Position numbers and translations under genes: made by a program | The notes under the pieces: model-generated | The model's input: only the letters and a program-made list of their open reading frames with translations | What the model was told of the DNA's origin: nothing | The model's database searches: none | In this document: in pieces, positions 1-64,000 of the stretch | Position numbering within the stretch: the first letter of the stretch is position 1 | Layout: each line of letters starts with the position of its first letter | Source: Saxibacter everestensis | Lineage (GTDB): Bacteria > Actinomycetota > Actinomycetes > Actinomycetales > Brevibacteriaceae | NCBI RefSeq assembly: GCF_025787225.1 | Contig: NZ_CP090958.1 | Coordinates: forward strand, 2,404,550-2,468,549 | Length of the DNA: 64,000 bases | Direction of reading: 5' to 3'

Positions 1-494
1 TGGTAGCCGATCGCGCCGCCGAGCTCGACTCCGAGTTCAGCTGAAATCCGCTCGGCAACGGTCCGCGCGGCGATCCGCCGGGGCTGCGTGTGACCAATCA
101 TTCCGCGGACTCCACGGCCGACCTCAAGACAGATCTTCGGGAGCTGCGTCGTCTTACCTGACCCGGTTTCTCCGGCGATGATGACGACCTGATTGGCGGC
201 GATGGCCGCAGCAATATCGTCCTTCCGCGCGCTGACCGGCAGCTCCGGCGGGTAGCTCACCTCGGGACGGGCGGCGATTCGCCGTTCCAGCCGGACACTG
301 GCTGCATCGACGGCCGCGTCGATCTCGGCGATGATCCTGGCACGCTTCGCCGCGTCCTTGATCTGGCGGGTCTGGTCCAGACGGCGCCTCAACCGTCGCT
401 CATCCAGGTAGCTCAGCGTCGCCAAGCGCCGCCGCAGCGCGCCACGGTCGGTGTCAGGTGAAGGATCGGTGCCAAGCGAAGTTGGTTCAGACAT
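1..494 (-). CDS. hrpA: ATP-dependent RNA helicase HrpA-type, N-terminal part (runs off window)
   Basis: This is the first 164 or so codons of a DEAH-box helicase; the gene continues beyond base 1. The translation begins [10 protein letters not shown] and carries Walker [10 protein letters not shown], followed by the DEAH-family motif HTQPRRIAA and then [11 protein letters not shown]. HrpA-type proteins are DEAH-box RNA helicases linked to mRNA processing and ribosome rescue. The ATG at 494 is the only sensible start and sits about 100 bp from the divergent AEC permease gene, so the two promoters probably share this gap. HrpA is preferred over HrpB because of the long charged N-terminal lead ([18 protein letters not shown]) before the helicase core. 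The C-terminal half that would settle this is outside the window. Confidence 0.88.
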
Positions 495-598
495 GTCGAT
501 GTAAGCCTAGGCGCGGCAGCGAGGTTTGTGCCAACCAATAAGCTCATAGAATATAGGATGTCTGTCATTTCCTACGGCCCATGCCAGGAAGGTGCCGC

Positions 599-1513
599 GT
601 GCTAGGCGTCCTCGAGGGCTTCAGCGTCATCGCACTGATCATCGTCGTCGGTGTCGTGCTCGGCCGAACCGGAGTGCTTGGCGCCTCGGGGCAAAAAGTG
701 CTGTCCCGGATCGTCTTCTACGTGGCGACTCCCGCGCTGTTGTTCGTCACCCTGATGGCCGCGGATGTGCGCAGTGTTTTCTCCGGGGCCCTGGCGATCA
801 CGGCCGGAAGTTCGCTCTTCGTCGCGGTACTGTTCTTCTGCGTTGCGCGGTTTGCCTGGAAACGTCCCGCAGGTACGGCCATCATCGGCTCCTGGGCGGC
901 ATCGTATGTCAACGCCGGAAATCTGGGCGTGCCGATCGCGGTGTACGTGCTCAAGGATGCCGCGTACGTCGCACCGGTAATGCTCTTCCAGCTCATCGTT
1001 CTGGCGCCGATCGGGATGGCAGTTCTGGATGCCGGGCAGCAGGGATCCCGATGGCGGCAGGTGCTTGCGCCACTGCGCAATCCGGTGACCCTGGCCAGTC
1101 TGGCCGGCGTCGCCGTGGCGTACTTCCAGATTCCAATCCCCGAGATCGTCTTTTCACCAATCGACCTGATTGCCGGCATCGCGGTGCCGGGTGCACTGCT
1201 GGCTTTCGGCATCTCGCTGCGCGAGGGCTGGAAAGCGCCGGCAAAGGGCACCCGCAGGGACCTGAGCCTGATCGTTGTGCTGAAACTGCTGGTCCAACCG
1301 CTGGTTGCGTATCTGCTCGCGGCTTTTGTCTTTCGCCTGGAGGGCACCCCGCTGCTGGCGGCCACCTTGACGGCCGCCCTGCCCACCGCGCAAAACGTCT
1401 TCATTATGGCAATGCGCTACAGCAAAGGCATTAATCTCGCTCGCGACTCAGCGCTGCTCACCACATTCCTCTCGGTTCCGGTGATCATCATGATCGTCGC
1501 CCTGCTCGCGTAG
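599..1513 (+). CDS. AEC family permease (auxin efflux carrier-like)
   Basis: This is a hydrophobic protein of about 304 residues with roughly ten membrane segments, typical of the AEC family of bacterial transporters for organic acids or related anions. The N-terminal segment reads GVVLGRTGVLG, then SRIVFYVATPALLF, which is the family's conserved first repeat. The C-terminal PTAQNVFIMAMRY matches the conserved second-repeat segment. An ATG lies at 581, but a strong ribosome site (AGGAAGG, 586-592) sits downstream of it and 6 bases before the in-frame GTG at 599, so GTG 599 is chosen. The gene stands alone between hrpA (divergent) and the DUF1461 gene. The substrate cannot be told from sequence. 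Confidence 0.85.
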   Translation: MLGVLEGFSVIALIIVVGVVLGRTGVLGASGQKVLSRIVFYVATPALLFVTLMAADVRSVFSGALAITAGSSLFVAVLFFCVARFAWKRPAGTAIIGSWAASYVNAGNLGVPIAVYVLKDAAYVAPVMLFQLIVLAPIGMAVLDAGQQGSRWRQVLAPLRNPVTLASLAGVAVAYFQIPIPEIVFSPIDLIAGIAVPGALLAFGISLREGWKAPAKGTRRDLSLIVVLKLLVQPLVAYLLAAFVFRLEGTPLLAATLTAALPTAQNVFIMAMRYSKGINLARDSALLTTFLSVPVIIMIVALLA

Positions 1514-1580
1514 GCACCAGCCGCCTGCAGCCTTTGCTGCGTGTCATCCCCCAGGCCTGTCGCGGCAGTGGAACAATGGG

Positions 1581-2603
1581 ATGGTGACTTCCACCCCAGA
1601 TCCCGCAGGCGATTCGACGAACGACCTCGTCACCCGACGAATGAATTCCCGTTCGCGCACAGTTTCGGCCGATGACAGGGAATCTGTGCCTGCCACCGGA
1701 ACCAGCGGGCTGGGCGACTCGGAACGTCCGGCCATCTTGAGCGAGGAGGAGTGGGCTGAGCTGACCGGTGGTGCACCGCAGGCCGATCGGTCCGCCGACT
1801 CGCCGTCCGCGTCATCTGGCTCGCAGTCCGGGACAACTGGCTCCGGCGCGGGCCCGGCACCGATCTCCGCTCACCGTGAAGTCGACGTGCCACGGGCGCG
1901 TCCCCGGAGCGCGGGCGGAAAGCCGGAGGCTTCCGGCTGGCTGCCCACCCTGGCAAAGATCTGGATCGCGATCAGCACCCCGATTGTGCTGATCGCGCTG
2001 GCAATCAGGATGGTGGCCTCCCCGCTGTTCATGCGGTTCGAGTACTTCTGGCGTCCCGGATTTCCGGCCGACGAGTTCGGATTCTCCGCAGACGACCGGC
2101 AGCACTACGGCTCATATGTGGTCGACTACCTGCTCAACTTCGATGGCATCCGCTACCTGGCTGACATCAGGCTCGCAGACGGCTCGGCCGCATTCAAGGC
2201 CGGGGAGCTATCGCATATGCACGATGTGAAGGCGGTCTTCGCAACGTTCAACCTGGTGGCCATCATCCTGCTGGTCGTCAGTATCGTCTTCGCTGTCTAC
2301 CTCGCGCGACGCACCGAGCGCGGACTGCGGATGGGCCTGTTCCTCGGCGGTATCGTCACCGTGGTCTTCATCGGCGCGGCCGCCGCCCTCGCGCTGATTG
2401 GCTGGGAAAGGTTCTTCACCACGTTCCATCAGCTCTTCTTCGCCGAAGGCACCTGGACATTCCACACCAATGACACACTGATCCGCCTGTACCCCGGAAC
2501 CTTCTGGACCGACGGCGGAATTCTGATCGGCGGATTCACCCTGCTCGTCGCCCTCTTGCTGATCGGCTTTGCGTGGCCGAGGCGGCGTGCCGCCCGACGC
2601 TAG
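1581..2603 (+). CDS. TIGR01906/DUF1461 family integral membrane protein
   Basis: This is a 340-residue protein. It has an unstructured acidic/serine-rich N-terminus (about residues 1-110), a first membrane segment near 115-135, then a soluble loop with GFSADDRQHYG and the HMHDVK motif, and three further membrane segments to the end (RRRAARR tail). The loop motifs YVVDYLLN and LSHMHDVKAVF are typical of the DUF1461 (TIGR01906) family, whose function is not known. The long disordered extension is unusual for the family, whose members are normally nearer 220-250 residues. An in-frame GTG directly follows the ATG at 1581, and no good Shine-Dalgarno precedes either. The stop overlaps the end of the small gene on the other strand. 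Confidence 0.8.
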   Translation: MVTSTPDPAGDSTNDLVTRRMNSRSRTVSADDRESVPATGTSGLGDSERPAILSEEEWAELTGGAPQADRSADSPSASSGSQSGTTGSGAGPAPISAHREVDVPRARPRSAGGKPEASGWLPTLAKIWIAISTPIVLIALAIRMVASPLFMRFEYFWRPGFPADEFGFSADDRQHYGSYVVDYLLNFDGIRYLADIRLADGSAAFKAGELSHMHDVKAVFATFNLVAIILLVVSIVFAVYLARRTERGLRMGLFLGGIVTVVFIGAAAALALIGWERFFTTFHQLFFAEGTWTFHTNDTLIRLYPGTFWTDGGILIGGFTLLVALLLIGFAWPRRRAARR

Positions 2604-2845
2604 GGTTGCCCAGCGTCTTTCTCGCCCAGCTCTTCGCTGACCAGGTAGCTGCTGCCATCTGGATTCGTGATCCGGCGCAGCCGCAGCCTCTGAAGGTCTT
2701 CCCGGCGCTTCTCGTCGCTGCGGACCGTGTCCACACTGCCACCGTCGCCGACCTGCGCCGGGCCAACGACATGCCGGAGCTTGTCCATCACCCGAAGAAA
2801 CCGACCGGGACCACCGCGACCCTTGCTCACCGAAGCACCATCCAT
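2600..2845 (-). CDS. Small hypothetical protein, 81 aa
   Basis: This is a short charged protein with no membrane segment. The core reads VVGPAQVGD near residue 27 and LRLRRITNPDG near residue 56, followed by SSYLVSEELG. I do not recognise a named family. Support for a real gene is positional: it fills the gap between the DUF1461 gene (4-base tail-to-tail overlap) and the divergent OhrR-like regulator, and its start lies next to AT-rich palindromes that could serve both genes. No clear Shine-Dalgarno is seen before ATG 2845. An internal ATG (MDKLRHVVG, near 2788) is an alternative start. Moderate confidence that it is translated, none about function. Confidence 0.5.
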   Translation of the reverse strand: MDGASVSKGRGGPGRFLRVMDKLRHVVGPAQVGDGGSVDTVRSDEKRREDLQRLRLRRITNPDGSSYLVSEELGEKDAGQP

Positions 2846-2851
2846 TTTTAA

Positions 2852-2888
2852 GTAGTACGCTAATCATTAACGCACAACCTAATACTAC
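2852..2888. promoter_or_regulatory. Putative operator between small gene and OhrR-like regulator
   Basis: The gap is AT-rich compared with its surroundings. It holds an inverted repeat GTAGTA (2852-2857) / TACTAC (2883-2888) around a near-perfect palindrome TAATCATTA (2861-2869). MarR/OhrR proteins bind AT-rich inverted repeats in their own promoters, so this is a plausible autoregulatory site. The assignment is inferred. Confidence 0.4.
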
Positions 2889-2915
2889 CGCACATCTGAG
2901 CTGATTGGACTTTTG

Positions 2916-3389
2916 ATGACCGCCGCCGATGACCCATTGGCCTTGGAACGTCAGGTCTGCTTTGCGCTGTCCGTCGCCGCGCGTGGTGTTATTGCCGCCT
3001 ACCGGCCGATTCTGGCGCCACTTGGGCTGACCCATCCGCAGTACCTGGTGATGCTCGCGCTGTGGCAGGATTCGCCTCAGTCGGTTCGGAGCCTCGGGCG
3101 GCTCCTCAAACAGGATTCCGCAACCCTGTCCCCCCTGCTCCGTCGGCTGGAAAAGCAGGAACTGATCACCCGGACGCGGGATTCCCGCGATGAGCGGGTC
3201 GTCCTGATCGGGTTGACGCCGACCGGCAAAGATCTGCGCCGGCTCGCACAAGCTGTGCCGGGGCAAGTGATGAAACGTTTCGGACTGACCGAACAGGACC
3301 TCGAAACGATCCACGCCACGATGACCCAGCTCGTCGATGCCGCCGCAGCCGCCTTGGACGACGACCTCGATTTGCAGCAAACTCACTGA
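2916..3389 (+). CDS. MarR-family regulator, OhrR-like (peroxide-sensing type)
   Basis: This is a 157-residue winged-helix regulator. Counting from ATG 2916 (a TTG directly upstream at 2913 is the alternative), it has Cys15 in ERQVCFALSV, Tyr29 in AAYRPIL and Tyr43 in HPQYLVM. These match in position and context the reactive cysteine and supporting tyrosines of OhrR, which senses organic hydroperoxides. The helix-turn-helix lies near 53-85 (SVRSLGRLLK, LSPLLRRLEK), and the wing contains RDSRDERVV. OhrR normally represses an adjacent ohr peroxidase gene; no ohr gene is visible here. Its target may be itself, the small gene opposite, or the downstream hydrolase-like gene 72 bp away. MarR membership is certain; the OhrR subtype is likely. 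Confidence 0.85.
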   Translation: MTAADDPLALERQVCFALSVAARGVIAAYRPILAPLGLTHPQYLVMLALWQDSPQSVRSLGRLLKQDSATLSPLLRRLEKQELITRTRDSRDERVVLIGLTPTGKDLRRLAQAVPGQVMKRFGLTEQDLETIHATMTQLVDAAAAALDDDLDLQQTH

Positions 3390-3461
3390 CTGCGACAGGC
3401 CGGTTCGGCAGCTGGCCGTGGGAGGATTCCGCCATAGCCATGGAAAAGGACCGGGGCCGGG

Positions 3462-4574
3462 ATGAGCGATGTCGTAGACAGGCTGATGATAAACCGCGCT
3501 GCCGCGCCCGGAGACGACTTCAATTCCTTTATTGATGCGATTGACCTCGCGTTGAAATCAGAGGCCGCCGGAAAACTGAAACCCGAGCAGTACCCCCGAC
3601 TGGTCCAGGAACTCTCGTCCCGGCCGAGCTGGAGCTTCCAGAAAAAGACGTTGCGAACCGAGTTCGGCTTCATGCTTCCGGTATCGGCGTCCGACCCCGT
3701 CCACACTCTCGAGAACTTCAAAGCCGGCGTGGATCTATTGGTGGACAATCAGCAGCCGTGGGTGCGGTTCGGCATCGTCGGTTTCGAGGTCATGGATGCC
3801 GGCGGCGATGGAACGATCATCTGGAGCGAGCCGGCACTCGCCGTCTACGACGAGGCGATTCGCTATGCGCACGGCAGGGGTCTGCGGATCCTGCTGGGCA
3901 CAGTCGACGGCGAAGAAGGCGAGAACACGCCGCGGGCCACGCATATTAAGATCATGTCGGACTACTGGGCCGGAATCTCGCAACGTTTTGGCGAGATGGT
4001 TTCGGTGTGGCAGGTCTACAACGAGGCGGACGTAAGCCATTACCGGACTCACGCCGATGTCTCGGACCTGTCCGCGAAGGATTACCAGGCCTATCTGGAC
4101 GAGCTTGCCGAGATGTTAGAGGTGGCCAATCGAAGCATCAAGGCAGAGCACCCAGGCATCATGCTGACCACCAATACCTATGGTTATCCGCCGGATCGAA
4201 GGAACGAGCTGCGGTGGAACACATTTCTGGACCGGCTGGTGAACCTGCTCGATGTCGTTTCCCTCGACACCTATCCGGCCGACAGTCTTGACGCGATCGT
4301 CATCCTCCCAGCCCGGGTAGACCGGATCGCCACTCGTTATCACAAACCAGTCATCATTGCCGAAGTTGGACTGCAGACGACTGGCGCCTGGAACGGGCAC
4401 AGCCAGCGTCTGTACCTGCCGCCCACGATTGCCTCATTGAAGGCGGCGAATCCGATGGCGATAATCGCCTATGAGTTCAAGGACTATGGCGGAAGTGACA
4501 GGTTCGGCATCCTGAGAACCGACAACACCCGAAAGGCCGCGTTCCGGGACGTGATGGCCGTAATGCGGGCATGA
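3462..4574 (+). CDS. Clan GH-A glycoside hydrolase-like TIM-barrel protein
   Basis: This is a 370-residue soluble protein without signal peptide or membrane segment. The barrel strands show two glutamates in the right places for a retaining clan GH-A glycosidase: Glu188 in VWQVYNEAD (end of strand 4, acid/base) and Glu301 in PVIIAEVGLQ (end of strand 7, nucleophile). VVSLDTYP at 265-272 fits strand 6. The first 65 residues are extra to the barrel. It could belong to a GH5- or GH39-like family, but I cannot name one or a substrate. The absence of secretion signals points to an intracellular substrate. It follows the OhrR-like gene on the same strand and ends at a bidirectional hairpin. Confidence 0.65.
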   Translation: MSDVVDRLMINRAAAPGDDFNSFIDAIDLALKSEAAGKLKPEQYPRLVQELSSRPSWSFQKKTLRTEFGFMLPVSASDPVHTLENFKAGVDLLVDNQQPWVRFGIVGFEVMDAGGDGTIIWSEPALAVYDEAIRYAHGRGLRILLGTVDGEEGENTPRATHIKIMSDYWAGISQRFGEMVSVWQVYNEADVSHYRTHADVSDLSAKDYQAYLDELAEMLEVANRSIKAEHPGIMLTTNTYGYPPDRRNELRWNTFLDRLVNLLDVVSLDTYPADSLDAIVILPARVDRIATRYHKPVIIAEVGLQTTGAWNGHSQRLYLPPTIASLKAANPMAIIAYEFKDYGGSDRFGILRTDNTRKAAFRDVMAVMRA

Positions 4575-4576
4575 CA

Positions 4577-4607
4577 AAGGGGTGCGGACCGATGGCCCAC
4601 ACCCCTT
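4577..4607. terminator. Bidirectional hairpin between hydrolase-like gene and BCCT gene
   Basis: The arms AAGGGGTG (4577-4584) and CACCCCTT (4600-4607) form a perfect 8-bp stem between two convergent genes, and inner GG/CC pairs can extend it. There is no clear T-tract on either strand. Confidence 0.7.
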
Positions 4608-4616
4608 CGTTACTAC

Positions 4617-6446
4617 TTAGTGTTTTTCTTCCGGAACTTCTTCACCGCGGTGGCTGCTCCACTCGCCGCGGCCGTCTGAATCAGGTTCCCAGGAACCATC
4701 CGGGCCCGGCGCTTCACGCTCGGACGGGGTCAGCCTGACCCCGGATGACGACCTGGTCACCAGGCCGAAGTCTTCTCCGTGCGCGGTTACACCCGCGACA
4801 ACGGCCTCTTCGACCAGGTCGGAACCCATCTGTTCGCGCAGCACGATCGGATCCTTGCTCAGCTCCTTATAGAGCGCGACGCACAACAACACCATCACGA
4901 CAACGAACGGTAGAGACACCACAGTTGTCAGTGCTTGCAGGCCATTGAGGGCGTCTCCGCCACCACCGCCGACGATCAGCATGATCGCGGCGACCGCGCC
5001 CATGAGCACACCCCAGAACACCACGGTGGCCCGCCTGGGCTCGATGTTTCCGCGTTCGGACAGCGAGCCCATCACGATCGATGCGGCATCCGCGCCGGAG
5101 ACGAAGAAGATGGCCACCAGCAGCATCACCAGCACGGTGGTCACGCCCGCGAGCGGGAAGTGATCCAGCATCTGGAAGAGCGCTGTGTTCGAGTCCACGC
5201 CGCCTTCGGGCACCAGGTCGCCGAACTTGCGCTGTGTGTCGATGGCCGCGCCGCCGAACACCGCGAACCAGACCAGGCTCACCAGGGTCGGCACCAGCAG
5301 CACGCCGGTGACGAACTGACGGATCGTGCGTCCCCGGCTGATCCGGGCAATGAACATGCCGACGAACGGCGTCCAGGAAATCCACCAGGCCCAGTAGAAG
5401 ACGGTCCAGCTCGAGAGCCAGGCGTCCATCTCACTGCCACCGCTGGCCCCTGTGCGGGATGCCATTTCCATCATCTGGTCGAAGTAGTCGCCCAGCGCGG
5501 TCGGCAACAGGTTGAGGATCAGCAGGGTGGGGCCGACGACGAACACGAACACAGCAAGCACAAGCGCCAGGACCATGTTGATGTTGGACAGCCACTGAAT
5601 GCCCTTCGCCACGCCGGACACGGCAGAGGCGACAAAGGCCATGGTCAGAATGGCGATGATGATCACCAGGATCGGCGTGCCCACTTCGCCCGCCCAGCCG
5701 TTGAACTGGATGCCACCGGCGATCTGCAGGGCACCAAGGCCGAGCGATGCAGCGGAGCCAAAGAGCGTCGCGAAGATGGCGAGGATGTCGATCACCCGGC
5801 CGATTGCGCCCTCGCTCTTCTTGCCAAGCAACGGGAAGAAGGCGGCCGAAATCAGCTGCGGACGTCCCTTGCGGAAGGTGCCGTAAGCAATCGCGATTCC
5901 GACAACCGCGTAGATGGCCCAGGGGTGCAGACCCCAGTGGAACATCGTGGTGGCCATCGCGGTTTGCAGGGCTGCATCGGTCTGCGCCTCTGTTGTTCCG
6001 GGCGGAGGCGAAGCGTAATGGCTCAGCGGCTCAGCCACGCCGAAGAACATCAGGCCGATTCCCATGCCAGCGCTGAACATCATGGCAATCCATGACACAG
6101 TCTTGAATTCAGGCTTCTCGGTGTCAGCGCCGAGTGGGATCTTGCCGTACTTGCTGGCGGCAAGCCAGATCACGAAAATGACGAAAAGGCTTGCGGCCGC
6201 CACGAAGAACCAGCCGCCATTTTTGATTACCCAGGACTGCGCGCCGCCCGACGATGCCGAAAGGCTGCCCGTCGACATGAAGCCCCAGATAACGAAGGCG
6301 ATCGCTATAACACCGGTGACACCGAAGACCACCCAGTCAAGAGTTCCTTTCGTGGAGGCCGCTGCCTGTTTAATATCGCCTTTCGTTCTGGCGGCAAGCG
6401 CCGCCTTGGCAAGCTTTGATTGCGTATTCGGTTTCTTTGAACTCAT
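4617..6446 (-). CDS. BCCT family transporter (glycine betaine/choline/carnitine type)
   Basis: This is a secondary transporter of about 609 residues with 12 membrane segments, taking up betaine-like osmolytes with sodium or protons. Family signatures are MFSAGMGIGLMFFGVAEP in the third/fourth segment region (the GMGIG glycine stretch of BetP-like carriers) and the tryptophan-rich box YWAWWISWTPFVGMFIAR followed by RGRTIRQF. The N-terminal tail (SSKKPNTQSKLAKAALAARTKGD) and the acidic C-terminal tail (about 75 residues) are cytoplasmic; in BetP such tails sense osmotic stress. ATG 6446, preceded by GAGAG, is preferred. ATGs 12-15 bases upstream and an open frame reaching 6524 are alternatives. 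It is monocistronic with a hairpin just after the stop. Confidence 0.93.
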   Translation of the reverse strand: MSSKKPNTQSKLAKAALAARTKGDIKQAAASTKGTLDWVVFGVTGVIAIAFVIWGFMSTGSLSASSGGAQSWVIKNGGWFFVAAASLFVIFVIWLAASKYGKIPLGADTEKPEFKTVSWIAMMFSAGMGIGLMFFGVAEPLSHYASPPPGTTEAQTDAALQTAMATTMFHWGLHPWAIYAVVGIAIAYGTFRKGRPQLISAAFFPLLGKKSEGAIGRVIDILAIFATLFGSAASLGLGALQIAGGIQFNGWAGEVGTPILVIIIAILTMAFVASAVSGVAKGIQWLSNINMVLALVLAVFVFVVGPTLLILNLLPTALGDYFDQMMEMASRTGASGGSEMDAWLSSWTVFYWAWWISWTPFVGMFIARISRGRTIRQFVTGVLLVPTLVSLVWFAVFGGAAIDTQRKFGDLVPEGGVDSNTALFQMLDHFPLAGVTTVLVMLLVAIFFVSGADAASIVMGSLSERGNIEPRRATVVFWGVLMGAVAAIMLIVGGGGGDALNGLQALTTVVSLPFVVVMVLLCVALYKELSKDPIVLREQMGSDLVEEAVVAGVTAHGEDFGLVTRSSSGVRLTPSEREAPGPDGSWEPDSDGRGEWSSHRGEEVPEEKH

Positions 6447-7056
6447 CCGCGCTCTCATCATCGTATTGACGTTCGTGCCTATATAACCTCGTAAGACCCT
6501 AGTCCGATTTTGTAGCTGACACAAAGTGAGGCGTGGTGATTCTCGCCACCGCCGGCGCTGCCTGTGTTGTTTCTCACGGCGCCGGCCGGGTTACCAGAGT
6601 CGTCGCTGATTGAATTGGCTGAACGCCACTCCCCTCTCAGTGAGACGTTCGAACTCGTGCGCGGAGTGACAGAATCCGCTTACGGCATAGTACCTCCGGG
6701 CGGCGACAATGCATCGGATACCGCGCTGGCTGGCGCGAGGTCTGGCCGGCTGGCGCTGGCTGACGCGGACAAAGAGCGCGAGCTCGCGGCCAGTCCGCGC
6801 GCGCATTCAGGCGCGTTCCTGCACAGAGCTCGCGACTTTCGCCTATACGCCCCAGAGAAGAAAAGCGCATCTGCATGTGCCGGAGCCTGCGTCTACTTGA
6901 TCGGCCGGCGAGCGCAAGGACCTCGCAGTCGCGAATAACAGAGGGTACGGGCAACGGCTGGCCCTCAAAGCGTGGAGTTTCCGTCCTCTTGGGGGAGATT
7001 CGGGAGAACATCGGGTTAACCGAGTGGATATCGCTGCAGGTCAGAGCGATTTTAGG
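6447..7056. other. Gene-free stretch upstream of the BCCT gene
   Basis: I see no convincing gene in these 610 bases. The part nearest the BCCT start must hold its promoter; a TATATAGG run near 6478 is the only AT-rich element. The middle has two 14-bp direct repeats (6724-6737 and 6754-6767) and a perfect 12-bp palindrome CGCGAGCTCGCG (6777-6788). Confidence 0.5.
6724..6767. repeat. Imperfect 14-bp direct repeat pair
   Basis: CGCTGGCTGGCGCG (6724-6737) and CGCTGGCTGACGCG (6754-6767) differ at one base and are 30 bp apart start to start. The 12-bp palindrome at 6777-6788 follows at once. No function can be assigned. Confidence 0.5.
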
Positions 7057-7130
7057 TGCCCCAGGTGGGACTCGAACCCACACTTTGCAGATTTTAAGTC
7101 TGCTGCCTCTGCCGATTGGGCTACTGGGGC
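7057..7130 (-). tRNA. tRNA-Leu (anticodon TAA), class I shape
   Basis: The minus strand folds as a complete tRNA. The acceptor is GCCCCAG/CTGGGGC, the D stem GCC/GGC, the anticodon stem GCAGA/TCTGC with loop CTTAAAA (anticodon TAA), and the T arm GTGGG-TTCGAGT-CCCAC. The discriminator is A, as needed for leucine. CCA is not fully encoded (CCT follows). The variable region is only five bases (AAAGT), whereas bacterial tRNA-Leu normally has a long extra arm. The anticodon therefore says leucine but the body is class I. Confidence 0.9.
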
Positions 7131-7132
7131 GT

Positions 7133-7153
7133 AGGCGGAGCGGACCTCCGCCT
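7133..7153. terminator. Short hairpin next to tRNA-Leu 5' end
   Basis: The arms AGGCGGAG (7133-7140) and CTCCGCCT (7146-7153) form a perfect 8-bp stem with a 5-base loop, starting two bases upstream of the tRNA. It may be part of a terminator or processing structure. Confidence 0.4.
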
Positions 7154-7160
7154 GAGCGAA

Positions 7161-7194
7161 ATCTGGTGCTCCCGGGCTACCGGGAGCACCAGAT
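7161..7194. terminator. Perfect 15-bp hairpin downstream of ndh
   Basis: The arms at 7161-7175 and 7180-7194 are perfectly complementary (ATCTGGTGCTCCCGG with loop GCTA). It lies between the ndh stop and the tRNA gene, so it most likely terminates ndh transcription on the minus strand. It lacks a T-tract. Confidence 0.7.
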
Positions 7195-7273
7195 GACGCA
7201 ACACCGTTTCCATCACATCACACTAGTTGCGACGGAGCTATCTCGTCTTCGGCGGAAGACCGCTTAGGCCAGG

Positions 7274-8716
7274 CTAGCTGGCCCTGGCTGCCGCTTCCTT
7301 GACCTTCGCCTCAGCCTTCTTTGGCTCCGACTTCTTCGCCTCGGCCGCTTTCGCTTCGGGCTTCTTCGGCAGCGGCTTCGAGTCGGCTGCCTCGGCGAAT
7401 GCCTTGCGGGGCTCGGCGAGGTCTACCAACTGGCTGTCATCCCGGCCGAGCAGGATGCCGAGGAACCAGTTGGCGAACACCCGCACCTTGCGCTCGATGG
7501 TCGGAACGGCCATGCCGTGGTATCCGCGGTGCATCGCCCAGGCGAGAATTCCGCGTGCCTCGAAGGAGCCGATCTGCGCGACACCCTTGTAGACGCCGAG
7601 ACCGGCGACCGTACCGATCGACTTGTGCGAGTACTGCACGAAGTCGGATCCGCCACGCAGCGCCTTGGTGATGTTGCCAGCCAGGACCGGGGCCTGGCGA
7701 ACTGCATGCTGGGCGTTCGGCACACAGAAACCGCCGACTCCCCCGCCACTCAGGTCAGGAACAGCGGCGTTGTCGCCGGCCGCCCACGCACCCTCGACCA
7801 CGCCGTTGTCGTCCTCGACGCGCAGGTCGGCCCTGGCCCGGATCCGGCCGCGGTCATCGAGGGGTAGATCGGAATCGATCAGCAGCGGGTTGGCCTTCAC
7901 GCCGGCGTTCCACACGATGGTGTCGGCGTCGAATTCCTCGCCGTTCGACAGCTTGATGTGCTTGTTGGTGCAATCCTGCAGGAAGGTTTCCAGGTAGACG
8001 TCCACGCCGCGGGCACGCAGGCTTTCGACCACCCAGCGCGCCTGGGCTTCGCCGACCTCCGGCATCACGCGGGCCATCGCCTCAATCAGCACGAAGCGCA
8101 GATCCGCTTCGGTCAACGTGTCGTAACGGGCAACCGCCTGGCGGGCCATGTCTTCCAGCTCGGCAAGGGACTCGATACCCGCGAATCCGCCTCCGACGAA
8201 GACGAATGTCAGGGCCTTCCGGCGCTCGGCGTCGTCCTCGATCACGGCGGCATCGTCCAGGCGGCTCAGGATGCGGTCGCGCAGGGCCACGGCCTCTTCG
8301 ATCCGCTTGAAGCTGATGGCTTCCTCGGCCAGGCCAGGAATTGGCAAGGTGCGCGGGACCGAGCCGGAAGCGAGCACGATGTGGTCGTAGTCGAGCTCAA
8401 ATGGTTCGCCAAGCTCGGGCTCGATCACTGCGTGACGGTCGGCATGCGAGATCCGGGTGACCTTGCCGGTCACCACCTCACTGCGGCGAAGGTGACGGCG
8501 CAACGGAATGACTGCGTGGCGCGGTTCGATCGAGCCGGCGGCGACCTCGGGCAGCAATGGCTGGTAGGTCATGTAAGGGTTGGGGTCGACGACGGTGATC
8601 GTCGCCTCGCCCCGGTCAAGCGACTTCTGCAACCTGCGGGCGGTGACGAAGCCGAGGTAGCCTCCTCCGACGACGAGGATGCGCGGGCGTAGTGTGCTGT
8701 TTCTAATCAGAGCCAT
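7274..8716 (-). CDS. ndh: Type II NADH dehydrogenase (NDH-2)
   Basis: This is a 480-residue flavoprotein that oxidises NADH and reduces the membrane quinone pool without proton pumping. The first dinucleotide fold is ILVVGGGYLGFVTARR near residue 13 (FAD). The second is FVFVGGGFAGIESLAE in the middle (NADH). The C-terminal third has the conserved FAD-contacting AWAAGDNAAVPD, and a hydrophobic membrane-anchoring segment NWFLGILLGRDDSQLVD follows. After that comes a 45-residue tail of K/E/A repeats (PKKPEAKAAEAKKSEPKKAE) that is not part of the catalytic fold. ATG 8716, preceded by GAAG, is chosen over an upstream TTG frame. Monocistronic, with a strong hairpin after the stop. Confidence 0.93.
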   Translation of the reverse strand: MALIRNSTLRPRILVVGGGYLGFVTARRLQKSLDRGEATITVVDPNPYMTYQPLLPEVAAGSIEPRHAVIPLRRHLRRSEVVTGKVTRISHADRHAVIEPELGEPFELDYDHIVLASGSVPRTLPIPGLAEEAISFKRIEEAVALRDRILSRLDDAAVIEDDAERRKALTFVFVGGGFAGIESLAELEDMARQAVARYDTLTEADLRFVLIEAMARVMPEVGEAQARWVVESLRARGVDVYLETFLQDCTNKHIKLSNGEEFDADTIVWNAGVKANPLLIDSDLPLDDRGRIRARADLRVEDDNGVVEGAWAAGDNAAVPDLSGGGVGGFCVPNAQHAVRQAPVLAGNITKALRGGSDFVQYSHKSIGTVAGLGVYKGVAQIGSFEARGILAWAMHRGYHGMAVPTIERKVRVFANWFLGILLGRDDSQLVDLAEPRKAFAEAADSKPLPKKPEAKAAEAKKSEPKKAEAKVKEAAARAS

Positions 8717-8771
8717 AACTTCATGATATCGCCGCTTGTGAAAATTTTCACGAGGGGGTCGGCAGATGAGA

Positions 8772-10115
8772 TCAGTCGCCGGTTCTGCCCTGGCCCCGAC
8801 GGATCCGACGGGAGGTGACAATGCCTCCGGAGACGACCAGCACCAGCGCCGTACCGAAGCCGATCAAAGCGACAGGGCCGGCGCCGCTCTGCGGGGGTGG
8901 TCCTAGTCTTGCCGCCTCCGTGGACTGGGCGTCACTGCTGGGCTTGTCGTCCGGCCGATCGGAAACGTCGGCATCCGACTCCAGTTTGGCGTTGCCTCCC
9001 AGCTCCTCGGGCTCAGTCGATTCGGCTTTCCTGTGCATCGCAATCCAGTCCTTCAGCGAGCCATCCGGATTGCGGCCGACCTTCGCGACATCGCTTTCAA
9101 GAGCCTCCAGAGGATCCACCCGGCCGTAGCCCACAGTCGGCTCCGGCTTGTCCTCCGACGACCGGCCTTTGTGACCCTTAACCGGGTCTGCGCTCCGGTA
9201 CAACCGGTTGATGACGTCCGCCGCCGACATCTCGGGGTACGCCGAGCGGATCAGCGCGGCCACGCCGGCGACAAATGGCGAGGCGAACGAGCTTCCATCC
9301 GCGGTGCCATATCCGCCGGTGTACCAGGGCACCGCCATGTCCTCGCCTGGGCCCATCAGATTGACCGCGATCCCGGGCGCCGTCTCCGCCCTGGCGACCT
9401 TGCCGGTCTGGGTCAGGCCGCCTACCCCAACCACCCCGGGCACCGTGGACGGCGACCAGGCCTGCCTGGCGCCCTGGGAGCGGTTGCCGACACAAGCAAT
9501 GACGACCACGTCACGATCAGCGGCATACTGGAATGCATCGTCCCAGCTTTCCGGCCACGAGGGGTCGTTCCAGCCAAGCGACAGATTGATCACCTTGGCG
9601 CCGGAATCGACGGACCAGCGCACCGCATCGGCGACCTGCTTGCGCTGCGGCACCGCGTTCCTGGGCAGTCCGTCCCCTAGCCACACCGACGCCGACAGCA
9701 GGTCGGCCTCCGGTGCGACGCCAATCGTCCCGGCATCGTCGCCATGACCTCGTCCGGCCACGACGCCGGCCACCGCAGTGCCATGAAATTTGCTGGCTTT
9801 CGAGCCGATCGGCTCCTTGCCATTGTGCCCGGTCCCGGAAAAATCCCGGCTGCCGACGACCGCACCCTTCAGGTCCTCATGTGCCGACACCCCGGAATCG
9901 ATGACGGCGACCTTGACGCCTTCGCCCCGGCTGATCTGCCAGGCCTCGTCGATGTTGTAGTCATCGATCCAGAATTGCCGGTCCCGGACCGGGTCTGCCG
10001 CCGCCGGTGTGATGCCGCCGCCGAATGCCAGTCCGGTCACTGCCAGCGTGGTAAGCGCAACGGTGAGCGGCCGAAGATCCCGCAGGTGGCGCAGCACAGA
10101 TCGGGGCGGCGCCAT
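8772..10115 (-). CDS. S8 subtilisin-like serine protease, mycosin-like, membrane-anchored
   Basis: This is a 447-residue secreted protease. The N-terminus has a basic stretch and a hydrophobic signal (LTVALTTLAVTGLAFGGG) ending near AAA-D41. The triad is Asp73 (VAVIDSGV), His111 (FHGTAVAGVVAG) and Ser276 (DGSSFASP), with oxyanion Asn211 (ACVGN). A linker rich in D/E/S (about 360-405) leads to a C-terminal membrane helix (VALIGFGTALVLVVSGGIV) and a basic RRIRRGQGR tail. This signal-protease-anchor layout is that of mycosins (MycP), the proteases of type VII secretion, but no ESX genes are in the window. The start lies 2 bp after the ppx stop, suggesting co-transcription with ppx. A general extracellular subtilisin is the alternative. 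Confidence 0.85.
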   Translation of the reverse strand: MAPPRSVLRHLRDLRPLTVALTTLAVTGLAFGGGITPAAADPVRDRQFWIDDYNIDEAWQISRGEGVKVAVIDSGVSAHEDLKGAVVGSRDFSGTGHNGKEPIGSKASKFHGTAVAGVVAGRGHGDDAGTIGVAPEADLLSASVWLGDGLPRNAVPQRKQVADAVRWSVDSGAKVINLSLGWNDPSWPESWDDAFQYAADRDVVVIACVGNRSQGARQAWSPSTVPGVVGVGGLTQTGKVARAETAPGIAVNLMGPGEDMAVPWYTGGYGTADGSSFASPFVAGVAALIRSAYPEMSAADVINRLYRSADPVKGHKGRSSEDKPEPTVGYGRVDPLEALESDVAKVGRNPDGSLKDWIAMHRKAESTEPEELGGNAKLESDADVSDRPDDKPSSDAQSTEAARLGPPPQSGAGPVALIGFGTALVLVVSGGIVTSRRIRRGQGRTGD

Positions 10116-10117
10116 GG

Positions 10118-11107
10118 TCAGCCGACAACCAGATTCCAGGCGATGCCGTCAAGGATGTCTTCCTCGCTGGCAACGACGTTGGTGATGCCGGTCTGCCCGG
10201 TCACCCGGCTGACTATTCGCTGCCAGACCAGCGCACCCCCGCCGATGACGTCGACCCGGCCAGGATGCATGTAGGGCAGCGCGGCCCGTTCGTCACGGGG
10301 CATCTGCAACAGGTCCGAACAGGCATCCAGCACCTGCGGAGCCAGAAGGGATGCGCCGTGAATTCTCGATCGGTCGTAATGATCGAGGCCAAGTGCGTGA
10401 GCGGTGACTGTGGTGATCGTGCCTGCGACCCCGACCAGGGTTTGCGCGCGTGAAATGTCGACAGTGAGCGCTGCCTCGTCCAGTGCGGCATCGATGTCGG
10501 CCGTCGCCGCGGCGATCTCCGCCTCGGTCGGCGGGTCGCTGCGCAGGTGACGTTCCGTCATCCGCACGCAACCTATATCCATGCTGAACGAGGAAATGAC
10601 CCCATCGTTGTCGCCGAGTACGAGTTCGGTCGACCCGCCGCCCAGGTCGACAACCAGGTATGGCGGCGGAACCTCCGCACCCTGATGCGATCCGGTGTCG
10701 GAGTTCTTTTCCGAACCCTGCGCGCGCGGCTGCAGGCCGAGCGTCGCGCCAAGGAACGACAGCTGAGCCTCCTCGTCGCCGGATATGACTTCCGGTTCGA
10801 TGCCGAGCCGCTTGACGATCCCGGTCAGGAATTCCTCACGGTTGTTGGCATCCCGGGTGGCCGAGGTAGCCACGAAGCGCATCTTCTGCACGTCGTGTTC
10901 TTTCGCCAGCGCGGCGTACTCCTCGGTCGCAGCGAAGGTGCGCTCAAGCGCCTCGGGCACAAACCCGCCCGTGGCGTCCACCCCCTGGCCGAGCCGGACC
11001 ACCCGCATCTGGCGGTCGAGTTCGACGACGTCCTGCCCGGGCCGGATATCGGCGATCAGCAGACGAAGCGAATTGGTTCCACAGTCAAAGGCGGCTACAC
11101 GGGTCAT
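10118..11107 (-). CDS. ppx: Ppx/GppA family exopolyphosphatase
   Basis: This is a 329-residue actin/Hsp70-fold phosphatase that cleaves terminal phosphate from polyphosphate or pppGpp. Phosphate-binding motifs are AAFDCGTNSLRLLIAD at the N-terminus and YLVVDLGGGSTELVLG in the middle. VGVAGTITTVTAHALGL and VIGGGALVW belong to the second lobe. ATG 11107 begins MTRVAAFDCG and is the conserved actinobacterial start. The frame stays open upstream but the extension is not family-like. Actinobacteria usually have eno-ftsB-DUF501-ppx in a row; here an FAD oxidoreductase on the other strand separates ppx from DUF501, so ppx must have its own promoter in 11108-11207. The protease gene follows by 2 bp. 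Confidence 0.93.
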   Translation of the reverse strand: MTRVAAFDCGTNSLRLLIADIRPGQDVVELDRQMRVVRLGQGVDATGGFVPEALERTFAATEEYAALAKEHDVQKMRFVATSATRDANNREEFLTGIVKRLGIEPEVISGDEEAQLSFLGATLGLQPRAQGSEKNSDTGSHQGAEVPPPYLVVDLGGGSTELVLGDNDGVISSFSMDIGCVRMTERHLRSDPPTEAEIAAATADIDAALDEAALTVDISRAQTLVGVAGTITTVTAHALGLDHYDRSRIHGASLLAPQVLDACSDLLQMPRDERAALPYMHPGRVDVIGGGALVWQRIVSRVTGQTGITNVVASEEDILDGIAWNLVVG

Positions 11108-11207
11108 GTGATAACTGTGCCGTCTAAGCACGGCCAAAGGCAACGCGGCGCCGTGGCTGATGGCATCGCGGCTCATGGCACACTTGAGCCGTGGAGGCGA
11201 TGCGGGT

Positions 11208-12659
11208 ATGAGTTTTGACGCAATTGTGGTTGGCGCCGGACCAAATGGACTGGCGGCCGCAGTCACCCTGGCCAGGGCCGGGCTCGCGGTACAGCTGATC
11301 GAGGGCAGCGATCAGCTCGGCGGCGGCGCCCGTACCGAGGAGCTGACTCTGTCGGGCTATCGCCACGATGTGTGCTCTGCCGTACACCCCCAGGCACTTG
11401 CCTCACCGTTCTTCCAGGCATTCGGATTGCGGGAGCGGATCGAACTCGTGATCCCGGAGATGTCCTACGCCAATCCCTTCGACAACCGACCGGCTGGCAT
11501 CGCCTATCACTCACTGGATCGCACAGTCGAAGGCCTAGGTGTGGACGGCAGGGCCTGGCGAAACCTGTTGGGTCCTCTGCTGGCCGAGTCGCGGGCCGTG
11601 TCACGCTTCACGATGTCCCAGTTGCTGCAGGTGCCGAGGAATCCGATCACCACCATGCGATTCGGCCTCCGGGCACTCGAACAGGGCACGGCGGCCTGGA
11701 ATCTGAGGTTCAAGGACACCGTCGCCCCCGCGCTGCTCACCGGCGTCAGTACGCACGTGATGGGGCCGCTCCCTTCACTGGCCCCCTCTGGGGGCGGGTT
11801 AATGCTCGCGATGCAGGCGCACGATCGCGGCTGGCCGATCCCGGTCGGCGGTTCACAATCGATCATCGACGCCATGGCTGAGGACTTCCGGGCCCACGGC
11901 GGCCAGATCGTCACCGGTCAGATGGTCGAGACGCTGGATCAGCTGGACAAGGCAACCGCTGTGCTGCTGGACCTGACTCCGCAGGCATTGCTTCGGATAG
12001 CCGGCGACCGGTTGCCGACCGGATACCGCAATGCATTACGCCGCTTCCGATACGGAAATGCCGCCTGCAAGGTTGACTTCGCACTCTCCGGCCCGGTGCC
12101 ATGGTCCGACGAACGGGTGCGCGAGGCGGGCACTATCCATCTCGGAAATACCCGAGATGAAATGGCCTTCACCGAGGCTGAGGTCAAGGCCGGGCGGCAT
12201 CCGGAACGGCCGTACGTTCTGGCCTCCCAACCGAGCACGTTCGACTCAACCCGGGCGCCGGCCGGCAAACACACACTGTGGAGCTACACGCATGTTCCGC
12301 GCGGATCGACAGTGGACATGGGAGATGCCGTCGAGCGGCAGATCGAACGGTTCGCCCCAGGCTTCCGGGATCTGGTACTCGCCCGCAGCGTTCGCACCGC
12401 GGCCGATCTCGAGGCCCACAACCCGAACTACATCGGCGGCGATTTTTCCGCCGGCGCGCCTGACATCTGGCAGATGATCAAGCGACCGGTGGTTTCGCCG
12501 ACTCCGTGGGCCACGCCGATGCCCGATGTCTTCCTCGCATCACAGTCGACTCCCCCGGGCCCCGCGGTGCACGGCCTTTCCGGGCTCTACGCCGCGCAGC
12601 TGGCGCTAAGCCGCCGGTTCGGCATTACGAAACTGCCGGACCTTTCGCCGGGGCGATAG
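11208..12659 (+). CDS. FAD-dependent oxidoreductase, phytoene desaturase/amine oxidase-like
   Basis: This is a 483-residue flavoprotein starting MSFDAIVVGAGPNGLAAAV, a textbook FAD-binding dinucleotide fold. It continues with LIEGSDQLGGGART, the segment shared with carotenoid desaturases and monoamine oxidases. The C-terminus has the second FAD contact (DVFLASQSTPPGPAVHGLSG). The GGxGARTEELTL and AVHPQAL region matches the bacterial NAD(P)/FAD oxidoreductase group related to CrtI and human PYROXD2; the substrate is unknown. ATG 11208 with GGAGG at 11193-11197 is used; an upstream ATG at 11160 is less likely. It sits alone on the plus strand inside an otherwise minus-strand conserved block, with no carotenoid genes nearby. 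Confidence 0.88.
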   Translation: MSFDAIVVGAGPNGLAAAVTLARAGLAVQLIEGSDQLGGGARTEELTLSGYRHDVCSAVHPQALASPFFQAFGLRERIELVIPEMSYANPFDNRPAGIAYHSLDRTVEGLGVDGRAWRNLLGPLLAESRAVSRFTMSQLLQVPRNPITTMRFGLRALEQGTAAWNLRFKDTVAPALLTGVSTHVMGPLPSLAPSGGGLMLAMQAHDRGWPIPVGGSQSIIDAMAEDFRAHGGQIVTGQMVETLDQLDKATAVLLDLTPQALLRIAGDRLPTGYRNALRRFRYGNAACKVDFALSGPVPWSDERVREAGTIHLGNTRDEMAFTEAEVKAGRHPERPYVLASQPSTFDSTRAPAGKHTLWSYTHVPRGSTVDMGDAVERQIERFAPGFRDLVLARSVRTAADLEAHNPNYIGGDFSAGAPDIWQMIKRPVVSPTPWATPMPDVFLASQSTPPGPAVHGLSGLYAAQLALSRRFGITKLPDLSPGR

Positions 12660-12676
12660 CGAAAACGGGACGCGGC

Positions 12677-13222
12677 TTACTCGCAGTGACAGCGGTCGGC
12701 CGACCAGTCATCGCTGATCAGTTCGATCGCCTCGTCTCCCAGTGGATTCACCCCGGGGCCGGCGGCGAGGCTGTGCCCGACAAGCACGTGCAGGCATTTC
12801 ACCCGGACAGGCATGCCACCGGCTGAAATGCCGTCGATCTCCGGCACCTCGCCTACCCCGCTCTCCTGGCCGACCTGCCGGCGCGCCTCGAGGTAAGCCT
12901 CGTGCGCATGCCGGTACCTGGCGGCCAGCTCCTGATCCTCGAGCAGCCGGCCGGACATCTCTGCCATCACACCATTCGCTTCCAAGCGCGAGACAGCGGC
13001 GGTGACCGCGGGATGGGTGAGGTAGTAGGTGGTCGGAAACGGCGTACCGTCATCCAGCCGCGGCGCCGTGGTCACAACCAGCGGCTTACCGCATCGGCAT
13101 CTGGCGGCGATGCCGACAACACCTCGCGGAATCCGCCCGAGTTGAGCCTCAAGCGTTTCAAGATCATCGCGGCGCAGCGACTCAGCCAATGGTGCGCTCC
13201 AACTTTCTGGGTCTGACGACAT
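12677..13222 (-). CDS. DUF501 domain protein
   Basis: This is a 181-residue soluble protein of the actinobacterial DUF501 family, function unknown. The family signatures are all present: VVGIAARCRCGKPLVV, GTPFPTTYYLTHP, and the C-terminal GMPVRVKCLHVLVGH followed by SLAAGPGVNPLGDE. The cysteine/histidine pairs (RCRCG, KCLH, CHC at the end) suggest metal binding, which is an inference. It follows ftsB on the minus strand with a 33-base gap and is convergent with the FAD oxidoreductase gene, whose stop is 17 bases away. Confidence 0.92.
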   Translation of the reverse strand: MSSDPESWSAPLAESLRRDDLETLEAQLGRIPRGVVGIAARCRCGKPLVVTTAPRLDDGTPFPTTYYLTHPAVTAAVSRLEANGVMAEMSGRLLEDQELAARYRHAHEAYLEARRQVGQESGVGEVPEIDGISAGGMPVRVKCLHVLVGHSLAAGPGVNPLGDEAIELISDDWSADRCHCE

Positions 13223-13255
13223 TTCTGGGTACGACGATGTCGAAGAACCGCTGCG

Positions 13256-13843
13256 TTATCTGGTGTCCTCGACAGGGTCTTCCGTCCCCGCCCGCGTCAC
13301 CGAGTCCCACAGCCCGACGTACCAGGATTTTTCTTTATCCGGCAGGGCAACTTTACCGTCATTGACCTTGTCGTCCGTCTTTAGCGCTTCCTCGTCCTGC
13401 TCGTCGAGCACTATGTAGCCCTTTTCTCCGGGCATGACGTAGTAGATCTGTTTTCGAGCCTGCGCGCGGACGTAGTCCGGGTCGTCCCAGTTGGCGCGTT
13501 CTTCGCGCAACCCCTGAACTGTCTTCTCCTTCGCCGCGATGTCCTTTTCGAGCGCGGCAATCTGCTGCTGCTGGCTGACCATGGAGCGGACGGCGGGCGC
13601 AAAAAGCAGGGCTAGAAGCAGAAGAACGACACAGAAGGCGATAGTGCGGCCGGACAGCTGCCGGCCTTTGCGGGTCGGATCCTGCGGCGGATCATCGATG
13701 ATTCGATCCCGGGACGCCGCCCTGGGACGGCTGACTCCGGCCGCATTCGGCGTCTTTCGTGCCGCGGGCGCCGGCTTTCGGGCAGCTGAAACTGTTTTTC
13801 GGGTCGCTGGACGACGCGGGCTGGCTGGAACCTGTTTGCCCAT
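13256..13843 (-). CDS. ftsB: Septum formation initiator FtsB/DivIC
   Basis: This is a 195-residue bitopic division protein of the FtsQ-FtsL-FtsB complex. Layout: a long basic, Pro/Ala-rich cytoplasmic tail (1-63), one membrane helix (about 66-83, TIAFCVVLLLLALLF), a coiled coil (88-118, QQQQIAALEKDIAAKE), and the FtsB/DivIC signature WDDPDYVRAQARKQ (119-132) followed by YVMPGEKGY. An acidic C-terminal part ends the protein. The tail is longer than in proteobacterial FtsB but usual in actinobacteria. It lies 76 bases downstream of enolase, with a strong hairpin between them, so it may be partly uncoupled from eno. Confidence 0.92.
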   Translation of the reverse strand: MGKQVPASPRRPATRKTVSAARKPAPAARKTPNAAGVSRPRAASRDRIIDDPPQDPTRKGRQLSGRTIAFCVVLLLLALLFAPAVRSMVSQQQQIAALEKDIAAKEKTVQGLREERANWDDPDYVRAQARKQIYYVMPGEKGYIVLDEQDEEALKTDDKVNDGKVALPDKEKSWYVGLWDSVTRAGTEDPVEDTR

Positions 13844-13879
13844 AATTCACCTCACCGGCCGCGCGGGTGTTGACAGGAA

Positions 13880-13911
13880 GGCGCGGCACACTAGTACAAG
13901 TGTGCCGCGCC
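13880..13911 (-). terminator. 13-bp hairpin between eno and ftsB
   Basis: GGCGCGGCACACT (13880-13892) and AGTGTGCCGCGCC (13899-13911) pair perfectly around loop AGTACA, 8 bases after the enolase stop. There is no T-tract on the minus strand, so it may terminate weakly, stabilise the eno mRNA 3' end, or lower ftsB expression. Confidence 0.65.
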
Positions 13912-13919
13912 CTGATCCG

Positions 13920-15200
<1,281 letters not shown>

Positions 15201-15284
15201 TTATGGACTCCTTGACGTTTAGCTTATGAAAGTCTTTCGGCGTGCGTGGCATCTGCACACGCACGACCTACCCTAATGCACCGG

Positions 15285-17018
15285 CTAGATCAGCAGGGCG
15301 GCCAGATGACGGGGTGCCAGCGTTCCATGCGACAACACCTCGTCGTGAATCCCGGCCCGGACGTCATCGCTCATCGTCGTGCCGGATGTCACCGTCGAGA
15401 GCAGGTCGACAAGTTCGGTGTAGCCGGCGAACGGCGAAGTGAGCTCGGTTGAATTCAGCAGAACCTGACGCCAGCGAGCCTTCGCCACCGGTTTGCTGCG
15501 ATAGCCGCGCTCCACCAGTAGGCGCAGCGCCTCATCTTCCGTCATGCCATGGGCGTGCACCCGAATATCGACGATCGCATCAGTGATCACGCCGAGCTTG
15601 CCGATGACACTGAGCAGCTCTGCCTCCCAGGCGAGCTCCGGCTGCCGTTCCATCCGTAACGCGGCCAGCGCCTCCTCGGCGTAGACGGCCCAGCCGCCGC
15701 TGAAGCTTGCCGACGGAAACACCGAGCGCACCCTGGTGTGGCCGCGATACCGCCGGGCGTAAGCCTGCTGCATCAATCGCCCTGGCACGCCTTCCCGTGC
15801 GGCGTAGCTCGCAAGAGAGAGTTCGCCGAGCTGTTCAGAGTATTCGTCCGCCTCCCGGAGGGACAGCTGATCGGGAACCCCGTCAATCATCAGGTAACTC
15901 ACCGCGGTCAGCGCGTCCACGTCGTCATCGAGCGAACCGGGAACGCTCACGGTGTCGCCGCTGCCGAAGTAGCTCGGCGGGGTCCACATCACATCGCGCG
16001 GGTCATCCGGCACGGTGGCAATGCCTAGCCCCGCCGTGAGCGCCTCCGAGGCGGCGAGCTGATCGCGGAGCATACTGAGCACATGCGGTGAACGACCCGT
16101 TTCACGAAGCGCCGCCAGCAACTCGCGGGGATCGCTGACTCCGCGACGCGCGCTCAGCTCCGCAAGCAGCTCTTCCGTGGCGATCAGGTCGCTTTCTGCC
16201 CTGGTCAGCACGGCATCCGGGGTCAGCGTACTGTCCAGTGCGTACCAGAGCCGGGCCGAAAAACGCTCGGGGCCGAGCACGGGATCGCCGTGCGAGTGGG
16301 GCAGTTCATCGATCAGCCAGCGCTCATGGTCCGCGAGCGCCGCGGCTGCCTCGTCACGTGCATCGTCCAGTCGGCGTCGGTCAAGGCTGCCTAGGGAATC
16401 CGGGCCACACTCGGACGCGCTGTGTTCATGCTGATTCTTCGCCTGATCGATTACGGCGTCGAGCCGGTTGCCGAGCAGTTCGCGCGCCCCGCAGAACTGC
16501 TCGATCGCCGCCACGACGTGCACCTGAGGCATATCGGTCAGGGTTTCCCGGGCTGTCTGCAGCGCGTCAGGGAAGCGTTCCAGCCGGGACGCCAGCGCGC
16601 GCAGCCGGGTCGGCAGGTCACTGCCCGGACGGAAAATCAGGTCGTGGATGGACCGGCCCGGTGAGTGCTGCAGAGGATTCCATTCAAATGTGCGCAGCTC
16701 GGTCGTCTCCCACAGCTCCCATGCCATCCGGCCGCGGATGATCTCCAGGTCGACGGCGTCGTCATCGCACAGCGCGGTGTCGTCGATGTCATCGAGGGCG
16801 CCGAGCGAATCGACTATGACAGCTGCCTGGTCCACGATAGCTCCGGCTTCCCGTTCGCCGAGCAATGGATCGAAATCGTGGACGCCCAGCCGACTCGCCT
16901 GCTCAGGATGGGCAGCAAGCCATGAATCGAGGATGCCCTCCGCAACGCGAACAAATCGCGACGTCGTTTCAGCATCTCCGATACTGCTGTCATCGTCTCG
17001 TCCCGCAAAGAAGCCCAT
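15285..17018 (-). CDS. DUF885 family protein with degenerate metal site
   Basis: This is a 577-residue soluble, mostly helical protein of the DUF885 family, usually described as M32-like zinc carboxypeptidases. Family landmarks are ILDSWLAAHPEQASRLGVHDFD near residue 30 and AVYAEEALAALR after 444, with the C-terminal AGYTELVDL. The usual HExxPGH zinc motif is replaced by REGVPGR (408-414): both histidines are arginine. The EGWALY motif that gives the third ligand is GGWAVY (441-446), with E changed to G. With all three ligands gone and the fold retained, this is predicted to be a non-catalytic paralogue. It is last in the mfd-mazG-phosphatase row, 12 bases after the phosphatase stop. Confidence 0.8.
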   Translation of the reverse strand: MGFFAGRDDDSSIGDAETTSRFVRVAEGILDSWLAAHPEQASRLGVHDFDPLLGEREAGAIVDQAAVIVDSLGALDDIDDTALCDDDAVDLEIIRGRMAWELWETTELRTFEWNPLQHSPGRSIHDLIFRPGSDLPTRLRALASRLERFPDALQTARETLTDMPQVHVVAAIEQFCGARELLGNRLDAVIDQAKNQHEHSASECGPDSLGSLDRRRLDDARDEAAAALADHERWLIDELPHSHGDPVLGPERFSARLWYALDSTLTPDAVLTRAESDLIATEELLAELSARRGVSDPRELLAALRETGRSPHVLSMLRDQLAASEALTAGLGIATVPDDPRDVMWTPPSYFGSGDTVSVPGSLDDDVDALTAVSYLMIDGVPDQLSLREADEYSEQLGELSLASYAAREGVPGRLMQQAYARRYRGHTRVRSVFPSASFSGGWAVYAEEALAALRMERQPELAWEAELLSVIGKLGVITDAIVDIRVHAHGMTEDEALRLLVERGYRSKPVAKARWRQVLLNSTELTSPFAGYTELVDLLSTVTSGTTMSDDVRAGIHDEVLSHGTLAPRHLAALLI

Positions 17019-17030
17019 ATGCCGTAATTG

Positions 17031-17864
17031 TCAGCCGTCGGTGCCTCGGTTGTCGAGGGCCGCTACTTCCTCGGCAGGTAGCACGAGCCGGCTGCGCAGC
17101 CTGTCGATCGATTTCTCCCCCACGCCGTGGTGGTTCAGAAACTCCAGCACCGAGCCGTAATGCTCGCGGACGGTCCTGAGCACGTACCGGATCAGTTCCG
17201 GAGGGGACTGCGTAGCTGTGTTCGATACGTCTTGCACGATCCCGGCGCGGGCGAAGTTCGACTTCAATGCCTCCACGAACCCCCCGGAGAGGAATGACTC
17301 GGAGGCGGCGTAATCGGCTATTACCCATTCGTCTGGTACTCCCACTGCCGAAAGGGCGATTGCCACCACCATGCCGGTGCGATCCTTGCCTGCGCTGCAG
17401 TGCACGACCGCCGGCAGCGCGCCATCCGCAGCGAGCACTCCGACAGCCTCGACGATCTGCGGCGCGAACTTCTCCAGCGCCAGGGCATAGAGGTCCTGCA
17501 GCGTCGCGTCGGGCCGGTCGCCGGTCGAGGCGCTGTAGATGGTGTTGCCGAAGACCGGGACGTGCACCTCGTTGAGCTCCAGGCCTTGCAGGGCGTCCGG
17601 CGCGCTGTCGCGTTCAATGTCTTCGCGCAGGTCCAGCACTGTCCGCAGGCCGATATCGTGCAACGAGGCACGTGACCTGTCATCCAGGTAGCACAGGGCA
17701 TCGGCCCGGAACAATCGGCCGAAACGGGTCTGACCGCCGTCTGCCGTCGGATAGCCGCCAACGTCGCGAAAATTGAACGTACCGGCCATCTGCAACCGTC
17801 GGCCCGGGTCGTCAGAAGACACGACCTCGAAGTGCTGGCTGTCCGAAGTCTCTGGCTGGCTCAT
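17031..17864 (-). CDS. Tyrosine/phosphoinositide phosphatase, PtpB family
   Basis: This is a 277-residue phosphatase of the MptpB/lipid-phosphatase-like family. The P-loop is HCSAGKDRTG at 155-164, with catalytic Cys156 and the K160-D161 pair that marks this family's dual specificity. The N-terminal NFRDVGGYPTADG (31-43) and RFGRLFRADAL are also family hallmarks. No signal peptide is visible, although mycobacterial PtpB is exported. Its start overlaps the mazG stop by 4 bases (translational coupling), and the DUF885 gene follows by 12 bases. Confidence 0.9.
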   Translation of the reverse strand: MSQPETSDSQHFEVVSSDDPGRRLQMAGTFNFRDVGGYPTADGGQTRFGRLFRADALCYLDDRSRASLHDIGLRTVLDLREDIERDSAPDALQGLELNEVHVPVFGNTIYSASTGDRPDATLQDLYALALEKFAPQIVEAVGVLAADGALPAVVHCSAGKDRTGMVVAIALSAVGVPDEWVIADYAASESFLSGGFVEALKSNFARAGIVQDVSNTATQSPPELIRYVLRTVREHYGSVLEFLNHHGVGEKSIDRLRSRLVLPAEEVAALDNRGTDG

Positions 17865-18565
17865 GCGTCGCTCCCCTGGTGAATGCCTCCCGGCTGATGC
17901 CCGCGCTGACGCGCGTCGTACTCCCGAACCCGCAATCGTGCTTCCTCGATCCGGATCGTCTCCCTCAGTTCGGATTCCGCGTCTGCGCCGGCCGCCTCCG
18001 CCTCGGCGATAATTGCGAGCATTCGCTCGCCGCGGGACGCTGTACCTTCGGTAGTACCTGACCCCGGATTACTGTCCAACTGGGTGCGCTGGGCCTTCCG
18101 GAGTATCTTCTGCGCCCGGCTCACCGCCGGTAGTGCTTGCGGAATGCCGTCGAAAACGGACTCCCGTTCGGGCTTCTCGGCTTGTTTAAGCGCTTCCCAC
18201 CCGTTCTCGAGCGCTGCGGTGGTCACCTCGGGTCCACCCGGCTGACGCTCGAACACGTGCGGGTGACGACGTCGCAGCTTGGCCGAGATCGCTGCGATGA
18301 CATCATCGATGTCGAAGGCGTCCTGGGCGTCCTGCCCTACCCGGGCGTGAAAGATGACTTGCAGCAGCACATCGCCGAGTTCCTCCACGATGTGCTCGCG
18401 GTCGCCGCTCTCCACGGCCTCAACCAGCTCGTAGCTTTCTTCGATCAGGTAAGGCAGCAGGCTGATGTGGGTCTGTTCTCGATCCCAGGGGCACCCGCCG
18501 GGCGAGCGGAGCCGGTCCATGGTGCCGACGAGATCCATGAACGACGTACCCGATTTGTCTCTCAC
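17861..18565 (-). CDS. mazG: MazG nucleoside triphosphate pyrophosphohydrolase
   Basis: This is a 234-residue house-cleaning enzyme that hydrolyses NTPs, including oxidised or aberrant ones, to NMP and pyrophosphate. The N-terminal half carries the motif EESYELVEAVESGDREHIVEELGD split over helices 2-3 (the ExxE...ExxD magnesium site), after CPWDREQTHISLLPYL. The C-terminal half is less conserved and ends with REYDARQRGHQPG. It lies 5 bases after the mfd stop and overlaps the phosphatase start, so the four genes read as one operon. Confidence 0.94.
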   Translation of the reverse strand: MRDKSGTSFMDLVGTMDRLRSPGGCPWDREQTHISLLPYLIEESYELVEAVESGDREHIVEELGDVLLQVIFHARVGQDAQDAFDIDDVIAAISAKLRRRHPHVFERQPGGPEVTTAALENGWEALKQAEKPERESVFDGIPQALPAVSRAQKILRKAQRTQLDSNPGSGTTEGTASRGERMLAIIAEAEAAGADAESELRETIRIEEARLRVREYDARQRGHQPGGIHQGSDA

Positions 18566-18570
18566 TCGGC

Positions 18571-21500
18571 TCAGTCTAGTGATCCGGAACTGCGTGCCGT
18601 CCGAGCGCCCGACGTGCCGGTAGTGGCGGCGGCCGAAACGTCATCGAGCAGGACCCCATCGATGAGGTCCCTGGCCCAGTCCAGCAGCTCAATGTCATAG
18701 AGGTCGGTCTGGGCCAGCCCGGAACCGCGCTGCTTCGGCTTCGGTACCAGGATGGAACGAACCGCCGGTTTGATCAGGGTCTTCGGGTACAGCCGCTTAA
18801 GCCGCATCGCCTGCGAGTCGCGCAACTCGACCGGCGCCATCCGGACGAAATTGCCCTGCGCGACGATATCGCTCAGCCCCGCCTTCCGGGCGTGCACCCT
18901 GAACCGGGCGACGGCGGCCAGGTTGGCCACCGGTTCCGGGATCGGTCCATAGCGGTCGACAAGTTCGTCCAGCACCTCCTGAACCGCCTTGTCTTCCCCT
19001 GCATCGGCCAATTTCCGGTATGCCTCGAGGCGCAGCCGCTCGTGCGGAACGTACTCGTGCGGCAGGTGGGCGTTGATCGGCAGTTCGATCCGCACCTCCT
19101 GTTCCGGCTCCGGCACGTCACCGCGGAAGTTCGCCACAGCTTCTCCGACCAGGCGGATGTACAGATCGAATCCAACGCCTTCGATGTGCCCGGATTGTTC
19201 GCCGCCGAGCAGGTTGCCGGCGCCGCGGATCTCGAGGTCCTTCATCGCCACCTGCATTCCGGCGCCGAGTTCGGTGTGCGCCGCGAGGGTCTGCAAACGG
19301 TCGTGAGCGGTCTCGGTGAGCTCGCTTTCCGGCGGGTACAGGAAGTAGGCGTATGCACGTTCCCGGCCACGTCCGACCCGGCCCCGCAGCTGATGCAACT
19401 GGGAAAGTCCCAGCCGGTCGGACCGGTCGATGATCAGGGTGTTGGCATTGGAGATATCGATGCCGGTCTCGACAATGGTGGTACACACCAGAACGTCGAA
19501 CTTCCTCTCCCAGAAGTCAACGATCATCTGTTCGAGTCGCTGCTCGTTCATCTTTCCGTGAGCGACGCCGATCCTGGCCTCCGGAACCAGCTCGTTCAGA
19601 TGCTTGGCGGCTGCTTCTATCGATTGCACCCGGTTGTGGATGAAGAAGACCTGCCCTTCGCGCAGCAGCTCACGGCGGATGGCCGCGGTGACCTGCTTCT
19701 CGTCATAGGCGCCGACGTAGGTCAGCACCGGATGGCGCTCCTCCGGCGGCGTTGCCAGTGTCGACATTTCCCGGATTCCGGTGACCGCCATCTCAAGCGT
19801 TCGCGGAATCGGCGTGGCGCTCATCGACAGCACGTCGACGTTCGTGCGCAAAGCCTTCAGCGTTTCCTTGTGCTCGACGCCGAACCGTTGCTCCTCGTCC
19901 ACAACCACGAGTCCGAGATCCTTGAATCGGACCTCCCCGGACAGCAGCCGGTGCGTGCCGATCACGATATCGAGCGCTCCGGAGGTGAGTTCCTCCTTCA
20001 CCGCCTTCGACGCTGATTCCGTCTGGAAGCGGGAGAGCGAGCCGACAGTGATCGGGAATCCGGAATAGCGTTCCGAGAAGGTGTCGAAGTGTTGCTGCAC
20101 CAGCAGGGTCGTCGGCACCAGGACCGCTACCTGCTTTCCGTCCTGTACCGCCTTGAATGCCGCACGGACAGCGATCTCGGTTTTGCCGTAACCAACATCG
20201 CCGCAAATCAGACGGTCCATCGGCACCGTCTTCTCCATGTCTGCCTTGACCTCATCGATCGTGGTCAGCTGGTCGGGGGTCTCGATGTAGTTGAATGCGT
20301 CTTCAAGATCCCGCTGCCAGGGGGTGTCGGGGCCGAATGCGTGGCCCTGGGTGGCCTGACGGGCGGAATACAGCCTGATCAGCTCGCCGGCGATCTCCTT
20401 GACCGCCTTCCGGGCACGACTCTTGGTGCGGGACCAGTCCGAGCCGCCCATTTTGCTCAAGGTCGGCGACTCCCCGCCGACGTAGCGGGTGACCTGATCG
20501 AGCGAATCCGACGGCACGTAGAGCCTGTCGCCCGGCTGCCCCCGCTTGCTGCTCGCGTACTCGATCACCAGGTACTCGCGGGTGTGCTTCGTCTGACCGG
20601 ACCCGACAGTCCGCTGAGTCATTTCGACGAAGCGTCCGACACCGTGCTGTTCGTGCACGACGTGATCGCCGGGGCTGAGCTGCAACGGGTCGACCATCTT
20701 GCGGCGGCGGCTCGGCAGTCGCCGCATGTCCTTGGTGGACACCGCACTTGCCTTGCCAAGCACGTCGGCCTCGGTCAGAAAGGCGAGGCGCAGGTCCTCG
20801 GCTATGAAACCGCCGGTGGTGGCGCCGGTGGTGACCAGGACGACACCGGGTTCCGGCGCGTCATCAATGTTCTCAACCCGCCGTGCCGGGACATCGGCCT
20901 CGGAGAGGACTTCCATCAGCCGGTCAGCGGGACCGTGCCCCTCCGTGACGACCAAGGTCTGCCACTTGTCGTGGGTCAGGTTCTTCAGGTCCACCAGCGC
21001 CTGCTCGACCTCGCCGCGGTAGCTGCGCACCTCCCGCACCCCAATGCTGAAGGCGCTCGGCGCTTCCTCATCCACGAGTTCCTCATCGACCGCGAAGCCA
21101 CCGAGTGTCCACCAAGGCAGGCCGAGAACCCCCGCCGCCGCCTCGGTGTCGGCCAGCGTGCGGTAGCTGGCCGATGAGAGGTCGATCGGCGCCTTGCCGC
21201 CTGCGCTCGCGCCACTCCACGCCGCGGCCAGGAACTCTTCGCTGGTCGACACCAGGTCGGCCGCGCGTGCTTTCACCTTCTCTGGTTGCAGGACGACGAC
21301 CCTGGTGCCCTGCGGCAACGTCGCGAGGAACGGCTCCATGCCGTCGACGAGCGCCGGAGCCAGCGACTCCATCCCCTCGACCGCGATGCCGGCCGACAGC
21401 CGTTCCAGCATCTCGGCGGCGGCCGGAAACTTATCCAGCAGATCTGCGGCGCGCTGCCGGACTGCGTCGGTCAGCAGGATCTCCCGGCATGGCGGCGCCC

Positions 21501-22179
21501 AGAGCACGGAAGGCGGCGCGGAATCCAGCGACCGCTGGTCCGCGACCGAGAACTCACGGATGTCGTCGACCTCATCGCCGAAGAACTCGATTCGCAGCGG
21601 ATGCGGCTCGGTCGGCGGGAAGATGTCGAGGATGCCGCCTCGAATGGCAAACTCGCCTCGGCGTTCAACCATGTCGACGCGGGCGTAGGCGGCATTCGCC
21701 AGTGCCTCGGCTACGTCGGTCAGCGAGCGTTCGTCACCAATTTTCAGTGAAACGGGTTCCAGCTCGCCGAGTCCCTTCACCAGTGGTTGCAGCACCGCGC
21801 GGACCGGTGCGACGACGACGCGCAGCGGCGCCTGGTGCGATTCGGGATGACGCAGCCGGCGAAGCACGGACAGCCGGCGTCCAACGGTGTCCGATCGCGG
21901 CGACAGGCGCTCGTGCGGCAGGGTCTCCCACGACGGGAATATCGCAATGCCGGCCGGATCCAGGTATTGCCCCAGCGCGGCTGCAACGTCATCGGCTTCG
22001 CGGCCGGTGGCGGTGACGATCAGCTGCGGATTGTCTTCAGACCAGGCGGAGATGACCGCAGGCCACACGCCGGGCACGGCGCTGACCGTGCCGTTCGCCG
22101 CGCCGTCTGCGAGACCTCGTCGGGCCGCCGCGAAGGCGTCATCCCGAGGCAGAACTTCCAGAACACCGCGCAAAGTCAT
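18571..22179 (-). CDS. mfd: Transcription-repair coupling factor Mfd
   Basis: This is a 1202-residue ATP-dependent translocase that removes stalled RNA polymerase and recruits UvrA. Domains in order: a UvrB-like damage-recognition module at the N-terminus (FPSWETLPHERLSP, GGILDIFPP), the RNA-polymerase interaction domain (LSPGDHVVHEQHGVGRFVEM), RecG-like helicase motifs (CGDVGYGKTEIAVRAAF, VVDEEQRFGVEHKE, MSATPIPRTLEM, TTIVETGIDISNANTLI, LHQLRGRVGRGRERAYAY), and the C-terminal TRCF domain (DLYIRLVGEAVA, LPHEYVP). ATG 22179 (MTLRGVLEVLP) is used; the upstream frame is open but lacks family similarity. It heads the mfd-mazG-phosphatase-DUF885 operon. Confidence 0.97.
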   Translation of the reverse strand: MTLRGVLEVLPRDDAFAAARRGLADGAANGTVSAVPGVWPAVISAWSEDNPQLIVTATGREADDVAAALGQYLDPAGIAIFPSWETLPHERLSPRSDTVGRRLSVLRRLRHPESHQAPLRVVVAPVRAVLQPLVKGLGELEPVSLKIGDERSLTDVAEALANAAYARVDMVERRGEFAIRGGILDIFPPTEPHPLRIEFFGDEVDDIREFSVADQRSLDSAPPSVLWAPPCREILLTDAVRQRAADLLDKFPAAAEMLERLSAGIAVEGMESLAPALVDGMEPFLATLPQGTRVVVLQPEKVKARAADLVSTSEEFLAAAWSGASAGGKAPIDLSSASYRTLADTEAAAGVLGLPWWTLGGFAVDEELVDEEAPSAFSIGVREVRSYRGEVEQALVDLKNLTHDKWQTLVVTEGHGPADRLMEVLSEADVPARRVENIDDAPEPGVVLVTTGATTGGFIAEDLRLAFLTEADVLGKASAVSTKDMRRLPSRRRKMVDPLQLSPGDHVVHEQHGVGRFVEMTQRTVGSGQTKHTREYLVIEYASSKRGQPGDRLYVPSDSLDQVTRYVGGESPTLSKMGGSDWSRTKSRARKAVKEIAGELIRLYSARQATQGHAFGPDTPWQRDLEDAFNYIETPDQLTTIDEVKADMEKTVPMDRLICGDVGYGKTEIAVRAAFKAVQDGKQVAVLVPTTLLVQQHFDTFSERYSGFPITVGSLSRFQTESASKAVKEELTSGALDIVIGTHRLLSGEVRFKDLGLVVVDEEQRFGVEHKETLKALRTNVDVLSMSATPIPRTLEMAVTGIREMSTLATPPEERHPVLTYVGAYDEKQVTAAIRRELLREGQVFFIHNRVQSIEAAAKHLNELVPEARIGVAHGKMNEQRLEQMIVDFWERKFDVLVCTTIVETGIDISNANTLIIDRSDRLGLSQLHQLRGRVGRGRERAYAYFLYPPESELTETAHDRLQTLAAHTELGAGMQVAMKDLEIRGAGNLLGGEQSGHIEGVGFDLYIRLVGEAVANFRGDVPEPEQEVRIELPINAHLPHEYVPHERLRLEAYRKLADAGEDKAVQEVLDELVDRYGPIPEPVANLAAVARFRVHARKAGLSDIVAQGNFVRMAPVELRDSQAMRLKRLYPKTLIKPAVRSILVPKPKQRGSGLAQTDLYDIELLDWARDLIDGVLLDDVSAAATTGTSGARTARSSGSLD

Positions 22180-22326
22180 ATGAGCAAAATTCTTTTCTTT
22201 TTTACGATTGAGGCAGTTGCTCAGCCTACTCCGCTGCACCGACAGCCCGCGAGTCATCCACTGCCTACGGTCAAGCAACGACTCAGTTCCCAGCCTTCCG
22301 TCAGCAGCGGATGGCATTCTTGGCAG

Positions 22327-22944
22327 ATGAGTATCAGCGAAACAGGTACCCACCGGCCGATACTGCGACGCCTGTCACCCGTCGTGATCCTGCTGGCAGC
22401 AATGTGGCTGATTCACTTCGTCGACTTCGTCCTGCCGTTCGTCACGTTCACCGGGCTAGGCTTGTTGTCCTGGAGCGTACCCGGAATGCTCGGAATCCTG
22501 ACTGCTCCGCTGTTGCACGCCGGCTGGCCCCACCTGCTCTCGAACACAGTGCCGTTCCTGATTCTCGGTGCGCTGATCTGTTGGGAAAGCGGTCGCCGAT
22601 TCTGGACAGCGACCGCGATCATCGCGCTGGTCGGCGGCCTCGGCACCTGGCTCGTCGCGGTTCCGGGAACATTGACAGTTGGCGCAAGCGGACTGGTGTT
22701 CGGCTATTTCGCTTATCTGATCGCCAGGGCGTTCTTCGCACCTAAATCACCGCACCGGCTTGGCTGGCTCGTGCTCGCGGTGATACTCGGGCTGGTCTAC
22801 GGCGGCGCGATGCTGCAGGGATTGGCGCCGTGGCAGTTCGGCGTGTCGTGGCAGGGACACCTGTTTGGCGCGATCGGTGGAGTAGTGGCCGCCTGGCTGC
22901 TCTATCGACGCTCGGCGCCGAAGGTGCTCGGCGCAGCCGGGTGA
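22327..22944 (+). CDS. Rhomboid family intramembrane serine protease
   Basis: This is a 205-residue membrane protein with six helices. The catalytic pair is Ser121 in TVGASGLVFGY and His178 in SWQGHLFGAIGG. The accessory HxxxxHxxxN-like set is H64, H69 and N73 in LLHAGWPHLLSN. Rhomboids cleave other membrane proteins within or next to the bilayer; the substrate is unknown. ATG 22327 is used. It is transcribed away from mfd and converges on pth, with a 22-base gap. Confidence 0.9.
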   Translation: MSISETGTHRPILRRLSPVVILLAAMWLIHFVDFVLPFVTFTGLGLLSWSVPGMLGILTAPLLHAGWPHLLSNTVPFLILGALICWESGRRFWTATAIIALVGGLGTWLVAVPGTLTVGASGLVFGYFAYLIARAFFAPKSPHRLGWLVLAVILGLVYGGAMLQGLAPWQFGVSWQGHLFGAIGGVVAAWLLYRRSAPKVLGAAG

Positions 22945-22955
22945 CCTGGCGCGGC

Positions 22956-22968
22956 GAGCATTTTGCTC
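22956..22968. terminator. Small hairpin between rhomboid and pth genes
   Basis: GAGCA/TGCTC with a TTT loop lies between two convergent stops. With only 5 bp it is weak. Confidence 0.25.
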
Positions 22969-23569
22969 AGCCCGCGGTCCGGCCGTGAAATTTCTGCTGG
23001 GCGGCTACCAGACCGTCGGAAACCAGCAATTCGACGGCGTCCGCGGCATCCACCAGCAACATCGGAAGCTCGGTGCGCTCCGTTCCTGAGAACGGCTTCA
23101 ACACGTACGTGGCCGCGTCCATCCTGCCGGGCGGACGACCGATGCCGACCCGGACCCGCAAATAGTCCTTGGTTCCGAGCGCATTCGTTATGTCTTTCAA
23201 ACCATTGTGGCCGCCGTCACCGCCGCCGGTTTTCAGCTTTATCTGATCGAACGGGATATCCAGCTCGTCGTGGACAACGATGAGCTGCGCTGGATCCTTC
23301 GAGAAGAACTTCGCCAGCGCGGCCACCGGGCCGCCGGAAACATTCATAAAAGTCGACGGCTTCGCCAGGATCACTTTCGGCCCCGGCACTCCCCCGGGTC
23401 CGACACCGAGCCGGCCCTCCGCCACCTGGGCGCGAGCCTTATGACTGCGAAACCCGGCGCCGATCCGCCGACTCAACTCGTCGAGCACCATCTGGCCGAC
23501 GTTGTGCCGGGTAGCAGAATAGTCGGGCCCGGGGTTACCGAGCCCGACTATCAGCCAGGAATCATTCAC
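22967..23569 (-). CDS. pth: Peptidyl-tRNA hydrolase
   Basis: This is a 200-residue enzyme that frees tRNA from prematurely released peptidyl-tRNA. The N-terminus [21 protein letters not shown] has the substrate-binding asparagine and catalytic His22. [13 protein letters not shown] carries the second binding asparagine. [20 protein letters not shown] supplies the catalytic aspartate, and GGHNGLKDI completes the family pattern. It follows L25/Ctc, with 36 bases between, in the common ctc-pth arrangement. Confidence 0.97.
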
Positions 23570-23605
23570 CGAAACGATGCGTCCGTTCTAACTCGCGAAC
23601 AGATC

Positions 23606-24259
23606 CTACTCTTCGTCCTTGGCAGCCTCGTCATCCTCGGCTGACTCTTCGGACTCAGGAGCATCGTGTTCGATACCGGCTTCAGCCTCGGCTTCCTCAA
23701 GCTCGGCTTCGACCTGCTCAGCGGTCGGCTGCGCGGTGACGTTGATCACCAGCATTTCAGGATCGGTCACCAGTTCAACGCCGGTCGGCAGAACAACATC
23801 GGAGGCGTGGATCTGGTCGCCGACCTGGCGGCCATCAACCGATACCTCGACGCCCTCAGGCAGCTTCGTGGCATCTGCCGAAACGGTGAGCGCCTGGTAC
23901 TCAAGGCTGACCAGGGTACCGGGAGCGGCCTCGCCGGTGACATGAACCGTGACGTCGACCTCGACCTTTTCGCCGCGGGTAACGATTGCAAGATCAACGT
24001 GCTCGATATCGCGCGATACCGGATGCCGCTGAACCTCACGAGCAATTGCAAGCGTGCTCTTGCCGTCGACCTGGATGTCGAACAGGGCGTTCGAGTGCTT
24101 CAGCGCAAGGAATGTCTCGTGGCTTGGCAGTGTGATGTGGTGCGGCTCGCCACCATGGCCGTACAGCACGGCTGGAATCTGGGAGGCACGCCGCAGACGA
24201 CGCGCTGCGCCCTTACCGAATTCGGTGCGCTCGACAGCATTGAGCTTGATGTCAGTCAT
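23606..24259 (-). CDS. rplY: 50S ribosomal protein L25/general stress protein Ctc
   Basis: This is a 217-residue two-domain L25 (TL5/Ctc type) that binds 5S rRNA. The N-terminal domain has GKGAARRLRRASQIPAVLYG, the C-terminal beta domain includes PEGVEVSVDGRQVGDQIHA, and an acidic tail ends the protein (EEAEAEAGIEHD and onward). ATG 24259 (MTDIKLNAVERTE) has an excellent site AGGAG seven bases upstream, so the longer frame beginning at 24340 is not used. Together with pth it forms a typical pair. Confidence 0.96.
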   Translation of the reverse strand: MTDIKLNAVERTEFGKGAARRLRRASQIPAVLYGHGGEPHHITLPSHETFLALKHSNALFDIQVDGKSTLAIAREVQRHPVSRDIEHVDLAIVTRGEKVEVDVTVHVTGEAAPGTLVSLEYQALTVSADATKLPEGVEVSVDGRQVGDQIHASDVVLPTGVELVTDPEMLVINVTAQPTAEQVEAELEEAEAEAGIEHDAPESEESAEDDEAAKDEE

Positions 24260-24468
24260 GATTCTCCTAAATGTGTACGCCGACGATCGGCGCGAAGTGT
24301 AGCCGTTTGGCGGGGGATCGAAACAGACCCGCACCCGCACGCGTTGAGCGTATAAGGATAGCTAGTCCGCGTCGATCACGGGAAGCAGCGGCCAAATTCA
24401 CGGCACGCCCAGCTCACCCCTCGCCGAGGTATTCGATGTCGATAATAGCGGACGCTTACCTGCTATAC

Positions 24469-25440
24469 CTAAACGTCGAACAGGCTGGTGACAGATCCGT
24501 CCTCGAAAACTTCATGAACGGCGCGTGCCAGCAGTGGTGCGATCGAAAGCTCGGTCAGCTTCGCGAATCGCTTATCGTCGGTTATCGGCAACGTATTGGT
24601 GACGATCACCTCCGTGGCACAGGAGTTCTGCAGCCGTTCCACCGCCGGCCCGGAAAGGACAGCATGGGTTGCCACGATGACGACGCCCGCGGCGCCGGCG
24701 CTCATGCAGGCATCCGCCGCCTGCACAATCGTCCCTCCGGTATCGATCATGTCGTCGACCAGAATGCAGATTCGCCCCTCAACTTCACCAACGACGCGGT
24801 TTGCCTTCGTCTCGTTGGGCCGGTTGATGTCGCGCGTCTTGTGAATGAACGCCAGCGGCGCACCACCCAGGCTGGCGCTCCATGCCTCGGCGACCTTGAT
24901 CCGTCCGGCATCCGGTGAGACGACGGCGAGATCATGGTCATAGTTGGACTTCACGTAGTCGGCGAGGATCGGCAAGGCGACCAGATGATCGACCGGGCCG
25001 TCGAAGAAGCCCTGAATCTGGGCCGTGTGCAGGTCGACCAGAATCAGGCGATCCGCACCGGCAACCTTGTACATGTCGGCTACCAGTCGCGCCGATATCG
25101 GCTCACGGCCACGATGCTTCTTGTCCTGCCGGGCATATGGAAAGAACGGTGCGATAACTGTGATTCGCTTGGCGGAGGCACGCTTCAGTGCGTCAACCAT
25201 CAGAAGCTGTTCCATCAGCCAGTCGTTGATCGGCGCGCCGTGGCTCTGCAACACGAACACGTCACAACCCCGCACACTTTCGCCGAACCGGACGTAGATC
25301 TCACCGTTGGCGAAGTCATAGGCCTCTGTCGGCAACAGCTCAGTGCCAAGCGATTCGGCGACCTGCTTGGCAAGCTCGGCGTTTGCCCTTCCGGAGACCA
25401 GAACGAGTTTCTTCTCGCCAGAGGTAGTTATTCCGGTCAT
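24469..25440 (-). CDS. prs: Ribose-phosphate pyrophosphokinase
   Basis: This is a 323-residue PRPP synthetase, joining ribose-5-phosphate and ATP to supply purine, pyrimidine, histidine and NAD pathways. Seen motifs are the N-terminal SGRANAELAKQVAESLG, the ATP-binding ARQDKKHRGREPISARL, the PRPP/ribose-5-phosphate segments VVSPDAGRIKVAEAW and CILVDDMIDTGGTIVQA, and the regulatory flexible loop in the middle. It starts 3 bases after the glmU stop, so glmU-prs are co-transcribed. The 209 bases between prs and L25 contain no evident gene. Confidence 0.97.
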   Translation of the reverse strand: MTGITTSGEKKLVLVSGRANAELAKQVAESLGTELLPTEAYDFANGEIYVRFGESVRGCDVFVLQSHGAPINDWLMEQLLMVDALKRASAKRITVIAPFFPYARQDKKHRGREPISARLVADMYKVAGADRLILVDLHTAQIQGFFDGPVDHLVALPILADYVKSNYDHDLAVVSPDAGRIKVAEAWSASLGGAPLAFIHKTRDINRPNETKANRVVGEVEGRICILVDDMIDTGGTIVQAADACMSAGAAGVVIVATHAVLSGPAVERLQNSCATEVIVTNTLPITDDKRFAKLTELSIAPLLARAVHEVFEDGSVTSLFDV

Positions 25441-25443
25441 GAG

Positions 25444-26895
25444 TTATGACTCCTGTTCTGGTGTTGCTTCGCTTGCGGCCAATGCTGCGGGTGTTCCGGC
25501 ACGGTTTTGCTGAACCCACCCCTCGAGATTGCGCTGGGGCGCAACGTTAATCGCCAGCGCTCCCGGTGGAACATCCTTGCGCACAACGGTTCCGGCGCCG
25601 GAATAGGCGCCATCCCCGACTGTGACCGGGGCCACGAACATGTTGTCCGAGCCAAGACGCACGTTGGATCCGATTGTGGTGTGATGCTTGTTCACGCCGT
25701 CATAGTTGACGAAAACTGAGGCGGCGCCAATATTGCTATTCTCGCCGATCGTGGCGTCGCCTACATAGCTAAGATGCGGAACCTTCGACTTCGCCCCGAT
25801 CTTCGCGTTCTTCGTTTCAACGAACGTTCCGATTTTGCCGTTGGCGCCAAGCTCCGTGCCCGGCCGCAGAAATGCGAACGGACCGACACTGACGTCGTCA
25901 CCGAGCACCGCAAGTGACCCGTGGGTGCGAACCACGGAGGAACGCTCCCCCACCTCGACATCGCTGAGCGTCGAATCTGGGCCGATCGTCGAACCGCCGC
26001 CGACAACCGTGGCGCGCTGCAGCTGAACGCCCGGGAGGATCGTAACGTCCGGGTTCAGCTCGACATCCGCATCAATCCAGGTTGTATTCGGGTCGACGAT
26101 GGTCACCCCGGCGCGCATCCAGCGCTCACAGATCCGGCGATTCAGTTCCTTGCCGAGCGCTGCCAGCTGAACCCGGTCGTTCGCGCCCTCAACCTGCCAA
26201 ATATCGGAGGTGACCAGGGCTGCGACGGTCGAACCGGCCTGGCGGGCGTGTGCCAGCACATCCGTGAGATATTTTTCGCCCTGGGCATTGTCGGTGCCGA
26301 CCTTTTGCAGCGCGGCGCGGAGCACCTCGGCATCGAAGGCATAAATCCCGGAATTGATTTCGGTGATCGACCGTTCAGTTTCGTCAGCATCCTTCTGCTC
26401 GACGATCCGCAGTACCTGGCCATCGGCGTCACGGATGATTCGCCCGTATCCGGCCGGGTCAGCAACATCGGCCGACAGCACGCTCACGCCGTGGCCGCCC
26501 GATTCGTGGAAGCGAACAAGTTCATTGATCGTCTCCGAGGTGAGCAGCGGAACATCGCCGTAACTGACCACGATGGTTCCGCTCAGCCCGGTCGGCAACA
26601 TGGCCAGCGCGCATTCAGCAGCTCGTCCCGTACCGGGAATCTCATCCTGATCCGCGATGCTTGGCGCGGGCAGGATCCGCTCCGAAATCTCGGCGACGTG
26701 GGCGGCCACTAGTTCACGTTCATGGCGCAGCACGACGACAAGGCTCTCCGGCTGGCAACCGGCCGCTGCCGCGAGCGCATGGTGCAACAACGAACGGCCG
26801 GCGATCGGGTGCAAAACCTTGGGAATCGCGGACTTCATCCGGGTTCCCGCGCCTGCGGCTAGAACTATGACCGCGGCTGGGCGCGTCTGGGTCAC
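25444..26895 (-). CDS. glmU: Bifunctional GlmU (UDP-GlcNAc pyrophosphorylase / GlcN-1-P acetyltransferase)
   Basis: This is a 483-residue enzyme making UDP-GlcNAc for peptidoglycan. The N-terminal uridylyltransferase domain begins VIVLAAGAGTRMKS with KVLHP. The C-terminal left-handed beta-helix acetyltransferase contains hexapeptide repeats (NPDVTILPGVQLQ, GPFAFLRPGTELG, YVGDATIGENSNIGA, NYDGVNKHHTTIG). The start is GTG 26895, preceded by AGGAG at optimal distance. The open frame runs back through the tRNA-Gln gene and is not used there. A C-terminal tail after NLEGW is rich in Ala/Glu. Confidence 0.97.
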   Translation of the reverse strand: MTQTRPAAVIVLAAGAGTRMKSAIPKVLHPIAGRSLLHHALAAAAGCQPESLVVVLRHERELVAAHVAEISERILPAPSIADQDEIPGTGRAAECALAMLPTGLSGTIVVSYGDVPLLTSETINELVRFHESGGHGVSVLSADVADPAGYGRIIRDADGQVLRIVEQKDADETERSITEINSGIYAFDAEVLRAALQKVGTDNAQGEKYLTDVLAHARQAGSTVAALVTSDIWQVEGANDRVQLAALGKELNRRICERWMRAGVTIVDPNTTWIDADVELNPDVTILPGVQLQRATVVGGGSTIGPDSTLSDVEVGERSSVVRTHGSLAVLGDDVSVGPFAFLRPGTELGANGKIGTFVETKNAKIGAKSKVPHLSYVGDATIGENSNIGAASVFVNYDGVNKHHTTIGSNVRLGSDNMFVAPVTVGDGAYSGAGTVVRKDVPPGALAINVAPQRNLEGWVQQNRAGTPAALAASEATPEQES

Positions 26896-27025
26896 GACGA
26901 TTTCTCCTTGTGAGTCACTCACTCGAGTTGAGGAAATGCTACCTGCCTGTTCACGTTCACGATCATGCACAAGTGACGCGCGTCCCATTCCCGGGCCGGT
27001 ACACGTGAGTGCGCCAGAAATGCAG

Positions 27026-27097
27026 CTCCGTCCATAGGATTCGAACCTATACTGCACGGCTCCAAAGGCCGGCGTGCTGCCATTACACCAGGACGGA
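27026..27097 (-). tRNA. tRNA-Gln (anticodon TTG)
   Basis: The acceptor is TCCGTCC/GGACGGA, the D stem GTG/CAC, the anticodon loop CTTTGGA (anticodon TTG), and the T arm ATAGG-TTCGAAT-CCTAT. The discriminator is G, as expected for glutamine. The outer anticodon-stem pair (27-43) reads C-T, a mismatch. CCA is not encoded. It lies upstream of glmU, a common actinobacterial position. Confidence 0.93.
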
Positions 27098-27257
27098 AGG
27101 CGCACGCCGATCCATCGCACTCATGTCGCGCGTGCACAAGCATCAAGTGTGCCATTAGGTCAGTCCCACTCCCAAAATCCGGCACAAAATGACGCCCTGG
27201 GGTAAGTCGGTGAGGCCTGTCGTCGCGGCGGGCCGCGGCTTGCCTAGCGGATTCTTC

Positions 27258-27269
27258 TACAATGTGTAG
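27258..27269 (+). promoter_or_regulatory. Probable -10 element of a leaderless transcript
   Basis: TACAAT at 27258-27263 lies 6 bases before the ATG at 27270, and no Shine-Dalgarno is present, so the mRNA probably starts at or next to the start codon. A small palindrome CTACA-ATG-TGTAG (27257-27269) spans it. No good -35 is seen. Confidence 0.5.
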
Positions 27270-27662
27270 ATGACCATTCTCTCAGGCATTCTCCTCGTTC
27301 TGCACTTCATCGGCCTGGCCGCGATTATTGGTTCCTGGCTCACTGTCCTGAAGGCTCCCAGGGTCGTTCCCGGCATGCTGCACGGGGCGTTGCTGCAGCT
27401 GATATCCGGCCTCGGCCTTGTCGGCGTGCTTGAAGCGTCCGATGCCGACGTGAACCATGCGAAGATCGCGGTCAAGCTCGTCATTGCTATCGTCATCACC
27501 ATTCTGGCCTTTGTCGGGGTTCGCCGGCTCAGGAAGGCCGCCGCACCGGCCGGCGCCGACCAAGCGGTCGCCCCGGCGCCGTCGGCGGTCAACACCGCGC
27601 TGCTCGGTCAGCTGTGCGGCGTTCTGGCGGTTGTGAACGTGGTTATCGCCGTCTTCTGGTAG
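27270..27662 (+). CDS. Small integral membrane protein, 130 aa
   Basis: This is a hydrophobic protein with four predicted membrane segments (about 4-22, 36-52, 66-84, 108-128), separated by short loops and an Ala/Pro-rich linker near 90-105. I do not recognise the family. It probably begins as a leaderless transcript (see -10 at 27258). It is followed by pcrA on the same strand after 63 bases but need not be in its operon. Confidence 0.75.
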   Translation: MTILSGILLVLHFIGLAAIIGSWLTVLKAPRVVPGMLHGALLQLISGLGLVGVLEASDADVNHAKIAVKLVIAIVITILAFVGVRRLRKAAAPAGADQAVAPAPSAVNTALLGQLCGVLAVVNVVIAVFW

Positions 27663-27725
27663 CGGTAGGCCGATCGCGGTCCGGCGGCAGCGACTGTCAG
27701 CGTAGGGCCGTAGGCTTAAGAGATC

Positions 27726-30185
27726 ATGAGCACGCTGTTCGGAGATTTCCCGCTATTTGCCCGCCCTGAGGCGGCATCCTCGGCCCTGCCGAGCCTGCCG
27801 CCGTACGTTGACGACGAGACGCGAGGCGATGCTCCTCGCGGCGATGAGCCGCGCAGCGAGCACGCGCCACAAGAATCCGAAGGAAGCGACGATGGCGGGT
27901 CCCGTCGTCGTGCAGACGCCGTGGACCTGATGGAGGGGCTCAACCCGCAGCAACGGCAGGCGGTGCTGCACGAGGGCTCTCCCCTGCTGATCGTCGCCGG
28001 CGCGGGCTCGGGAAAGACGACGGTGCTGACTCGGCGGATCGCCCGGTTGCTGCAGACCGGCGCCTGCCGGCCGAGCGAGATCCTCGCCATAACCTTCACC
28101 AATAAAGCCGCGGCGGAAATGGTCGAGCGAATCACCGATCTGGTCGGGCCGCGAGCCAAGGCAATGTGGATATCGACATTCCACTCCGCATGCGTGCGCA
28201 TCCTGCGTCGTGAGGCGAAAATCGTAGGACTGAAGTCAAACTTCTCGATTTACGACTCCGCCGATGCGCTTCGGCTGGTGACCCTGTGCGCTCGGGAAGC
28301 CGACCTCGACCCAAAGCGGTTCCCGCCCAAGTCGTTGATGATTCAGATTTCGAACCTGAAGAATGAGCTGATCGACGACGAGGCCTACGCCGCCACCGCG
28401 TCGGACACGAATCCCCAGGAACGTGCCGTCTCCGAGGTGTACCGGCTGTACACGGCCCGGCTCCGACAGGCGAACGCCTTCGACTTCGACGACCTGATCA
28501 TGACGACGGTCAACCTGCTGCGCGCTTTCCCTCAGGTCGCAGAACACTACCGTCGACGGTTCCGGCACATACTTGTTGACGAGTACCAGGACACCAACCA
28601 CGCCCAGTACGCACTGGTGCGTGAGCTGGTGGGTGGACATAACCATCAAGACCAGGCGGACGGCGCCGAATCGGCACTACTGCCTCCGGCCGAGCTGACC
28701 GTCGTCGGTGATGCCGACCAGTCGATCTACGCATTCCGTGGCGCGACGATCCGCAATATCGTTGAATTCGAGAACGACTATCCCGACGCGACCACCATCC
28801 TGCTTGAGCAGAATTACCGGTCGACCCAGAACATCCTCTCTGCCGCCAACAGCGTCATCTCGCAGAACCCGGACCGCCCCGCGAAGAAGCTGTGGACCGA
28901 TCAGGGCGCCGGTGAACTGATCGTCGGCTATGTCGCCGACAGCGAGCATGACGAGGCCCGGTTCATCGCCGAGGAGATCGACAAGCTGTGCGACGAGGGG
29001 CATGCCGCCCCCAAGGACGTGGCCATCTTCTACCGCACCAACGCACAGTCCCGCGCGCTCGAGGAAGTGCTGGTGCGGGTGGGACTGCCGTACAAGGTTG
29101 TCGGCGGCACCCGGTTCTATGAGCGCCGCGAGATCAAAGATGCCCTGGCCTATCTGCGGGTTCTCGCCAATCCAACCGATACGGTGAATCTGCGACGGAT
29201 CCTGAACGTGCCCAAGCGCGCCATCGGAGACCGTGCCGAGGCGATGGTCGCCGCGTTCGCGGAGCGGGAACGGATTCCGTTCTCCCAGGCTCTGCGGCAG
29301 GCAGAGGAAGCACCCGGCCTGGCGACCCGCTCGCTGAACGCGATCAGGAGCTTCGTCCAGTTGCTCGACGATATGACCACAGTCGCCCAGACCGCCAGGC
29401 CTCCTCGAGTTTTGGAGGCCGTCCTCGAGCAAACCGGTTATCTCGCGGAACTCCGCGCCAGCCGGGACCCGCAGGATGAGTCGCGGGTAGAGAACCTTGC
29501 CGAGCTGGTAGCCGTGGTCGAGGACTTCAGCCGGGCCAACCCGGAAGGCACGCTGAACGACTTCCTCGAACAGGTTTCACTGGTCGCCGATGCAGACCAG
29601 ATTCCGGATAAAGACGATGACGGCGGCGTCGTCACCCTGATGACTCTGCACACAGCCAAGGGCCTTGAGTTCCCGGTCGTGTTCGTCACCGGCCTCGAGG
29701 ATGGCGCGTTTCCGCACTCCCGGGCATTTACCAGCAATGCGGAGCTCGCCGAGGAACGCCGGCTGGCATATGTCGGTCTGACCCGGGCCCGCAAGCGTTT
29801 GTACCTGACCCGGGCCGAGTCACGGAGCATGTGGGGCCAGCCGCAATACAATCCGCCGAGCCGCTTCCTGGCCGAGGTTCCTGATTCGCTCATGGACTGG
29901 AAGCGATTGGGCAACGTCGGCGCTTCCAGCCTCTCCGCCCCGGTTCGGACGCAGCCGACGTTCACATCCCCGCGCGGTGGCACCAGCGCCGGAGCTGGCC
30001 GGGTGCAGGCGAACCGCGAGGTGATCAGCCTCGAGCCAGGCGAAAAGGTCAGCCACGGTTCGTTCGGCCTCGGCACGGTTGTCGAGGTATCCGGGGTAGC
30101 GGACAAGGCGATTGCCACCGTCGATTTCGGTTCTGCCGGCACGAAGCGGCTGCTGCTGCGCTACGCGCCGGTGGAAAAGCTCTAG
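27726..30185 (+). CDS. pcrA: UvrD/Rep-family DNA helicase PcrA
   Basis: This is an 819-residue superfamily-1A 3'-5' helicase acting in repair and replication restart. Motifs: Walker A AGAGSGKTTV (91-100), Ia ITFTNKAAAEMVERI, DEYQDTNHAQY (motif II), GDADQSIYAFRGA (III), EQNYRSTQNIL (IV), TLHTAKGLEFPVVFV (V) and YVGLTRARKRLYLTR (VI). The first 65 residues are a variable acidic extension. The C-terminal 50 residues (GEKVSHGSFGLGTVVEVSG, then KRLLLRYAPVEKL) form the RNA-polymerase-binding Tudor-like tail typical of PcrA. A strong hairpin follows 8 bases after the stop. Confidence 0.96.
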   Translation: MSTLFGDFPLFARPEAASSALPSLPPYVDDETRGDAPRGDEPRSEHAPQESEGSDDGGSRRRADAVDLMEGLNPQQRQAVLHEGSPLLIVAGAGSGKTTVLTRRIARLLQTGACRPSEILAITFTNKAAAEMVERITDLVGPRAKAMWISTFHSACVRILRREAKIVGLKSNFSIYDSADALRLVTLCAREADLDPKRFPPKSLMIQISNLKNELIDDEAYAATASDTNPQERAVSEVYRLYTARLRQANAFDFDDLIMTTVNLLRAFPQVAEHYRRRFRHILVDEYQDTNHAQYALVRELVGGHNHQDQADGAESALLPPAELTVVGDADQSIYAFRGATIRNIVEFENDYPDATTILLEQNYRSTQNILSAANSVISQNPDRPAKKLWTDQGAGELIVGYVADSEHDEARFIAEEIDKLCDEGHAAPKDVAIFYRTNAQSRALEEVLVRVGLPYKVVGGTRFYERREIKDALAYLRVLANPTDTVNLRRILNVPKRAIGDRAEAMVAAFAERERIPFSQALRQAEEAPGLATRSLNAIRSFVQLLDDMTTVAQTARPPRVLEAVLEQTGYLAELRASRDPQDESRVENLAELVAVVEDFSRANPEGTLNDFLEQVSLVADADQIPDKDDDGGVVTLMTLHTAKGLEFPVVFVTGLEDGAFPHSRAFTSNAELAEERRLAYVGLTRARKRLYLTRAESRSMWGQPQYNPPSRFLAEVPDSLMDWKRLGNVGASSLSAPVRTQPTFTSPRGGTSAGAGRVQANREVISLEPGEKVSHGSFGLGTVVEVSGVADKAIATVDFGSAGTKRLLLRYAPVEKL

Positions 30186-30192
30186 AACGACA

Positions 30193-30226
30193 CTTGCCGA
30201 CGGCCGCTGGTGCGGCCGCCGGCAAG
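30193..30226 (+). terminator. 15-bp hairpin after pcrA
   Basis: The arms CTTGCCGACGGCCGC (30193-30207) and GCGGCCGCCGGCAAG (30212-30226) pair with a single A-C mismatch around loop TGGT. No T-tract follows. Confidence 0.7.
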
Positions 30227-30253
30227 CAGGCTGGCGATCATCTCGCTGAAGGT

Positions 30254-30565
30254 TCAGGGGCGAGGCGGGCCCGTCTCGGGCCGCCCATCCGTACGTCGAG
30301 GATCGGTCGGCGGGTTCCCGGCACCCGGTGCATCCGGCCGAGCGTCGGGCAGCAGTGGGTCGTTCTCCACCCGGCCGCCAGCGCTTTCGTTGCCGATGTG
30401 CTTATCCGCAGTTCGGCGCGCTTTTTCAATCTTGTCGTCGTACTTGCCGCCGGTCGCCTTTCTGGCAGCCTCACTCGCCTTGTTCAGCAAGTTGTCGCTT
30501 GCCTTCTCGCCCTTTTCGCTGTTCAGGAATTTCTTGGCCTTGTTCGTAAGGTCACCCAGACCCAT
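30254..30565 (-). CDS. MT0933/Rv0909-type antitoxin-like protein
   Basis: This is a 103-residue basic then Pro-rich protein. The N-terminal half matches the small actinobacterial family typified by the antitoxin Rv0909 (MT0933): KKFLNSEKGEKASDN, then ATGGKYDDKIEKARRTADK, with the conserved TGGKY(D/A)DKI core. The tail (DARPDAPGAGNPPTDP) is low complexity. A perfect site AGGAGG precedes ATG 30565. Rv0909 pairs with the toxin Rv0910 (a START-like fold), but no toxin gene is beside this one, and many members of this family are solitary. Function as an antitoxin is therefore uncertain. Confidence 0.75.
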   Translation of the reverse strand: MGLGDLTNKAKKFLNSEKGEKASDNLLNKASEAARKATGGKYDDKIEKARRTADKHIGNESAGGRVENDPLLPDARPDAPGAGNPPTDPRRTDGRPETGPPRP

Positions 30566-30663
30566 ATCGTCCTCCTAAGAAGTCGCCGATCGCCGAAGAG
30601 CGAGCGTTCAACCAGTCTGTCGGTCATCCTGGGGCAAGTAAAGCCACGAGCTGCCAAACACGA

Positions 30664-30702
30664 GAAACGCTCCCCGGCCGAGTTGCAGCCAGAGAGCGTT
30701 TC
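30664..30702 (-). terminator. Possible terminator hairpin after icd
   Basis: GAAACGCTC (30664-30672) and GAGCGTTTC (30694-30702) form a perfect 9-bp stem with a 21-base loop just past the icd stop on the minus strand. Confidence 0.45.
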
Positions 30703-30715
30703 GAAGACGTACGGC

Positions 30716-33098
<2,383 letters not shown>

Positions 33099-33225
33099 CC
33101 GCCGGCGTGCCCAAGGTCGCGGACTTCTGGCTAGAACGCGCCCGCATTCAAGCGCGGGCTGACATCGAGTTCGCGTTCCTCGCCGGCGGGGTCTTGCGGG
33201 ATCCGGCGGGCTCTGACTGCTACCG

Positions 33226-33501
33226 CTAATTTCCGGGCACGCTGTAGGCGAGGAAGCCGATTCCGCCGGCCAGGACCAGCAATGTCACTATGTCGACCGC
33301 CATGCTGCGGTTGACGAATGCCGCCGCCCAGGGCGTCGGCAGTGCCCGGACGATCGCGACCACGACCAGCAGGGCCGCGAGCACCGCCGCGCCGAGCCGG
33401 AACGACGTCAGCAGCGCCACTACGGCGGCCGCGACAACGCCAAGCGAAACGACGACCAGCGGCACATCGACCGCTGATCGTCCGCTCCGCGGGTGTTTCA
33501 A
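33226..33501 (-). CDS. DUF3017 small membrane protein
   Basis: This is a 91-residue protein with three membrane helices (VPLVVVSLGVVAAAVVALL, LGAAVLAALLVVVAIVRAL, DIVTLLVLAGGIGFLAYS). The RSMAVDI segment before the last helix and the location between purH and mdh are typical of the actinobacterial DUF3017 family, function unknown. The start appears to be TTG 33501 with only AAAGG upstream. It lies 46 bases downstream of the purH stop and is probably in its transcript. Confidence 0.8.
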   Translation of the reverse strand: MKHPRSGRSAVDVPLVVVSLGVVAAAVVALLTSFRLGAAVLAALLVVVAIVRALPTPWAAAFVNRSMAVDIVTLLVLAGGIGFLAYSVPGN

Positions 33502-33547
33502 CCTAGCCTTTGACGTTGCCTTTTGCCCGGTGGAGTCGTCCGGCTGG

Positions 33548-35137
33548 TCAGTGGAAGAAATGACGAGTCCCGGTCAGGTAAAGCGTGATGCCCGCTTCCG
33601 AAGCTGCCGCTATGACTTCGTCATCCCGGATCGACCCGCCCGGCTGCACGACCGCGCGGACGCCCGCATCGAGCAGGACCTTCAGACCGTCGGCAAACGG
33701 GAAGAAGGCGTCGGAAGCCGCTACTGCCCCATTGGCACGATCGGCACCCGCACGCTCGACGGCAAGCCTGGCTGAGTCGACCCGATTGACCTGGCCCATG
33801 CCGACGCCGACCGATGCGCCGTCCGCCGCCAGCAGGATGGCATTCGACTTGACCGCCCGACAGGCGCGCCAGGCGAAATCCAGGTCGCGGAGGGTGTGCT
33901 CGTCGGCAGCCGCTCCGGCCGCCAGGGTCCAGCTTTCCGGCCTGTCACCGCCGGCGTCTATCGCGTCCACGGCCTGCATCAGCAATCCCCCGCTGATCGG
34001 CTTGGTTTCCACACCGGTTCGGTTTCGGTAGTCAAGCGTGAGCAGCCTGATGTTCTTCTTCGCCATCAGGACTTCCGCCGCGCCGTCGTCGAAGGCAGGA
34101 GCCGCGACCACCTCGGTGAAAATCTCCTTGATCTGCTCGGCGAGCTCGACCGACACCGAACGGTTTGTGGCTATCACACCCCCGTAGGCGGAAACCGGAT
34201 CGCAGGCGTGCGCCTTACGATGCGCCTCGGCGATATCGGCGCCGGTGGCGATCCCGCACGGGTTGGCGTGCTTGATGATGGCGACGGCCGGCTGATCGAA
34301 GTCATATGCTGCGCGAACTGCGGCATCCGTGTCGGTGTAGTTGTTGAACGACATTTCCTTGCCGTGCAACTGCTGCGCCTGGGCGAGCCCGGACGGGCCA
34401 GCCGAATTTTCGTACAGCGCCGCTGCCTGATGCGGATTCTCGCCGTAGCGGAGCACATTCTTCCGGCCGTAGCCTGCGCCGACCCACGTCGGGAAGCGGA
34501 CTTCCTCGTCGTCGATACGTTCTTTGGGCGCCACAACCGAACCCATCCAGCTTGCAACCGCGATGTCGTAATTCGCCGTGTGAACAAACGCCTCCGTGGC
34601 GAGCGTCCGGCGCTGATCCAGCGAGAAACCGCCACCGCGCACGGCGTCCAGCACCTGTTGGTAGCGCTCCGGATCAACGACGACGGCAACACTCGGGTGG
34701 TTCTTGGCCGCGGCACGAACCATGGACGGACCACCGATGTCTATCTGCTCGACACATTCGTCGCTCGAGGCGCCGGACGCCACGGTCTCGGTGAACGGAT
34801 AGAGGTTCACCACCACAAGCTCGAATGCGTCGATCTCGAGTTCGGCCAGCTGGTCGAGATGGTCCTGTTTGCGGGTGTCGGCAAGAATCCCCGCGTGCAC
34901 CCGTGGATGCAGGGTCTTCACCCTGCCCTCCAGCGTCTCCGGGAATCCGGTCAGCTCTTCGACCGGTGTCACCGGTACGCCGGCCTCGGCGATCCTGGCG
35001 GCGGTCGAGCCGGTGGAGACGATACTTACTCCGGCTTCGTGCAGCCCAGTAGCAAGTTCCGGCAGCCCTGTTTTGTCATAGACCGAAATGAGGGCCCGGC
35101 GGACTTCGCGCCGGTCTGCCGATTGGATGTCAGACAC
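33548..35137 (-). CDS. purH: Bifunctional AICAR transformylase/IMP cyclohydrolase
   Basis: This is a 529-residue enzyme carrying out the last two steps of IMP synthesis. The N-terminal IMP cyclohydrolase domain has [29 protein letters not shown] and [10 protein letters not shown]. The transformylase domain has [28 protein letters not shown] and [12 protein letters not shown], ending [16 protein letters not shown] and TGTRHFFH. The start is GTG 35137 with AAGGAG upstream. PurN lies 28 bases upstream in the same orientation, so the two are an operon, with DUF3017 following. Confidence 0.97.
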
Positions 35138-35165
35138 CAATATCTCCTTGACTTGTTGAGTATTG

Positions 35166-35765
35166 CTAAAGGGCTGTGAACCGCACACGGCGGCCGTCGA
35201 TTCGCCATCCGCCTGCCGCCAGCCGGCCAAGCACCTGAATCAGCAGCGCGCGTTCCTCGATCCGGATCCGCTCATGCAGGGACTGCTCATCGTCGTCCTC
35301 CGCTACCGCGACGGCGCGCTGAGCAATTATCGGCCCGGTATCGACACCCGCGTCGACGAAGTGGATCGTCGAGCCGGTGACCTTGACGCCGTGCGCCAGC
35401 GCATCCCGGACCGCGTGCGCGCCGGCGAAGGACGGCAGCAGTGCTGGGTGGGTGTTGACGATCCGGCCGGCGAACTTCTCAAGGAAGGCCGCCCCCAAAA
35501 TCCGCATGAAGCCCGCTGAGACCACGAGGTCAGGTTTCCACGCTGCAACCTCAGCGGCAATCCCGGCGTCCCAGGCTGTGCGGTCTGGAAAGTCCCGCGG
35601 CGTGCAGACGAAGGTCGGCACCCCGGCGTCCCGTGCCCTGGTCAGCACTTGTGCGTCGGAAACGTCCGATCCCACGGCCACGATCTCGAAGGGCGAGCCA
35701 TCGGCGGCATCCAGCATTGCCTGGGTAAGGGTGCCGGATCCGGAGGCGAGAACAACAAGGCGCAC
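35166..35765 (-). CDS. purN: Phosphoribosylglycinamide formyltransferase
   Basis: This is a 199-residue folate-dependent GAR transformylase. The N-terminal nucleotide loop is [15 protein letters not shown]. The catalytic Asn-His-Asp set lies in [18 protein letters not shown] and [18 protein letters not shown]. The ending REALLIQ-type helix and VRFTAL are typical. It precedes purH with a 28-base gap. ATG 35765 has little Shine-Dalgarno (GGAACTATTGTTAC upstream). Confidence 0.96.
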
Positions 35766-35863
35766 GAACGTAACAATAGTTCCTCTCGTCCTTCAGCAGT
35801 TAACCCGTGCATCGGCCGGACGCCGAGGCGGGGCCGACCGGGGAGGGGTGGCAGGATAGGAAG

Positions 35864-36307
35864 GTGACTAATTCGCCGAAGCAGCCGCCGTCCGGCCAGG
35901 TTCCAACCGGTCCGGGCGCTTCGTCCAGCAATCCCGAGGCGGTTCGTGAAGCAAGCCAGAGCACTGTGCATTTCGCCCTGCTGATGCTGGCGACGGTGAT
36001 TACGTCCAGCTTCCCGCTGCCGTGGAAAATCGCGGCCCTGGCTTTCGCCATCGCGACGATCGTCTTCGGCATCCGCTCTTTGATCAAGGTCATTCGAGCC
36101 AGGATTCGCGGCGCCATGCTGCTCTTCGTGTCTTTGGGTCTGGCGATTGTTTTGGTGATGTCGGTGTCGCTGATCGGCAATGTGGCGTTCTGGCCGATCC
36201 AGTCGAGGTATGAAAACTGTCTTGCTTCAGCGCTGACCGACCAGGCAAACAAGCAATGCCAATCCGACTACATGAAGGAACTGGAGAACCTGGTCAGGCT
36301 GCCGTAG
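35864..36307 (+). CDS. Small two-helix membrane protein, 147 aa
   Basis: The protein has a Pro/Ser-rich cytoplasmic start (residues 1-35), two or three hydrophobic segments (HFALLMLATVITSS to AALAFAIATIVFGI; MLLFVSLGLAIVLVMSVSLIG), and a C-terminal soluble piece with two cysteines (YENCLASAL, NKQCQSDYM). No family recognised. GTG 35864 follows GGATAGGAAG. It lies on the opposite strand between DUF6350 and purN, a pair normally adjacent in actinobacteria, so it is an insertion in a conserved order. Confidence 0.65.
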   Translation: MTNSPKQPPSGQVPTGPGASSSNPEAVREASQSTVHFALLMLATVITSSFPLPWKIAALAFAIATIVFGIRSLIKVIRARIRGAMLLFVSLGLAIVLVMSVSLIGNVAFWPIQSRYENCLASALTDQANKQCQSDYMKELENLVRLP

Positions 36308-36341
36308 CCCAAGCCGGCCCACACGGGTCCTCAGCTGCTAC

Positions 36342-37697
36342 TCAGCGCGCTTCGCGGCGCGCCGACAGCCTGGCCTGGATGCCGCGGACGACGGCCCTGC
36401 CGGCCGGGACAGCGCGCAGACCCAGGAGCGCTGTCACAGCGGCACCCCCGAAGACCTCCGCAGCGACCACAAGCCCCAGAAGCAATGGATCTGCTGTGCC
36501 GACCGAGGCCAGCCGGCCGGGCCCTGCGGAGCCGGCGGACATTTCAGCTAGGACTCCGATCACCGCCCCGGCCAAGCAGGCCACGAGCGCCGCGGTAGCA
36601 AGTTGCTGAAACCAGCGTGCGATCCCGGATCGGAGGATGAGCACACCAGCCGCAACGCCCGCGGCTATGACGATGGCGATTCCCGCGTAGCCGAAGCCGG
36701 CTGCCTGTTGCGGGATGGCGGCGAGAAACGGCACGGCCGGGATCGGGCCCACGTCGGTGCCGGCCGGCGACACCGAACTACCGATGCCCAGAGCAAACCC
36801 AGGTCCGGCGATCCAGCCGATCGCCCAGACCACGACGTTCGGCAGCAGGAGAAGCTGGCCGGCGGTCAGGATGATGCCGCCGGCGAGGTCGGTGCCCAAC
36901 GCGGCGTAGATCTGGGTCACCCGGTCGAGGGAAAGTCCGACGGCAGCCCCGGTCGCCAGCAACCCGGCGCCGAGCAGAATCAGAATGACGCTCCCGCTCG
37001 CCTTCAATCCGGTGACCAAGCTGAGCGCGACGGGTTCCGGACAGCGATCGTTGAGTAGCCGGAGGAGACGACCGGAAGGCAGTTCGGCCGAGCCGATTTC
37101 GCGCCTGACACGTCTAGGCAGCCACAGCATGCCGACGCCGATCAGGACGAGAGCAGTGACAAATGTATATACGACTGCCTGCCACAGAATCGCGTGCATC
37201 GGCTCACGCTGGGTGGCCGAGGACAGAACTGTCGCGATCAGTGTGTAGCTCGCTGTGCCGGCCAGCCAGGCGATCAGGTAGCCGAACCGCGGTATCCGGC
37301 CGGTCCGGGCGACCTTCCGCCTCCGCTCGGCGACGTTCAGGGCGATCGTCAGTCTGCGGCCGGTCCGGAGCAGTAACAGAAAAGGGATAACACTGAGCAG
37401 CAGCGGGCTGAGCCCAAACGTCGCGCCCGGCACCACTAGCGTGGCGCCGTGAGCCAGCAGCCAGACCTGAAGCGCCGCCGCGACAGTCGTCAGCAAGGTT
37501 TCGGCGCTCGACGAGGTGAAAACCCACAGAATCACCGCGGTCAAGGCTACGGCGATCACGCCGAGCATCGCGGCCTGTCCACCCTCCAGGAGGCCGAGCA
37601 ACCACGGGCTGCGTGATTCGTCGTCGCGTGCGTCGACGCCGGTCACCGTTCTGGTGCCCGACGTGGCCGTGGAAGTCGTTCTGTCCTTCAATAACAT
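36342..37697 (-). CDS. DUF6350 family polytopic membrane protein
   Basis: This is a protein of about 451 residues with roughly ten membrane segments, such as GVIAVALTAVILWVF, LSPLLLSVIPFLLLL and VILILLGAGLLATGAAVG. A conserved feature is WAIGWIAGPGFALGIGSSVSPAGTDVGPIPAVPFLAAIP, which identifies the actinobacterial DUF6350 family usually found upstream of purN-purH (some annotations call it cell-division protein PerM; function unproven). ATG 37697 (MLLKDRTT) is the preferred start; the open frame allows 37751. It is divergent from the TcaA-like genes. Confidence 0.82.
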   Translation of the reverse strand: MLLKDRTTSTATSGTRTVTGVDARDDESRSPWLLGLLEGGQAAMLGVIAVALTAVILWVFTSSSAETLLTTVAAALQVWLLAHGATLVVPGATFGLSPLLLSVIPFLLLLRTGRRLTIALNVAERRRKVARTGRIPRFGYLIAWLAGTASYTLIATVLSSATQREPMHAILWQAVVYTFVTALVLIGVGMLWLPRRVRREIGSAELPSGRLLRLLNDRCPEPVALSLVTGLKASGSVILILLGAGLLATGAAVGLSLDRVTQIYAALGTDLAGGIILTAGQLLLLPNVVVWAIGWIAGPGFALGIGSSVSPAGTDVGPIPAVPFLAAIPQQAAGFGYAGIAIVIAAGVAAGVLILRSGIARWFQQLATAALVACLAGAVIGVLAEMSAGSAGPGRLASVGTADPLLLGLVVAAEVFGGAAVTALLGLRAVPAGRAVVRGIQARLSARREAR

Positions 37698-37805
37698 TTC
37701 CCGTCTATCGTCACCCGCGCAGATCCGGATGCACCGATTCGACACGCTCATTGACAGAAAACGGCGGCGTTACCCCTGTAGTCTGTTGCTGTTTGGGCAC
37801 AAAGG

Positions 37806-37850
37806 TTGAGTTAGGTGCCAGGACTAAGTAGTTTCATAGAGCTAACTCAA
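37806..37850. promoter_or_regulatory. 9-bp inverted repeat upstream of first TcaA-like gene
   Basis: TTGAGTTAG (37806-37814) and CTAACTCAA (37842-37850) are perfect inverted repeats with a 27-base spacer. They lie 41-85 bases before the ATG at 37891, in the divergent gap with DUF6350. It could be an operator, or an RNA hairpin in the 5' leader. Confidence 0.5.
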
Positions 37851-37890
37851 TTTCCCCTCAGCCGAGGAACCGTACTTACGGAGTATCGCC

Positions 37891-39240
37891 ATGACGACCG
37901 ACGGCCCCCGCCCCGATCCCCATACCCCACCTAACCAACCACCCAGCGCGCCCAATTTCGGTGCCGGCGGGAATCAGCCGAATCAGCCCGGCCCTTACCA
38001 GCCCGGACACAGTGCGCCGCAGCCAGGTCAGTACCAGCAGCCTGGGCAGAACGCCGGACAGCAGCCCGGACACAGTGCGCCACAGCCAGGCCAGTACCAG
38101 CAGCCTGGCGCGTACCAGGGTGGGCAAAGCGCACCTCAGCAGGGCGGCTACCAGGGTCCAGGCGGACCCGGCGGCTACCAGGGTCCGGGCGGGCCCGGAG
38201 TGGGCGGACCCGGAGGTCCGAGCGGCCCCGGCGGACAGAATTTCGCCCCGCAGAAGAAGAAGTCCTACAAGGGCCTCATCATCGGACTGAGCGCTGCGTT
38301 CGTAGTGATTGTGCTCGTCGTCGTCGGCCTCGTCGTTGTCAACCGGGTGAACAAGACCCAGCACGGCCCGGATACCGTCGCGCAGGAGTACCTGGACGCA
38401 CTGGCGGCCGGCAAGATCGACGACGCCAACAAGCTGGCGAAGCCGACCGTGCCGGAAGGCGCCTCCGATGCCATCCTGAAGACTGAGGTTGCGTCGAAGT
38501 CCAGTGACAAGATCACAGACGCGAAGGTAGTCAGCACCCGCCGTGAGGGTGACAACGCCACCGTCCGGGTCGGATTCAAGGTCGGCGATCTACCGCAGCA
38601 ACTTGAGCTCAAGGCGAAGAAGGTCGGCAAGGAAGGGCTCTTCTTCGACAAATGGCAGCTCGAAGGCCCGGAGCTTGACTCGATCCAGGTCGATGCTCCC
38701 GGTATTACCGAGGTAACTGTCAATGGCGTTGCCGTGCCGCTGCAAGATGGCAAGGCGACTCTGGCCGCCTACCCCGGAACCTACGAGGTCGCGGTCCCCG
38801 ACTCTAAGTTCTTCACCGGCTCCAAGGACAGCGCGACCGTCGGACTCGCCACCGGCACGCCGTTCCCGATCTATCTGACGACTGAAGCCAACGACGATCT
38901 GACCGCTGAGGTCGAAAAGCAGGTCAAGGCAAAGATCGACGAATGCATCGGCAAGAAGGAGTTCAATCCGGACGGCTGCCCGTTCAATGAGCGGGAAGAG
39001 GGCAATGACGGCGAGAAGCTCGACTCGAAGACCATCAGCCGGAAGATCTCCGGAACGCCGACTGTCTCGGTCAGCGCTTCGTCAGCATCCGACATCTCGT
39101 TCTACGGGACCGGCCGCTACGACATGACGGCGAAGTCCGAAGACGGCAAGCGTAGCTACAAGTCCTCGATTCCGTTCTTCATGTCGTTCACCGGAACGGC
39201 AAAGGTCGACGGCGAACAGGTCAGTATTACGTTCAGCTAG
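37891..39240 (+). CDS. TcaA-like membrane-anchored protein with Pro/Gln/Gly-rich cytoplasmic tail (copy 1)
   Basis: This is a 449-residue single-span protein. Residues 1-120 are a low-complexity cytoplasmic tail with two copies of QPGHSAPQPGQYQQPG (37-52, 58-73), then GGYQGPGGPG repeats. KKKS precedes a membrane helix (129-150). The outside part begins with an NTF2/DUF4878-like region (HGPDTVAQEYLDALAAGK). It continues with a TcaA-like beta domain (APGITEVTVNG, DGKATLAAYPGTYEV, SKDSATVG) and ends with a module holding C352-x10-C363 (DGCPF). There is no signal peptide; the helix acts as signal anchor. TcaA in staphylococci is a cell-wall-stress and glycopeptide-response protein; that function is not established here. 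GGAG lies 7 bases before the ATG. Copy 2 follows. Confidence 0.78.
   Translation: MTTDGPRPDPHTPPNQPPSAPNFGAGGNQPNQPGPYQPGHSAPQPGQYQQPGQNAGQQPGHSAPQPGQYQQPGAYQGGQSAPQQGGYQGPGGPGGYQGPGGPGVGGPGGPSGPGGQNFAPQKKKSYKGLIIGLSAAFVVIVLVVVGLVVVNRVNKTQHGPDTVAQEYLDALAAGKIDDANKLAKPTVPEGASDAILKTEVASKSSDKITDAKVVSTRREGDNATVRVGFKVGDLPQQLELKAKKVGKEGLFFDKWQLEGPELDSIQVDAPGITEVTVNGVAVPLQDGKATLAAYPGTYEVAVPDSKFFTGSKDSATVGLATGTPFPIYLTTEANDDLTAEVEKQVKAKIDECIGKKEFNPDGCPFNEREEGNDGEKLDSKTISRKISGTPTVSVSASSASDISFYGTGRYDMTAKSEDGKRSYKSSIPFFMSFTGTAKVDGEQVSITFS
37999..38109 (+). repeat. Pair of 48-bp in-frame repeats in the cytoplasmic tail
   Basis: Bases 37999-38046 and 38062-38109 both encode QPGHSAPQPGQYQQPG with very similar DNA, spaced 63 bp start to start. 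Such repeats can change copy number by slippage or recombination without breaking the frame. Confidence 0.8.
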
Positions 39241-39293
39241 CACAGCGTTCAGCTAGCACAGCGTTCAGCTAACACAGCGTTCAGCTAGCTGGC
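39231..39293 (+). repeat. 16-bp tandem repeat (4 units) across the stop codon of copy 1
   Basis: The unit GTTCAGCTAGCACAGC occurs at 39231-39246 and 39247-39262 exactly, at 39263-39278 with one change, and at 39279-39293 partly. The first unit contains the last two codons and the TAG stop of the gene, so the array is an extension of the gene's own 3' end. Confidence 0.9.
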
Positions 39294-39303
39294 GCAGCGA
39301 ATG

Positions 39304-39340
39304 AAGGGGTGCGGGCGGCTTTTAGCCGCCCGCACCCCTT
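39304..39340. terminator. 17-bp perfect hairpin between the two TcaA-like genes
   Basis: The arms 39304-39320 (AAGGGGTGCGGGCGGCT) and 39324-39340 are fully complementary around a TTT loop. There is no T-tract. The outer part AAGGGGTGCGG is shared with the hairpin at 4577. Confidence 0.8.
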
Positions 39341-39379
39341 CGTCACTGTCTCAAGTTTCTTGCAATCGATGCCGTGGGC

Positions 39380-39408
39380 TTGAGCTGCGGGTGGATGCTG
39401 GCTAGTTT
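39380..39408 (+). promoter_or_regulatory. Promoter for second TcaA-like gene (leaderless)
   Basis: TTGAGC (39380-39385), a 17-base spacer and TAGTTT (39403-39408) lie 6 bases before ATG 39415, and there is no Shine-Dalgarno. This fits a leaderless actinobacterial promoter, independent of copy 1. Confidence 0.6.
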
Positions 39409-39414
39409 CTTACC

Positions 39415-40710
39415 ATGACATTCGACGGTTCCAGCCCAGATCCGCACCAGCCACCGAAGCCTCCGCAGCCACCGGTGCAGCCGCCTTTTGCGCCGGCTCA
39501 GCCCACGCAACCTATCCAGCAGCCCGCACAGCAGCCTGTTCAGCAAGCCACCGGACAGCCGGCCCAGCAGCCCACACTGCAGCCCTCACAGGCACAGGAA
39601 GTGCCACAGACCGGCGGACAGTACACCAGCCCTTCACACCGAGGCGGCCCCACCGGCGACAACTTCGTCGACCCAAGGAAGAGCAAAAAGAAGAAGCGGC
39701 GACTGATCGCCTTACTGGTCAGCGGCATCGCCCTGCTCCTCGTGATCGCGCTGGTCGCGGTGGGCATGGTGTGGGTCAACACCAAGAACAAGAAGGAGCA
39801 CGGCCCCGACGTGGTCGCCAGGGACTTCGTCTCGGCGCTGAGCCAGGGGAACTATGAGGAAGCCAGCAAGATCGCGCCGATAAAGCCCGCGGATGGCGGC
39901 ACCGACGAACTGATCAAGGGCGACGCCGCGGGTAAGTCAGAGGCAAAGCTCAGTGACGTCAAGCTCGTCAGCACAGTGCTGAACGAAGAAGAGGACGAGG
40001 CGAGGATCACCATCAGCTACAAGGTCGGCGAGGAACCGGCCGAGATGCAGCTGCCTGCGAAGAAGACCGGCAAAGAGGACTTCTTCTGGGACAAGTGGGA
40101 ACTCAGCGGCCCGCAGTTCGACACCTTCTCGGTCAACGCGCCCGGCATCGAGGAAGCCACCGTCAACGGGATCAAGGTACCTCTCAAGGATGGCAAGGCC
40201 ACTCTTGCCGCGCTGCCTGGCAGTTACAAGGTCGATGTCGAAGGCAGCAAGTACTACGATGGCGCCTCCGATACGGCGACTGTCGGATTCGCCGGCGCAT
40301 TCGGTAACGAACCAGCCGAACTGGGCCTGGCCAAATCGGTGAACACCGGGAAGGTGGCCGATGAGGTCAAGAAACAAGTCGAGGACGCGGTCAACAAGTG
40401 TGAGAAGACCAAGGACCCGGTGACGAAGAACTGCCCGTTCGCGGCGAAGGGAAAGAGCAAGGGCCGGAGCGCTGAAAAGGACATCAAAAAAGGCAGCGTC
40501 AAATGGGACGTGAAGTCAAAGCCGAGTATCGAAGTCAGCGTGAGTGATCAGGGCGAGATCTCGTTCTACTCCTCGAAACCCGGCGAGGTCGGCTACAAGG
40601 CCGACTCGAAGACCAAGGGCGCAAAGTGGAGCGGTAAGGGCTCGTTCAGCGTGACCGGGTCGGGAAAGCTTGAAGGTGACAAGATCAGCATCACGGTCGA
40701 CAGCTTCTAG
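39415..40710 (+). CDS. TcaA-like membrane-anchored protein with Pro/Gln-rich tail (copy 2)
   Basis: This is a 431-residue paralogue of the preceding gene. The cytoplasmic tail (1-88) is rich in PQ (VQPPFAPAQPTQPIQQPAQQ), followed by the basic stop KSKKKKRR and a membrane helix (97-120). The outer part repeats the layout of copy 1: HGPDVVARDFVSALSQGNYEEA, KKTGKEDFFWDKWELSGP, then APGIEEATVNG and DGKATLAALPGSYKV, with the same C329-x10-C340 PF spacing. The tail sequence and the last 80 residues differ most, while the two beta segments are strongly alike, so an old tandem duplication is likely. It converges with the amidase gene, 9 bases away. Confidence 0.78.
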   Translation: MTFDGSSPDPHQPPKPPQPPVQPPFAPAQPTQPIQQPAQQPVQQATGQPAQQPTLQPSQAQEVPQTGGQYTSPSHRGGPTGDNFVDPRKSKKKKRRLIALLVSGIALLLVIALVAVGMVWVNTKNKKEHGPDVVARDFVSALSQGNYEEASKIAPIKPADGGTDELIKGDAAGKSEAKLSDVKLVSTVLNEEEDEARITISYKVGEEPAEMQLPAKKTGKEDFFWDKWELSGPQFDTFSVNAPGIEEATVNGIKVPLKDGKATLAALPGSYKVDVEGSKYYDGASDTATVGFAGAFGNEPAELGLAKSVNTGKVADEVKKQVEDAVNKCEKTKDPVTKNCPFAAKGKSKGRSAEKDIKKGSVKWDVKSKPSIEVSVSDQGEISFYSSKPGEVGYKADSKTKGAKWSGKGSFSVTGSGKLEGDKISITVDSF

Positions 40711-40719
40711 GCTGCGGGG

Positions 40720-42111
40720 CTAACTCGGCCAGGCCACCGAGAAGTGGTCTGGCCGGTTGGCTTCGTACCAGGCCGCGGCGCGAAGCACACCCGTGTCGTC
40801 GAAGCGCCGGCCAGCAATCTGCAGGCCGATGGTCCGGCCGTCCGAGGTGAATCCGCAGTTGACGCTTGCCGCCGGCTGCTCCGACATGTTGTACGGGGCG
40901 GTGAAGCCGATATGTGCCATTTCCCGCTGCGGGTCGTTGAACGGCATCGGCCAGGTGGCAGGAAATGCCGCTACCGGACTCACCGGGGACAGCACCAGGT
41001 CGAATTCGCTTGTCGCGGCCACAGTAGCCTGTCGCAGCGACTGAATTGTCTGGTAGCAGCGAAGCAGCTCGGCCCCGGGCACATCGGCGCCAGCGCGACA
41101 CCAGTCGGCGACGTACGGCAGGATCTTCCGCTGGTTCTCCAGGCTCAGGTTCTGATAGTCCACCCAGGAACGCACCCGCCAGAACCGATCGAGGTCGACC
41201 AGCATACCGGGCGTCATGAACGAATCGATCCGCTCGACCGTCGCTCCCCCGGCCCGGAAGGCTTCGGCGGCGGCATCGATCGCGGCAGCGGTTTCCGGAT
41301 CGGTGTCCATACCGCAGCCTGCGTCGGTGTGCACCGCGATCCGCAGGCCGGTCACCTCAGCGCCGGCAAGCGTCCAATCCAGTCGCTCAGGCGGCAGCTG
41401 GGAGAAATCGCGGCTGTCGCCTTCGGCAATAACCGACATCAGAAGGGCGAGGTCGCCAACCGTTCGAGCCAGCGGTCCGGCGCAACGCCCCAGGTACGGC
41501 GCATCGAGTGGCACCCGCCCGAAGCTCGGTTTGAGTGTTGCCAGACCCAGCCACGTTCCGGGCAGCCGGATGGAGCCGCCGATGTCGGTTCCAACGTGCA
41601 GCGGCCCGTAGCCAGCGGCAGCTGCTGCGCCGGCGCCCGCACTGGAGCCGCCCGTGGTTAGTTCCGGATCGTGCGGACTGCGGGTGATGCCGTGCAGGCT
41701 GGAAACACCTGAGGAGAGCATTCCCCAGTCAGGCATGGTCGTCGAGCCAAGGACGTTGGCGCCTGCCCCGAGCACCCGGTCCGTGATCGGCGCGTTCGCG
41801 GCAGCGGCGGGCGCGGGATTACCGGCGTTTCCAGAAGGGAACCCGATACCCTTCCGCGCCACATTCTCCTTGAGGGTGACCGGAACGCCGTCCAGGGCGC
41901 CGAGCGGCGCCTGGCGATTCCAGCGGGCCGTGCTCAGCTCGGCGGACCGGATGACCTCTGCGGCATCGTGGGCGTAGAAGGCATTGATCGTTGGCTCGAA
42001 CTTCGCTATCCGGGCCAGCACGTCCTGGGCGACATCGCTCGGCGTAAACGATGCCGTGCGGTAACCGGTAAGTAGTTCAGTTGCGCTGAGATCGGCCAGC
42101 GAGTTCCCCAT
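40720..42111 (-). CDS. Amidase (amidase-signature family)
   Basis: This is a 463-residue hydrolase of C-N amide bonds. The catalytic Lys-cisSer-Ser set is seen as Lys81 in GVPVTLKENVARKG, Ser156/157 in TTGGSSAGAG and Ser180 in GTDIGGSIRLPG. The length is normal and no signal peptide is present. The substrate is unknown. As last gene of the peptide ABC importer operon (35 bases after the fused ATPase), it probably acts on what the importer brings in. GatA is unlikely because gatB and gatC are absent and the signature details differ. Confidence 0.9.
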   Translation of the reverse strand: MGNSLADLSATELLTGYRTASFTPSDVAQDVLARIAKFEPTINAFYAHDAAEVIRSAELSTARWNRQAPLGALDGVPVTLKENVARKGIGFPSGNAGNPAPAAAANAPITDRVLGAGANVLGSTTMPDWGMLSSGVSSLHGITRSPHDPELTTGGSSAGAGAAAAAGYGPLHVGTDIGGSIRLPGTWLGLATLKPSFGRVPLDAPYLGRCAGPLARTVGDLALLMSVIAEGDSRDFSQLPPERLDWTLAGAEVTGLRIAVHTDAGCGMDTDPETAAAIDAAAEAFRAGGATVERIDSFMTPGMLVDLDRFWRVRSWVDYQNLSLENQRKILPYVADWCRAGADVPGAELLRCYQTIQSLRQATVAATSEFDLVLSPVSPVAAFPATWPMPFNDPQREMAHIGFTAPYNMSEQPAASVNCGFTSDGRTIGLQIAGRRFDDTGVLRAAAWYEANRPDHFSVAWPS

Positions 42112-42145
42112 GTGATGTTCTTCCTTCTCTTAGCTACCAAGTCCG

Positions 42146-44014
42146 TCAGCGCCTCGCCAGCACCTCGGCGAGGCTCGGCGACGCCGCCACCAGAGACTTG
42201 GTGTATTCGTGACGTGGTGCGTCATACACACTATCGACGGGACCAACCTCCACGATCTCGCCGTTCTTCATCACCGCGACATCGGAGCAGAGGTGCCGGA
42301 CAACGCCCAGGTCGTGCGAGACGAACACCAGGGTGAGCGCGTACTCGTCGACCAGGTCCGAGAGCAGGTTGAGCACCTGGGCCCGAACGGATACGTCGAG
42401 TGCGCTGACCGGCTCATCTGCCACCAGGATCTTCGGCCGGCAGATCAGTGAGCGAGCGATGGAGATGCGCTGCCGCTGCCCGCCGGAGAACTGGTGCGGA
42501 TACCGTCCGGCCGAATCGACCGGGAGGCTCACCGCCTCAAGCATCCGATTGACTGCTTCGCGCCGGTCAAGCGCGCTCATCGGCAGGCTTCGGGTCGGTT
42601 CGGCGATGATGTCACGCACTGTCATCCGCGGGTCGAGGGAGGCAAATGGATCCTGGAAGACGATCTGCAGTTCCTCGCGCATTTTTCTCAGCTCGGCGGC
42701 CGAGGCATGGCCGACGTCGGTTCCCGCGACGGTGATCGAGCCGTGGGTTGGTTTGTCGAGCCCGGCAAGGATCCGAAGCAGAGTGGATTTTCCCGAACCG
42801 GACTCGCCGACGATCCCGAACCGCTGCCCCGCCATGACATCGAACGACAGGCCCTTCAGCGCATGCACCTCAGGCTTCGGCCCAAAGAGCCGTGTCCGCG
42901 ATCGAGTGTAGATCCGCTGCAGGTTTCGCGCCGATATCAGCGCGTCGCCGGCGGGTTCCACGCCGGTCTCGTCATCCGCTGGCCGGGTCCGGGCAGGCGC
43001 GGTGCTGGCCGGTTCCGCTTCGCGCCCGGCCTCTGTTTGCCTGCTGTCTTCGGCTGGCTGCAGGCCGTCAGCTGGCTGCAGACCGTCAGTCGAGAGCAGA
43101 TCCTCCGCCGGCTGTGCCGCGGCGATCGAGTCCTCGGGACGGTAGCTGGCCGCGGTTGCCACAGTGAACAGCCGGCCATCCTGATCGGTGGCCTGCAGGT
43201 CGGATGCCGCAAGCAAGCCCTTGGTATACGGGTGCCACGGATCGGTGAAGATCTGATCGACGGTGCCCTCTTCGACCACGTCTCCTCGGTACATGACGAG
43301 CACCCGCTCACAGATCGAAGCAACCACGGCAAGGTCGTGGGTGATGAAGAGCAGGCCGGTGTCCCGATCCCGCACGGCTTCCAAAACCAGCGAAAGCACC
43401 TGCCGCTGCACTGTGACGTCCAACGCCGTGGTTGGCTCATCGCAAATCAGCAGCGCCGGATCGTTCGCCAAAGCAATAGCGAGCATCACCCGCTGTCGCT
43501 GCCCGCCGGACAGCTGATGCGGATATGCCTGGGCGGCCGTCGCCGGCTCCGGCAGCCTCACCTGCCCCAGCAGGTCGACAGCCCGTCGGTTGGCCTCGTC
43601 CTTGCTGGTGGCCGTCTTGTGGATCAGCATCACCTCAGCTACCTGGTGGCCGACGCGCATCAGTGGGTTGAGTGCCGACATCGGTTCCTGGAAAACCATT
43701 GACATAGTTTTGCCGCGCAGCCGGGCATAATCGGCGTCGCCGGCTCCGACCAGCTCCCGGTCGATTCCGCCGAGCCGGACGGAGCCATGCACGCTGACTT
43801 CTTCCGGCAGCAGACCCATTATCGCGTTCGCGGTCATCGACTTTCCGGATCCGCTTTCGCCAATCAGGCCGACGCGCTCACCGGGCTGAACCGTCAGGTC
43901 GACGCCGTTGACCAATGAGGCCGACTTGGTGGTCACCCGGAGGTTCTCGACCAGCAGCGCCGGTTTCCCGCCTGCCACCCGAAGATCGTCCTTGAACGCC
44001 TGCGTATCAGACAC
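42146..44014 (-). CDS. Peptide ABC importer ATPase, two domains fused (DppD-DppF type)
   Basis: This is a 622-residue protein with two complete ABC ATPases. Domain 1: Walker A GESGSGKSMTANAIMG near residue 53, signature QLSGGQRQRVMLAIAL, Walker B LLICDEPTTALD. Domain 2: GESGSGKSTLLRILAGL, signature FSGGQRQRISIARSL, Walker B ILVADEPVSALD. The oligopeptide-type C-terminal segments (HPYTKGLLAA, HEYTKSLVAA) are present in both. The linker, about residues 290-355, is acidic and has a DGLQPA duplication. Fusion replaces the usual two separate genes. The start is directly at the permease stop (shared base 44014). Confidence 0.93.
   Translation of the reverse strand: MSDTQAFKDDLRVAGGKPALLVENLRVTTKSASLVNGVDLTVQPGERVGLIGESGSGKSMTANAIMGLLPEEVSVHGSVRLGGIDRELVGAGDADYARLRGKTMSMVFQEPMSALNPLMRVGHQVAEVMLIHKTATSKDEANRRAVDLLGQVRLPEPATAAQAYPHQLSGGQRQRVMLAIALANDPALLICDEPTTALDVTVQRQVLSLVLEAVRDRDTGLLFITHDLAVVASICERVLVMYRGDVVEEGTVDQIFTDPWHPYTKGLLAASDLQATDQDGRLFTVATAASYRPEDSIAAAQPAEDLLSTDGLQPADGLQPAEDSRQTEAGREAEPASTAPARTRPADDETGVEPAGDALISARNLQRIYTRSRTRLFGPKPEVHALKGLSFDVMAGQRFGIVGESGSGKSTLLRILAGLDKPTHGSITVAGTDVGHASAAELRKMREELQIVFQDPFASLDPRMTVRDIIAEPTRSLPMSALDRREAVNRMLEAVSLPVDSAGRYPHQFSGGQRQRISIARSLICRPKILVADEPVSALDVSVRAQVLNLLSDLVDEYALTLVFVSHDLGVVRHLCSDVAVMKNGEIVEVGPVDSVYDAPRHEYTKSLVAASPSLAEVLARR
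43053..43088 (-). repeat. 18-bp tandem duplication in the ATPase linker
   Basis: GCTGGCTGCAGGCCGTCA (43053-43070) is followed at once by the same sequence with one change (43071-43088). It encodes a six-residue repeat (DGLQPA) in the interdomain linker, in frame. Confidence 0.85.
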
Positions 44015-44967
44015 TAGTGGCCCCTCATTTTCGGATCGAAGCGGTCACGTAAGCCGTCCCCGAGCAGGTTGAACCCGAGTACCGCCAATGCGATAGCCGC
44101 TCCGGGCCAGATCGCCAGCATCGGATTCGAGGCGAGGAACTGCTGCGAATCGAGCAGCATCCTCCCCCAGGACGGCGTGGGTGGCTGCGTGCCGAGCCCG
44201 AGGAACGACAGAGCTGCCTCGGCCAGCACCGCGAGCGCGAATGCCACCGAGGACTGGACGACGACCATGCCTGCGATGTTCGGCAACACATGGCTCGAGG
44301 CGATCCGGAGCGGGCGCCGGTTCGATGCCTTTGCGGCCAGAATGTATTCCGTGCTCATCACTTGCAGGGTCCCGCTTCGGGCAATCCTGGCGAAAGCTGG
44401 GACGCTGGCGATCCCGATGCCGACCATGGCACTTGTTGTGTTGGCACCGAAAACCGCGCCGAACATGATCGCCAACAGCAGCGCTGGAAAGGCAAGCAGC
44501 AGATCGTTGGCGCGCATGATCAGTCCGCTCAGCCATTGGATCTCCAGCATGCCGGCGAGAATGCCGATCGGCGTGCCGATCACCAGCGCTATGCCCACGG
44601 CGACAACGCCGACGAACAGGGTGATCCGGGCCCCGTACATGATCGCACTCAGCGTGTCACGTCCGAACTTGTCGGTGCCCATCAGATGCTGCGCCGAGGA
44701 TCCCTGCAACCGGTCCCCCGGAAACGCCTGGGTCGGATCATAGGGTGTCCAGAAGAAGGAGACCAGTGCCGTGAGCACGACGAGTCCTACCAGTACGGCT
44801 CCGATTACGAGCGTGGCCTCCAGCTTTCGCCGACCCTGGGCTGCGGGAAGTGTCGTCCCGGCAGCGGCGGAAGGGTCGACCGGTGGCAGTTCGGAGCCGG
44901 CCGGCGTCAGGGCGGAGGGGTCTCCGATCGGCGGCTCGGCACCGGGATTCGGGTTGTTCAGACTCAT
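44014..44967 (-). CDS. Peptide ABC importer permease, DppC type
   Basis: This is a 317-residue permease with an N-terminal Pro-rich cytoplasmic stretch (1-45) and six membrane segments. The DppC/OppC-specific region is HLMGTDKFGRDTLSAIMYGAR. The EAA loop is SGTLQVMSTEYILAAKASNRR, with ILPNI-like VLPNIAGMVVVQSS, and LGLGTQPPTPSWGRMLLDS near the end. The start overlaps the end of the DppB-type gene by 4 bases and the stop touches the fused ATPase start, so the set is translationally coupled. Confidence 0.94.
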   Translation of the reverse strand: MSLNNPNPGAEPPIGDPSALTPAGSELPPVDPSAAAGTTLPAAQGRRKLEATLVIGAVLVGLVVLTALVSFFWTPYDPTQAFPGDRLQGSSAQHLMGTDKFGRDTLSAIMYGARITLFVGVVAVGIALVIGTPIGILAGMLEIQWLSGLIMRANDLLLAFPALLLAIMFGAVFGANTTSAMVGIGIASVPAFARIARSGTLQVMSTEYILAAKASNRRPLRIASSHVLPNIAGMVVVQSSVAFALAVLAEAALSFLGLGTQPPTPSWGRMLLDSQQFLASNPMLAIWPGAAIALAVLGFNLLGDGLRDRFDPKMRGH

Positions 44968-45911
44968 GATGCCCTCCGGATCCTTGGATCGAGCACGCTG
45001 TACATCAGGTCCACGACGAGGTTGATTGTCAGCACCAGCAGGACCAGCACCATTACGATCCCCTGCACCATCAGCAGGTCGCGGTCGGCGACCGCACTGA
45101 CCAGCTCGCTGCCGAGACCGGGAATCACGAAGACTCGTTCGATCACGACAGCCCCGATCAGCAACGTCGCGAGTTGCACGCCGGCCACGGTCATCACCGG
45201 AACTGACGCGTTGCGCAGTCCATGCCGGATCAGGGCCTGGGATCGGCTCAGTCCCTTGGCCCGGGCGGTGCGAAGGAAGTCTTCACGCATCACCTCGAGC
45301 ACGGCGGAACGCACATAGCGGGTCAGGATCGCCGACTGCACCAGCCCCAGCGCGATGACGGGCAGGATAAGCCGGCGGAAGAAGTCCACTGGATCGACGG
45401 CGGGCGCCGTCCAGCCGCTCGAAGGCAGCCAGCCAAGCTTTATCGCAAAGACAACGACAAGCAGGATCCCGGCTAGAAAACCGGGGACGGCGACGCCGAC
45501 CTGACTCAGGCCGGAGATGATGACGCCGACGACGTTCTTTTGCTGCACAGCCGCCATGGTGCCGAGCGGGACGGCGATCAGCAGCGCGATGATCATGCTC
45601 ACGATCACCAGGATCAACGTCACCTGGACCCGGTCGAAGATTATCGGGCTGATCGCGGCGTTGCTCACGTACGAAGTGCCGAAGTCACCGGTGAGCAGGC
45701 CGGAGGCCCAGTCGACGTACTGAACGGCGACCGGGCGATCGGTGCCGAACTTACGCTGCAGATCCGCGAGGAGCTCGGGAGTCGCATTGACGCCGAGGGC
45801 GACCTGTGCCGGGTCGCCAGGCAGGATCCGAAGAAACGCAAAGACTGCCATGGTCGCCACAATCGTGGTGAGCACAAACTGCAGCAATCTGCGCAGGACA
45901 TAAATCAACAT
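44964..45911 (-). CDS. Peptide ABC importer permease, DppB type
   Basis: This is a 315-residue permease beginning MLIYVLRRLLQFVLTTIV, a typical DppB/OppB first helix. It continues with FLRILPGDPAQVALG and RKFGTDRPVAVQYVDWASGLLTGDFG. The EAA loop is RSAVLEVMREDFLRTARAKGLS, with LRNASVPVMTVAGVQ and IERVFVIPGLGSELVSAVADRD at the end. It follows the binding-protein gene by 80 bases and overlaps the DppC-type gene by 4. Confidence 0.94.
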   Translation of the reverse strand: MLIYVLRRLLQFVLTTIVATMAVFAFLRILPGDPAQVALGVNATPELLADLQRKFGTDRPVAVQYVDWASGLLTGDFGTSYVSNAAISPIIFDRVQVTLILVIVSMIIALLIAVPLGTMAAVQQKNVVGVIISGLSQVGVAVPGFLAGILLVVVFAIKLGWLPSSGWTAPAVDPVDFFRRLILPVIALGLVQSAILTRYVRSAVLEVMREDFLRTARAKGLSRSQALIRHGLRNASVPVMTVAGVQLATLLIGAVVIERVFVIPGLGSELVSAVADRDLLMVQGIVMVLVLLVLTINLVVDLMYSVLDPRIRRAS

Positions 45912-45991
45912 TGGTGCGGTTCCCCTTTAGGAAAGCCACGACAGTGGGACGTGCGTCCGCCCCGAGGCGTTCGCACATCCCACCACCGCGA

Positions 45992-47506
45992 CTAGGACCA
46001 GCTGAACGTGGTCAGGTTGAGCGACTCACCCACCGCGTTCTGCGGGATACCGGTGACCTTCGCATCGGCCACGACCAGGTTCGGGAAGAGGAAGAGGAAG
46101 TCGGATGCCGCATCCTCGGTTATCGTCTTCGCCACCTGCTTCATGCCTGCGACGTACTCTTCCTCGGTTCCCTGATCTGCCTTCGCGGCGACATCCTTGA
46201 TCTTCGAGTTGTCGTATCCCACGTAGTAGTCCGGGTTATTGAAGACCGCGAGGATGTCGCGAGGCTCTGCGTGGTTGATCACCGACATGTCGTACTCGTG
46301 GCTGGTCAGCGTCTTGTCCAGCCAGACGGCGGGGAACTCCTGGGTCTCGATCTTCGCGTTCAGCCCGATTTCCTTGAGCTGGGAAACAACGACCTCCGAG
46401 ATCGCCGTTGCGTAAGGAAGGTTCGGTACGGTGAAGTTCACAGCGGTGCCCTCGGCGCCGGCTTCCTTGATCAGCTGTTTCGCCTTCTCCTGATCGAACG
46501 GATAAGCGCCGGTCAGGTCTTCGTAGTACGGGTCTGTCGGCGGAACCATGCTGCCGATCATCGTGCCGTAGCCTGCCCACGCTGTGTCGACAACTGCCTT
46601 CCGGTCGACACCATACATAACGGCCTGGCGCACCTTCTTGTCATCGAACGGGGCGCGCTTGTTGTTCATCGACAGTACGACTTCACCGTTCGTTGTGCCT
46701 TCAATCAGCTGGAACTTGTCGTCGGACTTGAACTGGTCCGCCAGTTCGGGAGCCTGCAGGGTGCCGATGACGTCGACGTCACCCGACTGCATGGCGTTGG
46801 TGGCGGCAACGGCATCGCTGAAGTACTGCAGGGTCACCTTCGCGAGCTTTGGCTTCTCGCCCCAGTAGTCATCCCGGCGTTCGAATTCAATGGACTGTCC
46901 ACGATTCCACTTGGCGATCTTGAACGGCCCGGTTCCAATCGCCGTGTTCGCCAGGTCGTCAACGCCGGTCTTGGAGAAGATCGCGCCGATCCTGGTGGTC
47001 ATATCGAACAGCCAGTTGTTGCTTGGCTTCTTCAGTGTCACCTTGACCTCGGTCGGCGAGCTGACCTCCACCGAGTCCACGATGTCCATTTTCGACTTCA
47101 GCGAGATCTTCCAGTCGTCCGACTGCACCCGTTCGATGCTGAACTTCACGTCGTCCGCGGTGAAGTCCGCTCCATCGGTGAACTTCACGCCTTCCTGCAG
47201 AGCGAAAGTATAGGTCTTCCGGTCGTCGCTCAGCTGCCACGATTTCGCCAGGCCGGGCTGAATAGCGCCCTTCTGGTCCACCTTGACCAGGCCCTCGTAA
47301 ACGTTGTCCATCAGCGCTTGCGGAATTGCGACGCCGTCGGTCGTGGTGAAATCCAGGTTCGCCGGCTCGGCCGCGAGCGCGATGGTCATGTCGTCCCGTG
47401 CCGCGTCCTCACCGCCGGATGATCCCGCGCCGGCGGAGCAACCGGAAATCAGAAGTGACAGACCGACGAGGGCAGCAAATGATGCCACCCACTTTCTAGT
47501 GAGCAT
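45992..47506 (-). CDS. Peptide/dipeptide-binding lipoprotein of ABC importer
   Basis: This is a 504-residue family-5 extracellular solute-binding protein. The N-terminus is a lipoprotein signal: VASFAALVGLSLLISGC, where Cys23 (from ATG 47506) would carry lipid. Typical segments are TIALAAEPANLDFTTTDG, VKFTDGADFTADDVKFSIERV, GTGPFKIAKWNRGQSIEFERRDDYWG and AVMYGVDRKAVVD. It delivers the substrate to the two permeases. ATG 47506 has AAGGAAC eight bases upstream; a GTG at 47512 is too close to that site. First gene of the importer operon. Confidence 0.94.
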   Translation of the reverse strand: MLTRKWVASFAALVGLSLLISGCSAGAGSSGGEDAARDDMTIALAAEPANLDFTTTDGVAIPQALMDNVYEGLVKVDQKGAIQPGLAKSWQLSDDRKTYTFALQEGVKFTDGADFTADDVKFSIERVQSDDWKISLKSKMDIVDSVEVSSPTEVKVTLKKPSNNWLFDMTTRIGAIFSKTGVDDLANTAIGTGPFKIAKWNRGQSIEFERRDDYWGEKPKLAKVTLQYFSDAVAATNAMQSGDVDVIGTLQAPELADQFKSDDKFQLIEGTTNGEVVLSMNNKRAPFDDKKVRQAVMYGVDRKAVVDTAWAGYGTMIGSMVPPTDPYYEDLTGAYPFDQEKAKQLIKEAGAEGTAVNFTVPNLPYATAISEVVVSQLKEIGLNAKIETQEFPAVWLDKTLTSHEYDMSVINHAEPRDILAVFNNPDYYVGYDNSKIKDVAAKADQGTEEEYVAGMKQVAKTITEDAASDFLFLFPNLVVADAKVTGIPQNAVGESLNLTTFSWS

Positions 47507-47639
47507 ATTCACGGTTCCTTCTTGCTAAGGGAGCCCATGGACCGGGTCGGCAGCGTTGCCACGCTCGGGGCTTGGTGTCCCTAGCTTACGGGGCAAGACG
47601 CTGGGTGGGTAGCAGCCACGGTGACGCATAACCGATTTG

Positions 47640-48275
47640 TTACCGGCCCGGCTGCTCGGCCAATAATTGCCGGACCACGGGCGCCAGGGCGCGGAAAGCC
47701 TTGCCCCGGTGGCTGAGCGCGTTCTTCTCTGCTGGCTCAAGTTCAGCCGCGGTACGGCCTCTTGGGTCACCGTTAACGCTGAGAATGGGGTCGTAGCCGA
47801 AACCATTTGTTCCCCGCGGCGCGTCGGCCAGTACGCCTTCGAAGCTGCCATGCTCTACATGCGTCCGGCCATCCGGCGTTGCCAGTGCGGCGGCACAGAC
47901 GAATCGCGCCGAGCGGTGCTCCGCCGGGATATCCGCAAGCTGCGCGAGCAGGAGCTTCAGGTTTGCGACATCGTCACCGTGCTTGCCAGCCCAGCGCGCC
48001 GAGAAAATACCGGGGGCTCCCCCGAGAACGTCCACCGCAAGTCCCGAGTCGTCGGCAATCGCCGGCAGTCCGGTTCCAGCCGCCAGGGCACGGGCCTTGA
48101 GCAACGCGTTTTCGGCAAATGTCACGCCGGTCTCTCGGACCTCGTCCACGCCGAGGTCCGCCGCGCTCACCAAGGCGGCTTCGACGTCGAGGTCTGGCAT
48201 TGCCTCACGCAGGATTGCCCGCAACTCCCGCACCTTGTTCTGATTGTGCGTTGCCAGCACAAGCAGCGCGTTCAC
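47640..48275 (-). CDS. rdgB: RdgB/HAM1 family non-canonical purine NTP pyrophosphatase
   Basis: This is a 211-residue enzyme removing dITP, ITP and XTP. The N-terminal [18 protein letters not shown], the central [22 protein letters not shown] with [11 protein letters not shown], and the C-terminal [11 protein letters not shown] and [10 protein letters not shown] are all conserved. The start is GTG 48275, which overlaps the rph stop in GTGA; this rph-rdgB coupling is usual in actinobacteria. Confidence 0.96.
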
Positions 48276-49114
48276 GGCTGGACTGACCCCGGCTGGCTTG
48301 ATTCCGGCTTCCCGACCGGCAGGTCTGATTCCGGCCTCTGGACCGGCAGTGGTTCCGCTAGCGCGGCCTGCTGCAGTCCGGTCAGGGTCAGCGTGCCCTT
48401 GCACGCCAGGTCGAGCAACTGATCGAGTTCCTCGCGATCGAACGGGGCGCCTTCGGCGGTGCCCTGCACCTCGACGAACTTGTTTCCCCCGGTTACGACC
48501 ACATTCATATCGGTCTCCGCGCGTACGTCTTCCGTGTAGGCAAGGTCGAGCATCGGGACTCCGTCGATCACGCCGACACTGACCGCGGCCACCGAATCGG
48601 TCAGCACGGTCGCATTCGCCCGGATGTCACCGGACGCCTTGCCTGCGGCGATGGCGTCGGCGAGCGCCACGTAGGCGCCGGTTATCGCCGCGGTTCGGGT
48701 GCCGCCGTCGGCCTGCAACACGTCGCAGTCAAGAACGATGGTGTTCTCCCCCAGGGCGCTGACGTCGACGACAGCGCGCAGCGATCGGCCGATCAGCCGG
48801 GAGATCTCGTGCGTCCGCCCGCCGATTTTCCCCTTGACCGATTCCCGGCTGTTCCGGGTATTCGTTGACCTCGGGAGCATGGCATATTCGGCCGTGACCC
48901 AGCCTTCGCCGGACCCCTTGCGCCAGCGGGGAACTCCTGCGGTGAATGACGCGGCGCACAGCACCCTGGTCCGGCCGAATTCCACCAGGACACTTCCTTC
49001 GGCATGGTCAAGCCAGCCCCGGGTGATTCGAATCGGGCGAAGCTCGTCGACGGCGCGTCCGTCTGCACGGCTCAGTTCTGTGCTGCTTAGTTCCGGGCTG
49101 CTCTGTGAAGTCAT
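48272..49114 (-). CDS. rph: Ribonuclease PH
   Basis: This is a 280-residue phosphorolytic 3'-5' exoribonuclease that trims tRNA precursors. Conserved: [80 protein letters not shown] and [22 protein letters not shown]. The protein extends about 35 residues past the usual end with a duplicated LPVxxPES stretch encoded by a 27-bp-period DNA repeat. It overlaps rdgB by 4 bases and is preceded by the metallo-hydrolase gene (10-base gap). Confidence 0.96.
48300..48349 (-). repeat. 23-bp direct repeat in the rph 3' extension
   Basis: Bases 48300-48322 and 48327-48349 match at 20 of 23 positions with a 27-bp period, which is nine codons. They encode the duplicated LPVxxPES motif at the RNase PH C-terminus. 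Confidence 0.8.
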
Positions 49115-49124
49115 ACCCTCAACC

Positions 49125-49967
49125 TTAGAGGGAGTATGTTTTTCCGTGTTCGGCCAGCTCCGTCGGGCCTGAATACGCGGTGGTCGCCTCGCGCTCTGTC
49201 ACGGCTGGGTCGTTCCACGGCGGGATGTGGGTCAGCACGAGTCGCCGTACTTGTGCGGCGGCCGCCACAGCGCCGGCCCGCACCCCGGTGAGGTGAATTC
49301 CGCGCACGGCATCGCGTCCCTCATGGAAGGCCGCCTCACAGAGGAATAGGTCGGCGGCGCGGGCGGCCTCGACAATGCCCGGACAGTCGTCCGTGTCGCC
49401 GCTGTAGGTGAGTACCTCCCCGGAGGGGCCGGTGATCCGAAGGGCGTATGCCTCCACCGGATGTTCGACAAGGATGGGGCGCACGGTGAACGGTCCAATC
49501 TGGCGTTCCCGCGCATTCTGCCAGTCGGTAAACGTGAAAACATCACCGAGCTTGCTGGGGTCTGCTGTCTCCCCCGGCTGTAGTGCGGCGCCCGGATCGG
49601 TGTAGTAGGCATTGCCGAGCCGGAGTTCGGTTCCGGGTGGGCCGTAGATCGGCAGCCGCTGCCCGGCCAACTCACGCACGCTGCCGGAGCCGGCCGGGTC
49701 GGAGTCAGTTCGGCGCGGCGAGAACTTGCGGGTCACGTAGAGGCCGCAGACATCCAGGCAATGGTCCGGATGCAGATGCGTCAGCAACACGGCGTCGAGG
49801 TCTTCCAGCTCCAGATGCTGCTGAAGTGTGCCCAGCGAACCGCTCCCGAGATCCAGAACGACGTTCCAGGTTTTACCCTCACGGTCCCGGTCCTGCAGCA
49901 GGTAGCACGATGCCGGGGATGTCGGCCCCGGAAACGAGCCGGTCGCGCCGATCACAGTCAGTTCCAT
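49125..49967 (-). CDS. Metallo-beta-lactamase-fold hydrolase (RNase Z/phosphodiesterase-like)
   Basis: This is a 280-residue protein. The metal motif HLHPDH is in [18 protein letters not shown]. Further ligands fit [21 protein letters not shown] and LTHIPPWND. The N-terminus [24 protein letters not shown] matches the RNase Z-like group that actinobacteria carry in the murI-rph region, where a mycobacterial member is known to degrade cyclic nucleotides. The exact substrate here is unknown. The start overlaps the murI stop by 10 bases. Confidence 0.9.
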
Positions 49968-50842
49968 CTCAAAGCCCCGCCGTCCTGATCGTGCGCGGTC
50001 CTGGTGACGATGCTCAGCGCTCCGGTGTCGACGGTGCTGCGTGTGCTGATCACGCCCCGGACCTCGGGGCCAAGGAATCGTCGCGCCAGCACCCGAAATC
50101 CCTCCGTGTCCCCGGTTGCCAGGAACTCATGAAGCGGCTCGCCGTTCGCGCCGTCGCGTTCCAACCCCTGACGCACCAGCACGCGATACACGTCCTTCGC
50201 GGTCTCCTCGGCGCTCGAAACCAGGGTCACCTCATCGCCCATGCTCAACGAGATCGCACCAGCCAGCAGGGGGTAATGGGTGCAGCCAAGCACCAGCGTG
50301 TCGACGCCGGCAGCCCTCACCGGAGCCAGATACTCCGCCGCGGCCGTCAGCAGCGCGGGGCCGGACGTCACGCCGTTTTCGACGAACTCAACGAATCTCG
50401 GACAGGCCTGCGAGGTGATCTGGAGGTTGGGAGCCGCGGCGAACGCGTCGTTGTACGCCATCGAAGTAATGGTCGCCTCGGTGCCGATCACGCCGATCCG
50501 GCCGGTCCTGGTCGCGGCGACCGCCCGGCGGACAGCGGGCAGGATGACCTCTACGACCGGGATATTCATGCACTCGTAGCGCTCCCTCGCATCCCGCAAC
50601 ACGGCGGCCGAGGCCGAGTTGCACGCGATAACGAGCATTTTGACCCCGTCGTCGACCAGATGGTCCATCACTTCGAGCGCGCGGGCCCGGACTTGCGCAA
50701 GCGGCCGAGGGCCGTAAGGCGTGTACTTCGTGTCACCCACGTATCGAACCGATTCGTGCGGCAGCAGGTCAATGATGGCGCGTGCCACAGTCAGACCGCC
50801 GACCCCGGAGTCAAAAACACCGATGCTCGCGTTTGCTGCCAT
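49958..50842 (-). CDS. murI: Glutamate racemase
   Basis: This is a 294-residue enzyme making D-glutamate for peptidoglycan. The N-terminus is [17 protein letters not shown]. The two catalytic cysteines are in [14 protein letters not shown] and [12 protein letters not shown], with DTKYTPYG and [10 protein letters not shown] also conserved. It lies between DUF2017 (6-base gap) and the metallo-hydrolase (overlap), all on the minus strand. Confidence 0.97.
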
Positions 50843-50848
50843 CGCCCG

Positions 50849-51418
50849 TCAGTCCTTGTCGTCCGGCAGCGAAGCCAGCAGCACTCCGACCAGGCTTTCC
50901 TGCAGCCAGCTGAGGAAATCGTAGACCGCCATGATCATTCCGCGGGGGTCGTCCTCCTCGGCTTCATTCAACTCTTCGAGCGCGTCCAGGTCCGCTTCGG
51001 TCTCGATGCCGAGACGCTGCGCGACGACCAGGCGAACGTCGCCCAGCGCCACAACCCAGGCCTGGGCCTCAGGCTCGGCCAGAACAAGAGGGTCGGAGCG
51101 CTTAAGTGTGAAAACCGCGGTCTGGATGTTGGCGATCTTCCGTTCGCGTAGACCCCGCTCGGTGTACCTGCGGAATTCGTCGGCGTCCTCGGCGCTGTCC
51201 CGCCTGCCGTCGGGCAGAAGGCGTGCGAGGGCCGGATCGGCGGGTAACTCCGCGTCTTCGGTAATCCCGACCAGTGCGGTGAGCGGGTCCTCACTGGCGT
51301 CCGTCTCCGGGGCCAGGAGCTGAGCTGTATCGGTGAAGGCACTCGCGAGAATCGACCGTTCACCTTCACTGAGGTTCACTGCGATTCCGGACTTGGTACG
51401 TCGGAAGGCCTTGGCCAC
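50849..51418 (-). CDS. DUF2017 family protein
   Basis: This is a 189-residue acidic, helical soluble protein. The N-terminus AFRRTKSGIAVNLSEGERSILASAF and the segments PALARLLPDGRRDSAEDADEFRRYTE and GLRERKIANIQTAVFTL identify the actinobacterial DUF2017 family, which nearly always follows clpS; its function is unknown. GTG 51418 overlaps the clpS stop by one base, so the two are translationally coupled. Confidence 0.92.
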   Translation of the reverse strand: MAKAFRRTKSGIAVNLSEGERSILASAFTDTAQLLAPETDASEDPLTALVGITEDAELPADPALARLLPDGRRDSAEDADEFRRYTERGLRERKIANIQTAVFTLKRSDPLVLAEPEAQAWVVALGDVRLVVAQRLGIETEADLDALEELNEAEEDDPRGMIMAVYDFLSWLQESLVGVLLASLPDDKD

Positions 51419-51777
51419 TAGCGGTTACCCTCTCCTGTTGTGCCGGTTCCCGAGGATCCCGGGGCGTCTGCTCTTTGAAAGGTCGCCCACAGGCCGAAAC
51501 CGTGCATCGCCTCGGTGTCGCGTTCCATCTCTTCCATGCTCCCGGTGGACACCACCGAGCGGCCGACCTCGTGCACCTCGTACATCAATTTCTGTGCCTT
51601 GGTACGGGAGTAGCCGAAGTAGCTCTGGAAAACGTAGGTCACATAATTCATCAGGTTCACCGGGTCGTTCCAGACCAGGGTCACCCACGGCACATCCTCA
51701 CGGACGGACACGCCGGTCTCAGATTGTTGTTCGACGTTGGGCATTGCTGCTGGAGTTGCGCTCAATACGGACACCAC
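51418..51777 (-). CDS. clpS: ClpS adaptor of the ClpAP/ClpCP protease
   Basis: This is a 119-residue adaptor delivering N-end-rule substrates to the Clp protease. The core PWVTLVWNDPVNLMNYVTYVF carries the conserved substrate-pocket residues (ND, M). It continues with FGYSRTKAQKLMYEVHEVG and ends ATFQRAD. A second in-frame ATG (MPNVEQQSE, 51744) may be the true start, because the first eleven residues are not conserved. It is first in the clpS-DUF2017-murI-hydrolase-rph-rdgB row, divergent from pncB. Confidence 0.93.
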   Translation of the reverse strand: MVSVLSATPAAMPNVEQQSETGVSVREDVPWVTLVWNDPVNLMNYVTYVFQSYFGYSRTKAQKLMYEVHEVGRSVVSTGSMEEMERDTEAMHGFGLWATFQRADAPGSSGTGTTGEGNR

Positions 51778-51888
51778 GCCCTTACTCTACGCAACTTCGT
51801 AGCTGCACCTCGCCCCGCGCCCCTGGGCGCCAACGTCGCCGGAGGAACGTCGGCTGCCGAAGCCGACGACCTTCCGCCGGTCCCACTG

Positions 51889-51917
51889 GTGACGTGCGTA
51901 CGCCGGTTCATTAGGCT
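51889..51917 (+). promoter_or_regulatory. Promoter of pncB-pncA (probably leaderless)
   Basis: GTGACG (51889-51894), a 17-base spacer and TAGGCT (51912-51917) lie 8 bases before ATG 51926. No Shine-Dalgarno is present. Confidence 0.55.
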
Positions 51918-51925
51918 TTTCAGTT

Positions 51926-53278
51926 ATGGGAAACACGTCCACTGCCGCTGCCGTCCCGGCAACAGGCAGAGCGGCCGCTTCGACGGCCCTGCTGACCGAT
52001 CAGTACGAGCTCACTATGCTGGACGCCGCGCTGAGGTCGGGTGCCGCGCATCGGCGCTCACTGTTCGAGGTTTTCGCCCGCCGGCTGCCTGACGGCCGGC
52101 GCTACGGCGTGGTGGCAGGTACTGGCCGTTTCCTGGAGGAGCTGACCCGGTTCCGGTTCGACGAGGCGGAGATCGATTGGCTCCGTTCCGAGCGCATCGT
52201 CAGTGAGAAAACACTGCACTGGCTCGCCGATTACCGCTTCAGTGGCTCCGTGTCCGGCTACGCCGAAGGCGAAGTATTCTTCCCGGGCTCTCCAATCCTG
52301 CTGGTCGAGGGAAGTTTCGCGGAATGCGTCATCCTCGAAACGCTTGCCCTGTCCGTCCTCAACCACGACAGCGCCGTAGCCGCGGCCGCGTCCCGGATGA
52401 CGGCGGCGGCAGCTGATCGCCCATGCATCGAGATGGGTTCCAGGCGTACCCATGAGGAGTCAGCCGTGGCCGCCGCCCGCGCCGCGGTGATCGCAGGGTT
52501 TTCGTCAACTTCCAATATGGAAGCCGGCCGCCGTTACGGCCTGAAGACCGGCGGCACCGCGGCCCATTCCTTTACCCTGCTGCACGATTCGGAAGAAGAG
52601 GCCTTCCGGGCCCAGATCGAGACTTTTGGCTCGGGCACGACCCTGCTTGTCGACACCTACGATGTGCCGCGGGCAGTGGATCTCGCGATAGAGGTCGCCG
52701 GGACTGACCTCGCCGGCGTGCGGCTTGATTCCGGAGACCTTCTGGTCCAGGCGAGAGATGTGCGCGCCCAGCTCGACGGCCTCGGGGCCACGAATACCCG
52801 GATCACCGTGACGTCCGACCTCGATGAGTTTGCGATCGCCGGGCTCGCCGCGGGTCCGGTGGATGCCTACGGGGTTGGCACGTCGCTGGTCACCGGTTCG
52901 GGCGCGCCAACTGCCGGCCTGGTCTACAAGCTCGTGGCGCGCCACGACGACAACGGTTCCTGGCGTTCGGTCGCCAAAGCGTCGATGAACAAGGCAAGTG
53001 TTGGCGGACGCAAGTATCCGGTGCGGGTACTTGACGGTGACGGCGTCGCCGTCGAAGAGATCATCGGCATCGGCAGCCTCCCCGCACTCGATGCGAGCTA
53101 CCGTGAGTTGCTGGTGCCCCTGGTGACCGACGGCGTGATCGACGACTCTGCCGTCGGCGCCCAGGGTGTCACCGCCGCACGTGAGCGGCACGCCGCATCC
53201 CGCGCAGAACTTCCAGCAACCGCACTGAAGCTCCAGCGCGGTGAACCGGCCCTAGTATCCACCTTTCAGGAGAGTTAG
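51926..53278 (+). CDS. pncB: Nicotinate phosphoribosyltransferase
   Basis: This is a 450-residue enzyme that joins nicotinate with PRPP to give nicotinate mononucleotide. Conserved: TALLTDQYELTMLDAALRSG at the N-terminus, FARRLPDGRRYGVVAGTGRFLE, the histidine region GSRRTHEESAVAAARAAVIAG with FSSTSNMEAG, and VRLDSGDLLVQARDVR and YGVGTSLVTGS. pncA follows after 2 bases, so nicotinamide deamidation and nicotinate salvage are produced together. Confidence 0.96.
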   Translation: MGNTSTAAAVPATGRAAASTALLTDQYELTMLDAALRSGAAHRRSLFEVFARRLPDGRRYGVVAGTGRFLEELTRFRFDEAEIDWLRSERIVSEKTLHWLADYRFSGSVSGYAEGEVFFPGSPILLVEGSFAECVILETLALSVLNHDSAVAAAASRMTAAAADRPCIEMGSRRTHEESAVAAARAAVIAGFSSTSNMEAGRRYGLKTGGTAAHSFTLLHDSEEEAFRAQIETFGSGTTLLVDTYDVPRAVDLAIEVAGTDLAGVRLDSGDLLVQARDVRAQLDGLGATNTRITVTSDLDEFAIAGLAAGPVDAYGVGTSLVTGSGAPTAGLVYKLVARHDDNGSWRSVAKASMNKASVGGRKYPVRVLDGDGVAVEEIIGIGSLPALDASYRELLVPLVTDGVIDDSAVGAQGVTAARERHAASRAELPATALKLQRGEPALVSTFQES

Positions 53279-53280
53279 CC

Positions 53281-53847
53281 ATGAGCAAGCGTGCGCTGGT
53301 TGTTGTTGACGTTCAGAACGACTTTTGTGAAGGAGGCACGCTTGCTGTTACCGGTGGAAACAACGTTGCGGCCGGCATCGCCGACCTGTGCCGGGTCAGC
53401 GATAGCTATCAGGCGACCGTTGCCACGATGGACTGGCACATTGATCCCGGCGCCCATTTCAGCGCTGACCCCGACTATGTGAAGTCCTGGCCGCCACACT
53501 GCGTGCAGGGGACTCCAGGTGCCGCCATGCACGCCGATCTCAATGGAATTAAGTTCGACGCCATAGTGCACAAAGGACAATACTCTGACGGCTATTCGGG
53601 ATTCGACGGGCACACCGCCGAAAGCGATATGCCGCTTGCCGACTGGCTGCGCGCCCGCGAGGTCACCGACATCGATGTCGTCGGCCTGGCGTTCGACCAC
53701 TGCGTGCGTGCCACATCGCTTGATGCCGTGCGGCATGACTTCGGCGTCCGAGTGCTGTTGCCCTACACCGCGGCGGTCGCCGAAGAAACAGCGCAGGCAG
53801 CGTTCGACGAGCTCACCGCGGCAGGTGTGGAACTGCTGAACGACTAG
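53281..53847 (+). CDS. pncA: Nicotinamidase
   Basis: This is a 188-residue enzyme turning nicotinamide into nicotinate and ammonia. The catalytic triad is Asp10 (VVDVQNDF), Lys98 (VHKGQYSDG) and Cys141 (AFDHCVRATSLDA). The metal ligands Asp51, His53, His59 and His73 line up with the PncA pattern. Mycobacterial PncA also activates pyrazinamide, and the residues needed for that chemistry are present here. Second gene of the NAD salvage pair. Confidence 0.96.
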   Translation: MSKRALVVVDVQNDFCEGGTLAVTGGNNVAAGIADLCRVSDSYQATVATMDWHIDPGAHFSADPDYVKSWPPHCVQGTPGAAMHADLNGIKFDAIVHKGQYSDGYSGFDGHTAESDMPLADWLRAREVTDIDVVGLAFDHCVRATSLDAVRHDFGVRVLLPYTAAVAEETAQAAFDELTAAGVELLND

Positions 53848-53848
53848 T

Positions 53849-53862
53849 CGCTTACGCAAGCG
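53849..53862. terminator. Short hairpin between pncA and helicase gene
   Basis: CGCTT (53849-53853) and AAGCG (53858-53862) with loop ACGC lie between convergent stops. Weak. Confidence 0.3.
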
Positions 53863-55668
53863 CTACTTGCGCCCGACAAACCAGGCCTGCAGTTTTTCGA
53901 TCCGAGCCTGAACCTGCTCGACGCTTGCCTGCGCCACCGCAGGTCCTCCGCAGATCCGGCGCAGCTCGGAGTGGATCACTCCATGCGGCTGGCCCGAACG
54001 CCGTGCCCAGGCCGATACCATGCTCTGCAACTGCGCACGCTGTTCCTTGAGCGCCCGGTGGATTGCCACCGTATCCTGCGCGGGTTCCGGAACCTGATCG
54101 GCGGCTTTCTTGTTCCGCTTGGACACCTGGTCGGCCTGACGCTGCCGCAAGAGTTCCGTTACCTGACTCGGTTCGAGCAGGCCTGGAATGCCGAGGAAGT
54201 CGAGCTCATCCTCACTGCCCATCTCGCCACCGGTGCCGAACTCGCCACCGTCGAACAGCACCCGGTCAAACGAAGCCTGCGCGTCGAGGGCTTCGAACGG
54301 CAGGCCCTCCTGGGTATCTGAGGCTTTCTCCTCCCGATTGGCTTCCGCCATCAGGGCGTCCTCGGGAGAGAAGAACTCGTCCTCGTCGTCTGCCTTGGGC
54401 CGGTCGAGCGCATGGTCGCGCTCGACCTCCAGCTGGTTGGCCAGTTCCAGAAGCAGCGGAACGCTCGGCAGGAAGATCGACGCCGTTTCACCGCGCTTGC
54501 GAGCTCGAACGAATCGCCCGACAGCCTGCGCGAAGAACAGCGGTGTCGATGTCGAGGTGGCGTATACGCCGACCGCAAGCCGAGGCACGTCAACGCCTTC
54601 GGAGACCATTCGCACCGCCACCATCCACCGGCGGCCCGACTCCTGGAATTCGTCGATCCGGTCGCTGGCTTCTTTCTCATCCGAGAGAACGACGGTGGCC
54701 GGCTCACCGGTGATCTCGCGCAGCATCTTCGCGTACGCCCGCGCCGCCTGCTGGTCGGTGGCGATTACCAGTGCGCCGGCATCCGGCACACCCCGTCGCA
54801 CCTCGGTCAGCCGTCGGTCAGCAGCCCGCAACACGGCGGGAATCCAGTCGCCTTTCGGGTCAAGGGCGGTACGCCAGGCCTGAGCGGTGATGTCCTTGGT
54901 ACTGGGTTCACCGAGCAGAGCCGACATCTCATCGCCGGCCCGGGTTCGCCATCGCATCTGCCCGGCGTAGGCCATGAATATAACCGGCCGGACCACACCG
55001 TCGCGCAGTGCCCGGCCGTAACCATAGCTGTAGTCGGCGTTCGACGTCCGAATTCCCTGCTGGTCCGGGGCGTACACCACGAACGGGATCGGTGACGTGT
55101 CGGATCTGAACGGAGTACCGGTGAGCGACAGACGGCGAGCGGCAGGCTCGAAGGCTTCCCGGATGCCTTCGCCCCAGCTCAGCGCGTCGCCGCCATGGTG
55201 CACCTCGTCAAGGATGACCAGGGTTCGGCCGGCCTCGGTCCGCGCCCGGTGCAGCGCCGGACGACTGGCAACCTGTGCGTAGGTGACGGCCACGCCATGG
55301 AAGTGCGCGCCGTGGCGGCCGTCGCTGTTCCGGAAATTGGGGTCCAATCGGATTCCGACCCGGCCGGCCGCATCTGCCCACTGGCGCTTCAAGTGTTCGG
55401 TTGGCGCGACGACTGTCACCCGCACAACTGTGCGCTGCGCAAGAAGCTCCGCGGCCAGCCGGAGAGCGAAAGTTGTTTTCCCGGCCCCGGGTGTCGCAAC
55501 GGCGAGAAAGTCCTTCGGCTGTTCGCGAAAGTACTCTTCGAGCGCCTCGGCCTGCCAGGCTCGCAATTTGCCGGCGGTACCCCAGGCCGCTCGTTCGGGA
55601 AAGGCTGGGGAAAGAGAAGTGGATGCCGCGGTGCCGACCGGAAGCGATGAAGATGACGAGGTGCTCAC
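53863..55668 (-). CDS. SF2 DEAD/DEAH-box helicase (SSL2/XPB- or RadD-like)
   Basis: This is a 601-residue superfamily-2 ATPase. Walker A GAGKTT at 61-66 (VATPGAGKTTFALRL), motif Ia VVAPTEHLKRQW, DEVHH at 154-158 (VILDEVHHGGD), motif III SLTGTPFRSD, and motif VI-like FAQAVGRFVRARKRGETAS. The C-terminal 200 residues are acidic then basic (KRNKKAADQVPEP) and end with a short RICGG domain. It is a common solitary actinobacterial helicase whose role in DNA or RNA repair is not settled. It stands between pncA and DUF3039. Confidence 0.9.
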   Translation of the reverse strand: MSTSSSSSLPVGTAASTSLSPAFPERAAWGTAGKLRAWQAEALEEYFREQPKDFLAVATPGAGKTTFALRLAAELLAQRTVVRVTVVAPTEHLKRQWADAAGRVGIRLDPNFRNSDGRHGAHFHGVAVTYAQVASRPALHRARTEAGRTLVILDEVHHGGDALSWGEGIREAFEPAARRLSLTGTPFRSDTSPIPFVVYAPDQQGIRTSNADYSYGYGRALRDGVVRPVIFMAYAGQMRWRTRAGDEMSALLGEPSTKDITAQAWRTALDPKGDWIPAVLRAADRRLTEVRRGVPDAGALVIATDQQAARAYAKMLREITGEPATVVLSDEKEASDRIDEFQESGRRWMVAVRMVSEGVDVPRLAVGVYATSTSTPLFFAQAVGRFVRARKRGETASIFLPSVPLLLELANQLEVERDHALDRPKADDEDEFFSPEDALMAEANREEKASDTQEGLPFEALDAQASFDRVLFDGGEFGTGGEMGSEDELDFLGIPGLLEPSQVTELLRQRQADQVSKRNKKAADQVPEPAQDTVAIHRALKEQRAQLQSMVSAWARRSGQPHGVIHSELRRICGGPAVAQASVEQVQARIEKLQAWFVGRK

Positions 55669-55741
55669 TTGCCCTTACTTTACCTAACGGATGGCCACGC
55701 CGAGAGCACCGGCCGCGATAGCCGGTGGCGTGCGGATTCGA

Positions 55742-56050
55742 CTAGTTGCCGCTTTGGTCGTCGTCGCCCTTGCCTGCGTCCATGCCTTCGTAGATCGCCT
55801 TGCACTGCGGGCAGACCGGGAATTTTTGCGGGTCGCGGCTGGGCACCCACACCTTGCCGCACAGGGCGATCAGTGGCTGCCCGGTGACCATCGACTCCAT
55901 GATCTTGTCTTTTGGCGCGTAGTGTGAAAAACGTTCATGGTCGCCCGGTTCAACCAGCTGGCGCTGTTCTTCGCGTTCGATAACTGCGGCGCCGCCGGTG
56001 GAAGGCGAGCTCATCGGTCCGGCGGGGGCTCCTGGCGTCGTTTCACTCAT
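55742..56050 (-). CDS. DUF3039 small zinc-binding-like protein
   Basis: This is a 102-residue protein. The C-terminal half has HYAPKDKIMESMVTGQPLIALCGKVW, then PSRDPQKFPVCPQCKAIY. The CGK...CPxC cysteines are the DUF3039 signature and likely bind one zinc. Function unknown; widespread in actinobacteria. ATG 56050 (MSETTPG) is preferred over the longer frame from 56077. It is 73 bases upstream of the helicase gene on the same strand, a frequent pairing. Confidence 0.9.
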   Translation of the reverse strand: MSETTPGAPAGPMSSPSTGGAAVIEREEQRQLVEPGDHERFSHYAPKDKIMESMVTGQPLIALCGKVWVPSRDPQKFPVCPQCKAIYEGMDAGKGDDDQSGN

Positions 56051-56142
56051 GGGTCCAAGTCTAAAGGCAATAATCACCTCGATCGAGATGGCGGCCGCCG
56101 AGCCTGGTCAACGGGCTGGCAGCGGGTTGCGACGGCGGCGGG

Positions 56143-56925
56143 TCAGATGCCCTGCCACCGCGGCTTATTCGCGTAAACGTGCCGATAGTAGTCCGCCAGT
56201 TTCAACCGGGACGCCGCGTCCTCGTCGACGAGGACAGTTGCGTGTTGATGCAGCTGCAGCACGGATCCAGGGCAGATCGCCGCCACGGGGCCCTCCACCA
56301 TGGCCGCCACAGCCTCCGCCTTCGCCTCCCCGGTGGCGACGAGCACCAGATGCCGGGCCTCGCTGATCGTGCCGAGTCCCTGAGTCATCACATGCCGCGG
56401 AACCTGATCGACGTGATCGAAGAACCTCGCGTTATCCGACCGGGTCTGTTCGGTCAGCGTCTTGACCCGGGTACGGGACCTCAGCGATGACGTCGGCTCG
56501 TTGAAGCCGATATGTCCGTCGGTGCCGATCCCCAGTAGCTGAAGCTCGATGCCTCCCGCTGCGGCAATCGCCGCATCGTAGCGCTGGCCCTCGACGACCG
56601 GATCCGCAGCTTCCCCGTCCGGAGAATAGACATGCGTGGGGTCGATATCGATGTGGTCGACAAATTCTGAGCGGATCACCGAGTGGTACGACTGCGGATG
56701 CGCACGAGGCAGCCCGAGATACTCGTCCAGCAGAAACGCACGGGACTTAGCAAACGACAGCCCGTTGTCCCGATGCCTCCTGATCAGCTCCTGGTAGACG
56801 CTCAGCGGAGACGAACCGGTGGCAAGGCCGAGCACCGTCCCCGCATGTTCGGTCAGCAGGTCCTCGATGGCGTCCGCGACTATGCTCGCGATTGCCTTGG
56901 GTGACGCGGCGATGATGATTTCCAT
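56143..56925 (-). CDS. nagB: Glucosamine-6-phosphate deaminase
   Basis: This is a 260-residue enzyme converting glucosamine-6-phosphate to fructose-6-phosphate and ammonia. The N-terminal [19 protein letters not shown], the central [17 protein letters not shown] and the catalytic [16 protein letters not shown], with [12 protein letters not shown], are all present. It is solitary here; nagA and a GlcNAc transporter are not in view. With glmU and murI it belongs to amino-sugar and wall metabolism. Confidence 0.95.
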
Positions 56926-57000
56926 AGGTTCTTAGCTCCGGTGCCGGCGGTTGGACGTCGATGTAAGGACGCGGCCTGAGCTCGAAGTCCTGTCGGCATC

Positions 57001-58593
57001 CTACGTGTAGTCGTGCAGCCGGACCAGTATTTCAGGTGCCTTGCGCTCGAAGATACGCGCGCCCCGCCGGAGTCCGATCAGAAGGTAAACGGCTCCCAGC
57101 ACCAGGCTGACCAGCAGACAGAGCCAACCGAGCCATGGGCGCCATACAACGGCGAGGATTCCCAGCACGATTGCCGGGCTCATCGCCACCAGCAGGACGA
57201 ATCCGGTCACCGTCTGGACCAGCAAGGTGATGCCGGTAGCGCCAGGCGGGGTCTTGAACGGGCTATCGCCCGGCGCGGGCGTCGGGTAGAAAAATGCGAT
57301 GCTGACTATCGACGACATGCCAAATCCTGCGAACAGCAATCCCAGGCCGAGGCCGAGCATGCCCGGCACCAGCTCCCATTGCCCGGAAATGACGCCGCCG
57401 AGCAGGGCGAAGATCAGCACGGAGGCAACACCGATTATGGCCCAGGGAACCAGCCTGCCGACCCGGTCTGCCATTCCGGAAACGCCGGAGCTGACGTGCA
57501 GCGCGAAGGCGGTGTTGTCGTACGACACATCCGCGTGCGCTCCCCAGCCGGTGAGGTAGGCGACAATCGGCGCAAGCCACAGAAACGCTATGCCGACATC
57601 CAGATTGTCCGAGGTCTGGCTCATCACCAGAACCAGAATGGGCATCATGACGATTACGATCAGCGACCCGAAGTAGCGCGGGTCGCGCCGCCAGTACGTC
57701 GCCGACCGGGCTGCGATCGCGCCCCAGGGTGTTGCCGGGAATCGGGAGAACCAGCCGAGGCCGCCGGCGACTTTTCCTCCGCCGCTGGCGGACTGTGCGC
57801 CCCGCTCCAGACTCCGAACCAGTAGCCGCTGCCAAACCCAGAGCAGCCCGGCGAGCAGGCCGGACGCGAGCACAAGCTTGACCAGACCGGCCAGGATCTC
57901 ACCGTCCGCCGCATCGGCTCCGGCGGACCAGGTCCAGCCCAGTGGCGTCCAGCCGACTATCGTGACGAGACCGGCCAGTCGTTCCGGATCGAGAGAGAGC
58001 GAAAGACCGCCGCCAGTAATCAGGTTAACTGCAGGGCCGATCAGCACGACGGCAGCGAGACCGACCACTGCGGTTACGTCCCGGGTCTTCCGCGATGCCA
58101 AAAGGGTAGATGCCGCGGTGGTGGTCACCCGGGACAACGTGACACAAGTCAGCACGGCAACTAACGCGGCGACTAGCGAGATGATGACAGCCGGAACGGA
58201 GTAGGCCCAGGTCACTGCCGTAGTCAGGGCAAGCAGTCCGGTAATCACCGCCGGGACACTGATCAGACCCGCGGCCAGCAGGCCAAGCGTCATTTCGCGG
58301 CGGGAGATGGCAAACGTCTGAAACCGTAGAGGATCGAGAGTCTCGTCGACGCCGAAAAGGAAGAGCGGCACCAGACCCCAGCCCAGCACGGCGAGCGAGC
58401 CGAGCAGCACCACGGCGACGGATGCGAGGTCCGGTTCCGCCAGCACCCTGAAACCGATCAGCGCGGCGACGCCGAAGCCAAGAATCGCCAGCCCATAAAG
58501 CATCCCGACCACAAGCCCGACAATCCGCCACGGACTGCTCCGGAAGCTGTTGCCGAGCAGGGTTACTTTGAGTCGGACGAGGTGCGCAACCAT
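57001..58593 (-). CDS. ABC-2 type exporter permease
   Basis: This is a 530-residue membrane protein with about twelve hydrophobic segments, for example IVGLVVGMLYGLAILGFGVAAL, FFYPTPAPGDSPF before the last group, and a short cytoplasmic tail (RRGARIFERKAPEILVRLHDY). Length and layout fit a single-gene ABC-2 permease with two six-helix halves. ATG 58593 has GGGAGGGG upstream and overlaps the ATPase gene by 31 bases. The exported substrate is unknown. Confidence 0.88.
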   Translation of the reverse strand: MVAHLVRLKVTLLGNSFRSSPWRIVGLVVGMLYGLAILGFGVAALIGFRVLAEPDLASVAVVLLGSLAVLGWGLVPLFLFGVDETLDPLRFQTFAISRREMTLGLLAAGLISVPAVITGLLALTTAVTWAYSVPAVIISLVAALVAVLTCVTLSRVTTTAASTLLASRKTRDVTAVVGLAAVVLIGPAVNLITGGGLSLSLDPERLAGLVTIVGWTPLGWTWSAGADAADGEILAGLVKLVLASGLLAGLLWVWQRLLVRSLERGAQSASGGGKVAGGLGWFSRFPATPWGAIAARSATYWRRDPRYFGSLIVIVMMPILVLVMSQTSDNLDVGIAFLWLAPIVAYLTGWGAHADVSYDNTAFALHVSSGVSGMADRVGRLVPWAIIGVASVLIFALLGGVISGQWELVPGMLGLGLGLLFAGFGMSSIVSIAFFYPTPAPGDSPFKTPPGATGITLLVQTVTGFVLLVAMSPAIVLGILAVVWRPWLGWLCLLVSLVLGAVYLLIGLRRGARIFERKAPEILVRLHDYT

Positions 58594-59381
58594 GCCAACC
58601 CCTCCCTAGCGTCTACGGCGCCGCCGACAAGCTCGACGAACCGTTCCTCGAGAGTCCGTCCGGCACGCACTTCCTCGGTTCTTCCTGCGGCCCGCACTTG
58701 CCCGTCAGCAACGATCGCGACATGGTCGCAAAGCCGCTGCACCAGGTCCATAACGTGGCTCGACAGCACAACAGTCCCACCGGACGACACGTAGTCCCGC
58801 AGAATGCCTTGAATAGTGGACGCGGACACCGGATCAACTGCCTCAAAGGGCTCGTCAAGAACAAGCACCCGCGGCGCATGCACCAGCGCGCACGCCAAGG
58901 CGATCTTCTTCGTCATACCTGCCGAATAGTCGGTCACCATCTTCCCGCTCGAGCCTTCCAGCCCGAGTGCATGCAAGAGGCCCTGGCTCCGCTCCTCGAC
59001 AACGTCCGCCGACATACCGCGCAGCAGGCCGGCGTAGGTCACCAGTTGGTGTCCGGTGAGCCGGTCGAAAAGCCGGACACCGTCCGGCAGAATCCCCAGC
59101 AGCTGTTTCGCCCGTACCGTGTCGGACCACACGTCGTGGCCAAGCACCGCCGCGCTGCCCGAATCCGGGCGCAGCAAGCCGGTGGCCATGGAAAGAGTTG
59201 TGGTTTTCCCAGCCCCGTTCGGACCGACGATTCCGTAGAAGGATCCCCTCGGGACATCGAGAGACAGGCCGGCGACGGCAATCTTCTCGCCGAACTGCTT
59301 GTGCAGTCCGCGCAACGCTAGAGCAGGTGGCCGGGCCGATTGGTCATCAGGCGGAGGCGAAGGGAAGCTGAAGTCGGTCAT
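58563..59381 (-). CDS. ABC-2 type exporter ATPase
   Basis: This is a 272-residue ATPase. Walker A is GPNGAGKTTTLSMATGLL, the Q-loop region LLGILPDGVRLFDRLTGHQL, a signature-like SAGMTKKIALACALVHAP, Walker B VLVLDEPFEAVDPVSAS and the switch histidine in TVVLSSHVMDLV. The signature reads YSAGM rather than LSGGQ, as is common in ABC-2 exporters. Its end overlaps the permease start by 31 bases. First gene of the pair, transcribed toward nagB. Confidence 0.92.
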   Translation of the reverse strand: MTDFSFPSPPPDDQSARPPALALRGLHKQFGEKIAVAGLSLDVPRGSFYGIVGPNGAGKTTTLSMATGLLRPDSGSAAVLGHDVWSDTVRAKQLLGILPDGVRLFDRLTGHQLVTYAGLLRGMSADVVEERSQGLLHALGLEGSSGKMVTDYSAGMTKKIALACALVHAPRVLVLDEPFEAVDPVSASTIQGILRDYVSSGGTVVLSSHVMDLVQRLCDHVAIVADGQVRAAGRTEEVRAGRTLEERFVELVGGAVDAREGLAWLRTSSDSK

Positions 59382-59467
59382 ACACTCCAGCCTACGTACC
59401 CGGGCCGCACGCTACATCCGTCGTGAGTGGGACTACTGGCGGTTGAGGTGTTGTGTGGTGGGACGCG

Positions 59468-59500
59468 AAAACGGGGCCCCCGTGATGGGGGCCCCGTTTT
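59468..59500 (-). terminator. Terminator of the rRNA operon
   Basis: The arms 59468-59481 (AAAACGGGGCCCCC) and 59487-59500 pair perfectly (14 bp) around a 5-base loop, 11 bases beyond the 5S gene on the minus strand. The TTTT at the descending arm end serves as a short U-tract. Confidence 0.85.
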
Positions 59501-59511
59501 CGTTAATGGTT

Positions 59512-59630
59512 GTCCGGCGGTGTCCTACTCTCCCACACGGTCCCCCGTGCAGTACCATCGGCGCTGGCAGGCTTAGCTTCCGGGTTCGGAATGGAGCCGG
59601 GCGTTTCCCTGCCGCTATGGCCGCCGTAAC
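59512..59630 (-). rRNA. rrf: 5S ribosomal RNA
   Basis: The minus strand starts GTTACGGCGGCCATAGCGGC, contains the conserved CATTCCGAACCCGGAAGC and GATGGTACTGCA, and ends GTAGGACACCGCCGGAC, giving 119 bases. The helix I ends pair. It is the last gene of the 16S-23S-5S operon. Confidence 0.95.
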
Positions 59631-59837
59631 CCTGTGTCACCGATCCCCCCGCGTAGAAATAGGGGGTGGTGAAGTGTGTGGGTCACAACAGTTAGCTTAT
59701 GTAGTTGTTGTGAATAGTGTGGCACCTGTTGGTTGGCTGTTAAGCCGCCCGTGGGTGGTTGTTTGGTGGTTTGGGAACCGTATAGTGGACGCAGCGTTTC
59801 TTAACACACTTTTATGGATTCTTTGTCGTGAGTGTGT
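59631..59837 (-). other. 23S-5S spacer with 3' half of the pre-23S stalk
   Basis: This is a 207-base spacer with no gene. Bases 59765-59792 are complementary to 63044-63071 upstream of 23S and would form the processing stem. Confidence 0.8.
59765..59792 (-). repeat. 3' arm of the 23S processing stem
   Basis: This 28-base arm pairs with 63044-63071 on the primary transcript, with 26 Watson-Crick pairs, one G-U and one mismatch. RNase III normally cuts such stems. A further pairing of short CACACA and CCATAAAA tracts lies closer to 23S. Confidence 0.75.

Positions 59838-64000
<4,163 letters not shown>

Follow-up and report, generated by a model that had tools for sequence, protein, structure and literature searches.

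The DUF885 gene occupies the minus strand of the window, the stretch of 64,000 nucleotides from Saxibacter everestensis that was analysed, and lies between a phosphatase gene and eno. The mazG and phosphatase genes were named by searches; mfd, eno, ftsB, DUF501, and ppx are names that we assigned from the sequences. The features are as follows.

13920–15200, minus strand: eno (enolase, named from its sequence), downstream flank
15285–17018, minus strand: DUF885 gene for a predicted pseudopeptidase of 577 amino acids (open reading frame, Pfam match, and alignments)
15555–15569, minus strand: D-x-R-x-H, residues 484–488; D484 and H488 are kept in 13 of 13 degenerate members
15681–15698, minus strand: GGWAVY replacing EGWAVY (E441G), codons 441–446 (alignments, codons)
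15777–15797, minus strand: REGVPGR replacing HExxPGH (H408R and H414R, E409 kept), codons 408–414 (alignments, codons)
15930–15983, minus strand: residues 346–363, conserved in intact members (MPxxRGxAVAYCDPPGPL) and eroded in the window protein
16119–16976, minus strand: N-terminal, mainly helical half, residues 15–300, keeping 34 of 39 positions with 90% conservation among the intact members
17031–17864, minus strand: Y_phosphatase3 gene (family search), also present in relatives without DUF885 here
17861–18565, minus strand: mazG (family searches)
18571–22353, minus strand: mfd (named from its sequence), flanking the conserved locus upstream

The DUF885 start lies 12 bases past the phosphatase stop and in the same frame (17018–17033, minus strand), without a clear ribosome-binding site; eno, by contrast, has AAGGAG ahead of its GTG start. 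Between the end of the DUF885 gene and eno (15241–15265, minus strand) there is an 8-base inverted repeat without mismatches, CGTGCGTG/CACGCACG, its arms 9 bases apart and with no T run, which could serve eno as an operator or leader.

The initial annotation had described an intact reading frame in which all three predicted metal ligands were lost, and both points hold. The frame encodes 577 residues with zero internal stops, and the protein is presumably cytosolic, as no signal peptide is evident by eye. Pfam DUF885 (PF05960) matches residues 38–574 at 185.2 bits compared with a curated cut-off of 32.4, and the match spans the whole domain (profile positions 1–530 of 532); an NCBIfam search of the protein gave no match at E up to 0.001. 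The HExxPGH motif is common to the intact DUF885 members examined and lies outside the Pfam cut-off criteria. In the phmmer alignment with 3U24, REGVPGR is opposite HEAIPGH and GGWAVY is opposite EGWAVY, and the MAFFT and HMM alignments with orthologues place both segments in identical columns. His, Glu, His, and Glu occupy positions 408, 409, 414, and 441 in 84 of the first 96 subfamily members to be aligned, compared with Arg, Glu, Arg, and Gly in the window protein. The three predicted zinc ligands are thus gone (R408, R414, and G441), and the Glu of HExxPGH (E409) is retained. An intact HExxPGH-like motif elsewhere in the protein was looked for and is absent, REGVPGR being the sole match of an xExxPGx scan. 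By its alignments the window protein is an enzyme homologue with its predicted catalytic residues lost, as expected of a pseudoenzyme, where the enzyme status of intact members is taken from motif and fold.

The codons at 408, 414, and 441 are CGG, CGA, and GGC, each at least two bases from every His or Glu codon, so that neither a sequencing error nor a recent single mutation explains the loss; the composition of the gene is also that of its surroundings (GC3 of 0.75 versus 0.74–0.79 in neighbours). The same genome contains a second DUF885 gene (L001) in which both motifs are intact (HEGVPGH and EGWALY; Pfam 549 bits), which answers a question raised in the initial annotation. This gene is only a distant relative, scoring 41 bits with the subfamily profile versus 700 bits for the window gene, the one subfamily-level match in its genome.

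With the window proteins as queries, the gene order mfd-mazG-DUF885-eno-ftsB-DUF501-ppx was found in Kineosporia (L027 and L028), in genus g43 (L102, L107, and L103, the last on a contig equal in length to that of L027), and also in L091, L096, L097, L101, L106, L250, L252, and L258. Because the order from mfd to ppx is common to Kineosporia and others, the window gene is a positional orthologue. As it sits at the conserved locus and is the only subfamily-level match of its genome, a paralogue or an imported copy can be ruled out. Among the f35 stretches examined, none has the subfamily gene close to genes of the mfd/mazG/eno locus. Six other genomes of the family (G003, G025, G030, G057, G058, and G059) have the locus with no DUF885 gene in the 19-kb stretches around it, and a search of 59 other family genomes gave no subfamily-level match, the best reaching 62 bits. 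The locus of G059 is otherwise conserved and contains an inversion, with a mazG-like frame (L157:9367–10044, minus strand) on the opposite strand to mfd and eno. In four of the family genomes without DUF885 there (G003, G025, G030, and G057) the phosphatase gene is found between mazG and eno; a search of the Kineosporia loci did not find it. As the phosphatase gene is present where DUF885 is absent, it does not travel with DUF885, and a functional tie between the two, as suggested in the initial annotation, is unsupported. The linkage to mazG, the other tie suggested there, is ancient, but intact orthologues show it equally, and it was not seen in the f35 loci examined.

The subfamily was delimited with profile A1, which was built from 16 orthologues and separates the subfamily from other DUF885 proteins; it comprises the A1 matches above 200 bits plus G600, which matches in two stretches of one frame and was assigned on the evidence of its locus and the tree. 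Of the 396 genomes in the order draw, 14 scored above 200 bits with A1 and the next match was at 74, and the class draw of 394 genomes was the source of most other members. The resulting 97 members consist of 90 drawn evenly by order and by class, none of them counted twice, 6 chosen on purpose from g163 and g219, and 1 named locus (L031); contig-edge fragments G512 and G704, in which the motifs are not covered, were excluded, and the second G500 copy (272 bits) was counted among the controls. Degenerate members, in which catalytic residues are lost, make up 13 of the 97 members covering the region, 9 of the 90 in the even draws, and 4 of the 6 chosen from g163 and g219. The controls were DUF885 proteins outside the subfamily that matched at E up to 1e-30 in 98 class genomes, with 79 listed and 78 examined; G506:C193, which covers profile positions 1–236 only and has no motif region, was left out. 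All 78, including L001, hold HExxPGH and EGW, giving 0 degenerate proteins. Fisher tests of 9/90 versus 0/78 (p = 0.004) and, with G600, the window gene, and L001 removed, of 7/88 versus 0/77 (p = 0.015) are computed on rows that are not phylogenetically independent. Profile searches favour intact motifs, and degenerate members may be hidden in the subfamily or in the control set.

The initial annotation asked whether REGVPGR and GGW are conserved in orthologues: most orthologues keep the intact residues, and ligand losses recur in several lineages with varied replacements. At positions 408, 409, 414, and 441 the window protein has RERG, G119 RRAT, and G524 YERE; G105 and G146 have HCHE; G497, G764, and G775 have HVHE; G719, G776, and G778 have RERA, and G779 RDRA. 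In G600 (L259:2450–3790, plus strand) the HExxPGH segment is deleted in frame and AGW replaces EGW, and a 447-amino acid frame persists between mazG and eno. Of the members lacking both His residues, the window protein, G524, G719, G776, and G778 retain E409; G779 has Asp and G119 Arg at this position, and in G600 the segment is absent. A change from His to Arg at both ligand positions has occurred in two separate lineages, giving REGVPGR in the window protein and REDAPGR or RDDAPGR in g219. The g35 and g163 members keep the His, His, and Glu ligands, and the Glu of HExxPGH is replaced (by Cys or Val); from these residues such members may still bind metal, g163 possibly as a non-catalytic form. 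In genus g163 (L145, L250, L251, and L252) the motif reads HVGVPGH, with all predicted zinc ligands kept, and the gene is under strong constraint.

Trees were limited to residues 15–300 because the decayed half was to be left out. Starred branches force at least four state changes without G600 and at least five with it, the latter in a quick tree, where stars deserve less trust. One single ancestral loss is thereby ruled out, and three of the five forced separations have support in a careful tree as well. There, G524 groups with intact G579, the degenerate g219 copies group with intact G777 and G780, and g163 groups with intact G448; in the quick tree, G600 falls together with the intact G631 and G647 (support 99). 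The grouping of the window gene, G119, and g35 is weak (40/85), and the test does not reject f15 as one clade (p = 0.23). A common origin of the window gene, G119, and g35 is favoured by T170A, L483V, and G514A, which all three share, although T170A also occurs in g176 and L483V in both g176 and g219. The window gene and g35 have no common change at the four motif positions. As this grouping is unsettled, the losses are counted as 5 to 7, and by these trees the predicted catalytic residues have been lost in 5 to 7 separate lineages. Genus g219 contains four degenerate and two intact copies, and the genes on both sides of the degenerate G776 copy match the neighbours of intact G777 and G780, which points to conversion in place.

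The changes in the window protein are concentrated in its C-terminal half. Among positions that are at least 90% conserved across the intact members, 5 of 39 are changed in residues 1–300, compared with 44 of 84 in residues 301–577 with the four motif positions excluded (p = 2.4e-5). When intact members are left out one at a time, a mean of 4% (maximum 31%) is changed in the N-terminal half and 3% (maximum 19%) in the C-terminal half; the N-terminal half of the window protein is therefore inside the intact range and the C-terminal half outside it. At this threshold 11 of the 12 degenerate members other than G600 show the contrast at p < 0.05, the exception being G497 (0.11), and G600 gives 9/39 versus 44/84 (p = 0.003); at a 97% threshold the contrast is weaker (p = 0.015 for the window protein, with 5 of 12 degenerate rows above 0.05). 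Conserved positions in residues 346–363, partly or wholly, and in 395–397 are deleted in several degenerate lineages, and Gln-507, Glu-508, Lys-515, Arg-518, Gln-525, Thr-528, and Tyr-529 have been replaced, often by different residues, in the majority of the six lineages compared. The positions that are at least 97% conserved across the intact members and unaltered in 13 of 13 degenerate members are Asp-90, Pro-120, Pro-150, Leu-160, Ala-171, Leu-235, Gly-249, Leu-261, and Ala-274 before residue 300 and Ser-436, Gly-442, Trp-443, Ala-444, Asp-484, His-488, Gly-532, Gly-565, and Arg-570 after it. The retained Asp-484 and His-488 may support some chemistry. The N-terminal half is not free of change: in the careful tree its branch in the window protein is 0.89, compared with 0.39 and 0.43 for the adjacent intact single rows G133 and G073, and constraint has therefore been relaxed in this half as well. 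Recurrence of the loss in several lineages, retention of E409, and decay extending well past the three ligands are observations beyond those of the initial annotation.

Selection after the loss was assessed from NG86 dN/dS values between degenerate copies in the sister lineages g35, g163, and g219. The g35 pair gives 0.034; g163 gives 0.080 and 0.026 at dS near saturation, with a third pair saturated; and the six degenerate pairs of g219 give 0.20–0.37 compared with 0.35 for the intact pair of the genus. Five intact g43 copies range from 0.04 to 0.36 among themselves. The values of degenerate pairs are thus about those of intact pairs, and the disarmed sister genes are therefore constrained about like intact ones, showing selection after loss in these three lineages. 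For the window gene, neutral simulation of its frame produces a mean of 3.1 stops at 0.1 and 5.4 at 0.2 substitutions/site with an equilibrium GC of 0.65, and 2.6 and 4.2 stops, respectively, with an equilibrium GC of 0.75. At least six hits have fallen on the three lost codons with the frame still open, an argument which takes most of the hits to postdate the onset of the loss and by which selection would have acted on the gene of the window lineage as well. The suggestion in the initial annotation of a pseudo-enzyme that has been kept is thus strengthened by the sister lineages, with the open frame and double-hit codons as indirect support in the window gene itself.

The M32-like relation of the fold, also put forward in the initial annotation, is consistent with a structure model of an intact orthologue, L027 of Kineosporia mesophila (pLDDT 69.7, moderate confidence). 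In VIA-align 2 this model matches the DUF885 structures 3U24, 3O0Y, and 3IUK with Z values of 27.6, 25.5, and 24.0. Its M2, M3, and M32 matches overall have Z values between about 9 and 13, which helical proteins may attain without any relationship, and include the M32 carboxypeptidase 3HQ2 (Z 13.2, 359 aligned residues, 5.2 Å), M3 oligoendopeptidase F (2H1N, Z 12.8), and M2 ACE (Z about 10.8); the M32, M3, and M2 entries listed have 7–12% identity. As all entries listed below the DUF885 structures are metallopeptidases, a chance resemblance is argued against, and the modeled fold of the intact orthologue would fit that of the M32, M3, and M2 peptidases. The model of the window protein has a pLDDT of 60.8, falling below 50 in residues 327–404, and by Foldseek 3U24, 3IUK, and 3O0Y are its only matches with E up to 0.001. 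These solved DUF885 structures resemble the window protein in full-length homology, but the window protein has all three predicted zinc ligands replaced and its catalytic half eroded. It likewise differs from 3HQ2, 2H1N, and ACE, to which the modeled fold of the intact orthologue is similar, in having no predicted zinc site. According to PMC12572635, Pfam assigns DUF885 to the Peptidase_MA clan, and in one member a site made up of two His residues and a Glu is predicted.

The reading that we consider probable is that the window gene encodes a pseudopeptidase which was converted in place and has been kept for a non-catalytic role. Its ancestor would have been a metallopeptidase-like DUF885 protein of actinobacteria, with its gene between mazG and eno and passed on vertically; in the window lineage this orthologue would have become a pseudopeptidase in place, no second subfamily copy being found in the genome. 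The predicted zinc site could no longer form, metal binding and peptidase activity would have been lost, and much of the conserved active-site half would have drifted. A non-catalytic purpose would explain why the helical N-terminal half is kept along with a structural frame in the C-terminal half (PG412–413, GWA442–444, Asp-484, His-488, and Gly-532), the most likely role being that of a binding or scaffold protein acting via the conserved N-terminal half. The window gene is intact at its ancestral place and similar losses are repeated in related bacteria, and the job of the protein therefore probably does not need catalysis. Limits on this reading are the long N-terminal branch, the weaker contrast between the halves at the 97% threshold, the retained Asp-484 and His-488, and the six family relatives with no gene at the locus. 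The last of these also bears on the main rival, slow gene death, by which the peptidase became dispensable and the window gene is a relic not yet disrupted, to be lost as in its family relatives. That none of the 6 relatives examined has DUF885 at the mfd-mazG-eno locus, that the 59 other family genomes gave no subfamily-level match, that the N-terminal branch is long, and that 44 of 84 conserved C-terminal positions are changed would all be expected of such a relic. We nevertheless regard it as unlikely, because purifying selection has acted after the loss in g35, g163, and g219, the frame is fully open despite at least two hits in each lost codon, and the changes are concentrated in the C-terminal half.

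A catalytic function could also have been changed and not abandoned, with the site rebuilt so that Asp-484 and His-488 or the arginines act in a metal-free reaction, or so that an anionic ligand occupies the former zinc position. Such a site would account for the unchanged Asp-484, His-488, Gly-442, Trp-443, and Ala-444 in all 13 degenerate members and for the His to Arg changes at both ligands in two lineages, where four of the five genes have E409 and G779 has Asp. It is hard to reconcile with the divergent changes from Gln-507 to Tyr-529 in most of six lineages and with G600, which has no HExxPGH segment at all, and we judge it improbable. That the window protein is still a metallopeptidase with other ligands is very improbable: E409 and His-488 are present, but all three predicted ligands are lost, there is no second xExxPGx in the protein, and many conserved positions of the C-terminal half are changed. 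A wider reading, which is possible but on balance doubtful, is that peptidase activity was never the main job of the subfamily, the N-terminal half being the working module and the zinc site an accessory that was repeatedly discarded, even deleted, with the gene staying between mazG and eno.

The usual account of a pseudoenzyme is that a gene was duplicated and one of the two copies then decayed. The DUF885 subfamily differs in that orthologues have apparently been disarmed in place 5 to 7 times, and in one genus (g219) intact and disarmed species are found side by side with the same locus. These lineages are replicated natural experiments, in which features common to all disarmed copies should mark the non-catalytic function. 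A bacterial parallel in kind is provided by degenerate LytM factors such as DipM, with EnvC and NlpD as further examples, which have a metallopeptidase fold without catalysis, as proposed for the window protein; the LytM fold differs from that of DUF885. PMC8416486 and PMC10336132 describe degenerate LytM factors as regulators of cell-wall enzymes, and the cell-wall setting is a further difference from the DUF885 subfamily. ACN-1 of Caenorhabditis elegans, from the M2 family, is likewise a peptidase homologue of similar fold kept without its active site; it lacks the metallopeptidase active site and is termed essential in a title cited by PMC4769152. ACN-1 is eukaryotic, whereas the DUF885 case is one of repeated conversion in bacteria. 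Pseudopeptidases are well known as a class, and those in the main text of PMC11266112, which mentions neither DUF nor M32, have zinc-motif changes of the same kinds as the window protein, for example REAAV in FtsHi4 and HxxDR in alpha-MPP. In the papers on DUF885 (PF05960) that we examined we found no described peptidase activity of an intact member, partner, or motif loss, and looking for papers on the gene order or on metallopeptidase pseudoenzymes of actinobacteria gave none. A Talaromyces stipitatus protein from a fungal gene cluster, described in PMC8478523, combines nucleoside-phosphorylase-like and DUF885 domains, and this fusion is a possible hint at DUF885 substrate chemistry.
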